Assembly (NCBI GenBank): GCA_021836225.1
Contig: JAKBJA010000025.1
Coordinates: forward strand, 1 to 37,460
Origin: Pseudomonadota bacterium
GTDB taxonomy: Bacteria; Pseudomonadota; Gammaproteobacteria; Burkholderiales; Thiobacillaceae
Length of the DNA: 37,460 nucleotides
Reading direction: 5' to 3'
Part shown: in pieces, positions 1 through 37,460 of the stretch
Position numbering within the stretch: position 1 is the first letter of the stretch
Layout of the letters: each line of letters starts with the position of its first letter
The notes under the pieces: model-generated
Told to the model about the DNA's origin: nothing
The model's database searches: none
The model's input: only the letters and a program-made list of their open reading frames with translations
Translations under genes and position numbers: made by a program

Positions 1-47
1 TCGTTGCGCTCTTGTTCGGTGAGCGTTACCCGGTATCTCGGTGACAT
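1..47 (-). CDS. IS630-family transposase, N-terminal fragment (runs off window)
   Basis: Only the first 15 codons are present, read leftwards off the window edge: MSPRYRVTLTEQERN. This matches the usual start of IS630-type DDE transposases (an RYRVTLT followed by acidic E/Q-E-R residues before an HTH). An AAGGAG ribosome site lies just upstream on the minus strand (about 54-60). The sequence out to the TA at about 79-80 would be the element's terminal part, since IS630 elements insert at TA. The element sits directly outside the candidate phage left end. The identification rests on 15 residues, so it is tentative. Confidence 0.55.
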   Translation of the reverse strand, partial: MSPRYRVTLTEQERN

Positions 48-86
48 GGCGGACTCCTTTTTTGAGGTTTCCGCCAGTATGACAGA

Positions 87-136
87 TGGCACTATAATAC
101 GAAATAAATAATGTTACATGGTACTAGTATAGAACC
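87..136 (+). promoter_or_regulatory. Candidate phage left end, early promoter -10 and operator dyad before ner
   Basis: TGGCACT at 87-93 begins with the TG expected of Mu-type ends and matches, inverted, AGTGCCA at 36777-36783. A perfect TATAAT at 93-98 could be the early promoter -10; no good -35 is seen at 16-18 bp, because that position falls in the adjacent IS630 sequence. A 7/8 dyad TGGTACTA-gta-TAGAACCA covers 119-137 and overlaps the ner start codon, where a Ner autoregulatory operator would be expected. The end assignment is inference from symmetry and genome length. Confidence 0.45.
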
Positions 137-523
137 ATGACAAAGTTAAACACCCCAAAAAAACCAGCCCAACAGGACTGGCACATCGCCGACATCAAGG
201 CCGCGCTGGAAAAGGCCGGCTGGACGCTACGCGGCCTTTCAACGCATCACGGGTACTCGCCGAACAGCATCCGCATGGCACTGCGCAGTGCCTGGCCGCG
301 CGCCGAGAAAATCATTGCCGAGGCCATTGGCATACCCGCCGAAACCATCTGGCCCAGCCGCTACGACCCCGCTACCCGCCCCCGGCGCGGCATCGGCGGA
401 CAGCCGATGCACAAGCCCGCCAGCATGGCCAGGAACCGCGACCGAGTATATGCACATAAGGGCAGACTGAATCATACCACCTGCGTTAAACCGTGCAATG
501 TAAACGTAGAGGAGGCGGCTTGA
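137..523 (+). CDS. ner: Ner-like DNA-binding regulator (Nlp/SfsB family)
   Basis: The 128-aa product has the Ner/Nlp winged HTH in residues 14-75: DWHIADIKAALEKAGWTLRGL, then SPNSIRMALRSAWPRAEKIIAEAIG and the family signature IPAETIWPSRY. Mu Ner is about 75 aa and represses the early and repressor promoters; here about 50 extra basic residues follow the domain. It is the first phage gene, as in Mu. There is no convincing Shine-Dalgarno, and a dyad covers the start codon, so autoregulation is likely. The next gene starts two bases after the stop region, giving a tight early operon. Family call is firm; function in this phage is inferred. Confidence 0.85.
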   Translation: MTKLNTPKKPAQQDWHIADIKAALEKAGWTLRGLSTHHGYSPNSIRMALRSAWPRAEKIIAEAIGIPAETIWPSRYDPATRPRRGIGGQPMHKPASMARNRDRVYAHKGRLNHTTCVKPCNVNVEEAA

Positions 524-524
524 C

Positions 525-962
525 ATGGCGCGCGTAAAAGACCTGCTGACGCTAGACCTGTTCGATGTGCCCACCCCGGCGCCGAGCACGCCCGGCGCGA
601 TGAATTACGCGCGGGAGATCGCCGCCGTCATGAGCCAGGCGCTCAAAGACTGCGCCCATGACCGGGTGGAAGTGGCGGCGCGCATGACGCGGCTCACCGG
701 CAAGGAGGTGTCGCTGGCGATGCTCAATGCCTATACGGCGGAGTCCAGGGAGACGCACAACATCAGCATGGAGAAGGCGATCACCTTCGACGCGGCGACG
801 GGCGGCTTCGCGCTGCTCAAATTCTATGCCGCCAAGCGCGGCTGCAAGGTCATGGTCGGCAAGGATGTTTTGCTCGCCGAGCTGGGCCGCATCGACCAGG
901 AAAAGGCCGATCTCGCCCGGCAGGAAAAGGCGATCAAGCATTATCTGGAGGGGAAGCAATGA
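525..962 (+). CDS. Conserved Mu-like early protein, unknown function
   Basis: The 145-aa product starts after a GGAGG site six to ten bases upstream. It is a mostly helical, charged protein (MNYAREIAAVMSQALKDC, RVEVAARMTRLTGKEVSLAMLNAYTAES) ending in a basic-acidic helix that could form a coiled coil (GRIDQEKADLARQEKAIKHYLEG). Proteins of this kind recur between ner and the transposase gene in B3/FluMu-like prophages; I cannot name a function. The segment at residues 45-75 reads like an HTH (evaarMTrLTGkEVS...LNAYTAES), so a DNA-binding role is possible. It follows ner almost without a gap. Confidence 0.7.
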   Translation: MARVKDLLTLDLFDVPTPAPSTPGAMNYAREIAAVMSQALKDCAHDRVEVAARMTRLTGKEVSLAMLNAYTAESRETHNISMEKAITFDAATGGFALLKFYAAKRGCKVMVGKDVLLAELGRIDQEKADLARQEKAIKHYLEGKQ

Positions 963-1145
963 GCAAGAAATTTTCATGGGGGACGCATACGCCCCCATTA
1001 GGGTGGGCTGTTAGATCAACAGCGCTCCCGGCATCGTATTTCAACAACGTCCAGTCGGTCATGAGGGTTCTTCCAATGATTAAACAGTCAGCTGTTGGGG
1101 TAGATCACTACATCCCCCGCAATAAATTCACAGGGGAAGGCGGTT
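963..1145. other. Hairpin-rich stretch without a convincing gene
   Basis: Two consecutive hairpins directly follow the preceding gene: TGGGGG/CCCCCA (977-982 with 992-997) and a perfect GCTGTT-agatc-AACAGC (1007-1023). They suggest a transcript end or processing region rather than coding sequence. A plus ORF overlaps (959-1264), but its composition does not look protein-like. A 42-codon minus ORF (934-1062) has a GGAAGAACCCTC leader resembling that of the minus ORF at 1146-1385. Confidence 0.4.
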
Positions 1146-1385
1146 TTATGCACTACCAGAAGGCTCTTCCTCCCCACGCAGAGCGCGTGCAGCCCACGAC
1201 GATTGTGGAGCGTCCAGAGACGCTTCAGCAACAGCACGATACATCTGGATCACAAGAAGCGTGACCTGCTCATGCGTATGACTACTCCCATCGTCCCTGA
1301 AGTTTCCGTTATGACGCAGGTCGCCATTTTTGACAAATGCCGAGGCGAGCGTAACGGCGTGTTGCATCAAGGTTTCATGATTCAT
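1146..1385 (-). CDS. Possible small minus-strand protein, unknown
   Basis: A 79-aa reading frame opposite to the early operon begins after a clear AGGAGA six bases from ATG (site at 1392-1397). The product reads like a real soluble helical protein (MNHETLMQHAVTLASAFVKN, then HEQVTLLVIQMYRAVAEASL), whereas both overlapping plus frames look like shadows. No motif is recognised. Being antisense inside an early operon is unusual: it may be a separately expressed lysogenic gene or a leftover of a small insertion. A plus ORF (1203-1475) overlapping the transposase start by ATGA is the competing interpretation. Confidence 0.45.
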   Translation of the reverse strand: MNHETLMQHAVTLASAFVKNGDLRHNGNFRDDGSSHTHEQVTLLVIQMYRAVAEASLDAPQSSWAARALRGEEEPSGSA

Positions 1386-1471
1386 GAGGGTTCTCCTATG
1401 GCGAATGGTTTTGTGTGGAAACGAGACTTTAGCACGGGCCTGAACCCTCACCCATACAGCGGGAGGCTGGC

Positions 1472-3751
1472 ATGAGCGAGGCAAAGCGCTGGCTGTCTGC
1501 CGCCGAGCTGGCCGGGCTGCCCGGGTTGCCTGGAACCGTACGCGGGCTGACAAAGATGGCCGACCGCGATGGTTGGGAATGGCAAAAACGCGCCGGCCGT
1601 GGCGGCGGCAGGGAATACGCGCTGGCGATGCTGCCGCAGGCCGCGCGCAAAATGGTTTGGGTTTGTTTGATCAATCAGGAGACACGAGATGGCGGACATG
1701 ACGAAAGCGGAAGCGCTGGCGAAATTGTGGGAAATGGATGCGCCGATGCGGATGGCGCGCTACGCACTGCCACACCACGGACTGTTGGCCGGCCTGGCGA
1801 ACGGAGCAGCGATTCTGGCGCCGGGGCAGGGGCAGGAACCGCCTTGGTGGCCTGTGCTACTGACGGCGGGATTGATCGAGACGGTGGACGGGGTGATCAA
1901 CATTACGCAGGAAGGGGTGAACTACGTGAACGACTCGATCGACCCGGAATTCCGGCGCTATCTGGCGGAAAAAGTCTAGACACGCGCCAGAAGGACATCG
2001 ACGGCGCGATTCGCGCCATCGTGCAATGGGTTGAAGCATCCGGCCTGCCGGTGGTGGAAGCGCTCGACGCGCTCAATACCACGCATGCCGCCGGGCAGCT
2101 TAACGCGCACCTGGCCTGGGCGCTGGAAAACTGCCACGACAAGCGCCGCGCCGGCCAGCGGCTGAATAAGAAAACTTACTACAACTGGCTGAAACGCATC
2201 GCCGAGCGCGGCCACGCCGCGCCCAGGAAGATTCGGGAAGACCTTTCCATGCCGGCCTGGGGCCCGCTGCTCCTCAAACATTTCCGGCGGCCGCAAAAAC
2301 CCGCCCTCACCCAGGCGACAGCCGCCGCGCTGGCGGAATGGAACAGCCTGGGCCACGTGCCATTCAGCTACGACCAGGCTTATCGTCTGGTCAAGAAAAT
2401 CAATGCCCACGCCCCGGAAATTCTCTATCGCGGGCGCAACCAGGGCGCGGGCTTAAAGGCGCTGCTGCCCTATATCCGGCGCGGTACCGAACACCTCTGG
2501 GCAAATGATGTGTGGACGGGTGACGGGCATGGCTTCAAGGCCAAAATCGCCCACCCCGATCACGGCAGGCCGTTCACCCCGGAGACCACGCTGATCATGG
2601 ACGTGGCCAGCCGCAAGATCATGGGCTGGAGCGTTTCGTATTCGGAAAACGTCATTGCCGTGTGCGATGCCCTGCGCCATGCGGTGAGCCGGCACGGGCT
2701 GCCGCTCATCTACTACAGCGATAACGGCCCGGGCCAGACCGCCAAACAGCTCGACGCCCCGTTGACCGGCATGCTGGGCCGGCTCGGCATCCACCACGAA
2801 ACCGGCATCCCCAACTCGCCGCAGGGGCGCGGCATCATCGAGCGCACCTGGCAGACGCTGATGATCCCATTGGCGCGCGCGTTTCCTACCTTTTCCGGCA
2901 GCGGCGCCGACCGGGATTTTTTGCGCCGCACCACCCTGGAGATCGAGAAAGACCTGCGTGCCGGCAAGACCAGCCCCAAGCTGCCCAGCGTAGAGCAATT
3001 CAAGCAGGCGTTGAATGCCGCGATCCTCTGGTACAACGGCGAGCACGTGCATTCCGCCGTAAAGACCACGCCCGACGCGGCCTATGCGGAGCGCGCGCGC
3101 GAGCAGGACGTGGTGATGCTCGACGAGGCGGAGTTGATCGACCTGTTCCGGCCCCACGAAGAGCGCACCGCCGAACGCGGCATGGTGCGGCTCTGGAACA
3201 ACATCTATTTCAGCCAGGAGTTGATGCGCGTGAACGGCCAGAAGGTGCTGGTGGGTTACGACATCCACAATCCGGCCTTTGTCGTGGTGCGCCGGATCAA
3301 TGGCGAATTCATCTGCCGCGCCGACTGGAACGCCAACGAGCGGGACTACTTCCCGACCTCGCTCACCGTCAGGAAGCACATGGAGCGTGTGGATCGCAAG
3401 GTCAAGCGCGGAGAACGGATCATCGAGGAAGCCGAGGCCGAACTGGGCAACACCTACGATGCGCTGCCCAGCATTGAAGCGACGACCCTGCCGCCGCTGG
3501 ATATCACACCGGCCAGGGAACCCGCGCACCTCATCCAGCAGCCCGTCACGGAGCCCAGGCCGAATCTGGCCCAGATGGGCGACTACAGCCTGCTCACCTG
3601 GCTGGCGGATCACCCGGAAGACTGGAACGACGGCTTCAGGAACTACTTCGCCAGCCAGGCGCGCAACGGCTCGCGCACCATCAGCAATGCGCTGGATGAG
3701 TACGGGCTGTGGAGCGAACTGGAAAAACGAGATTTTAAGGTTGCCGGCTGA
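1472..3751 (+). CDS. A: Mu A-type DDE transposase (759 aa, with atypical linker)
   Basis: Catalyses strand transfer of phage ends during integration and replicative transposition. Residues 7-65 match the Mu A end/enhancer-binding N domain (RWLSAAELAGLPGLPGT...GWEWQKRAGRGGGREY...LPQAARK). The catalytic core carries D351 (VWTGDGH), D417 (YYSDNGPG) and E457 (GIIERTW), the DDE triad, followed by a Mu-type beta-barrel (RGMVRLWNNIYFSQELM) and a C-terminal part that would contact the B protein. Start: GGGAGG before ATG 1472. Oddity: residues 73-169 are Gly/Asp/Arg-rich and are overprinted by a coding-like frame at 1689-1979. Without them the length is 662 aa, almost exactly Mu A (663). Either the gene carries an in-frame insertion or the N domain and core are now separate products. 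Confidence 0.9.
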   Translation: MSEAKRWLSAAELAGLPGLPGTVRGLTKMADRDGWEWQKRAGRGGGREYALAMLPQAARKMVWVCLINQETRDGGHDESGSAGEIVGNGCADADGALRTATPRTVGRPGERSSDSGAGAGAGTALVACATDGGIDRDGGRGDQHYAGRGELRERLDRPGIPALSGGKSLDTRQKDIDGAIRAIVQWVEASGLPVVEALDALNTTHAAGQLNAHLAWALENCHDKRRAGQRLNKKTYYNWLKRIAERGHAAPRKIREDLSMPAWGPLLLKHFRRPQKPALTQATAAALAEWNSLGHVPFSYDQAYRLVKKINAHAPEILYRGRNQGAGLKALLPYIRRGTEHLWANDVWTGDGHGFKAKIAHPDHGRPFTPETTLIMDVASRKIMGWSVSYSENVIAVCDALRHAVSRHGLPLIYYSDNGPGQTAKQLDAPLTGMLGRLGIHHETGIPNSPQGRGIIERTWQTLMIPLARAFPTFSGSGADRDFLRRTTLEIEKDLRAGKTSPKLPSVEQFKQALNAAILWYNGEHVHSAVKTTPDAAYAERAREQDVVMLDEAELIDLFRPHEERTAERGMVRLWNNIYFSQELMRVNGQKVLVGYDIHNPAFVVVRRINGEFICRADWNANERDYFPTSLTVRKHMERVDRKVKRGERIIEEAEAELGNTYDALPSIEATTLPPLDITPAREPAHLIQQPVTEPRPNLAQMGDYSLLTWLADHPEDWNDGFRNYFASQARNGSRTISNALDEYGLWSELEKRDFKVAG
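1689..1979 (+). CDS. Small protein overprinted in the transposase gene (winged-helix-like?)
   Basis: A 96-aa frame lies in +1 register entirely within the transposase gene. It has a GGAG site before ATG, ends at TAG 1977-1979, and its codons are strongly G/C-ending, while the transposase frame here turns into low-complexity Gly/Asp/Arg sequence. The product looks like a folded protein: MADMTKAEALAKLWEMDAPM at the start, a PPWWPVL turn, then LTAGLIETVDGVINITQEGV, which resembles the recognition helix and wing of a winged-helix domain. I do not recognise the family. It occupies the linker between the end-binding domain and the catalytic core, suggesting a small gene inserted there. Reality as a gene is likely; function is unknown. 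Confidence 0.6.
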   Translation: MADMTKAEALAKLWEMDAPMRMARYALPHHGLLAGLANGAAILAPGQGQEPPWWPVLLTAGLIETVDGVINITQEGVNYVNDSIDPEFRRYLAEKV

Positions 3752-3831
3752 ATCGTCAAATCCAGACGGCTTTGAGTCAGGCGGGGTGCAACCCGTCTTT
3801 TTACAGCAGCAAGCAAGGAGGAGTTTAGCAG

Positions 3832-4575
3832 ATGAAAAAGCACTTTGTAAAAACCGCCAATTACCTGGCGTTCGTCGACGGCATCCAGGCGGTCGAGGCG
3901 CGCGGCGCGGCGGAGGCCAGCCTGATGCTGGTGTTCGGCAACGCCGGCTACGGCAAAAGCGAGACGCTCGACCACTGGGCCACGCATGAGGACGCCATCT
4001 ACCTGCGCGCCAACGTGGACTGGACGCCCAAGTACTTCCTGATCGAGCTGGCCAAGTTCCTCAAGACCGACTCCAGCGGCACCGCCGAGCAGCTGTTCGG
4101 CCGCCTGCTGGCGAAAATCGCCGGCGAGCAGATCCCGATTGTGATCGACGAGGCCGACCACTGCCTGCACAACAACGCCGCCGTGCTGGAAAAGGTGCGC
4201 GACTTCGCCGACCGCACCGAAACCCTGGTGATCCTCGCCGGCATGGAAAAAATACAGGGCAAGATCGCCCGCCACCCGCAGATCAGCAGCCGCATCGCCC
4301 GCGCCGTGGAATTCTCGGCGTCCAGCCTGGAAGACACCCGCAAGCTGTGCGACGAGCTGTGCGAGATCAAGGTGGACGCCCAGCTGGTGGCCGAAATCCA
4401 GCGCAGCAGCGCCGGCCGGGTGCGCGAAATCCTCAACGCCATCGCCGTGGTCGAGCGCTCCGGTCTGCGCGCCGGCAAAGCCGTCGTCACGCTGGAGGAC
4501 GTGGCCGGCCAGGCGCTCACCCACGACTGGCAGGCACGGCGGCCCAAGCTGGTCAAGCTGGCAGGGGGGCGCTGA
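3832..4575 (+). CDS. B: Mu B-like AAA+ ATPase, transposition target selector
   Basis: The 247-aa product has Walker A GNAGYGKSE (36-44) and Walker B IPIVIDEADH (101-110), then a sensor-type ILAGME segment and SSRIARAVEF. Mu B binds DNA as ATP filaments, delivers target DNA to the transposase and gives target immunity; TnsC-like ATPases share the role. At 247 aa it is shorter than Mu B (312 aa), chiefly at the N-terminus, so the Mu B N-terminal HTH seems absent, as in other B3-like phages. Start: AGGAGG nine bases before ATG 3832. It follows the transposase gene by 80 bp, as in Mu. Confidence 0.9.
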   Translation: MKKHFVKTANYLAFVDGIQAVEARGAAEASLMLVFGNAGYGKSETLDHWATHEDAIYLRANVDWTPKYFLIELAKFLKTDSSGTAEQLFGRLLAKIAGEQIPIVIDEADHCLHNNAAVLEKVRDFADRTETLVILAGMEKIQGKIARHPQISSRIARAVEFSASSLEDTRKLCDELCEIKVDAQLVAEIQRSSAGRVREILNAIAVVERSGLRAGKAVVTLEDVAGQALTHDWQARRPKLVKLAGGR

Positions 4576-4576
4576 G

Positions 4577-5161
4577 ATGGGGCTGATGCAAACCCTGTTA
4601 AACATGCTGGCCGAGGGCCACGACATGACGCCCAGCCACGCCGCCGCGCTGTTCCACCGCAGCCGCAATGCAGCGCAGAACGCGCTGGCGAATCTGGCCC
4701 GGCGCGGCTTCGCGCTGTCGGTATGCGGCGTCTATGCGGCCACCCCGGCCGGCGTGAGCTACATCCAGAGCGGCGCGGAGATCAAGTCCGGGCCGCGCGG
4801 GCCGCGCGGCACCCCGCGCATCGTCAACGATACCCTGCGCGTCAAGGTGTGGCGCGCCATCCGCATCAAGGGCAAGTTCGGCCTGGACGACCTCGCGCGC
4901 AGCGTGCTGGATGGCTCCGAGCCTGCGCAGGACCCGCTCAACAACATCGGCCGCTACGTCTCCGCGCTGGCCGCCACCGGCTACCTGATCGAAATGAAGC
5001 GGCGCACGCCCGGCATCGCCCCCACCTCGCCCGGCAAGAAACGCTGGATGCTGGTGCGCGATACCGGGCCGCAAGCCCCGATCCGGCGCGGCAACGGCGA
5101 CGTCTACGACCAGAACGAAGACCGCGTCTACCAGAAAGGGGGCAGCCATGACCTGGCTTGA
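4577..5161 (+). CDS. Early protein with two winged-helix-like parts
   Basis: The 194-aa protein begins one base after the B gene stop. Residues 1-65 read as a winged helix (LLNMLAEGHDMTPSHAAALF, then RNAAQNALANLARRGFALSV), and residues 90-145 as a second such unit (LRVKVWRAIRIKGKFGLDDLA, then IGRYVSALAATGYLIEMKR). The tail is basic. Proteins of this pattern are common downstream of gene B in Mu-like prophages, with no function I can name; DNA binding is likely from the folds. It overlaps the next gene by 14 bases, so the two are translationally coupled. Confidence 0.75.
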   Translation: MGLMQTLLNMLAEGHDMTPSHAAALFHRSRNAAQNALANLARRGFALSVCGVYAATPAGVSYIQSGAEIKSGPRGPRGTPRIVNDTLRVKVWRAIRIKGKFGLDDLARSVLDGSEPAQDPLNNIGRYVSALAATGYLIEMKRRTPGIAPTSPGKKRWMLVRDTGPQAPIRRGNGDVYDQNEDRVYQKGGSHDLA

Positions 5162-5456
5162 GTTGCTCCAACAGGCCGTGTCCGCCAGCAGCCGCACCCA
5201 TGTCGCGGAAAAGCTGGGGGTGTCGCGCACCGCCGTATCCCTGTTGTTGTCCGGCAAGTATGGCGCCGGCACCGACAGGATGGCGGCGCGGGTGATGGAG
5301 GCGTTCGCCCGCACCGATTGCCCGTTTCTGGCGCGCGACATCAGCCGCAAGGAGTGCGATGCGCACGCCCAGTCCGCCATCCCCACCAGCAGCCCCCGCG
5401 CCATGAAGCACTGGCGCGCCTGCCGCACCTGCCCCAACAAGGAGACACAACAATGA
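5148..5456 (+). CDS. HTH protein with C-terminal cysteines
   Basis: The 102-aa product carries a LacI/Cro-type HTH at residues 14-45 (SRTHVAEKLGVSRTAVSLLL followed by SGKYGAGTD). The C-terminal half has Cys residues (TDCPFL, RKECDA, then WRACRTCPNKE) that may bind a metal. Small HTH genes of this class lie downstream of B in many Mu-like prophages. ATG 5148 has an AGGGGG site and overlaps the preceding gene by 14 bases; its own stop overlaps the next start as ATGA. Likely a phage regulator, target unknown. Confidence 0.75.
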   Translation: MTWLELLQQAVSASSRTHVAEKLGVSRTAVSLLLSGKYGAGTDRMAARVMEAFARTDCPFLARDISRKECDAHAQSAIPTSSPRAMKHWRACRTCPNKETQQ

Positions 5457-5653
5457 ACCGCACCATCAATCGACGCCGCGTGGAAATGCAGGCGCTGCGC
5501 AAGCTGTTTGTCACCGGCCGTTTGCTGGCAGACCGCGCCCAGCAGTCGGACGACGAAATCCTGATCCAGCTCGGCCAGGCATGGTCCCAGGAGCTCGATC
5601 AGATCCACGCCGATGCAAAATTAAAGGAGCCATCATGCAAACCGCACCCGTAA
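5453..5653 (+). CDS. Small hypothetical early protein
   Basis: The 66-aa product starts at ATG 5453, inside the ATGA overlap with the previous gene and behind an AAGGAG site. It is helical and charged (RRRVEMQALRKLFVTGRLLA, SDDEILIQLGQAWSQELDQI) with a short basic tail. No family is recognised. Its 3' end overlaps the start of the next gene by 19 bases. Position and tight coupling support it as a real early gene. Confidence 0.6.
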   Translation: MNRTINRRRVEMQALRKLFVTGRLLADRAQQSDDEILIQLGQAWSQELDQIHADAKLKEPSCKPHP

Positions 5654-6012
5654 AGAGTGTCCCCGCCGCGAGCGGCAGCAAAGCCGCTCGCACGGGCGAG
5701 ACAATGAACACCTATCAGCGCCCGGTACCGCAACAGAAAAAAGACCAGAACAGCCACATCCTCACCGGCCTGATCGCCGCCCAGCGCTGTTTCGACTGGC
5801 TGGAGGCGGAGGGCTTCCACGTCTTGGGGCTGGATGTCGGCGCCCATGCCGTGCCGCTGATCCTGATCCAGACCTGCGCCAAGTGCGCCTGGCTGGCGAA
5901 TGCCTACAAAGGATTTGCCTACAAGCTGTTCCCGGTGATGGGGGCGCGCGCCACCATGATGCGGGTGGATGTTTTTGGCTGCCGGGTCGAGTGGGTAGAA
6001 AGGGGGCATTGA
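5635..6012 (+). CDS. Hypothetical early protein
   Basis: The 125-aa product starts at ATG 5635 after AAGGAGC; a second ATG at 5704 would remove a low-complexity leader (VPAASGSKAARTGE) and may be the true start. The core (HILTGLIAAQRCFDWLEAEG, then VPLILIQTCAKCAWL and YKLFPVMGARATMMRVDVFG) resembles a small conserved Mu-like early protein with two Cys residues in TCAKC. No function can be assigned. Its last base is the first base of the next start codon. Confidence 0.6.
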   Translation: MQTAPVKSVPAASGSKAARTGETMNTYQRPVPQQKKDQNSHILTGLIAAQRCFDWLEAEGFHVLGLDVGAHAVPLILIQTCAKCAWLANAYKGFAYKLFPVMGARATMMRVDVFGCRVEWVERGH

Positions 6013-6476
6013 TGACCAAAAAGATCGGCTCCGGGAGCCAATTTCAAAAAGGCCATCAGACATGGAACAAGGGCATGAAGGGGCTGCAGATCGGCGGCGT
6101 AGCAACCCGGTTCAAGCCCGGCCACCGAGGCGGGAAAGCGGCCGAATTATATAAGCCGATCGGGGCCGAGCGCATCAGCAAGGGGGGCTACCTGCAGCGG
6201 AAGATCAACGACGATATGCCCCTGCAAAAGCGGTGGCGCGGCGTCCATATCATCGTTTGGGAAGAAGCCAATGGGCCGCTGCCGGCAGGCCGCGCCGTGA
6301 CGTTCAAGGACGGCAACAAGCGGCACATCGCCCTGGAAAACCTGGAGTTGCTCACCCGCGCCGAGCTGATGGCGCGCAACACCATCCACAACTACCCGAA
6401 AGAGATTGCCGAACTGGCGCAGCTCCGGGGAGCGATTACCCGTCAGATCAACAAACGTGAGAGGAAAGCGACATGA
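6012..6476 (+). CDS. HNH-like endonuclease protein
   Basis: The 154-aa product begins with a basic region containing FQKGHQTWNKGMKG and FKPGHRGG, as in phage homing-type HNH proteins, followed by the HNH-like core VHIIVWEEANGPLPAGRAVTF then DGN and LENLELLTRAE. In typical HNH_3 proteins the core reads VDHINGN; here it is VTFKDGN, so the usual catalytic His is replaced and activity is doubtful. The C-terminus (RNTIHNYPKEIAELAQLRGA) is conserved in B3-like phages. ATG 6012 overlaps the previous stop (TGATG); the stop overlaps the next start by ATGA. Confidence 0.75.
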   Translation: MTKKIGSGSQFQKGHQTWNKGMKGLQIGGVATRFKPGHRGGKAAELYKPIGAERISKGGYLQRKINDDMPLQKRWRGVHIIVWEEANGPLPAGRAVTFKDGNKRHIALENLELLTRAELMARNTIHNYPKEIAELAQLRGAITRQINKRERKAT

Positions 6477-6742
6477 ACGACATCACCGCGCTGCGCAAGC
6501 ACCTGTTCGAAACCCTGGCCGCGCTCCAGGACAAAGACAACCCGATGGACGTCGAACGCGCCAGGGCCGTGAGCGAAATCGGCCAAGTCATCATCAACAG
6601 CGCCAAGGCCGAAGTCGACTTTATCAAGGTTGCCGGCGGCAAAGGGACTGGATTCGTCCCGATAGCGGAAACGCCGCCGGCGTTGCCGAGGGGCACCACC
6701 AGCCCCAGGCCGGGCGTGCTTGTGCACAAGCTGGAAAGGTGA
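6473..6742 (+). CDS. Conserved Mu-like small early protein
   Basis: The 89-aa product (MNDITALRKHLFETLAALQD, then PMDVERARAVSEIGQVIINS and KAEVDFIKVAGG) belongs to a small protein type repeatedly found after the HNH gene in Mu-like prophages. Two amphipathic helices are predicted; there is no catalytic motif. ATG 6473 overlaps the HNH gene stop by ATGA and has a GAGAGGA site upstream. The function is unknown. Confidence 0.65.
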   Translation: MNDITALRKHLFETLAALQDKDNPMDVERARAVSEIGQVIINSAKAEVDFIKVAGGKGTGFVPIAETPPALPRGTTSPRPGVLVHKLER

Positions 6743-6746
6743 CCGC

Positions 6747-7403
6747 ATGCGCATGACCTGCCCCTCCTGCGGCGCATCCTCCAGCCTCGACGCCCTGATC
6801 GGCCACGAAGCGGCGCGCACCAGCCTGGTCCAAGCGCTGGAACAGACCCCGGTCGGCAAGCGGTTGATCCGCTACCTCGCCCTGTTCCGCCCGCAAGGGG
6901 CAGGCCGTGGTTGTAAAGCCGATGAATCGGCAACAACCACGCACCGCCCGGCGCAGCGCCAGCTCTCCTGGGATCGGGTCGCCTCGCTGCTCGGCGAGCT
7001 GCTGGACATGATCCGGGATGCGCGGATCGAACGTCACGGCCGCACCTGGGCTGCGCCTGTGGAAACGTGGATCGCCGCCATCGACGAGATCATCACCCGG
7101 CGCGACGAAGGCAAGCTCACGTTACCGCTCAAGTCCCACGGCTACCTGCTGGAGGTCATCGCCGGCCAGGCCGGCAAGGCTGAAGCGGCGGCGGAGACGG
7201 GCAAGGAGGCCGTAGCGCGGGGAGTGACGCCGGTCGGCGACCACGCCAGCCACCGCGATTTCAAGCCCCAGAAAAAGGCGGAGAAGTCCAGCCCGGAATC
7301 GGCAAAAGCGGGGATGGACCAGGTCAAGCAAGCACTCAAGACGCACCCTCACCCCAACCCTCTCCCGCCTGCGGGCGAGGGGGCATTAAAGGAGGCCACA
7401 TGA
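6747..7403 (+). CDS. Zinc-ribbon early protein carrying REP-type insertions
   Basis: The 218-aa product starts at ATG 6747. The N-terminus MRMTCPSCGASSSLDALIGH has a CPSC knuckle typical of a conserved Mu-like early protein, followed by a helical region (WDRVASLLGELLDMIRDARI, WAAPVETWIAAIDEIITRRD, HGYLLEVIAGQAG). Two palindromic elements are embedded: an inverted repeat at 6907-6940 and a REP-like CCCTCACCCC...GGCGAGGGG at 7346-7382, which supplies the last residues before the stop. The region between conserved parts is therefore partly derived from repeats. It overlaps the next gene by ATGA. Confidence 0.65.
   Translation: MRMTCPSCGASSSLDALIGHEAARTSLVQALEQTPVGKRLIRYLALFRPQGAGRGCKADESATTTHRPAQRQLSWDRVASLLGELLDMIRDARIERHGRTWAAPVETWIAAIDEIITRRDEGKLTLPLKSHGYLLEVIAGQAGKAEAAAETGKEAVARGVTPVGDHASHRDFKPQKKAEKSSPESAKAGMDQVKQALKTHPHPNPLPPAGEGALKEAT
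6907..6940. repeat. Palindromic REP-like element inside a coding sequence
   Basis: A near-perfect nested dyad: GTGGTTGT (6907-6914) pairs with ACAACCAC (6933-6940), and inside it GCCGAT (6918-6923) pairs with ATCGGC (6926-6931). It encodes the odd stretch CKADESATTTHR in the zinc-ribbon protein. Its frame-preserving position and symmetry suggest insertion of a small palindromic repeat. Confidence 0.6.
7346..7382. repeat. REP sequence (CCCTCACCCCAACCC type)
   Basis: The sequence CCCTCACCCCAACCCTCTCC followed by CGCCTGCGGGCGAGGG is the common proteobacterial REP unit with a GC-rich palindrome (CTCCCGC...GCGGGCGAG). It lies at the 3' end of the zinc-ribbon gene, just upstream of the next ribosome site, where it might also act on mRNA stability. 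Confidence 0.75.
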
Positions 7404-7714
7404 ACACCAGCCAGCTGCTCACCCTGCTCTCCCGCCACATCGGCGCAAACAACGGCACGACCGCCGCGCAGATCTCGTCGAATCTGAACATCTCCATGCG
7501 CCGCGTGCGGCACCTGGTTTGCGAGCTGCGCGAGGAAGGCACCGCCGTGTGCGGCACGCCCCACACCGGCTATTACATCGCCGCCACGCCGCAGGAGCTG
7601 GAGGAAACCTGCCGGTTCCTGCGCGGCCGGGCGATGCACAGCCTGATGCTCGAATCCCGGCTGCGCAAGGTGGCGCTGGAGGATCTGATCGGGCAGATGA
7701 GGTTGAGGACGTAA
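7400..7714 (+). CDS. Small winged-helix regulator
   Basis: The 104-aa product has an HTH at residues 21-50 (TTAAQISSNLNISMRRVRHL) followed by a wing-like LREEGTAVCGTPHTGYYIAA and a C-terminal helical part (ESRLRKVALEDLIGQMRL). This is the pattern of small MarR/BirA-type HTH proteins found in the middle region of Mu-like prophages. AAAGGAGG precedes ATG 7400, which overlaps the upstream stop by ATGA. DNA binding is likely; the target is unknown. Confidence 0.7.
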   Translation: MNTSQLLTLLSRHIGANNGTTAAQISSNLNISMRRVRHLVCELREEGTAVCGTPHTGYYIAATPQELEETCRFLRGRAMHSLMLESRLRKVALEDLIGQMRLRT

Positions 7715-7716
7715 TC

Positions 7717-8439
7717 ATGGGAATGACCTACTGGCTTTCCTATGGCGGCGGCGTCAATAGCACGGCATTGGCCGTGTTACTGGTGCTGGGCAAGTTGCCG
7801 CAATACCAGCCATTCCGCATGGTGTGGGCGGATACGGGGGATGAAAAGGACGAAACCTATACATACATCACTGACCACTTTCTGCCGTGGCTCGATCTCC
7901 ACGGACATGCGCTGGACATTGTTCGTCCGAAGGAAACACCATTGCAACGATGGGAACGGCTATGCGTTACCGGGTCGCGCATCCTGCGTACCTGTACCGT
8001 GGAGGGCAAGATAAAGCCCATTGAGACGCACGTCGCCGCCAATGGCGGCGGGATCAGCCTGATCGGCATTGACGCTGGAGAGGCTCACCGGGCAAAAGAG
8101 CGCGACGGGAAGGTCTATCCACTAGTCGATCTGGACATCGACCGTGATGGATGCGAGGAGATCATCCGAGACGCAGGGCTTGCTGTGCCGATTAAAAGCG
8201 GATGTTGGCATTGCCCGTTTTCGAGGGTTTCCGATGTTATTTCTCTAGCACAAAACCAACCGTGCAAATTCGAGAGAATCGCTCGTCTGGAAGAAAGCGT
8301 TGTCGCGCGTCATGGGCGCGAAGGATTTTTTCAGTGGAGGGACAAACCCACCGGATATTGGCGTCAGCGGGCAAGCCAAAAAGATTTATTCATCGAACGC
8401 GACGACATGATGCCGCCTTGCGGCTGCTACGACGGATAG
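7717..8439 (+). CDS. PP-loop ATPase, PAPS-reductase-like
   Basis: The 240-aa product has the PP-loop SYGGGVNSTALAVLL at its N-terminus (residues 8-22), WADTGDEKDET (the acceptor region of PAPS reductase/sulfurylase-type folds), and RTCTVEGKIKP. Three Cys-containing motifs (RTCT, SGCWHCPFS, PPCGCYDG) could form a metal or Fe-S site. PAPS-reductase-domain proteins are frequent in phages, with unclear substrates; relatives include DndC-type DNA sulfur modification enzymes. ATG 7717 is chosen because it directly precedes the conserved core; the ribosome site is weak (GAGG). It differs from neighbours in having more mixed third-position bases, suggesting separate acquisition. Confidence 0.8.
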   Translation: MGMTYWLSYGGGVNSTALAVLLVLGKLPQYQPFRMVWADTGDEKDETYTYITDHFLPWLDLHGHALDIVRPKETPLQRWERLCVTGSRILRTCTVEGKIKPIETHVAANGGGISLIGIDAGEAHRAKERDGKVYPLVDLDIDRDGCEEIIRDAGLAVPIKSGCWHCPFSRVSDVISLAQNQPCKFERIARLEESVVARHGREGFFQWRDKPTGYWRQRASQKDLFIERDDMMPPCGCYDG

Positions 8440-8483
8440 GCCATAACCCAAACCACAAGACCATTCAACCAAGGAGAACCAAA

Positions 8484-9107
8484 GTGAAAGCAGCAAAAAA
8501 ACCCATTCCGGACGGCTACATGCAGGACGCCAAGGGCGCCCTATGGCCCATCGAGACCATCCGCGCAATCGACCGCACCCGCGACGAGCTGGTACATGAG
8601 ATCGTGGCCAAGGCGAAAGCGCAGTCCGAGCAGCTCGCCAAGTTCAAGGCCGGCGTGTTCGGCGACATCGAGGCGTTCATCCAGCTCTCCGGCGAGAAGT
8701 ACGGCGTGGCGATGGGCGGCAAGAAGGGCAACGTCAGCCTGCTGAGCTTCGACGGCAAATACAAGGTGCAGCGCGCCGTGTCCGAGTCGCTGGCGTTCGA
8801 CGAGCGCCTGCAGATCGCCAAGGAACTGGTCAACGAGTGCATCCACCTGTGGAGCGAGGGCTCCCGATCGGAGATCCGCGCGCTGATCAACGACGCGTTC
8901 CAGGTGGACAAGGAAGGCCGCGTCAACACCGCGCGCATCCTCAGTCTGCGCCGCCTGGAGATCAAGGACGAAAAATGGCAACTGGCCATGCGGGCCATCG
9001 GCGAGAGCATCCAGGTGGCCGGCAGCAAGACCTATTTCCGGGTGTACGAGCGGGTCGGCGACACCGAGCAGTACCAGCCGATCAGCCTGGATATCGCCGG
9101 GGTATGA
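8484..9107 (+). CDS. DUF3164 family protein
   Basis: The 207-aa product (GYMQDAKGALWPIETIRAID, then LVHEIVAKAKAQSEQLAKFK, GEKYGVAMGGKKGNVSLLSF, DGKYKVQRAVSE) is recognisable as DUF3164, a conserved middle-region protein of Mu-like phages. GTG 8484 is chosen because AAGGAG stands nine bases upstream and the family starts with a similar KPIPDGYMxD segment. It is helical and highly charged; the function is unknown, though its position with GemA, HU and Mor suggests a role in replication or the early/middle switch. It overlaps the next gene by ATGA. Confidence 0.85.
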   Translation: MKAAKKPIPDGYMQDAKGALWPIETIRAIDRTRDELVHEIVAKAKAQSEQLAKFKAGVFGDIEAFIQLSGEKYGVAMGGKKGNVSLLSFDGKYKVQRAVSESLAFDERLQIAKELVNECIHLWSEGSRSEIRALINDAFQVDKEGRVNTARILSLRRLEIKDEKWQLAMRAIGESIQVAGSKTYFRVYERVGDTEQYQPISLDIAGV

Positions 9108-9367
9108 CGATGACCGCATTCATCCTGTTCGTCAGCACCTTCGTGGTGGTGTTCGCGCTGGGCTTCCAGAGCCTCAACGTCAACAACGGCCACTACAAGG
9201 CCGCGTTCATGACCTCGTTCGCCATCGGCAGCGGCAACCTGATGATCCTCAAGATCGTGCCCAACGGCAACCTGCCGCTGATGGCGGTGTACCTGCTCAC
9301 CGGCCCGCTCGCCATCGTCGCCAGCATGTGGGTGCACAAGCGCACCCTGGGCAAGAAAAAAGCTTAA
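9104..9367 (+). CDS. Small membrane protein
   Basis: The 87-aa product has two or three hydrophobic segments: residues 4-22 (TAFILFVSTFVVVFALGF), about 34-50, and 58-78 (LMAVYLLTGPLAIVASMW), ending with a basic HKRTLGKKKA tail likely on the cytoplasmic side. ATG 9104 lies in an ATGA overlap with the DUF3164 gene, so the two are coupled. Similar small membrane proteins follow DUF3164 in some Mu-like prophages. The role is unknown. Confidence 0.7.
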   Translation: MTMTAFILFVSTFVVVFALGFQSLNVNNGHYKAAFMTSFAIGSGNLMILKIVPNGNLPLMAVYLLTGPLAIVASMWVHKRTLGKKKA

Positions 9368-9400
9368 CAATGCACGCTGGGGCGCAAACATAAATGCAGG

Positions 9401-9424
9401 GTGGGTTAGCGCAGCGTAACCCAC
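9401..9424. repeat. REP palindrome GTGGGTTA...TAACCCAC
   Basis: Perfect 8-bp arms, GTGGGTTA (9401-9408) and TAACCCAC (9417-9424), enclose GCGCAGCG. The sequence GCAGGGTGGGTTAGCGCAGC is a familiar bacterial REP unit. It occupies the 133-bp gap before the HU-like gene. Confidence 0.75.
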
Positions 9425-9500
9425 CAAACCCAAACCACACCAAAAGTAGGCGCCTCTAGGCGAAACCGTTTTTCAACCGCAGCAAAAAAGGAGCAACACC

Positions 9501-9773
9501 ATGAACCAAGCAGGGCTGATCTCCGAAGTCGCCGCCATCGTCGGCGAAAGCAAAATCACCGTGGAAACCGTCCTCAAAACCGCCGCCGACGTCATCACCG
9601 CCGCGTTGTCGGAAGGCGGCGAGGCCGTCCTGCCGGGCATCGGCAAGCTCAGCGTCACCACCCGCGCCGCGCGCACCGGCCGCAACCCGGCCACCGGCGA
9701 GGAGATCGCCATCCCGGCCAAGCGCGTGCCCGCGTTCAAGGCGGTTAAAGCCCTCAAGGACGCCGTAGCCTAG
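9501..9773 (+). CDS. HU-family DNA-binding protein
   Basis: The 90-aa product matches HU/IHF along its length: N-terminal helices (LISEVAAIVGESKITVETVL), the conserved GGEAVLPGIGKLSVTTR strand, the DNA-binding arm with ARTGRNPATGEEIAIPAKR, and the C-terminal helix AFKAVKALKDAV. HU-type proteins bend DNA; Mu needs host HU and IHF to assemble the transpososome, so a phage copy could serve that. AAAAGGAG precedes the start. A hairpin CAGCCCG...CGGGCTG follows the gene (9786-9809). Confidence 0.92.
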   Translation: MNQAGLISEVAAIVGESKITVETVLKTAADVITAALSEGGEAVLPGIGKLSVTTRAARTGRNPATGEEIAIPAKRVPAFKAVKALKDAVA

Positions 9774-9834
9774 ACCCTCGCTTCCAGCCCGTTAAACATA
9801 GCGGGCTGCGGGAGACGGTTTAACGGAGGTAACC

Positions 9835-10356
9835 ATGAACAAAGCTACTGCCCCAGACCTGCGCAAACGCGAACTCGCCCAGATCCACATCGCCCGCCAG
9901 CAGCTCGGCATGGACGACGACACCTACCGCGCCATGCTGTGGACGGTGGCGCGGGTGAAAAGCGCCGCCGATCTGGACTGGGCCGGGCGCAAGCAGGTGC
10001 TCGACCACCTCAAGGACCGGGGCTGGAAAAATACCGCCAGGCACCGCCCGGCGCCGGCCAAGTCCAAAGCCGCCCTGGTCGCGAAAATACGCGCGCTGCT
10101 GATCGCCGCCGGCAACCGGCCGGACGCCTACGCCGACGGCATGGCGCGGCGCATGTTCGGCCTGGCGCGCTTCGACTGGTGCACGCATCAGCAGCTCGGC
10201 AAGCTGATCGCGGCGCTGGCCATCGACGGCCGGCGCCACGCCGACACGGCGTTGGCGGAGCCATCCGGGGCGGGAGGCGTGGCACAGGCGCGCTCCCCGC
10301 AAACGGGCGACTGCGTCGCTAACGTGTCCGCGCGCCACGCAAGGGACGAGGAATGA
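9835..10356 (+). CDS. gemA: GemA family regulatory protein (DUF1018)
   Basis: The 173-aa product contains the GemA/DUF1018 pattern: KRELAQIHIARQQLGMDDDT-YRAMLW, then a LDHLKDRGWK segment and MARRMFGLARFDWCTHQQLG with KLIAALAI. In Mu, gp16/GemA modulates host gene expression and DNA topology early in the lytic cycle. ACGGAGG is seven bases before ATG. The last about 35 residues are low complexity. It overlaps the Mor-type gene by ATGA, as in other Mu-like phages, linking it to the middle-gene switch. Confidence 0.9.
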   Translation: MNKATAPDLRKRELAQIHIARQQLGMDDDTYRAMLWTVARVKSAADLDWAGRKQVLDHLKDRGWKNTARHRPAPAKSKAALVAKIRALLIAAGNRPDAYADGMARRMFGLARFDWCTHQQLGKLIAALAIDGRRHADTALAEPSGAGGVAQARSPQTGDCVANVSARHARDEE

Positions 10357-10682
10357 GCGACTATCCCGAGCTGCTCCAGGATCTCGCCGACAAGGCGGCC
10401 TTGTTCCTGGCCAAAGAAGGGCTGGATGAAAGCCGCGCCAAGGAGCTGGGGCACGCCCTGGCAGAGCATGTGCGCCGGGAATGGGGCGGCCAGATGCAAT
10501 ACATCCCGAAGGGTATCACTTACGAATGCACCCAGCGCGACCTGGAAATTTTCGGGAAATTCAACGGCGACAACTACGGCCGGCTGGCGCGCGAGTATGA
10601 GCTGTCCGAGATGCGCATCCGCCAGATCGTCGACGCAGTGCGCGAGGCCGAAATGCGCAAGCGGCAGGGCGGGCTTTTTTGA
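10353..10682 (+). CDS. mor: Mor-type middle/late transcription activator
   Basis: The 109-aa product matches the Mor/C activator family: an N-terminal dimerisation part (LLQDLADKAALFLAKEGLDE, ELGHALAEHVRREWGGQ), the YIPKG linker strand, and a C-terminal HTH (NYGRLAREYELSEMRIRQIV). Mor activates Mu middle promoters by binding a dyad centred near -43 and contacting RNA polymerase. It is the only Mor/C protein in this phage, so it probably drives the late operons itself; matching dyads precede 12545 and 19664. It is coupled to gemA by ATGA. Confidence 0.9.
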   Translation: MSDYPELLQDLADKAALFLAKEGLDESRAKELGHALAEHVRREWGGQMQYIPKGITYECTQRDLEIFGKFNGDNYGRLAREYELSEMRIRQIVDAVREAEMRKRQGGLF

Positions 10683-10718
10683 TAGGATTGCGGTTCAACT
10701 AACGTAGGGGAGAGAAAA

Positions 10719-11363
10719 ATGGGCTGGTTGATATTGATTGTGGCGCTGGGGTTGATGGGGTGGTGGGTGAGTTTTGCGCAGCGCAAAGCCTGGAGCGAAA
10801 CAGTGCAGGGTGGCGTGGCCTTGCTGATCGGTTTCGTGTTCATGGCAATATGGCTTGGGGCTGGCGATGAAAGCGATAAGTTGGCGCTGCCACCCAGTAT
10901 CAATCTTCCGCTTGACCAGTATGCCAAGGCGCTCGCCGGTGACGATGCCAAAGTCAGCTTGACCGAGCAGCTCTATTCTAAATCCCCAAACAAGACGTAC
11001 CTGGTGGAGATTACCATCAAAGGCCCGGACACGTTCTGGGGCGGCGCGCAGGACTGGAACAGTTTTGCCACGACAGTGCACCACATTGGCGAACCGCTCA
11101 TGGGAAGGCCTGACGTGGCTCGTGTGCGGATTGAATCAGACGTGCCAGGGACAGACGGGAAGGCCATCGGATGGGCCTATGCCGACATGGACAAGAAGAC
11201 ATTTCCGCAAAATTTCCGCGACCTAACCTATCTGCAATTTGCCGGGGTTGCAAAACTGGATGCGGGAACATTGCAAACTGGAAAATGGCTGTGCGAATTC
11301 TACACGGAATACGAAAGTGCGCAGCCCTCTGGTGGACTTGCTTCGATATGTCCTGCTGATTGA
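10719..11363 (+). CDS. Membrane-anchored protein of unknown function
   Basis: The 214-aa product has two N-terminal hydrophobic segments (residues 3-19, WLILIVALGLMGWWVSF; residues 31-48, GVALLIGFVFMAIWLGAG) and a soluble C-terminal part of about 165 residues with a WGGAQDWNSFATTVHHIGEP patch and a C-terminal Cys pair. GGGGAG precedes ATG. No family is recognised. Lower GC than the flanking phage genes and its position between mor and the antirepressor suggest an accessory (moron) gene, possibly surface exclusion; that is inference. Confidence 0.7.
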   Translation: MGWLILIVALGLMGWWVSFAQRKAWSETVQGGVALLIGFVFMAIWLGAGDESDKLALPPSINLPLDQYAKALAGDDAKVSLTEQLYSKSPNKTYLVEITIKGPDTFWGGAQDWNSFATTVHHIGEPLMGRPDVARVRIESDVPGTDGKAIGWAYADMDKKTFPQNFRDLTYLQFAGVAKLDAGTLQTGKWLCEFYTEYESAQPSGGLASICPAD

Positions 11364-11391
11364 CACCAGTGCCAAATCGGGCGCATATTAT
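11360..11391 (+). promoter_or_regulatory. Possible promoter for the C4-like leader and antirepressor
   Basis: TTGACA at 11360-11365 is a perfect -35 box. TATTAT at 11386-11391 is a fair -10 but at 20-bp spacing; CATATT at 11384-11389 gives 18 bp. Transcription would begin at about 11397, just before the C4-like leader. Confidence 0.4.
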
Positions 11392-11396
11392 GCCGC

Positions 11397-11560
11397 AAGT
11401 GCTGATAACACGATGTAACAGCGGAGACCGCGCCCGAAAGCTGTGGTTTTTTTACGTCCATAGTTCCTTATGGCCGGGTGTGAGGCTAATAAAATAGCGG
11501 CTTGCCGCGAATACGCCCGCCGACTGTTGCCGGTTATCAGCACCCGGCCGCCCACGGCCT
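11397..11560 (+). ncRNA. C4-antisense-RNA-like leader of the antirepressor operon
   Basis: The leader contains ACCGCGCCCGAAAGCTGTGG, a T-run, and CGTCCATAGTTCCTTATGGC, a block I recognise from P1/P7/P4-type prophage immunity leaders (C4 RNA and the region upstream of icd/ant genes). GCTGATAAC at 11401-11409 is exactly complementary to GTTATCAGC at 11533-11541, giving the distal pairing expected of C4, which base-pairs with its target to block ant expression. A hairpin CCCACGGCCTTCGTGGG follows at about 11551-11567. The family match is from memory. Confidence 0.6.
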
Positions 11561-11591
11561 TCGTGGGGTTTCCCTGATAAGGAGCAACAAA

Positions 11592-12272
11592 ATGAACCAA
11601 CTCACAGCATTCAATTTCCATACCAATAATGTCCGGGTCGTGCATCAGGACGGCGATCCGTGGTTTGTCGCCCAGGACATTCTTGCCGCGCTCGATTATG
11701 CCCCAACGAGTAAGCCGTCGCGCGTCACCTCCCACGTACCAGAGCTATGGAGGGGGGTGCATCCGATTCACACCCCTTCCGGCGTGCAAGACATGGCCGT
11801 GCTTTCCGAGGCCGGCATGTTCTTCTTCCTCAATCGTTCCGATAAGCCCAAGGCGCTGCCGTTCCAGATGTGGCTGGCGGGCGACGTGCTCCCAGCCATC
11901 CGCAAGACTGGCGGCTACCAAGTGCCAGAACCGCCTCTGGTCCGCCCCGGCCAGGTTGAAGCCTTGCGCCGCGAACGGGGTTTGCCCGCCACCCTCACCC
12001 CCGAGCAATACGAGGCCGAGCGCGAAAGGCTGGAGTCCATGCAGGCGCGCCTGTCCGCCACGCCCATCGTGATCGCGCCAGAGGAATACGAGCGGTTGAC
12101 GGCGCAGCGGCTGCTGGTCGGCAAGAAAACCTACCTGGTGACGGAGTTGATCGGCATCCTTGAGCACTACGGCATCCCCCGCGAGGTGGCGGAGAACATC
12201 ACCGGGCACAACCGCAATACCATTCGGCAGCACGCCTTGCTATCGCGCCGGCGCAAAGGGGGCGCAGCATGA
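11592..12272 (+). CDS. BRO/Ant-type antirepressor
   Basis: The 226-aa product has an N-terminal BRO-N domain (residues 4-110: FHTNNVRVVHQDGDPWFVAQ, DILAALDY, VLSEAGMFFFLNRSDKPKAL, PFQMWLAGDVLPAIRKTGGY) followed by a helical part with EQYEAERERLESMQARL and a C-terminal HTH-like VAENITGHNRNTIRQHALLS. Phage antirepressors inactivate repressors to trigger lytic growth. ATG 11592 is used because AAGGAG lies nine bases upstream and the BRO domain starts there; a longer frame from 11502 runs through the leader, as icd does over ant in P1. Expression is probably controlled by the C4-like leader. Confidence 0.85.
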   Translation: MNQLTAFNFHTNNVRVVHQDGDPWFVAQDILAALDYAPTSKPSRVTSHVPELWRGVHPIHTPSGVQDMAVLSEAGMFFFLNRSDKPKALPFQMWLAGDVLPAIRKTGGYQVPEPPLVRPGQVEALRRERGLPATLTPEQYEAERERLESMQARLSATPIVIAPEEYERLTAQRLLVGKKTYLVTELIGILEHYGIPREVAENITGHNRNTIRQHALLSRRRKGGAA

Positions 12273-12415
12273 AACCCACTAACGTGATCGATATGGCCGC
12301 CTGGCGTGCTGCCCATGCGCCTGCCCCGGTTCCAGCCGTGTCTAACGTGGCCGAGGAGATACGCATGCTGCTGATGTCGCTGATGCCGAAAGATAAGGCA
12401 AAGCCGGGCAGTTGA
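12269..12415 (+). CDS. Small protein coupled to the antirepressor
   Basis: The 48-aa product (MKPTNVIDMAAWRAAHAPAP, then SNVAEEIRMLLMSLMPKD) starts within the ATGA overlap of the antirepressor gene and ends 50 bases before a strong terminator. It is too short to classify; a VIDMAAWRA-type start is common in small phage regulators. Coupling and codon use support expression. Confidence 0.5.
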   Translation: MKPTNVIDMAAWRAAHAPAPVPAVSNVAEEIRMLLMSLMPKDKAKPGS

Positions 12416-12464
12416 CGGCTTGAATTGACCCGGCGCTGAACCCAGCGTAAATTCACAGTTCCCC

Positions 12465-12489
12465 AGGGGCGCGTTCCGCGCCCCTTTTT
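12465..12489 (+). terminator. Rho-independent terminator
   Basis: GGGGCGCG (12466-12473) and CGCGCCCC (12477-12484) form a perfect 8-bp stem with a TTC loop, followed by TTTTTA. It ends the antirepressor operon and insulates the late lysis/head operon. Confidence 0.9.
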
Positions 12490-12492
12490 ATT

Positions 12493-12544
12493 CCCCAAAA
12501 CCTTTTAATCATCCCCCGTCCATCGCCATGCGTAGCATGGCTGC
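12493..12544 (+). promoter_or_regulatory. Putative Mor-activated late promoter (lysis/head operon)
   Basis: CCCCAAAACCTTTTA with the dyad AAAAC/CTTTT at 12497-12506, centred 43.5 bp before the ATG at 12545. A -10-like TAGCAT lies at 12533-12538, which would place transcription start on or next to the ATG. A second dyad CCATGC-gta-GCATGG is at 12526-12540. The same arrangement occurs before 19664. No Shine-Dalgarno is present, fitting a leaderless mRNA. Confidence 0.55.
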
Positions 12545-13024
12545 ATGAACACACTCAATCCCATCCAGATTCAGGCCGCCGCCGCCCGCCACGGCCTGGA
12601 GACGCTTCTGGTCGCGGCCATCGTGCAGACCGAATCCGCCGGCAACCCCTGGGCCACCAGATTCGAACCGGATTTCCTGGCACGCTACGTCGATGCGGCG
12701 CCGCGGCGCTTCGGCGGCGTTTCCGTGCATACCGAGCGCATGGGCCGGGCCACTAGCTTCGGGCCGATGCAGATCATGGGCCAGGTGGCGCGCGAGCGCG
12801 GCTTCACCGGCATTTTCCTGACCGAGTTGTGCGACCCGGAAACCGGCCTGGAATACGGCTGCCGGCAGTTGGCCGCGCTGCGCGACCGTTATCTCACCCA
12901 ATGGGGGCTGGACGGCGTGATCGCGGCCTACAACGCCGGCAGCCCGCGCACGGCCGGCGGCCGGTTCGTCAACCAGTACTATGTGGACCAGGTGAAACGC
13001 AATATGGGAGCAGATCATGCCTGA
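12545..13024 (+). CDS. Lytic transglycosylase endolysin (SLT family)
   Basis: The 159-aa product is an SLT-type lysozyme fold: catalytic Glu30 in IVQTESAGNPWA, then SFGPMQIMGQVARERGF and the substrate-groove segment VIAAYNAGSPRTAGGRFVNQ with YVDQV. It cleaves peptidoglycan glycan strands at lysis. No signal peptide is visible, so it would rely on the neighbouring holin candidates. It is the first gene of the late operon, without a recognisable ribosome site (see the promoter entry). It overlaps the next gene by eight bases. Confidence 0.9.
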   Translation: MNTLNPIQIQAAAARHGLETLLVAAIVQTESAGNPWATRFEPDFLARYVDAAPRRFGGVSVHTERMGRATSFGPMQIMGQVARERGFTGIFLTELCDPETGLEYGCRQLAALRDRYLTQWGLDGVIAAYNAGSPRTAGGRFVNQYYVDQVKRNMGADHA

Positions 13025-13232
13025 TGCCGTTGCCGCCACCAGCAAGCCCTGGTGGCAATCCAAGACCCTGCAGGTCAACGCGGCCGCGGCCGCGCTGGTC
13101 GCGCTGGAAGCCAACACCAACCTGCTGCAGCCGTATCTGCCGGTGAACTTCTACACCGCGCTCGCGGTCGGCCTGCCGGTCGTCAACGCGGTGCTGCGCA
13201 TCGTCACCACCCAGGGGCTGAGCAAGTGGTAG
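13017..13232 (+). CDS. Holin-like membrane protein
   Basis: The 71-aa product has two hydrophobic stretches (about residues 20-31 and 45-64, FYTALAVGLPVVNAVLRIVT) and starts with KPWWQSKT, a pattern seen in small phage holins. It overlaps the endolysin gene, the expected place for a holin. The short, modestly hydrophobic first segment leaves the topology uncertain. Confidence 0.65.
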   Translation: MPDAVAATSKPWWQSKTLQVNAAAAALVALEANTNLLQPYLPVNFYTALAVGLPVVNAVLRIVTTQGLSKW

Positions 13233-13837
13233 ATCAGGCCGCCTCACTGGGGCCGGTGCGGCCCTCGGTCGTCATCACGCTGATATCCGTGCTGGTGGCG
13301 ATCGTGGCGCTGCTGGCGCTGTGGTTTAATCATCCGCGCAGCGCCGTACCGGCCGCGCCGGTCAATGTCTCGGTACCGGCCACGGCCGCGCCCGAGATCA
13401 AGGCCACCCCCACCCTGCCGGTAGCCATCAAGGCGCCGGTGCGCGTCTACACCGGCGGCGCCCGGCTCAAGACCCGGCTCAAGCTGCCCAGACCGGTCAT
13501 CGACGACGCCGCGCGCCAGGTCATCGCCGCCAGCCAGGTGCGCGCCGACGACCATCCGCAGACGGTGACCACCGTCATCAATACCGATACCGGCGCATCC
13601 GAGACCTTTGTGAAGCGCGACCCGCTGCCCTGGCTGGCATGGGATACGCGCGGCGAGGTCGGCATGTACGTCGGCCTCAAGAACGGCGCCGCCGCCGTGC
13701 GCATCGAGGCGCGCCAAGGGCTGGTGCAGGTCAAGGCGCTGCACGTGGGCGTGACCGCGTCGCTGGACCAGTCCCTGGGCGGTGCGGCGGGCGGCATGGA
13801 TACGTTCGTGGGGGTGGGTGTATGGACAAGATGGTGA
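13226..13837 (+). CDS. Single-TM lysis-region protein, unknown
   Basis: The 203-aa product starts at GTG 13226 (overlapping the holin-like gene) and has one TM segment at about residues 15-33 (VVITLISVLVAIVALLALWF), then a Pro/Ala-rich stretch and a periplasmic domain (KTRLKLPRPVIDDAARQVIA, TVINTDTGASETFVKRDPLP, GEVGMYVGLKNGAAAVRIEA). The last residues form a repeated Val/Gly pattern typical of a beta strand (MDTFVGVGVWTRW). Position matches inner spanin-type genes of Mu-like phages, but no coiled coil is seen. A 12-codon ORF (13822-13860) bridges to the next gene. Confidence 0.65.
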   Translation: MVDQAASLGPVRPSVVITLISVLVAIVALLALWFNHPRSAVPAAPVNVSVPATAAPEIKATPTLPVAIKAPVRVYTGGARLKTRLKLPRPVIDDAARQVIAASQVRADDHPQTVTTVINTDTGASETFVKRDPLPWLAWDTRGEVGMYVGLKNGAAAVRIEARQGLVQVKALHVGVTASLDQSLGGAAGGMDTFVGVGVWTRW

Positions 13838-13859
13838 TGGCGCTGGCGGGGCTGATCTG

Positions 13860-14081
13860 ATGGACGACTTCGACCGCGCCCAGGAACTAGAACTGGCCGA
13901 ATACGAGCGCAACCAGCGCGCCGCCCTGCTGCCCGAGCCGCTGGCCGAATCGGCCACCCACTGCGCAGAATGCGACGACCCCATCCCGCAAGCCCGGCGC
14001 CTGGCGGTGCCGGGCATCACCCTGTGCGTGGCGTGCCAGCAGCGCCTCGAACACATTCGCAAACGCAAGCAACGGAGATAA
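13860..14081 (+). CDS. TraR/DksA-type zinc-finger protein
   Basis: The 73-aa product has the DksA/TraR C4 finger THCAECDDPIPQARRLAVPG followed by ITLCVACQQRLE (C-x2-C and C-x2-C). Short TraR-like proteins bind the RNA polymerase secondary channel and mimic DksA with ppGpp. They are routinely found in the Mu-like lysis/head region. The N-terminal helix (DDFDRAQELELAEYERNQRA) matches TraR's channel-inserting part. Confidence 0.9.
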   Translation: MDDFDRAQELELAEYERNQRAALLPEPLAESATHCAECDDPIPQARRLAVPGITLCVACQQRLEHIRKRKQRR

Positions 14082-14083
14082 TC

Positions 14084-14302
14084 ATGGGCGACGAACACAC
14101 CCTACTGCTGGGCGAGATCAAGGGCAAGCTGGATCTGGTGATCTCCAACCAGGACACCCAGGGCGCCAAGCTGGACGGGCTGGACAGCCGTCTGCGCAAG
14201 GTGGAGACCAAGGCGGCGGGTTATGGCGCGGTGGCGGGCGGCATGGTCGCGGTCGGCGTCGCGCTGCTGATCGAAAAAGGCAAGCACACGCTGGGATTGT
14301 GA
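14084..14302 (+). CDS. Small phage protein with coiled coil and TM segment
   Basis: The 72-aa product has a coiled-coil N-terminus (EHTLLLGEIKGKLDLVISNQ, then LDGLDSRLRKVETKA) and a C-terminal membrane segment (YGAVAGGMVAVGVALLIEKG). GGAG is eight bases before ATG 14084. Similar proteins precede the small terminase in Mu-like phages; a spanin or holin-related role is possible. The function is not known. Confidence 0.7.
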   Translation: MGDEHTLLLGEIKGKLDLVISNQDTQGAKLDGLDSRLRKVETKAAGYGAVAGGMVAVGVALLIEKGKHTLGL

Positions 14303-14305
14303 TTG

Positions 14306-14806
14306 ATGGCCCACCCCAAGGAAAAAAAGACCGCCGCCCGCGCGGCTTATGTTTACGAGGCGTTGACCCTGGAGGTGATAGCCCGGCGGATTGACGCCTC
14401 AATTGGCACGGTGTCGCGCTGGAAGCGCGATGCCGGAGACGGCGGCGACGACTGGGACCGGGCGCGCGCGGCTGCCCGGCTGTCCGGACAAGGCGCCGAA
14501 GCCGTCACCCAGGCGGTGATGGAAGACTTCGTGCTGCTGTTCCAGAGCACGCTGACCGAAGTCAAGGCGTCCACCGACATCAAGCCGCTGGCCAAGGCCG
14601 AGATCATCAGCCGCTTGAGTGATGCCTACAACAAGACCATGTCCGCCGTGGCCAGGGGTAACCCGAAGCTCTCCAGGCTGGCGGTGGCGATGGAGGTGTT
14701 GCAGCTCCAGGTCAAGTTCATCCGCGACAGTTATCCGCACTTGTCCGAGCCATTCTCGGACATGCTGGATCAGTTCGGACAGAAACTCAGTGAGGCATTC
14801 GGGTGA
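14306..14806 (+). CDS. Terminase small subunit-like protein (DUF1804, Mu gp27 type)
   Basis: The 166-aa product begins with an HTH (KTAARAAYVYEALTLEVIAR, then IDASIGTVSRWKRDAG) and continues with helices including LAKAEIISRLSDAYNKTMSA and LEVLQLQVKFIRDSYPHL-type sequence. This is DUF1804, located where Mu has gp27, and acts as the DNA-recognition partner of the large terminase. ATG 14306 is chosen over an upstream TTG. The gene overlaps the large subunit gene by four bases (GTGA). Confidence 0.85.
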   Translation: MAHPKEKKTAARAAYVYEALTLEVIARRIDASIGTVSRWKRDAGDGGDDWDRARAAARLSGQGAEAVTQAVMEDFVLLFQSTLTEVKASTDIKPLAKAEIISRLSDAYNKTMSAVARGNPKLSRLAVAMEVLQLQVKFIRDSYPHLSEPFSDMLDQFGQKLSEAFG

Positions 14807-16575
14807 GCTTCACCGAAAAAAACTTCCTGGAAGAGCTGCGCGCCCTGCAAAGCGAACTGCGCCGCGAGATCGAGGCGCATGCCGCGGGGCTTGATGCCTC
14901 TCCCAAGGCGATTGCCGAACGCCGTCGGCGCGTGCTGAAGGATGGCGACTTCAAGTTCTTTGCCTATACCTACTTCCCGCATCACATCCGCGGCGAGCCG
15001 TCGCTGTTCCAGGCGTTTTTTTGCGAGCGGTTCCCCAAGCTGCTGCGCCAGCCGCAGGGCGTCAAGGAATGGTTCAAGGCGCCCCGCGGCGAAGCGAAGT
15101 CCAGCCTGCTGACCAAGGTCGGGCCGGTATGGTGCGCGGTACAGGAGCTGCTGCAGCGCTCGGAGATACGCAGTGAGATCGGATGGGAAGGCACTGTACC
15201 GCCTGCCAACGATTATGTCGTAGTGCTGGGCGCGGAAACCCGGCTGCCGACCAAACTGCTGGAGGTCATCAAGACCGAACTGACCGTCAACAGTGCGCTG
15301 GCGCTGGATTTCCCCGAGGCATGCGGACGTGGCCCGACCTGGAAGGTGGGCGACATCGTCACCAGGACCGGCATGAAGGTGGAACCGTTCGGTGCCGAGC
15401 AGGCGATTCGCGGCACTTTCCACGGTGCGAGCCGTCCAAAATTATTGTTCGGTGACGACCTGATCACCGATGCCGAGGCGAAGAGCGCGACTGAACGCGA
15501 AAACCGCTGGAACTGGCTGGAGAAGGCCATCGACTACCTCGGCCCGCCTGATGGCTCGGTGAAGTTTTTGGGTGTTGGGACCGAGCTGGCGCGCGGCGAT
15601 CCGATCAGCCGCGCGGAAACCACCATCGGCCACAAGGTGCATCACTTCAAGGCCATCGAGCGCTTCCCCGACCGCATGGATCTGTGGGAGAACTGCGAAG
15701 AATTGATGCGCAATGATGACCCGCGTATGGCCGACGAATTCAGCAAGCGCGGCGAGGTGTGCCCGGAGGAGGCCATGCCATCACGCGCGTTCTTTGACCG
15801 CAACCAGGAGGAGATGAGCAAAGGCGCGATCACCAGCTGGCCATCGGTGCGCTCGCTGTTCTGGCTAATGCGCCAGCGCGCCAAGAACCGCCGGGCATTT
15901 GACACCGAAATGCAGGGGGTGGCCAAGAGCGACGATGACAAGGTGTTCGCGAACATCCAGTTTTGGGTACAGAAGCTCCAGCACTGGGTTTACTTCGGCG
16001 CCTGTGATCCATCGATGGGCAAGGGTGAGACGTCCGATCCGTCGGCCATTCTGGTGGGCGGCTATGACACGCTTGCCAAAAAGCTGCACGTGGTCGAGGC
16101 GGCCATCAAGCGCCGCGTGCCATCCAAGCTGGAACACGATTTAATCGAGATGCAGCGCGAGTACAAATGCCGCGCCATCGGCTTCGAGAATAACAACGCC
16201 TACGAGCACATGCGGCAAAGCTTCATTTTGGCCGGGATGGCCGCTGGCGTGCCGCTGCCGCTGGTCGGCATGACCGCGACGGTGGCTCCCGAAGTCCGCA
16301 TCGACAGCATCGAGCCATTCATCAGCGACGCCTTCGAGCCACGCATCCTGTTTCACCCCAAGCTTATCCAGTTGCTCGATGAGCTGGACACCTGGCCGCA
16401 GGCGATGACACAGCACCACTACGACGGTTTGACGGCGCTGCATATCCTGTGGGTGATCGCAACTACGCGCAGTGGCTCAATCGAATACAGCGCGCTCCAG
16501 CAGGATCGCGCATCCGCCAGGGCCGAGGCCGGGTTTTTCCCGGCAGACGGCGACATGAGCTTAAGAGGATATTGA
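14803..16575 (+). CDS. Terminase large subunit (Mu gp28-like)
   Basis: The 590-aa product is the packaging motor: Walker A-like APRGEAKSS at residues 93-101, acidic Walker B LLFGDDL at 214-220, and the RNase H-like nuclease beginning FGACDPSMGKGETSDPSAIL near residue 400. It packages phage DNA with flanking host DNA by headful cutting, as in Mu. GTG 14803 overlaps the small subunit gene. Length is in the normal range for gp28-like proteins. Confidence 0.92.
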   Translation: MSFTEKNFLEELRALQSELRREIEAHAAGLDASPKAIAERRRRVLKDGDFKFFAYTYFPHHIRGEPSLFQAFFCERFPKLLRQPQGVKEWFKAPRGEAKSSLLTKVGPVWCAVQELLQRSEIRSEIGWEGTVPPANDYVVVLGAETRLPTKLLEVIKTELTVNSALALDFPEACGRGPTWKVGDIVTRTGMKVEPFGAEQAIRGTFHGASRPKLLFGDDLITDAEAKSATERENRWNWLEKAIDYLGPPDGSVKFLGVGTELARGDPISRAETTIGHKVHHFKAIERFPDRMDLWENCEELMRNDDPRMADEFSKRGEVCPEEAMPSRAFFDRNQEEMSKGAITSWPSVRSLFWLMRQRAKNRRAFDTEMQGVAKSDDDKVFANIQFWVQKLQHWVYFGACDPSMGKGETSDPSAILVGGYDTLAKKLHVVEAAIKRRVPSKLEHDLIEMQREYKCRAIGFENNNAYEHMRQSFILAGMAAGVPLPLVGMTATVAPEVRIDSIEPFISDAFEPRILFHPKLIQLLDELDTWPQAMTQHHYDGLTALHILWVIATTRSGSIEYSALQQDRASARAEAGFFPADGDMSLRGY

Positions 16576-16576
16576 T

Positions 16577-18049
16577 ATGGCGCAAGACCCGAACGACAAG
16601 AACGTCAGGCCGGACCCGGGCGAGATCGCCACCACCCAGGACGGCCGCGATATCACGCGCGGCTTTCTCGGGCCGCTGCTCATCTCGCAGGACACGGTGC
16701 TGCGCATCGCCGGCGGTGATCTGCGTTACTACGAAGAGGTGTTGCGCGACGACCAGGTGATGTCCACCTTCCAGCAGCGCCGCCTGGCGGTGATTTCCGT
16801 GCCCTGGGAGGTCACTCCCGGCGGTCCCTCGCGCCTGGACAAGAAGGCCGCTGACTTCATCAAGCAAACGCTCCTCAACATCGGCTTCGACAACCTCACC
16901 GACAAGATGCTGTTCGGCGTGTTTTACGGATATTCGGTCGGAGAGTGCCTGTGGGCCTGCGACGCCACCACGATCAACCTGGGCCGGCTCAAGGTGCGCA
17001 AGGCGCGGCGCTTCCGTTTCGCGCCGGACGAAACCTTGCGCATGCTCACCTTCGCCAACATGTGGGAAGGCGAAGTGCTGCCGCCGCGCAAGTTCTGGGC
17101 TTTTTCCTGCGGCGCCGACAACGACGACGAGCCCTATGGCCTGGGCCTGGCCCACTGGCTGTACTGGCCGGTGTTTTTCAAGAAAAACGGCATCAAGCTG
17201 TGGCTCAAGTTTCTCGACAAGTTCGCCCAGCCGACCGCCAAGGGGGTCTACCCGCGCGGCTCGGAGCAGTCGGACATCGACCGGCTGCTCGCCGCGCTGT
17301 CCGCGATCAGCACCGACACCGGCATCGCCATCCCCGAGGGCATGGCGGTCGAATTGATCGAGGCGGCGCGCTCAGGAACCGTGGACTATGCCACCCTGCA
17401 CGACAAGATGAACCAGGCCATCTCCAAGGTGGTACTGGGGCAGATGATGACCAGCGAGGCGGTGGGCGGCCACAACAAGGCTGAGGTACAGATGCAGGTA
17501 CGGCAGGATCTGGTGCGCGCCGACGCCGACCTGATTTGCGACAGCTTCATGCAGGGGCCGGGGAAGTGGCTGACTGAATGGAATTTCCCCGGCGCGGCGC
17601 TGCCCAAGCTGCGCCGCGTCATCGAGGAGCCGGAGGATCTGAAGGCGCGCGCCGAACGCGACGCGAGCCTGTTCTCGATGGGTTACCGACCCACCTTGCG
17701 CTACGTGCAGGATACCTACGGCGGGGACTGGCAGGATGTGGGGATGCCCACGCCCAAGCCGCCGACCGCGCCCACGCCGGACAATCCAGCTTTTGCGGAA
17801 TCCGCGGACAGCGACGAGCTCGACCAGCTGGCGGCCGATCTGTCGGGCGACTGGGAGCGGGTCACCAGCCCGGTGATCGAGCCGATCCTGAAACTGGCGA
17901 ACGATTGCCATGATTATGCGGAATTCAACCGCCGCCTGCCCGACGTGATCGGCCAGATGGATCCGGCGGCGCTCACCGAGCTGCTCGCCCAGGGTCAATT
18001 CGTGGCCAATGTCTGGGGACGCGTCAACCCGGGCGAGGCCGATGGTTGA
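16577..18049 (+). CDS. Portal protein (DUF935, Mu gp29-like)
   Basis: The 490-aa product carries the DUF935 pattern: an N-terminal arm with RDITRGFLGPLLISQDTVLR, YYEEVLRDDQVMSTFQQRRL, the LLFGVFYGYSVGECLW-type core, and KARRFRFAPDETLRML. The portal forms the dodecameric DNA channel at one head vertex. It lies one base after the terminase gene, matching Mu order, and overlaps the next gene by eight bases. Confidence 0.93.
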   Translation: MAQDPNDKNVRPDPGEIATTQDGRDITRGFLGPLLISQDTVLRIAGGDLRYYEEVLRDDQVMSTFQQRRLAVISVPWEVTPGGPSRLDKKAADFIKQTLLNIGFDNLTDKMLFGVFYGYSVGECLWACDATTINLGRLKVRKARRFRFAPDETLRMLTFANMWEGEVLPPRKFWAFSCGADNDDEPYGLGLAHWLYWPVFFKKNGIKLWLKFLDKFAQPTAKGVYPRGSEQSDIDRLLAALSAISTDTGIAIPEGMAVELIEAARSGTVDYATLHDKMNQAISKVVLGQMMTSEAVGGHNKAEVQMQVRQDLVRADADLICDSFMQGPGKWLTEWNFPGAALPKLRRVIEEPEDLKARAERDASLFSMGYRPTLRYVQDTYGGDWQDVGMPTPKPPTAPTPDNPAFAESADSDELDQLAADLSGDWERVTSPVIEPILKLANDCHDYAEFNRRLPDVIGQMDPAALTELLAQGQFVANVWGRVNPGEADG

Positions 18050-19211
18050 GCTAAAGCCGCTGCCGCCGAAAGAAGCCATCGCCTTCTTCCGCCAGAAGGG
18101 CTACCAGATCGGCTTCGATTACCGGGATGTGTGGCAGGCAGAGCACCAGTCCGCGTTTACCGTCGCCAAGGCCATGCACCTGGACATCCTCAAGGACATC
18201 CGTTCCGAGGTGGACCGTGCGCTGGCCGACGGCACAACCTTTGCGGATTTTCGCCGCAATCTCAAGCCGACCCTGCAGCAGAAAGGCTGGTGGGGCGTCA
18301 AGGCCATGCGCGACCCGGTCACCGGCGAGGTGAAGGACGTGCAGCTCGGCAGCACGCGCCGCCTCCGGGTCATCTACGACACCAACCTGCGCACCGCTCA
18401 TGGCGAGGGGCAATGGGCGCGCATCCAGCAGACCAAGGACAGCTTCCCGTATCTCATGTATTCAGGCGGCCATTCGGCCCATCCGCGCCATCTGCATCTG
18501 TCCTGGAGCGGCATGGTGCTGCCGGTGGACGATCCGTTCTGGCAGGCGCATATGCCGGTCAAGGTATGGGGCTGCAAGTGCCGCGTCATCCAGCAGACCG
18601 AAGGCATGCTGCAACGCGCCGGCCGCCAGGTGGGCACCGCGCCCGTGGTGCCCGACTACACCTATCAGAACAAACGCACCGGCGCGATCCAGCAGATCCC
18701 GCAAGGCGTCGATCCGGCCTTTCATTATCCGCCGGGCGGCCGCATGGGCGCGCTGAACAGCTATCTGGCCGAGAAGGTGGACGGCGCCGCCCCGGATCTG
18801 GCGGTGGCTGCAGTGCAAGACCTGGTGCGCGGCGCTGCCCTCAGGAATTTTTTCAATAATCCGCAGGGGGTGTTCCCGATCGGCGTGATCCCCGCAGCCG
18901 ACGCCCAGCGCCTGGGCGCAGGCACGCAGACCGTGCGGCTGTCGGCCGAGACGCTGCAAAAGCAGGGTACGATACATCCCGAGCTGACCGCGGACGAATA
19001 CGCCCTGGTGCAGGATGCGATCGATTCCGGGCAGCTTATCCAGGATGGCGGCAACACGCTGATCTACCTGTGGGAGGACGGCGGCTACGTGACGGTGGTG
19101 AAGGCCACCAAGTCGGGCAAGGCGCTGTTCATGACCAGCCTGCGCCGGCTATCCGGCAAGGCAGCGAAGCGCGACGAGGAAATCAGGCGGCTGCAGAAGA
19201 AAAATCAGTGA
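18042..19211 (+). CDS. F: MuF (gp30) head protein with C-terminal PBECR-type nuclease domain
   Basis: The 389-aa product begins with a MuF domain (residues 1-215): EAIAFFRQKGYQIGFDYRDV, RRLRVIYDTNLRTAHGEGQW, HPRHLHLSWSGMVLPVDDPF and the Cys-containing VWGCKCRVIQQTEG. MuF proteins sit at the portal and are injected in some phages. The C-terminal about 100 residues (TVRLSAETLQKQGTIHPELT, then ALVQDAIDSGQLIQDGGNTL and YVTVVKATKSGKALFMTSLR) look like the phage-Barnase-EndoU-ColicinE5/D-RelE-like nuclease (PBECR) domain fused to MuF in many prophages. Mu gpF lacks such a tail. ATG 18042 overlaps the portal gene. Confidence 0.85.
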   Translation: MVELKPLPPKEAIAFFRQKGYQIGFDYRDVWQAEHQSAFTVAKAMHLDILKDIRSEVDRALADGTTFADFRRNLKPTLQQKGWWGVKAMRDPVTGEVKDVQLGSTRRLRVIYDTNLRTAHGEGQWARIQQTKDSFPYLMYSGGHSAHPRHLHLSWSGMVLPVDDPFWQAHMPVKVWGCKCRVIQQTEGMLQRAGRQVGTAPVVPDYTYQNKRTGAIQQIPQGVDPAFHYPPGGRMGALNSYLAEKVDGAAPDLAVAAVQDLVRGAALRNFFNNPQGVFPIGVIPAADAQRLGAGTQTVRLSAETLQKQGTIHPELTADEYALVQDAIDSGQLIQDGGNTLIYLWEDGGYVTVVKATKSGKALFMTSLRRLSGKAAKRDEEIRRLQKKNQ

Positions 19212-19511
19212 CGGGCGGTGGGGCCCCCCATTCCGCTTGCGCGGCAACCCCACATGGCGCTCCGGTCTTGCGACCGTGCTACGGCCGGGGGAATATCACC
19301 GTGTCACGCCCGTTATTCAAAGTATGCGACAAGGAATGCGGAGGCGCAAGCAAGCCGGGAATCGGGGCGCAAAGCAAGCAACGACGCGGACTTGTAGTTC
19401 AGGCCGCAATACAGAGCCATAGCGCGAAAAAATTAGCGGCAGGCACCCAACGCCTGTCCGGCGGCAGAATGCCGCGTTAAGTACCCGTTAAATCGCGCCG
19501 CAGGGGCATTC
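19212..19511 (+). ncRNA. Structured gap, candidate HEARO/omega-type RNA
   Basis: No convincing gene fits here. From about 19315 the sequence is hairpin-rich: CAGGC...GCCTG (about 19440-19457) and a perfect GCGGCA-gaa-TGCCGC (about 19462-19477), followed by TTAAGTACCCGTTAAATCGC and GGGGCATTCATGACC. The AGTACCCGTTAA block and terminal CATGA resemble what I remember of HEARO RNAs (IscB-associated omega RNA), which lie at ATGA/GTGA targets; GTGA also flanks the left side (19208). No IscB ORF is present, so it would be a stand-alone element. This is recall plus structure, not a covariance match. Confidence 0.35.
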
Positions 19512-19611
19512 ATGACCTGCGTGCTGGATGAGATTTACACCAGAGCCTTGCGGACGACTTCGCACCCGGTTAATCTTGCAACCGCCGTTCCCCCCGCAAC
19601 CCTGCTGCAAA

Positions 19612-19663
19612 CCCCTAAAACATTTTAGCAGAATCACCCGCATGCCCCCGCCACAATGGGGGC
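19612..19663 (+). promoter_or_regulatory. Putative Mor-activated late promoter (protease/capsid operon)
   Basis: CCCCTAAAACATTTTAG contains a perfect dyad CTAAAA-CA-TTTTAG (19615-19628), centred 42.5 bp before the ATG at 19664. A -10-like CACAAT is at 19652-19657, giving a start at or next to the ATG. A 9-bp perfect hairpin CATGCCCCC...GGGGGCATG (19641-19649 with 19658-19666) includes the start codon. The arrangement copies that upstream of 12545. Confidence 0.55.
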
Positions 19664-20779
19664 ATGAATACGACCAAGCCCATCCAGATTTTCAAGCCCG
19701 GCCGCCATACCGCCATGAGCGGCGCGGTGCTGGACTTCTCCGAATCCGACCTGCGGGCGTGCGCTGCGGCTTACGACCCGGCGCGGCACGAAGCGCCGCT
19801 GGTGGTTGGCCATCCCCGGCACGACGCCCCGGCCTACGGCTGGGTCAAGGCCCTGTCTTTCGCCGACGGCGCGCTGGATGCCGCACCCGACCAGGTGGAC
19901 GCCGCCTTTGCCGAGATGGTCAGCGGCGGCCGTTTCAAAAAGATTTCCGCCAGCTTCTATACCCCCGACTCCCCGCAGAACCCCGTGCCCGGCGTGTACT
20001 ACCTGCGCCACGTCGGATTTTTGGGCGCACAGCCGCCGGCGGTCAAGGGCCTGCGCACGCCCGAATTCGCCGATGCGGAGGAAGGCGTGATCGAGTTCGC
20101 GGACTGGTCCGACCTGCAGAACGCCTCCCTGTGGCGGCAGATGCGCGAGTGGATCATCAGCCGCTTCGGCCTGGACGAAGCGGACAAGGTGATTCCAGGC
20201 TATGCCGTCGCCACGCTGGAAGACGAAGCGCGCCAGGAAAGCCCTGATGAGACCGCCGATCCCGCACCTCAATATGCCGAACCCATTTCCAAAGTCGAAC
20301 CACCACGAGAGGAGAGTCATGTGACGCCTGAAGAAAAGGCCGCTCTGGAGGCCGAAAACGCCCAGCTCAAGCAGCAGCTCGCGCAGCGCGAAGCCGCCGA
20401 TCGCCACACCCGCAACGCCGCCTTCGCCGAGGACCTGGTGAAACAGGGCAAGCTGCTGCCGGCACGCCAGGCATTCATCGTCGCCTTCATGGACCAGGTC
20501 GAAGCCGAATCCGGCGTGATCGAATTCGGCGAGGGCGATGCCAAGCAGTCGCAGCCGGTCATCGAGGGATTCAAGGCGTTCCTGTCGGCGCTGCCCAAGC
20601 AGGTGGAATTCAGCGAAGTATCGAAAGCCGAGGGCCAGGCAGTGGCGGCGGATTTCGCCACGGCGCCCGGCTACGACGTGGACACGTCCGGCCTCGATAT
20701 CCACAGCAAGGCCCTGGCCTACCAGGAATCCAACCAAGTTGATTACGTCACCGCCGTCAAAGCTGTCGGCGGCCACTAA
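19664..20779 (+). CDS. I: Head maturation protease with scaffold (Mu gpI-like)
   Basis: The 371-aa product begins with the Mu gpI protease domain (residues 4-150: IQIFKPGRHTAMSGAVLDFS, LVVGHPRHDAPAYGWVKALS, GRFKKISASFYTP, YYLRHVGFLGAQPPAVKGL). VVGHP and KKISASF resemble the His and Ser motifs of S14/U35-type prohead proteases. The C-terminal third is a scaffold with the coiled coil AALEAENAQLKQQLAQREAA and is also made from an internal start (20321), as Mu gpZ is. The protease cleaves the scaffold during capsid assembly. There is no Shine-Dalgarno at 19664. Confidence 0.9.
   Translation: MNTTKPIQIFKPGRHTAMSGAVLDFSESDLRACAAAYDPARHEAPLVVGHPRHDAPAYGWVKALSFADGALDAAPDQVDAAFAEMVSGGRFKKISASFYTPDSPQNPVPGVYYLRHVGFLGAQPPAVKGLRTPEFADAEEGVIEFADWSDLQNASLWRQMREWIISRFGLDEADKVIPGYAVATLEDEARQESPDETADPAPQYAEPISKVEPPREESHVTPEEKAALEAENAQLKQQLAQREAADRHTRNAAFAEDLVKQGKLLPARQAFIVAFMDQVEAESGVIEFGEGDAKQSQPVIEGFKAFLSALPKQVEFSEVSKAEGQAVAADFATAPGYDVDTSGLDIHSKALAYQESNQVDYVTAVKAVGGH
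20321..20779 (+). CDS. Z: Scaffold protein from internal start (Mu gpZ-like)
   Basis: GTG 20321 is in frame with the protease gene (codon 220) and is preceded by GAGAGGAGAG, a strong ribosome site that has no other purpose inside the gene. The 152-aa product is the scaffold: a coiled coil (EKAALEAENAQLKQQLAQRE), then FAEDLVKQGKLLPARQAFIV and the C-terminal DYVTAVKAVGGH that binds capsid subunits in related phages. In Mu, gpZ is produced in the same way within gene I. Confidence 0.75.
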   Translation: MTPEEKAALEAENAQLKQQLAQREAADRHTRNAAFAEDLVKQGKLLPARQAFIVAFMDQVEAESGVIEFGEGDAKQSQPVIEGFKAFLSALPKQVEFSEVSKAEGQAVAADFATAPGYDVDTSGLDIHSKALAYQESNQVDYVTAVKAVGGH

Positions 20780-20791
20780 GGAGAGACATTC

Positions 20792-21208
20792 ATGAGCCAG
20801 CAAGCACACGATATTTTCAGCCTGAGCTTCACCGCTCCGTCCGCCGTCGCGCAGTATCGCGGCGTGGACTTTGCGGGGGCGCAGATCGCCGCCGCCGGCG
20901 CCAGGATCGCCGGTATCGCCAAACGCCCCGCCGCCATCGGCGAGCCGTTTGAAGCAGCGGTGATCGGTACGGCAACCTGCGAGGCGGGCGCGATCATCGC
21001 TGTCGGCCAGGCGCTGCAGATGGACGCCCAGGGCCGGGTGATTCCGGCCGACCCGCTCACGGTTGCCGCCGGTGCGACGGCGGTGACTTCCACCGCGGCC
21101 AACGGCGCGATCCTCGCCGGCGGCGATCTGCCGCAGTTCGTGGTCGGCCACGCCCTGGAGGCAGCCAGTGGCGCCGGCGCTTTCATCGAAGTGCTGCTGC
21201 GCCGTTAA
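20792..21208 (+). CDS. Capsid decoration-type protein (DUF2190-like)
   Basis: The 138-aa product is Ala/Gly-rich with repeated beta strands (VDFAGAQIAAAGARIAGIAK, GEPFEAAVIGTATCEAGAII, QGRVIPADPLTVAAGATAVT, VVGHALEAASGAGAFIEVLL). This is the DUF2190/head-fiber-like pattern found between protease and capsid genes in Mu-like phages, where it is thought to decorate or stabilise the head. AAGGAGAG precedes ATG. Confidence 0.8.
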   Translation: MSQQAHDIFSLSFTAPSAVAQYRGVDFAGAQIAAAGARIAGIAKRPAAIGEPFEAAVIGTATCEAGAIIAVGQALQMDAQGRVIPADPLTVAAGATAVTSTAANGAILAGGDLPQFVVGHALEAASGAGAFIEVLLRR

Positions 21209-21246
21209 CCCGCCGCACCCACACACGATTTTTACAGGAGCTTAAA

Positions 21247-22314
21247 ATGAAATTTCTCACGCATAACCGTTGGGCCGTAGCCGCCATGATGCTGGCTGCG
21301 GTGGCCGTCTCCCTGTTCATGCAGCACATGGGGCTGATCGGGCATGAGCATATGCTGTTCCTCGGCATGGCCGGTGTGCTGTCCGGCTCACAGACCCGCG
21401 TCATCGATCCCATCCTGACCAACGTCGCGCAGGGTTACCAGAACTCCGAACTGATCGGACTGAACCTGTTCCCCCCTGTTCCGGTACAGGTGAGCGGCGG
21501 CCAGATCCTCGAGTTCGGCCGCGAGGCGTTCCGTCTCTACAACGCCCGTCGCTCACCTGGCGGCGTTACCAAGCGCATACAGTTCGGTTACCTGGGCAAG
21601 CACTTCGCGCTGCTGCAGGATTCGCTGGAAGGCCAGGTGCCGCGTGAATACATGCGCGACGCCAAGGTGGTGCCGGGCATCGATCTGGGCGCCCGCGCCG
21701 TGAACATGACCATGAAGGCGTTGAAACTGCGCCTGGAGTACGACCAGGCGCAGCTTGCCCTCAACGCAGCCAACTACGACGCGACCCACAAGGTAGCGCT
21801 GGCGGGCGGGTCAAAATGGTCCGCCAGCACCGGCATGCCGCTGACCGACATCGATGCCGGCCGCGAAGCCATCCGCGCTGCGGTGGGCATCTACCCGAAC
21901 GTTCTGGTGCTTTCAGCCCAGGCGTTCAACGCGGCCAAGAACAACCAGAACGTGATCAACCGCTTCCAGTACAACGGCTCGGTGAACGTGGATGCCACCC
22001 AGATCACCCCGGCGATGCTGGCGGGCCTGTTCAACGTGGACAAGGTGATTGTCGGCAAGGCCATCACCTTCGACGACGCCAACGTCTCCACCGACATCTG
22101 GGGTAACAACGCGGTGCTGGCCTACGTTCCCAGCGCGCCGTCCGGCATGGAAGAGCCGTCCTACGGCTACACCTACACAATGGAAGGCAACCCGCTGGTG
22201 GAGCCGACCTACTGGGATGCCAGCACCAAGAGCTGGATCTACCCGGTGAACTACGAGCGCGCGCCGGTGCTATCCGGCATCACCTCGGGCTACCTGATCC
22301 AGACGCCGGCTTAA
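21247..22314 (+). CDS. T: Major capsid protein (Mu gpT position)
   Basis: The 355-aa product has a capsid-type body from residue about 55 (TRVIDPILTNVAQGYQNSEL, LFPPVPVQVSGGQILEFGRE, YLGKHFALLQDSLEGQVPRE, NVINRFQYNGSVNVDATQIT, TDIWGNNAVLAYVPSAPSGM). It follows protease, scaffold and decoration genes, as gpT does. Oddity: residues 9-50 include two hydrophobic stretches (WAVAAMMLAAVAVSLFM, MLFLGMAGVL) unusual for a capsid subunit; this may be a cleaved delta-type domain, or the true start may be internal. ACAGGAG precedes ATG 21247. Confidence 0.88.
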   Translation: MKFLTHNRWAVAAMMLAAVAVSLFMQHMGLIGHEHMLFLGMAGVLSGSQTRVIDPILTNVAQGYQNSELIGLNLFPPVPVQVSGGQILEFGREAFRLYNARRSPGGVTKRIQFGYLGKHFALLQDSLEGQVPREYMRDAKVVPGIDLGARAVNMTMKALKLRLEYDQAQLALNAANYDATHKVALAGGSKWSASTGMPLTDIDAGREAIRAAVGIYPNVLVLSAQAFNAAKNNQNVINRFQYNGSVNVDATQITPAMLAGLFNVDKVIVGKAITFDDANVSTDIWGNNAVLAYVPSAPSGMEEPSYGYTYTMEGNPLVEPTYWDASTKSWIYPVNYERAPVLSGITSGYLIQTPA

Positions 22315-22340
22315 CCGTATACCCCGCCGAAGAGGAAGAG

Positions 22341-22378
22341 CCACCCCGGGCCGGAAGATAGCCGGCCGGGGGGGGCCA
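22341..22378 (+). ncRNA. Strong hairpin downstream of capsid gene (possible Mu-gpT-DE RNA)
   Basis: CCC(g)GGCCGG pairs with CCGGCCGGG around an AAGATAG loop (22345-22370), with further G/C pairing outside. There is no T-run, so it is not a simple terminator. A motif called Mu-gpT-DE has been described downstream of gpT genes in Mu-like phages; position and shape fit, but I cannot confirm the consensus. It may limit readthrough or protect capsid mRNA. Confidence 0.4.
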
Positions 22379-22401
22379 GGAAAACCGAACAGGAGCATGT
22401 C

Positions 22402-22743
22402 ATGGAAAAATTCGAGGTCGTTTCTCCCGTCAAGCATGACGGCGTTTTATATCGGATCGGTGAATTCATCGAGGGCAAGCTGGAGCATCTGGAAGAGCTG
22501 CTCCACATCGGCAGTCTGCAGGTCGCCTCGGATACCCCGCCTGCCGATCCGCAAGCCCGCCTCGAGGCCGTTAAGGCCGCGATTGTCCAGCTCGATCCAG
22601 CCAATCTGGATTTATGGCTCAAGGACGGCAAGCCCGCTACCGAAGCGCTCGCCGCCGTCACCGCCGGACCGGTCTCCGCCGCCGAGCGCGATGCAGCCTG
22701 GGATGCGCTGCAAACCGCAACCATCGCCGCGGCACAGGGCTAA
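22402..22743 (+). CDS. Mu gp35-like head protein
   Basis: The 113-aa product begins with the short beta domain MEKFEVVSPVKHDGVLYRIG, which is typical of the FluMu/Mu gp35 group, and continues with helices (ARLEAVKAAIVQLDPANLDL, TEALAAVTAGPVSAAERDAA). The second half resembles an Ala-rich LEM/HeH-like helical unit. ACAGGAG precedes ATG. Its position between capsid and gp36-like genes matches Mu. Confidence 0.75.
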   Translation: MEKFEVVSPVKHDGVLYRIGEFIEGKLEHLEELLHIGSLQVASDTPPADPQARLEAVKAAIVQLDPANLDLWLKDGKPATEALAAVTAGPVSAAERDAAWDALQTATIAAAQG

Positions 22744-22749
22744 TCCATC

Positions 22750-23250
22750 GTGACCTACGCTACCGTCTCTGCCCTGATGGAGCGGTTCGACGCTGAAGAA
22801 ATCGCGCAGCTGTCGGACCGCTCCATCCCGCGCCAGGTGACCGCCGACATGCTGTCCACGGCAGCCGCCGGCGGCAGCCTGGCAGCCTACACGGCGCCTG
22901 AACAGGCCGCTATCCAGGCGGCGCTGGCGGTGGTGAATCTGGCCCTGCAGGACGCCTACGACACCATCAACGGCTACCTGTTGGGGCGTTATACCGTGCC
23001 TCTCACCAACCCGCCGCAGGCGATCGTGCTGGCCGAGTGCAACCTGGCGCGCTATTTCCTGCACGACGACAGCCCGCCCGACCAGGTGCAGAAACGCTAT
23101 GAGGCGGCGATTGATTTCATGAAGTCGCTGCGCGACCGCAAAGTGAGCATCGGGCCCAGCGGGGCAACGGCCGCACCGGCGCCGACCGGAACGGCTCAGC
23201 TGGTCGTGGGCACACCCACGTTCAATAACGACACGCTGGCGGACTACTGA
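22750..23250 (+). CDS. Mu gp36-like head-tail connector (DUF1320)
   Basis: The 166-aa product starts at GTG 22750 with TYATVSALMERFDAEEIAQL, the usual DUF1320 opening, followed by AIQAALAVVNLALQDAYDTI, NGYLLGRYTVPL, and the connector helix AECNLARYFLHDD with a Pro-rich end. DUF1320 proteins are the adaptor ring below the portal. The stop overlaps the next start by one base (TGATG). Confidence 0.88.
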   Translation: MTYATVSALMERFDAEEIAQLSDRSIPRQVTADMLSTAAAGGSLAAYTAPEQAAIQAALAVVNLALQDAYDTINGYLLGRYTVPLTNPPQAIVLAECNLARYFLHDDSPPDQVQKRYEAAIDFMKSLRDRKVSIGPSGATAAPAPTGTAQLVVGTPTFNNDTLADY

Positions 23251-23762
23251 TGAGCAGCGCCGGCATCCGCATTGAAGTCAGTATCGACGACGCCCGCGTG
23301 CGCTCGGCGCTGATGCGGCTGATCAGCCTGGGAGCGGACCCGGCGCCGGCGATGCGGGATCTCGCTGCCTACGGCGAAGCTTCCACCCGCGAGCGCTTTC
23401 ATACCGAAACGGCGCCGGACGGAAGCCGCTGGAAGCAGAGCCTGCGCGCCCAGATCAGCGGCGGCAAGACCCTGACCGCCAGCGGTCATCTGGGCGACTC
23501 GATTTCCAGCGATTCCGGCCGCGACTGGTCAGCCTGGGGAGCCGACAGCGCTTATGCGGCCATCCACCAGTTCGGCGGCACGATCAAACCCAAGATGCCG
23601 GGCGGCACGCTGCGCTTCCGTCTGGCCAATGGCGCGTTTGTCAGCACCAAGTCGGTCACCCTGCCGGCGCGTCCGTACCTCGGCGTGAATGCGCACGACG
23701 AAGCGGAAATGATCAACCGCGTGCTGCGCCTGCTGCGCATCGCCGCGCAAGCGGGGGCCTGA
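23250..23762 (+). CDS. G: Virion morphogenesis protein (Mu gpG-like)
   Basis: The 170-aa product matches the phage virion morphogenesis family: IRIEVSIDDARVRSALMRLI, a RERFHTETAPDGSRWKQSL motif, LTASGHLGDSISS, YAAIHQFGGTIKPKMPGGTL and LPARPYLGVNAHDEAEMINR. The HQFGG and PARPYLG signatures are characteristic. It completes tails and joins them to heads. Here gene G follows gp36 instead of gene F as in Mu. Confidence 0.93.
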   Translation: MSSAGIRIEVSIDDARVRSALMRLISLGADPAPAMRDLAAYGEASTRERFHTETAPDGSRWKQSLRAQISGGKTLTASGHLGDSISSDSGRDWSAWGADSAYAAIHQFGGTIKPKMPGGTLRFRLANGAFVSTKSVTLPARPYLGVNAHDEAEMINRVLRLLRIAAQAGA

Positions 23763-23763
23763 C

Positions 23764-24354
23764 ATGCTGACCGAACTGGAAAACGAACTGATCGCGCTCA
23801 TCAAGAGCTCCGCGCTCGGCGCCAAGGTCAAGGAAGTGGACAGCCTGCCCCAGCTGGACGGACAGAACCTGGTGAAGCGCTTCAACACCGGTTCCCCGGC
23901 GATCTATGTAGCCCCTGCCAGCTTCGGCATCGAGGCCAGCGGCCTGGCGCTGCCGCGCTTCGGCATCGCCCTGGTGGCGCGTAACGCCGCCAGCCAGAAG
24001 GCCGCTCGCCAGGGCGACGGCATCGCGCTCGGCCTGTACCAGATGATCGATGCGGTGCTCGGGATATTCAACGGCGCCAGCACCGCAAGCTGCGCCTGGC
24101 GGCCGCGCGGCGTGGACTTTTTGCACGAGGAGCTGCTGTTCCAGAACGGCGTGTATGTGGCCACGGTGAAGGTGGAGGGCAGCGAATTGCAGCTGCCGTA
24201 CCCGATCGACGCAACCACCCTGGCAGCCTTCACCACGTTCCACGCGGATTACGACGTCGCGCCGTTCGAGACCGCCGCTACCCAGGCCGAGTGGTCACAG
24301 GCCAACTACACCAACGGGCAGCCGGATGCCCAGGATCAGGTAACCCTTCCCTAG
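23764..24354 (+). CDS. Mu gp37-like protein (DUF1834)
   Basis: The 196-aa product (MLTELENELIALIKSSALGA, then YVAPASFGIEASGLALPRFG, RQGDGIALGLYQMIDAVLGI and VYVATVKVEGSELQLPYPID) is recognisable as DUF1834, the gp37 of Mu, thought to be a tail terminator. It starts two bases after gene G and precedes a DUF2635 gene, the Mu order. The last residues (DAQDQVTLP) form a flexible tail. Confidence 0.88.
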   Translation: MLTELENELIALIKSSALGAKVKEVDSLPQLDGQNLVKRFNTGSPAIYVAPASFGIEASGLALPRFGIALVARNAASQKAARQGDGIALGLYQMIDAVLGIFNGASTASCAWRPRGVDFLHEELLFQNGVYVATVKVEGSELQLPYPIDATTLAAFTTFHADYDVAPFETAATQAEWSQANYTNGQPDAQDQVTLP

Positions 24355-24360
24355 GAGACG

Positions 24361-24561
24361 ATGATGACACACAAGGTATTTTTGCAACCCCGGCCCGGCG
24401 TGAAAGTGCGCATGCCGGAAAACAGCGGCCACTTGCCGGCGGACGGCCAGGAGGTGGAGTTGAGCCTTTACTGGCGGCGCCGCATCCAGGACGGCGACGT
24501 CGTCGAGGCCAAGGCGCCGAAGACGAAACCGGCTGCGGCTGCAGCCAACACCCAGGGCTAA
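24361..24561 (+). CDS. DUF2635 protein (Mu gp38-like)
   Basis: The 66-aa product has the DUF2635 signature LQPRPGVKVRMPENSGHLPA followed by GQEVELSLYWRRRIQDGDVV and an Ala/Lys-rich tail. It regularly sits between the gp37-like gene and the tail sheath gene in Mu-like phages. The function is not established. Two start codons (24361, 24364) are possible. Confidence 0.88.
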   Translation: MMTHKVFLQPRPGVKVRMPENSGHLPADGQEVELSLYWRRRIQDGDVVEAKAPKTKPAAAAANTQG

Positions 24562-24586
24562 CCTCTAACCGGAAAAGGACTTCACC

Positions 24587-26059
24587 ATGCCAGATAACGT
24601 ATCGTTCAACTCGATTCCGCTCGACATCCGCACCCCCGGGCAGTTTATCGAGATCGACAACAGCCGCGCCCTCACCGGGCTGCCGCAGCAGACCCGCAAG
24701 ATCCTGGTGCTCGGCCAGCGCCTCGCCGCCGGCACGGTCGCCGCGGCGCTGCCGACGCGCGTGCTCGCCGGCGACCAGGCAAAACAGTACTTCGGCCGCG
24801 CTTCCATGCTCGGCGCGATGGTTGCGGCAGCCAAGGCAGCCAACCCCTATACCGAAATGTGGGCGTGCGCGCTGGATGACCTGGTCGCCGGCGTCGCTGC
24901 CACCGGCACCATCACGGTGTCCGGTGCGCCTACCCAGGCGGGCACACTGAATCTGTACGTTGCCGGTAGTGCCGTCAAGGTGGGCGTCGCGGCGGCAGAA
25001 GCGAACGCCACCACGGCGACCAACATCGCCGCGGCGATCAATGCCAACCTGGACCTGCCGGTGACCGCGTCGGCCGCCCTCGCCGTGGTCACGCTCACCG
25101 CCCGCCACAAGGGCGAGTGCGGCAACAGCATCGATCTGCGCCTCAACTACTACGACGGCGAACAAACGCCGGGCGGACTGGTGGTGGCCTTTGCCGCGCT
25201 GACCGGCGGCACCGGCAACCCCGATGTGAACGCCGCGCTCACGGCCATCGGCGGCGATCAATACTATACGGTGATCACGCCCTGGACCGATGCCGCCAAC
25301 ATGGCGGCGCTGGAGAACTTCCTGGGCACCCGCTGGGGCCCGATGTCGCAGAAGACCGGTCATGCCTTCGGCTGCGTTTCGGCCACTCAGGCCGGGCTGT
25401 CCACTTATGGCAGTGCGCGCAATTCGCCGCACAGCTCGATTTTCGGGATCTACAACATGCCGGTCGCGCCCTGGGTGACCGCGGCGGCGTGGGGATCGGT
25501 GACCGAATTCAACGGCGCCATCGATCCGGCACGGCCGTTCCAGACACTGGAGCTGCCGGGCCTGATGGCGCCGCCGGTCGCCAGCCGGTTTACCCGCGAG
25601 GAGCGCGACCTGCTGCTGCACGACGGCATTTCAACTTTCATCGTGGACGACGGCGGCCGCGTGCTGATCGAGCGCGTGATCACCACTTACCAGACCAATT
25701 CCTTCGGCATCGCGGACGTGAGCTATCTCGACCTCAACACGGTGTGGACGGTGGATTACATCCGCTACGCCGTGCGCGCCCGTATCGCCCTCAAGTTCCC
25801 GCGCTACAAGCTGGCCGACGACGGCACCAACTTCGCCCCCGGCCAGGCGATCGTCACGCCCAGCATCATCCGGGCGGAGCTGGTCGGCCTGTTCCGCGAG
25901 CTGGAAGATGTGGGCCTGGTGGAGGATTTCGACCAGTTCAAGGCCGATCTCCTGGTGGTCCGGTCCACCGCCAGCCCCACGCAGGTCAACGCGGTGATCC
26001 CGCCAAACGTCGTGAACCAGTTCCTGGTGTTCGCGGCATCCGTGCAATACAGGCTTTAA
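24587..26059 (+). CDS. L: Contractile tail sheath protein (Mu gpL-like)
   Basis: The 490-aa product begins VSFNSIPLDIRTPGQFIEID, the gpL opening with the strand that augments neighbouring subunits, then QTRKILVLGQRLAAGTVAAA. The variable outer domain has ALTGGTGNPDVNAALTAIGG and DQYYTVITPWTDAANMAALE. The C-terminal part (DYIRYAVRARIALKFPRYKL, GQAIVTPSIIRAELVGLFRE, VEDFDQFKADLLVVRS) matches sheath family ends. GGAAAAGGAC precedes ATG. It forms the contracting sheath. Confidence 0.95.
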   Translation: MPDNVSFNSIPLDIRTPGQFIEIDNSRALTGLPQQTRKILVLGQRLAAGTVAAALPTRVLAGDQAKQYFGRASMLGAMVAAAKAANPYTEMWACALDDLVAGVAATGTITVSGAPTQAGTLNLYVAGSAVKVGVAAAEANATTATNIAAAINANLDLPVTASAALAVVTLTARHKGECGNSIDLRLNYYDGEQTPGGLVVAFAALTGGTGNPDVNAALTAIGGDQYYTVITPWTDAANMAALENFLGTRWGPMSQKTGHAFGCVSATQAGLSTYGSARNSPHSSIFGIYNMPVAPWVTAAAWGSVTEFNGAIDPARPFQTLELPGLMAPPVASRFTREERDLLLHDGISTFIVDDGGRVLIERVITTYQTNSFGIADVSYLDLNTVWTVDYIRYAVRARIALKFPRYKLADDGTNFAPGQAIVTPSIIRAELVGLFRELEDVGLVEDFDQFKADLLVVRSTASPTQVNAVIPPNVVNQFLVFAASVQYRL

Positions 26060-26071
26060 CAGGAGGTTTAA

Positions 26072-26431
26072 ATGGCAAATCCCAATCAGGTGACCGGACG
26101 CGTCTTCGTCAGTGTGGACGGCAGCCGCCTGGCGTCCAAGGAAGGCGCCAAGCTGGATTTCGGCGGCGTATCGCGTACCGGCGTCGCCGGCGACTCGGGC
26201 GTGCATGGCTACAGCGAGAAGACCGAGATCCCGTTCATCGAATGCACCATCTCGCACAAGGCGGATACGGACCTGTCGGCCCTGGCCGCCTTCAACAACG
26301 AATCGGTCACCTTCCAGACCGACACCGGCCAGACCTACATGCTGCGCAGCGCCTGGCTCGCCAAGGCGCCGGAACTCTCCAAAGGAGAAGTGTCATTGCG
26401 CTTCGAAGGCATATCTTGCGAAAGGGCTTAA
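26072..26431 (+). CDS. M: Tail tube protein (Mu gpM-like)
   Basis: The 119-aa product starts NPNQVTGRVFVSVDGSRLAS and continues with strands VAGDSGVHGYSEKTEIPFIE, LAAFNNESVTFQTDTGQTYM and LSKGEVSLRFEGISCERA, the tube protein fold of Mu-like phages. It forms the inner tube through which DNA passes. It follows the sheath gene by 12 bases, behind AGGAGG. Confidence 0.93.
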   Translation: MANPNQVTGRVFVSVDGSRLASKEGAKLDFGGVSRTGVAGDSGVHGYSEKTEIPFIECTISHKADTDLSALAAFNNESVTFQTDTGQTYMLRSAWLAKAPELSKGEVSLRFEGISCERA

Positions 26432-26437
26432 CCCATC

Positions 26438-26713
26438 ATGGCTGAAATCTTCAAAACCATTACCTTGCTGCACCCGGTCCAGTTTGGCGACCAGACCATC
26501 ACGACGCTGGACATCCGCAAGCCCAAGGCCCGCGACTTCCGTGCGCTGGGCAACCTGGACAAGCCCTTCGCCATGATGCTCGACCTGGCGGCGCAGCTCA
26601 CCGCGCTGCCGGCCTCGGTGCTGGACGATCTGGACGCGGAAGACCTAGGCCCGCTGGTGGAGGTGATGAGCGGTTTTTTGGGCGGGTTCCAGGGAACTGG
26701 GAAGACGTCCTAG
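26438..26713 (+). CDS. Tail assembly chaperone (short product, gpE/Mu gp41-like)
   Basis: The 91-aa product (EIFKTITLLHPVQFGDQTIT, then LDIRKPKARDFRALGNLDKP and LDDLDAEDLGPLVEVMSGFL) is the usual tail assembly chaperone located between tube and tape measure genes. It binds the tape measure protein during tail building. Near its end it contains the slippery heptamer T-TTT-TTG (26674-26680), used to make the longer product. Confidence 0.9.
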   Translation: MAEIFKTITLLHPVQFGDQTITTLDIRKPKARDFRALGNLDKPFAMMLDLAAQLTALPASVLDDLDAEDLGPLVEVMSGFLGGFQGTGKTS

Positions 26714-26844
26714 GCGACATCGCCTACGTCTTCCATTTCCCGCCGGAATCCCTGTGGGAGATGGAGCTGGAGGACCTGGACCTGTGGCACCGTCAGGCGA
26801 TGCGCCTGGCGGAACGGGAAGCGCCTACCGGCTTCGGGGCCTGA
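26438..26844 (+). CDS. Tail assembly chaperone, -1 frameshift product (E-E' type)
   Basis: At the heptamer T-TTT-TTG (26674-26680; the same heptamer as in P2 gene E) a -1 slip leads into a frame that is open to TGA 26842-26844 and has no start codon of its own in the right place. It encodes GRVPGNWEDVLGDIAYVFHF then PPESLWEMELEDLDLWHRQA, which matches the conserved second part of GpE-type chaperones (IAYxFHxPxxxLWxMxLxDLxxWH). The fusion is about 135 aa. Confidence 0.85.
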
Positions 26845-27004
26845 ACAGGCGCGAAACTGCGTCGTGCACCATGAGCAGGATGCCGGCGAGGACGGCGAAG
26901 ACGATGAAGAACACCAGGCCCGAGACCCACCCCTCGGACACCGCCAGCCAGATCGAGGCGGAGAGGTGGAAGAGGAGCACCAGGGCGGCGAAGAAGGTTT
27001 TCAT
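26825..27004 (-). CDS. Minus-strand two-TM membrane protein inside the tail operon
   Basis: The 59-aa product is MKTFFAALVLLFHLSASIWL followed by AVSEGWVSGLVFFIVFAVLA and a basic RLFRPRSR tail: two clear TM helices with a positive inside end. It occupies the gap between the chaperone frameshift product and the tape measure gene, antisense to both. On the minus strand an extended -10 box TGCTATACT ends seven bases before the ATG, so transcription would begin at the start codon (leaderless). Such genes often act in the lysogen, for instance in superinfection exclusion; that role is inference. Confidence 0.6.
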   Translation of the reverse strand: MKTFFAALVLLFHLSASIWLAVSEGWVSGLVFFIVFAVLAGILLMVHDAVSRLFRPRSR

Positions 27005-27021
27005 GGAGCGAGTATAGCAGC

Positions 27022-29346
27022 ATGGCATCCAACCTGCTCATGATCGGGATCACCCTCCAGCTCTACGACCGGATGACCAGCAATCTGAAGGCCGCCACCG
27101 GCGGCCTGGATAAGCTGCGGGAGAAAGCGGACAAGCTGCGCTCTGTCTCCGTCGGCTTGATGGCGGACGGGTTCCTGGCTGCCGGCGCGGCCGCGGGGCC
27201 GATCAAGGCCTATGCCGACCTGGACGAGGCGCTTACCGGCCTGCAGGTCTCCATGATGCAGAGGGGCGGCAAGGTGGGCGCGGCGTTCGAGCCCCTGAAA
27301 AAGCAAATAGTCGAGCTGGGCAACAAGCTCCCCGGCACCACCGCCGACTACGCCCAACTCGCGGAAACGATGATCAGCCTGGGCACGCCCGCCGAGAAGC
27401 TGCTGGGCGGCGCCCTCGATGCCGCCGCCAACCTGCGGGTGGTCTTGGATATGACCTCGGAGGCGGCCGGCGAAACCGTGGTCAAGCTGCGCGAGGCCTA
27501 CAACCTGAGCGACGGCGATCTGGCCAAGACCGCGGATACCGTGCAACGCGCCAAGTTCGCCTTCGGCATGAAGCCCGAGGAACTGCGCGTGGCGGCATCC
27601 TACCAATCGGCCCAGCTCAACATCCTCCACCTGTCTGGCGCCGAGAACATGAAGAAGATGCTGGTGCTGCAGGGCATGGCCAACCTCAAGGGGTTGGACG
27701 GGTCCAGCTTCGGCACCAATATGGCGATGATGCTGCAACGCCTGGCCACCGGACCGAAGATGCTGGAAATCGCGCGCCGCGGCATGAGGGGCGTCGGCAA
27801 GGACATTCTCGGCAACCTCGGGATCAGCTTCGATTTTTTCGACAAGAAAGGGAATTTCCGCGGCCTCGATGCGATGATCAAGGAATTCGAGAAGTTCAAG
27901 ATCATCCAGGCCAAGTACGGGGACAAAGGGGTGTCCGAAGTGAGCAACGCGCTGTTCGGCATCGAGGCCGCGCGCCCGGCGATGATCCTCGCGCAGTACG
28001 GCGAGGCCGGCTACCAGGCGGCGATGAAGAGTTTCAATGAGCAGGCAGCGCTCCAGGAGCGGATCGACCGCATCCTCCGGACCTGGATCAATGTCTGGCG
28101 CGCCTTCACCGGCACCGTGACCAACCTGATGGCCGCCTTCTCCGGCCCGCTGGTGGAAGGGCTCAAACCGTATATCGACAAGCTCAACGAGCTGACCGGC
28201 GGCCCGCTCATGGAGTTCGTCGATCAGCACAAGACGCTGGCCAAGTGGCTCGGCGCCGCTGTACTGCTCTTCGCCGGCGTCGCCCTCGGACTGGGGGCGC
28301 TGGGTCTCGCCTTCGCCGGGGTGCTGCGCTACGTGGCGCTGGTGGCGCCCATCGTCGGGCCGGTGGTGCGGGTTTTCCGGAGGCTCGTCCCGGTGGTGTC
28401 AGGCCTCGCCTGGATGGTTCGGCTGCTGGCGGTGGCCATCGGCAAGGACCTGTGGAAGGCCGTGCTGATGGTGGCCCGCTTCGCGATGGCGAACCCCCTG
28501 GTTGCCCTGGCCGTCGGGATCGCGGCGGCGGCGATCTGGGTCATCACCCACTGGGATAAGGTCAAGAAGTGGTTCTCCGATTTCTGGGACTGGCTCAAGG
28601 ACGGCATCCGGCAGCTCAATAGCTGGATGCTCGTCCCGCTGGTGGAAGGGCTCAAACTGTATATCGACAAGCTCAACGAGCTGACCGGCGGCCCGCTCAT
28701 GGAGTTCGTCGATCAGCACAAGACGCTGGCCAAGTGGCTCGGCGCCGCTGTACTGCTCTTCGCCGGCGTCGCCCTCGGACTGGGGGCGCTGGGTCTCGCC
28801 TTCGCCGGGGTGCTGCGCTACGTGGCGCTGGTGGCGCCCATCGTCGGGCCGGTGGTGCGGGTTTTCCGGAGGCTCGTCCCGGTGGTGTCAGGCCTCGCCT
28901 GGATGGTTCGGCTGCTGGCGGTGGCCATCGGCAAGGACCTGTGGAAGGCCGTGCTGATGGTGGCCCGCTTCGCGATGGCGAACCCCCTGGTTGCCCTGGC
29001 CGTCGGGATCGCGGCGGCGGCGATCTGGGTCATCACCCACTGGGATAAGGTCAAGAAGTGGTTCTCCGATTTCTGGGACTGGCTCAAGGACGGCATCCGG
29101 CAGCTCAATAGCTGGATGCCGGACTGGATGAGGAAATATACGCTGCCGGGCGCCGCGATCAACCTGGTGGCCAAGACCCTTGGCCCGGAAAAGCCTTCCG
29201 CCGCCGGAGCTGGCAAGGCCCATGTCAGTGGCCAGGTGGACGTGGTGGTGCATGACGACGGGCGTAAGCCAACAGTCAGCGTTAAACGGGCACAGGGCGG
29301 CATGGGAATTACCGCCTACGCCGGCCACACGATGGTGACGCAATGA
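27022..29346 (+). CDS. Tail tape measure protein with internal duplication
   Basis: The 774-aa product has the TP901/Mu gp42 tape measure pattern: LQLYDRMTSNLKAATGGLDK, LREKADKLRSVSVGLMADGF, FEPLKKQIVELGNKLPGTTA, YAQLAETMISLG, followed by hydrophobic helices (AVLLFAGVALGLGALGLAFA). It sets tail length and enters the host membrane. Residues about 376-536 and 539-699 are near-identical because of a 485-bp DNA duplication (28146-28630 and 28635-29119). Only a leaky start context is seen; ATG 27022 opens the conserved N-terminus. Confidence 0.93.
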   Translation: MASNLLMIGITLQLYDRMTSNLKAATGGLDKLREKADKLRSVSVGLMADGFLAAGAAAGPIKAYADLDEALTGLQVSMMQRGGKVGAAFEPLKKQIVELGNKLPGTTADYAQLAETMISLGTPAEKLLGGALDAAANLRVVLDMTSEAAGETVVKLREAYNLSDGDLAKTADTVQRAKFAFGMKPEELRVAASYQSAQLNILHLSGAENMKKMLVLQGMANLKGLDGSSFGTNMAMMLQRLATGPKMLEIARRGMRGVGKDILGNLGISFDFFDKKGNFRGLDAMIKEFEKFKIIQAKYGDKGVSEVSNALFGIEAARPAMILAQYGEAGYQAAMKSFNEQAALQERIDRILRTWINVWRAFTGTVTNLMAAFSGPLVEGLKPYIDKLNELTGGPLMEFVDQHKTLAKWLGAAVLLFAGVALGLGALGLAFAGVLRYVALVAPIVGPVVRVFRRLVPVVSGLAWMVRLLAVAIGKDLWKAVLMVARFAMANPLVALAVGIAAAAIWVITHWDKVKKWFSDFWDWLKDGIRQLNSWMLVPLVEGLKLYIDKLNELTGGPLMEFVDQHKTLAKWLGAAVLLFAGVALGLGALGLAFAGVLRYVALVAPIVGPVVRVFRRLVPVVSGLAWMVRLLAVAIGKDLWKAVLMVARFAMANPLVALAVGIAAAAIWVITHWDKVKKWFSDFWDWLKDGIRQLNSWMPDWMRKYTLPGAAINLVAKTLGPEKPSAAGAGKAHVSGQVDVVVHDDGRKPTVSVKRAQGGMGITAYAGHTMVTQ
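28146..28630. repeat. Tandem duplication copy 1 in tape measure gene
   Basis: It starts CCCGCTGGTGGAAGGGCTCA and ends AGCTGGATGC. Copy 2 lies exactly 489 bp downstream. The only difference I see is C/T at CTCAAACCG versus CTCAAACTG. The 489-bp period is 163 codons, so the frame is kept. Confidence 0.93.
28635..29119. repeat. Tandem duplication copy 2 in tape measure gene
   Basis: Second copy of the 485-bp block, joined to copy 1 by TCGT. The unit encodes the hydrophobic core of the tape measure and the WVITHWDKVKKWFSDFWDWL motif, which therefore occurs twice. Confidence 0.93.
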
Positions 29347-30605
29347 CCGCCAACATTCCCGCCTGGCGCGGCAAGCTGCAACCGGCATCGTTCCGCGGCG
29401 CGCAGTTTTTCACCAAGTCCACCGCTGGCGATCTGGGCCGGCGCACGGTGCTCCACGAATATCCGCAGCGGGACAACCCCTATGCGGAGGACATGGGACG
29501 CAAGGCGCGTGGATTCACCCTCGAGGCTTACGTCATCGGCCCGGACTACATGGCCGCCCGTGACAAGCTGATCGCTGCGCTGGAGCAGCCCGGCTCCGGC
29601 ACCCTGGTCCATCCCTACCGCGGCACGCTCACCGTCGCGCTGGCCTCTCCGGCGCGGATCACGGAATCCGCTGACGAGGGCGGGATGGCGCGCTTTTCCC
29701 TATCGTTCGTCGAGGCCGGGGAAAATGCGCAGCCGACGGTGCGCGCCGACACCGCCGCCCTGGTGAATGCTCAAGCGGACAATGCCCTGGCTGCTGTACA
29801 AAACGACTTTGCCAGCAAGTTCACCGTGGCCGGGTTCCCGGATTTCGTCGCCGCCGCAGCCGGCAGCGTCCTCACCACGGCGCTTAACGCGGTTAATGCG
29901 GTGAACCGGTTCGGCCAGGGCGGCGACCTGGTGTCCGAATTCCTGCATTCCGCCAGCACGATTTCGGCCACGCTGACCACCCTGATCGGCCCGCCCCTCC
30001 AGCTCGGCGGTGCCGTCATCGGTCAGATCGGCGCGCTGCGGGCGATGGCGCGCGCGCCCTTCGATGCTTTCAATAACGTGCGCGGGCTATTCAACGCCGG
30101 CGACGAGCCTGCCGGCACGCCGCCAGCCATCACGGTGACGGCCGTTCCGGTCACCACGCCATCCAGAATCCAGCAGGCCGTGAATCAGGCTGCGGTGGTG
30201 GATCTGGTGCGCCGCGCCGCCTTGGTGGAGGCCACGCGCGCCAGCAGCCAGATGAATTTTTCAAGCTATGACGAGGCGCAGGCAGTACGGACCGAGCTGG
30301 CGGACCGCCTGGATGCGGAAATGGCTTCCACTACGCTGAATTCCGCCGGCCAGAGCGTGCCCATTGCGGATGACGTCTACGCAGCGCTCGCCGCGCTGCG
30401 CGTGGCAATGGTGATGGACATCAGCACGCGCGGCGCGAACCTGGCGCGCCTGACGACGGCGACGCTGCAGGCGACGCTGCCCGCACTGGTCGCCGCCTGG
30501 CGCATCTACGGCGATGCCACGATGGATGCGGACCTGGTCGCGCGCAACAAGGTGCGCCATCCCGGGTTCGTGCCCGGCGGCATGCCACTGGAGGTGCTGG
30601 CATGA
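29343..30605 (+). CDS. N: DNA circularisation/tail hub protein (Mu gpN-like)
   Basis: The 420-aa product begins with the DNA circularisation N-terminal family domain (WRGKLQPASFRGAQFFTKST, RRTVLHEYPQRDNPYAEDMG, FTLEAYVIGPDYMAARDKLI, GSGTLVHPYRGTLTVAL). In Mu, gpN was first named for DNA circularisation but belongs to the tail hub/baseplate. The rest is Ala-rich helical sequence ending NKVRHPGFVPGGMPLEVLA. ATG 29343 overlaps the tape measure stop by ATGA. Confidence 0.92.
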   Translation: MTANIPAWRGKLQPASFRGAQFFTKSTAGDLGRRTVLHEYPQRDNPYAEDMGRKARGFTLEAYVIGPDYMAARDKLIAALEQPGSGTLVHPYRGTLTVALASPARITESADEGGMARFSLSFVEAGENAQPTVRADTAALVNAQADNALAAVQNDFASKFTVAGFPDFVAAAAGSVLTTALNAVNAVNRFGQGGDLVSEFLHSASTISATLTTLIGPPLQLGGAVIGQIGALRAMARAPFDAFNNVRGLFNAGDEPAGTPPAITVTAVPVTTPSRIQQAVNQAAVVDLVRRAALVEATRASSQMNFSSYDEAQAVRTELADRLDAEMASTTLNSAGQSVPIADDVYAALAALRVAMVMDISTRGANLARLTTATLQATLPALVAAWRIYGDATMDADLVARNKVRHPGFVPGGMPLEVLA

Positions 30606-30706
30606 ACGCGGTGAGCGAAGCTTTGGTGCGGGGAATGCCAGCATGCGCCTCCTCCCGCAATCGGCTGCTACGCAGTAACGTGTCGGAGGCGCTGGCCAAT
30701 GTCTGA
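30602..30706 (+). CDS. Tiny ORF linking gpN and gpP genes
   Basis: A 34-codon frame (MNAVSEALVRGMPACASSRN...) starts in an ATGA overlap with gpN and runs eight bases past the start of gpP. It carries the GGAGG site of gpP. The product shows no recognisable feature; it may only serve translational coupling or be a non-functional frame. Confidence 0.25.
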   Translation: MNAVSEALVRGMPACASSRNRLLRSNVSEALANV

Positions 30707-31871
30707 CGGCATCGTCGAACTGAAAGTCCGGAACGCCGTGTTCGGCGGCTGGAAGCAAGTCGAGATCAAGACCGGCATCGAGCAGATCGCCGGCACCTTC
30801 CAGCTCCAGGTATCGGAGCGCTGGCCCGGGCAGGACGCGCCGAGCCCGATCCTGCCCGGCTATCCGTGCGCGGTAATGCTCGATGGCGAGACCGTGATCA
30901 CCGGCTATGTGGACGGCACCGAGCCGGGCTATGACGACCAGACCCACGACATTGCCGTATCCGGACGCGACAAGACCGGCGACCTGGTAGACTGTTCCGC
31001 GATCTACAAAACCGGCCAGTGGAAGAACCGCCGCCTGGACCAGATCGCAGCCGACGTTTGCGCGCCCTTCAATATCGGGGTGAAAGCGCTGGTCGATGTT
31101 GGCGCGCCTTTTCCCAGCTTCAATATTAATGAAGGCGAGCGCGCCTTCGAAACCCTCGACCGGGCGGCGCGCTGGCGCGCGGTACTGCTGGCGTCCGACG
31201 GCCAGGGCGGGCTCCTCATCACCCGCGCCGGGCGTGAGCGCGTGGCCACGGATCTGGTGGAAGGCGTCAACATCAAGCGCGCCCGCGGCAAGTTCGACTG
31301 GAAAGAGCGCTTCAGCCACTACGTGGTCAAGGGCCAGCATCGGGGCGCCGACACCGGCGCAGCCGGGGATGCAGCCGGACCCGGCGGCAGTGCGGACGAC
31401 ACCGTGGTGGACCGTTACCGGCCCATCGTGGTGCTGGCGGAAGACCAGGGGCACATCGCCACCCTCAAGCAGCGCGCGGAATGGGAGATGAGCGTTCGCA
31501 TCGGGCGCGCCAACCGCGCCACCATCACGGTGCAGGGGTGGAAGCATGGCGCCGGGCTGTGGCGGCCGAATTACCTGGTGCGTCTGCGCTCGCCGCTGCT
31601 TTACGCCGACCTCGATCTCCTCATCACCTCGGTGACCTACAAACTGGACAACAGCGGCACCACCACCGAGCTGGAGCTGTGCCGTCCCGAAGCCTTCGAC
31701 CTGCTGGCCGGGGTGAAGGCTGCCCGCCTGGATCGCAAGATATCCCAGAAAACAAAGGAAGGCGCGGCTGTACGGGTGCGCGGAGACAACAGGAAGTGGC
31801 TGCGGGCAAACGCCGGTGCTGGATACGCGTCGAACCTTTCCACTATCCCGCAGGGCGAGGGCTGGAAATGA
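30699..31871 (+). CDS. P: Baseplate hub protein (Mu gpP/gp44-like)
   Basis: The 390-aa product has the gpP/gp27-like hub pattern: ELKVRNAVFGGWKQVEIKTG, FQLQVSERWPGQDAP, the conserved VMLDGETVITGYVDGTEPGY and IAVSGRDKTGDLVDCSAIY, then GERAFETLDRAARWRAVLLA. It forms the central baseplate ring that carries the spike. The next gene starts within its last codon. Confidence 0.92.
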   Translation: MSDGIVELKVRNAVFGGWKQVEIKTGIEQIAGTFQLQVSERWPGQDAPSPILPGYPCAVMLDGETVITGYVDGTEPGYDDQTHDIAVSGRDKTGDLVDCSAIYKTGQWKNRRLDQIAADVCAPFNIGVKALVDVGAPFPSFNINEGERAFETLDRAARWRAVLLASDGQGGLLITRAGRERVATDLVEGVNIKRARGKFDWKERFSHYVVKGQHRGADTGAAGDAAGPGGSADDTVVDRYRPIVVLAEDQGHIATLKQRAEWEMSVRIGRANRATITVQGWKHGAGLWRPNYLVRLRSPLLYADLDLLITSVTYKLDNSGTTTELELCRPEAFDLLAGVKAARLDRKISQKTKEGAAVRVRGDNRKWLRANAGAGYASNLSTIPQGEGWK

Positions 31872-32449
31872 TCGCGCTCATGCAAAAGATGATGGCGCCG
31901 ATCCATCGCCGCGTGATGCTGATGGTCAACCGTGCGGTGATCTCGATGGTTAACGATGCGCTCAAGGTGCAGGTCGTGCAGGTCGATCTGCTGCAGGGCG
32001 AAGTGCGCGACGACGTGGAGCGCTTCCAGGAGTACGGCTATACCTCGGTGCCTTTCCCGGGTGCAGAGGCGGTGATGGTGAGCGTAGGCGGCAATCACGA
32101 CCACGGTATCGTGATCGCGGTGGATGACCGGCGCTATCGGCTGATCGGGCTGCAGGCTGGCGAGGTGGCGCTATACGACGACCAGGGGCAGAAAGTGCAC
32201 CTGACCCGATCCGGGATCGTGATCAACGGCGCGGGCAAACCGGTGACCGTCACCAATACGCCGCACATCATCCTGGACGCGCCGCTGATCGATGCCACGG
32301 GCGATCTGCATGTGGCCGGCAACATCGTTGGCCAGGGCGATATCAGCGACCACGGCAACAAGAGCATGGCCGGCATGCGCCAGGTATACGGCGGGCATAC
32401 CCATAACGAGACTGGCACGGTGACCGCCCAGCCGAACCAGGTGATGTAA
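31868..32449 (+). CDS. Baseplate spike, Mu gp45/gpV-like
   Basis: The 193-aa product begins with helical MMAPIHRRVMLMVNRAVISM, an OB-fold (ALKVQVVQVDLLQGEVRDDV, FQEYGYTSVPFPGAEAVMVS), then a repetitive beta-helix (VHLTRSGIVINGAGKPVTVT, HIILDAPLIDATGDLHVAGN). Residues 175-180 are GGHTHN: the His-x-His pair that binds the tip iron in Mu gp45 and P2 gpV. It pierces the host outer membrane. ATG 31868 overlaps the gpP stop by ATGA. Confidence 0.93.
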   Translation: MIALMQKMMAPIHRRVMLMVNRAVISMVNDALKVQVVQVDLLQGEVRDDVERFQEYGYTSVPFPGAEAVMVSVGGNHDHGIVIAVDDRRYRLIGLQAGEVALYDDQGQKVHLTRSGIVINGAGKPVTVTNTPHIILDAPLIDATGDLHVAGNIVGQGDISDHGNKSMAGMRQVYGGHTHNETGTVTAQPNQVM

Positions 32450-32905
32450 ATGACCGATATCCGCACCGAATTTGTGAGTTTTGACCAGGGCGCCGACTAC
32501 GCCCTGGATGCCCTCGGTCTCGTCGAAGACGACGGCCTGGAAACCGCGGTGATCCTGTCCCTGTTCACCGATCGCCAGGCCGATGCGGACGACGAACTCC
32601 CGGACGGCGGCAATGACCGCCGCGGGTGGTGGGGCGACGTCTTCCCGGCGGCCCCGGGCGACAAGATCGGCTCGCGCCTGTGGCTGCTTTCCCGCGAAAA
32701 ACAGAGCTCGGCCGCCCTCAACAAAGCCCGCGAGTATGCGCTGGAAGCGCTGCAGTGGCTGGTGGACGATGGCGTGGCCAGCCGCATCGAGGTGGATGCG
32801 CAGGTGATCCGCCCGGGCATGCTGGGCCTGGCCATCGCCATTTATCGCCCGGATGCGAAGTCGCCCACCCGCTACCGTTACGAAACCCTTTGGAGAGCAA
32901 TGTAA
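32450..32905 (+). CDS. Baseplate wedge protein (Mu gp46-like)
   Basis: The 151-aa product matches the phage GP46 family: LETAVILSLFTDRQADADDE, GGNDRRGWWGD, GDKIGSRLWLLSREKQSSAA and LEALQWLVDDGVASRIEVDA. DRRGWWGD and GSRLWLL are family signatures. It is a gp25-like wedge component that starts sheath assembly. It begins directly after the spike gene stop. Confidence 0.93.
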   Translation: MTDIRTEFVSFDQGADYALDALGLVEDDGLETAVILSLFTDRQADADDELPDGGNDRRGWWGDVFPAAPGDKIGSRLWLLSREKQSSAALNKAREYALEALQWLVDDGVASRIEVDAQVIRPGMLGLAIAIYRPDAKSPTRYRYETLWRAM

Positions 32906-33964
32906 ATGTCTTTCACCCGGCCCGCGCTGCAAGACCTGGTCGACCGCGCCGTCGCGGACATCACCTCACGCCTGGAGGGGGCGGATGCCACCCTGCGCCG
33001 CACGAACCTCAACGTGCTGGCTAAAACCCGCGCGGGCGGAAACCACGAGCTCTATGGTTATCTGGACTGGATGTTCAGGCAGTTATTCCCGGACACGGCG
33101 GAGAGCGAATATCTGCTGCGCTGGGCGACGATCTTCCTGGAAGTGCCGCAAAAGCAGGCTACCTTTGCCGCTGGCCAGGTATCATTCACGGGCACCAACG
33201 GCGCCGTGATTCTGGCCGGGACCGTGTTGCAGCGGACGGATGGCGCAGAATTTACCACGGATGCGGATGTGACCGTCGCTGCCGGCGTGGCGCTGGTCAA
33301 CGTGACCGCGCTGGTTGCCGGCGTGGCCGGCAATACCGCGGGCGGTTCGTCTCTCTCCCTGGTTTCTCCTATTTCAGGTGTGGCCGGTACCGCGACAGTG
33401 GGCGCCGGTGGGCTGGTCAACGGCTTGGACATTGAATCTGACGACTCCATCCGCTCGCGCCTGTTGCGGCGGTTGAGACAGCCGCCACAAGGCGGCGCTG
33501 ATTTCGATTATGAGACCTGGGCGCTGGAGGTGCCCGGCGTGACCCGGGCATGGTCTTATCCAAAGTACCTGGGTGGCGGCACCGTGGGCCTGTGTTTCGT
33601 CATGGATGGCGCCCCCGGCGGGCTTATTCCGGACGCCGCAACAGTCTCGGCAGTACAGGCATACATCGAAGCGCGTTGCTCGGTCATCGCCGCAGTGACG
33701 GTGTTCGCACCGGTGGCAGTGCCGCTGAATTTCACCATTCAGCTGACGCCCAATACGGCAGCCGTGCAGACCGCTGTGCAGGCTGAGCTGGCCGATCTGC
33801 TCAGCCGCGAGAATGCGCCTGGCGGAACCATTCTGTTGTCGCATATCCGCCAGGCGATCAGCAGCGCCGCCGGCGAGACCGACAGCGTGCTGGTCGCGCC
33901 GGCGGCTAACGTCACCCTGCCGGCTGGCCAGATCTCCGTCATGGGAGCGATCACATGGCAATGA
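32906..33964 (+). CDS. Baseplate J-like protein (Mu gp47-like)
   Basis: The 352-aa product carries LQDLVDRAVADITSRLEGAD, LRRTNLNVLAKTRAGGNHEL, YGYLDWMFRQLFPDTAESEY, then the J-like fold (GTVLQRTDGAEFTTDADVTV, RSRLLRRLRQPPQGGADFDY, WALEVPGVTRAWSYPKYLGG, GTVGLCFVMDG). It forms the wedge arms linking hub to tail fibres. It overlaps the next gene by ten bases. Confidence 0.93.
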   Translation: MSFTRPALQDLVDRAVADITSRLEGADATLRRTNLNVLAKTRAGGNHELYGYLDWMFRQLFPDTAESEYLLRWATIFLEVPQKQATFAAGQVSFTGTNGAVILAGTVLQRTDGAEFTTDADVTVAAGVALVNVTALVAGVAGNTAGGSSLSLVSPISGVAGTATVGAGGLVNGLDIESDDSIRSRLLRRLRQPPQGGADFDYETWALEVPGVTRAWSYPKYLGGGTVGLCFVMDGAPGGLIPDAATVSAVQAYIEARCSVIAAVTVFAPVAVPLNFTIQLTPNTAAVQTAVQAELADLLSRENAPGGTILLSHIRQAISSAAGETDSVLVAPAANVTLPAGQISVMGAITWQ

Positions 33965-34536
33965 CGGCCGACCAGTACCTGGCCATGCTGCAGGCCCTGC
34001 TGCCTCGCGGTGCGGCTTGGACCCGCAGGCCGGGCGCCGTGCTGTCACGCCTCCTTGCCGCCGAGGCCGACGAGCTTGCCCGCATCGACCGTCGCACCGA
34101 GGAGCTGCTCAGCGAGGCTGACCCACGCAACGCCACTGAAACATTGGCGGATTGGGAGCGGGTGCTGGGACTGCCCGACAGTTGCGCACCGGCTGCCGTC
34201 AGCGCCCGGGAGCGCCGCGCGGCTGTGCTGTCAAAATTCACCAGCGTCGGCGGCCAAAGCGTACCGTATTTCACCGCGCAGGCAGCGTCCCTCGGCTACA
34301 CCGTCACCATTACCAAGTTCCGCCCCCACACCTGCGAGCACGACTGCGAGCACGCTGTCTACGATGACCCCTGGGCCTTCGCCTGGCAGGTCAACGCGGC
34401 GCTCAATACGATCCGCGAGCAAAGCTGCGTGGACGATTGCGAGATGCCGCTACGGGTGTGGGGTAATACACAGTTGGAATGTGTGATGCGCAGGCTTGCG
34501 CCAGCGGAATCATACGTCCTGTTTGCTTATTCTTAA
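33955..34536 (+). CDS. Mu gp48-like baseplate/tail protein (DUF2313)
   Basis: The 193-aa product has DUF2313 features: DQYLAMLQALLPRGAAWTRR, LAAEADELARIDRRTEELLS, DWERVLGLPDSC, RRAAVLSKFTSVGGQSVPYF. A Cys/His cluster (HTCEHDCEHAVYDDPWAF) and a late Cys pair (SCVDDCEMP) are typical of the family. It connects the baseplate to the tail fibre. Confidence 0.9.
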   Translation: MAMTADQYLAMLQALLPRGAAWTRRPGAVLSRLLAAEADELARIDRRTEELLSEADPRNATETLADWERVLGLPDSCAPAAVSARERRAAVLSKFTSVGGQSVPYFTAQAASLGYTVTITKFRPHTCEHDCEHAVYDDPWAFAWQVNAALNTIREQSCVDDCEMPLRVWGNTQLECVMRRLAPAESYVLFAYS

Positions 34537-34552
34537 CAAGGAAGGATAGAAC

Positions 34553-34852
34553 ATGCAGAGAGTCAAGCGCAGCACGGCGATCGCAACAATTCCGGCCCCA
34601 CCGGCGGGCGGCACTCCGGGGTTTTTCACCGGCGGCGACCCGGCGGCCGGTCTGCCCGCCACGGTGCCGGGGTATGAGTGGTACAACGGCGTGCAGGAGG
34701 AGCTTTGCAACGCGATTCTGGATTCTGGCCAGACCCTCGATCCCGCCAACAACTCCCAACTGAAATACGCTATCCAAGTGCACGACACCGTCGCCGTCAA
34801 AAGTTACCGGCTGGGCGTTTCCAACGGCGCTCTGGTCCTCATCGAGCAATAA
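34553..34852 (+). CDS. Short tail-fibre base protein
   Basis: The 99-aa product contains GGTPGFFTGGDPAAGLPATV then PGYEWYNGVQEELCNAILDS and NSQLKYAIQ, a sequence pattern found at the N-terminal, baseplate-attaching part of many phage tail fibres. Here it stands alone, without a fibre shaft, next to DGR-type receptor-binding genes. AAGGAAGG precedes ATG 34553. It probably provides the attachment point for the variable protein. Confidence 0.7.
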   Translation: MQRVKRSTAIATIPAPPAGGTPGFFTGGDPAAGLPATVPGYEWYNGVQEELCNAILDSGQTLDPANNSQLKYAIQVHDTVAVKSYRLGVSNGALVLIEQ

Positions 34853-34862
34853 GGAGTTTTAT

Positions 34863-35189
34863 ATGTATGGTATTCCGCGAATCCTGCAAACTCGGGAAGA
34901 TTTTGACCTCGCTGTCTCTCTTGCCCGAAGCGGCGAGGCAGACCGGCATGTTGTTGCTAACCAGCTGCATGGGTTGCTCGAGGCGGCTCAGCACTACGTC
35001 TTTGACCGGGTGCTTGCCGCTGGCGAGGCGCCAGACGGCGCCATGCCAGGCTATTGCGTGGTAGAGCCCAGCGATGCCAATCCGCAGCGCCAGCAGCTAA
35101 AAAGCGCCATCGACAACGAAGCGCGGCTGTTTGCCCTTGGCTTCAGCCAGGCGGAAATTGAATCACTCATCACTGAATTGGAGGCTTGA
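34863..35189 (+). CDS. Hypothetical protein before the DGR target
   Basis: The 108-aa product (MYGIPRILQTREDFDLAVSL, then LHGLLEAAQHYVFDRVLAAG and RLFALGFSQAEIESLITELE) is predominantly helical and has no known motif. It sits where Mu-like phages with DGR cassettes carry a small protein between tail-fibre base and target gene, so a tail-fibre assembly role is possible. AGGAG precedes ATG; its stop lies two bases before the next ATG. Confidence 0.6.
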   Translation: MYGIPRILQTREDFDLAVSLARSGEADRHVVANQLHGLLEAAQHYVFDRVLAAGEAPDGAMPGYCVVEPSDANPQRQQLKSAIDNEARLFALGFSQAEIESLITELEA

Positions 35190-35191
35190 TC

Positions 35192-36241
35192 ATGGCTGCG
35201 GGCGACATCATTGCAATCCCGGCCATGTCGGCCGGTTATTTCCAGGTGCGGGGCCGCCTGGCAAAAAACAGCGCCGGCGACACCCTGGATATCCCGGCAG
35301 GCATGCTGAATATCGGCGGCAACGGGTTTGGCTATATCCTGAGCGCTGCCACGGCCTGGAACCCCTATCTGGTTGCGAATAACGACGCGAGCTTTTCCGC
35401 CGTCACGCTCGGCGATGACATCTATGTCTACGCTGTCCAGCAGGCGAGCGGCGTGGCCAAGCTGGTGGCCAGCAAAAATGCCACGGCGCCAACCGGCTAT
35501 AACGCCAGCAATTCGCGCAAGATCGGTGGGTTCCATGTCGGCAGAACCCGGCCGATTGCCAATCGTTTCGATGCGGCATTCCTGCCGGCCACCGGTATTG
35601 TGCCCAATAGCGTGTGGGATCTCGCCACCCGTCCCAAGGCAGCCCCCGAGGGCATGGCGGAATTCGCTCCGGGCCGATGGGGAAGCATTTACCTGTTGTC
35701 GCCGATATCTGGCGCATGGCCCAGCGTAGTGTTTGGCAGCAGATACAACGTCAGCCCGGTGCGCTCTACAGGCGGCTACAACGAGCTGGATCTGCACCGT
35801 GGCGTGCATGCTGCCGGGATGCGCGAGCCGACCTTTGAAGAATGGTTGATGATGGCCGACGGCGCGCCTCAAGGGCTGGATGCTGCCAACGATACCGCGT
35901 GGACGCTGACCACCAATACCGGGCCGTGCAATACCGGATTCCTGCAGAAATCAGTCAGCTGCGCCAATTTCGTGGACTGCGTCGGGAATCTCTGGGAGCG
36001 CCTGGGTCACCACTTCGACACTACCACTGGCGCCTATGCATGGGATGCTACGGTGGTCAATACCGGCCAGGACTCAGCGCAAGCGCGCGGCCAGGTGAGC
36101 CATGTTGCCTGGCGCTACGCCGTCGCCAGTGGCGATTGGGTTGAGGGTGTCCACGCGGGCGCTCGCACGCTCAGTTTGAATGCCGCTGCCTGGTATGCCA
36201 ATGGCAATATCGGTGTGCGCGGTGTCAGTGATTCCCTATGA
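35192..36241 (+). CDS. DGR variable protein (C-type lectin/FGE-like), likely receptor-binding tail tip
   Basis: The 349-aa product opens with a tail-associated domain (IIAIPAMSAGYFQVRGRLAK), then SRKIGGFHVGRTRPIANRFD and NSVWDLATRP, as in DGR targets of Mu-like prophages. The C-terminal lectin fold has EPTFEEWLMMADGAP, CVGNLWERLGHHFD, and the variable-type end GQVSHVAWRYAVASGDWVEG, then AGARTLSLNAAAWYANGNIG and VRGVSDSL. In DGRs this end is rewritten from a template through A-specific mutagenesis. ATG 35192 follows GGAGG; the stop overlaps avd by ATGA. The phage lacks the reverse transcriptase, so the sequence may now be fixed. Confidence 0.85.
   Translation: MAAGDIIAIPAMSAGYFQVRGRLAKNSAGDTLDIPAGMLNIGGNGFGYILSAATAWNPYLVANNDASFSAVTLGDDIYVYAVQQASGVAKLVASKNATAPTGYNASNSRKIGGFHVGRTRPIANRFDAAFLPATGIVPNSVWDLATRPKAAPEGMAEFAPGRWGSIYLLSPISGAWPSVVFGSRYNVSPVRSTGGYNELDLHRGVHAAGMREPTFEEWLMMADGAPQGLDAANDTAWTLTTNTGPCNTGFLQKSVSCANFVDCVGNLWERLGHHFDTTTGAYAWDATVVNTGQDSAQARGQVSHVAWRYAVASGDWVEGVHAGARTLSLNAAAWYANGNIGVRGVSDSL
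36084..36239 (+). other. DGR variable region (VR) at the 3' end of the target gene
   Basis: The left limit is set by the 22-nt match to the template-like remnant (36084-36105 versus 36682-36703). The right limit is the end of the gene and is an estimate. The encoded segment has the residue pattern of a DGR lectin face (S, Y, A, D, E, H, T, N and G at exposed positions). Confidence 0.6.
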
Positions 36242-36654
36242 GCTTGGGGCTTGATTTGCCTGGCCACGGCAGTGGCCGGGCTGCGGACCTGCCGCGACTG
36301 AAAGTGCTGGAGTTGTGCGAGCAGTTGATTGTCGAAGCCATGCCTGTTCTCGACAAGATTCCACGCTGCCATCGCTACCGCTATGGCGCGCGGCTGGAAT
36401 CGGCGCTGTTTGCCTTGCCTGAGCTGGTGGTTCAGGCCGCCAGCTCAGGCACCAGGACCAAAGTATTTGCGCTCACGGATCATCTCGAAGTGACCAATGC
36501 CCTATTGCGCATTGGTGCGGAGCGCAAGCTGATCAGCCCTAGATTCGTGGGTCATATCATGAGCGCGCCTACCGAAAGCTCACCGCGAGGTGGACTACTA
36601 CGGCAGGTTGGTGCGATGGCCGCCGCCTGGCGCAAATCGATAAAAGGGCAGTAA
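36238..36654 (+). CDS. avd: Avd-like DGR accessory protein (four-helix bundle)
   Basis: The 138-aa product matches the Avd/four-helix-bundle family: LPRLKVLELCEQLIVEAMPV then IPRCHRYRYGARLESALFAL, TNALLRIGAERKLISPRFVG and the C-terminal GGLLRQVGAMAAAWRKSIKG. The YRYGARL and LLRQVGxMxxAWRKS segments are family signatures. Avd forms a basic pentamer that binds the template RNA and the DGR reverse transcriptase and is required for mutagenic retrohoming. It overlaps the target gene by ATGA. No reverse transcriptase follows, so the protein is an orphan here. Confidence 0.85.
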   Translation: MSLGLDLPGHGSGRAADLPRLKVLELCEQLIVEAMPVLDKIPRCHRYRYGARLESALFALPELVVQAASSGTRTKVFALTDHLEVTNALLRIGAERKLISPRFVGHIMSAPTESSPRGGLLRQVGAMAAAWRKSIKGQ

Positions 36655-36660
36655 TGCAAC

Positions 36661-36754
36661 AAGGGATGGGGTGGGTTTCGACGCGCGGCCAGGTGAACCA
36701 TGTGTGGCGGCTGCGGAAAAAGTTGTTTTCGTTGGGCGAATTTCAATAAATTGT
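36661..36754 (+). pseudogene. Truncated DGR template repeat (TR) remnant
   Basis: Positions 36682-36703 match the target gene 36084-36105 at 21 of 22 bases. The one difference is A (36697) here and G in the gene (AAC versus AGC codon), the direction expected of adenine-specific DGR mutagenesis. After this the match breaks off, except for a shared TGGCG. An ORF of 28 codons keeps the same frame (RGQVNHV-WRL). A normal TR would be about 100 bases or more, followed or preceded by an RT gene. Confidence 0.55.
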
Positions 36755-36783
36755 TGTGCCAAATAAATCGCAAATCAGTGCCA
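36755..36783 (+). other. Candidate phage right end with transposase-site repeats
   Basis: GTGCCAAAT occurs twice, at 36756-36764 and 36778-36786, and AGTGCCA at 36777-36783 is the inverse of TGGCACT at 87. Read inward, both ends continue with a partly shared CGA..TA..T pattern. The end would be ..CA at 36783, giving a phage length of 36.7 kb, normal for Mu-like phages. No 5-bp target duplication is visible, perhaps because the left flank was replaced by the IS630 element. Confidence 0.45.
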
Positions 36784-36817
36784 AATGGCGCGCGCCGGTA
36801 CAATATCAATTGGTTAA

Positions 36818-36967
36818 ACGAGATTCACCCTTTTTTATGAAAAATTCGGGATAGATACACTTGCCGGAACCATTGACGTAGTCGTCTGCAATCCACCCTA
36901 CCGTAAAATGGTGGCCGATGAAGTTTCTGTTTATCGGGAGAGCTTTGCGAATGTTATTGACCTATGA
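36818..36967 (+). pseudogene. Fragment of an N6-adenine-type DNA/RNA methyltransferase
   Basis: A frame without start reads FYEKFGIDTLAGTIDVVVCN then PPYRKMVADEVSVYRESFAN and stops. VVVCNPPY is motif IV (N/D-PPY) of amino-methyltransferases. Neither the SAM-binding N-terminal part nor the rest of the catalytic domain is present. It lies just outside the candidate phage right end, so it is probably the remnant of a gene broken by phage insertion or by a later deletion. Confidence 0.5.
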
Positions 36968-36986
36968 AAGACCTACGGGTATTTAA

Positions 36987-37015
36987 AAAGGGATAGCGGA
37001 GTGCGCTATCCCTTT
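36987..37015 (-). terminator. Rho-independent terminator of tRNA-Asn
   Basis: A perfect 12-bp stem AAAGGGATAGCG / CGCTATCCCTTT with a 5-base loop lies directly downstream of the tRNA on the minus strand and ends there in CCCTTTTTAAAT, giving the U-run on that strand. Confidence 0.9.
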
Positions 37016-37023
37016 GAATTCTC

Positions 37024-37099
37024 TGGCTCCCCGACCTGGACTCGAACCAGGGACCTGCGGATTAACAGTCCGTCGCTCTACCGGCTGAGCTATCGGGGA
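37024..37099 (-). tRNA. tRNA-Asn (anticodon GTT)
   Basis: The reverse complement folds as a 76-nt tRNA with the acceptor stem TCCCCGA/TCGGGGA, D-arm TAGCTCAGCCGGTAGAGC, anticodon loop CTGTTAA with GTT, T-loop GGTTCGAGTCC and an encoded CCA end. It is host-derived and intact. Confidence 0.97.
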
Positions 37100-37224
37100 A
37101 TCGCAAAGTTGCCTATGATAGCGATTTGCGGCCGGACGGTCAACCTGACGGGCTAGAAACGGGTGCGATTCAAACTGATGTGGGGTAATCTGCGGGTTTT
37201 AACCATCGACAAGAGGGGCCGAGC

Positions 37225-37460
37225 ATGTCTGCAAATCACCTGAGTGACGCGGAATTACTGGAAAAGCTGAACGCCAATCCCTTTCTAAGGGAACGCATCG
37301 GGTCTTACTCTTGGCGGTCGAAGACGAGTCGGGCAACTTGAGGGAAGCGGATGCCGCTGAAATGCGCATTATCGATGAGATGCGCCAAATGGGGCAGGAA
37401 TCCCTGGCGGCGTGGGCGCGCCACCAAGTGCACAAGACCGCCCAGGAAGTCAGCCAGGCG
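37225..37460 (+). pseudogene. Frameshifted transposase-like N-terminal region (ISKra4-like?)
   Basis: ATG 37225 opens MSANHLSDAELLEKLNANPF-LRERIG and runs to TGA 37339. In another frame, from about 37305 to the window edge, the protein continues as LLAVEDESGNLREADAAEMR then IIDEMRQMGQESLAAWARHQ. Together they read as one protein of the ISKra4-like transposase type (acidic A-E-x2-I-x-EMRxxGQ-x-L-x-AWA). A single indel near 37300 breaks it, unless it is a programmed shift or a sequencing error. Family is from recall. Confidence 0.5.

What the first reader, a model, noticed from the sequence alone, without database searches (positions are those of the whole stretch)
35192..36783. Diversity-generating retroelement cassette without a reverse transcriptase
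A C-type-lectin-like target gene, a coupled avd gene and a truncated template-like repeat lie at the tail-fibre end of a Mu-like phage, but no reverse transcriptase is found anywhere in the window. In known DGRs, target, avd, TR and RT are contiguous. The RT and most of the TR seem to have been deleted between avd and the phage right end. Either the receptor-binding protein is now frozen, or the template and RT act in trans from elsewhere in the host.
Basis: partly seen in the sequence, partly recalled or inferred. Interest (0 to 1): 0.82.

Follow-up and report, generated by a model that had tools for sequence, protein, structure and literature searches.

The report
Phage receptor-diversifying element with deleted engine
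A Mu-like phage carries a tail receptor gene once rewritten by a diversity-generating retroelement, but a deletion of about 1.26 kb removed the reverse transcriptase and nearly all of the template, so the receptor is most likely frozen in its last variant.

Summary
35192-36241 encodes a homologue of the BPP-1 tropism determinant (Mtd) and 36238-36654 an Avd; no reverse transcriptase (RT) was found in the window. Against intact relatives the gap is one internal deletion of about 1.26 kb with its joint at 36703/36704. Left of the joint are the first 22 nt of the template repeat (TR); right of it the last codons of the RT gene; then the phage right-end repeats. Of 37 fetched relatives with avd and at least 1.5 kb beyond it, 35 have a full RT ORF there.

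The target side looks undamaged: variable repeat (VR), downstream hairpin and an avd under purifying selection. VR differences from the nearest homologue concentrate in template AAY codons. It was a working DGR and, lacking template and enzyme, cannot run alone now. Most likely the receptor is frozen. Rewriting in trans is not excluded, but no TR aligned here could have written this VR. An assembly error cannot be excluded without reads. DGR targets left without RT and TR are already described in Treponema denticola, so this is a well-resolved case of a known kind.

The parts
35192..36241 (+). Mtd-like receptor-binding protein gene, the DGR target
   Evidence: mtd_2nd 3.3e-22; phrog_11262; BPP-1 Mtd structures 7.3e-15
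36084..36232 (+). variable repeat (VR) at the 3' end of the target gene
   Evidence: aligns over 149 nt with the TRs of L031 and L021; VR differences analysed
36258..36281 (+). hairpin behind the VR: 10-bp stem, GGCA loop, 25 nt after the VR end
   Evidence: DNA fold z -2.84; rule in PMC3240598
36238..36654 (+). avd, accessory protein gene, intact and now probably an orphan
   Evidence: phrog_3206 2.5e-11; NF033474 4e-13; dN 0.027, dS 0.67 against L031
36682..36703 (+). stub of the template repeat, its first 22 nt
36703..36704 (.). deletion joint; about 1.26 kb of TR, spacer and RT missing
   Evidence: coordinates in L023, L026 and L021
36704..36749 (+). stub of the RT gene: last codons (WRLRKKLFS, then a divergent tail) and stop
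   Evidence: 30 of 32 nt to the RT ends of L023 and L026, 25 of 28 to L021
36754..36793 (+). phage right-end repeats (paired GTGCCAAA)
   Evidence: 34 of 40 nt to L023; motif pair also in L026

Best explanation
This is a disabled diversity-generating retroelement in a Mu-like prophage. Its ancestor had the order mtd, avd, TR, RT, phage right end. One internal deletion of about 1.26 kb joined TR nucleotide 22 to the last codons of RT. It removed template, spacer and enzyme and spared the target gene, avd, the hairpin and the phage end (shown by alignment). Without template and RT no mutagenic cDNA can be made from this locus (from the established DGR mechanism). The VR is therefore most likely frozen in its last variant and Avd an orphan (inferred). 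The loss is probably recent compared with the split from its sampled relatives (inferred from the intact target-side elements and the agreement of VR and TR stub).
For: Both deletion edges are identified in two relatives, with L021 agreeing on both edges. 35 of 37 relatives with room have a full RT ORF after avd. Window: no RT hit. Relatives are real DGRs: in 47 distinct VR/TR pairs mismatches fall at 531 of 1111 template A and 16 of 5014 other bases. Window VR differs from columns invariant in four relatives' TRs at 7 of 23 A and 4 of 97 other bases; from P0001 at 5 of 8 AAY codons, 3 of 41 other VR codons, 12 of 298 residues outside. VR and TR stub agree at all 18 non-A positions. Hairpin intact. 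avd dN 0.027, dS 0.67.
Against: No reads or second copy of the joint (0 in IMG/VR), so the deletion rests on one contig. The stub is short, so 'recent' is weakly supported, and purifying selection on avd may date from before the loss. Against P0002 the AAY excess is not significant (p 0.11). The own TR is lost, so which VR bases were rewritten cannot be read directly. The host genome was not searched.
Confidence: 0.82

Rival explanations
1. Non-autonomous DGR: the VR is still rewritten in trans by RT and TR of a related prophage in the same cell; Avd and the hairpin are kept because they are used.
For: VR, hairpin and avd are intact, while 0 of 11 mtd loci without avd, RT and TR keep such a hairpin. 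Donor and target on separate plasmids work in a reconstituted BPP-1 DGR (PMC12875486 passages).
Against: No TR that aligns over 100 nt or more matches this VR at its non-A positions: best L021, 14 of 119 differ, against 16 of 5014 for VRs and their own TRs in relatives. The VR shares a base with its own TR stub that none of the relatives' TRs printed has. The hairpin is not universal even in intact loci (40 of 56).
Confidence: 0.08
2. Assembly artefact: the true phage has a full TR and RT and the contig skips them.
For: The VR and TR are near-identical repeats, which disturb assembly, and no second copy of the joint is known.
Against: The joint lies between TR and the RT tail, not between VR and TR, and at most 0-2 nt are shared there, so no long repeat explains a false join.
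Confidence: 0.08
3. Not a DGR: the 22-nt repeat is chance and the target and Avd assignments are mistaken.
For: Avd matches fall below two curated cut-offs.
Against: The repeat lies where relatives' TRs begin and exceeds all 150 shuffles. Homologues of both proteins sit in DGRs with adenine-specific VR/TR differences.
Confidence: 0.01

Closest known systems
DGR of Bordetella phage BPP-1 (mtd, avd, TR, brt)
   Same: Target homologous to Mtd, Avd-type gene behind it, VR at the 3' end of the target, hairpin with GRNA loop behind the VR.
   Different: TR reduced to 22 nt and RT to its last codons. The BPP-1 phages share only 28-30% identity with the target; that BPP-1 is a podovirus and not Mu-like is recalled.
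DGR of Mu-like Chromohalobacter phage YPCBV-1 (OP380511)
   Same: Same gene order at the right end of a Mu-like phage; target 48.5% identical.
   Different: YPCBV-1 has TR and RT; the window lacks them.
Leftover DGR targets without RT and TR in Treponema denticola (PMC4891356)
   Same: Target genes persist after loss of the core: 8 of the 17 isolates in its Table 1 have 0 TR and 0 RT (passages).
   Different: Bacterial isolates, with loss inferred from trees and similarity of the targets; here a phage, with both deletion edges resolved and avd kept.

Membership tests
Diversity-generating retroelement (active) | DGR-type reverse transcriptase | tested here: not met
   No RT in the window; only its last codons remain
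Diversity-generating retroelement (active) | full template repeat | tested here: not met
   22 nt remain; no other copy of the VR in the window
Diversity-generating retroelement (active) | target gene with a VR at its 3' end | tested here: met
   Mtd homologue; VR aligned to relatives' TRs
Diversity-generating retroelement (active) | Avd accessory protein | tested here: met
   phrog_3206, NF033474 and PF22296 hits, the latter two below curated cut-offs; orthologues next to RTs
Diversity-generating retroelement (active) | VR/TR differences at template adenines | tested here: inconclusive
   Own stub: a single mismatch, at A. Relatives clearly meet it; window VR against relatives' TRs agrees
Diversity-generating retroelement (active) | hairpin with GRNA loop behind the VR (phage DGRs) | tested here: met
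   36258-36281; rule in PMC3240598
Diversity-generating retroelement (active) | ongoing mutagenic homing in the population | not testable with these tools
   No reads available
Mu-like transposable phage | Mu-type transposase, Mu portal and Mu gp48-type baseplate genes | tested here: met
   Mu-transpos_C 4.1e-15, Portal_Mu 2.2e-101, Phage_Mu_Gp48 3.8e-33

The most novel reading that the evidence does not exclude
A non-autonomous DGR: the phage has shed RT and template but keeps target, hairpin and Avd, so that any intact related prophage in the same cell rewrites its receptor for it, as a short transposon relies on a complete one. The separate RT damage in its nearest relatives L019/L031 would then be a second case.
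Probability: 0.08. Interest if true: 0.75.

Novelty: new member of a known kind. Interest (0 to 1): 0.36.

Why it matters
A large DGR survey starts from the RT (PMC8144416 passages: RT detection is step one, and remote targets are said to be missed), so elements that lost the RT are invisible to it. A case with both deletion edges resolved shows what a disabled DGR looks like and suggests searching from the target side (Mtd plus hairpin). Together with the RT stub in the nearest relatives, it makes two questions testable with read sets: how often DGRs die in Mu-like phages, and whether orphan targets are rewritten in trans.

Tried and rejected
Own-genome search for an RT or a second TR: not possible, no genome is held.

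Another copy of the joint: 0 matches in IMG/VR. The other collections were not scanned for it.

Near-DNA search of the phage collection with 14000-37460: the 20 rows listed of 30 share only a 116-nt portal stretch. Plasmids: no match to the target. Avd profile against the PDB: no match.

Avd scan of IMG/VR: 10 loci, all on contigs already fetched (L092-L098 are re-cut copies), so it gave no new avd locus without RT.

Deletion through the word TGGCG shared by TR and RT tail: rejected, because the joint lies before that word.

Rows dropped or to be read with care; the L027 row was out of register and was dropped (one search gives 16 of 115), and the VR translation there is in the wrong frame (right frame); the sums over 59 loci (A 666 of 1393; other bases 28 of 6351) include duplicate contigs and L041, whose second copy lies upstream and is not at a TR position; one search repeats the count without L041 and with identical pairs once (47 pairs: A 531 of 1111; other bases 16 of 5014); 19 of the 78 sequences tested, window included, had no second copy; 24 of 61 sequences with avd (window included) have less than 1.5 kb beyond it and are outside the 35-of-37 count; 31 of the 37 have avd DNA not seen in an earlier locus; the 56 'other' loci include duplicates and L069 (no avd or RT found, 1476 nt beyond mtd); the 11 RT-less loci hold 8 distinct mtd sequences; the 16 without a hairpin include the close relatives L021, L022, L023 and L026; only alignments of 100 nt or more were kept (46 rows, the best 14 printed).

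Papers: listings showed no title or abstract start reporting loss of a DGR RT in a phage; that is no proof of absence in print. Terms for loss were not found in PMC6642488 and PMC10743442 and found no relevant passage in PMC8144416.

Structure prediction and fold search were not used: sequence profiles already reached Mtd.

Full report
What is there. The window is a Mu-like prophage (Mu-type transposase, portal and gp48 domains) and its right end is the tail-fibre end. The gene at 35192-36241 is a homologue of the BPP-1 major tropism determinant. The overlapping gene at 36238-36654 is an Avd; two curated libraries place it below their cut-offs, but its orthologues stand next to RTs.

The comparison. 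I fetched 17 loci from genome records, 73 from IMG/VR and one phage record, and searched them and the window with the RT of Chromohalobacter phage YPCBV-1 and with an HMM made from 40 RTs. The window has no hit. Of 61 sequences with avd (window included), 37 have at least 1.5 kb beyond it, and 35 of these 37 have a full-length RT ORF there. The exceptions are L019, whose RT is a stub, and L089, whose target gene is broken as well. The window has only 809 nt beyond avd, but the phage right-end repeats lie inside that stretch, so the RT is not merely cut off by the contig edge.

The deletion. Window 36641-36703 aligns with the end of avd and the start of the TR in L023 and L026 (55 of 63 nt). 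Window 36705-36736 aligns at 30 of 32 nt with the last codons of their RT genes, and 36754-36793 at 34 of 40 nt with the right-end repeats of L023, likewise in L026. L021 agrees on both edges (54 of 60 and 25 of 28 nt) but has no match to the right-end repeats. From these coordinates the missing stretch is 1255 bp by L023 and L026 and 1259 bp by L021. At most 0-2 nt are shared at the joint.

What is left still looks like a target. The VR aligns with relatives' TRs over 149 nt. Behind it, at 36258-36281, lies a hairpin with a 10-bp stem and a GGCA loop. It fits the rule published for phage DGRs: GC-rich stem of 7-10 bp, GRNA loop, 4-34 bp behind the VR (PMC3240598 passages). Among 12 relatives tested, 8 have a stem of 7 bp or more with a GRNA loop, several on other stem sequences; L021 has only 5 bp, and L022, L023 and L026 have none. 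By a strict test the hairpin is present in 40 of 56 other related loci, in 0 of 11 loci (8 distinct) that have mtd but no avd or RT, and in 16 of 3000 random segments. avd differs from that of L031 with dN 0.027 and dS 0.67.

It was a DGR. In 47 distinct VR/TR pairs of relatives, mismatches fall on 531 of 1111 template adenines and on 16 of 5014 other bases. The window VR differs from columns invariant in four relatives' TRs at 7 of 23 adenines and 4 of 97 other bases. Against its nearest homologue P0001, 5 of 8 AAY codons differ, 3 of 41 other VR codons and 12 of 298 residues outside the VR (Fisher p 0.0014 within the VR). Of the five homologues tested, four give p below 0.03; P0002 does not (3 of 8 and 5 of 41, p 0.11). 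The TR stub agrees with the VR at all 18 non-A positions, including a T that none of the relatives' TRs printed has there. This suggests that the VR was last written from this very TR, but 22 nt is little.

How it works now. In BPP-1 the spacer behind the TR recruits the RT-Avd complex, mutated cDNA is made from the TR RNA, and it enters the VR helped by the VR's 3' end and a stem-loop (PMC12875486 passages). Here TR, spacer and RT are gone, so the locus cannot do this alone. The simplest outcome is a receptor frozen in its last state with an idle avd. Rewriting in trans is possible in principle, since that paper's system keeps donor and target on separate plasmids. But none of the TRs aligned could have written this VR: the closest, L021, differs at 14 of 119 non-adenine positions.

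What is known. Targets left behind after loss of RT and TR are described in Treponema denticola (PMC4891356 passages). A Mu-like phage with DGR genes is known (YPCBV-1, PMC9769972 passages). What is added here is a phage case with both deletion edges resolved and with Avd and hairpin kept. The paper searches (listings) showed no published phage case. A survey that starts from the RT would not see one (PMC8144416 passages).

The nearest relatives. L019 and L031, identical over 5422 nt, keep a full TR that differs from their VR at 13 of 25 adenines and 0 of 124 other bases. Their RT stops after about 132 codons, followed by what I read as integron gene cassettes with an integron integrase further on. 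RT loss has thus occurred at least twice in this small group, by different events, unless one of the contigs is misassembled.

Limits. No reads, no host genome, no second copy of the joint. Assembly error, recency and activity in trans remain to be tested with reads.

Noticed in passing
L019 4889-9161 (L031 7807-8340): In the closest relative the DGR RT ends after about 132 codons, followed by repeats that look like integron attC sites (by eye; no Rfam match), a Dam-type methyltransferase ORF, an integron integrase (TIGR02249, 1.3e-142) and a resolvase ORF.
   Followed up: partly
window 28146-29119: A 489-bp tandem duplication (2 copies, 99%) inside the tape-measure gene 27022-29346, in frame.
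   Followed up: no
window 11472-11557: Match to Rfam sRNA-Xcc1 (RF02221, 56.5 bits, gathering 53) in front of an antirepressor-like ORF (the ORF's name is my reading, not tested). The family's link to integrons is recalled.
   Followed up: partly
L006, L009, L011, L014, L041, L047, L064, L065, L071, L081, L083: Mtd homologues with 6 kb of sequence beyond them but no avd, RT or hairpin found; 10 of 11 have no second VR copy, and L041 has one upstream: probably older losses or targets never tied to a DGR.
   Followed up: partly
window 36800-37460 and 1-60: Right flank: a short open fragment with an NPPY motif, tRNA-Asn at 37024-37099 and a broken, transposase-like ORF; the left edge holds the start of a minus-strand ORF that looks like a transposase (both names by eye).
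   Followed up: no
L089 1-1333: A scrambled DGR: end of one mtd, part of an avd, then an mtd with its middle missing.
   Followed up: no
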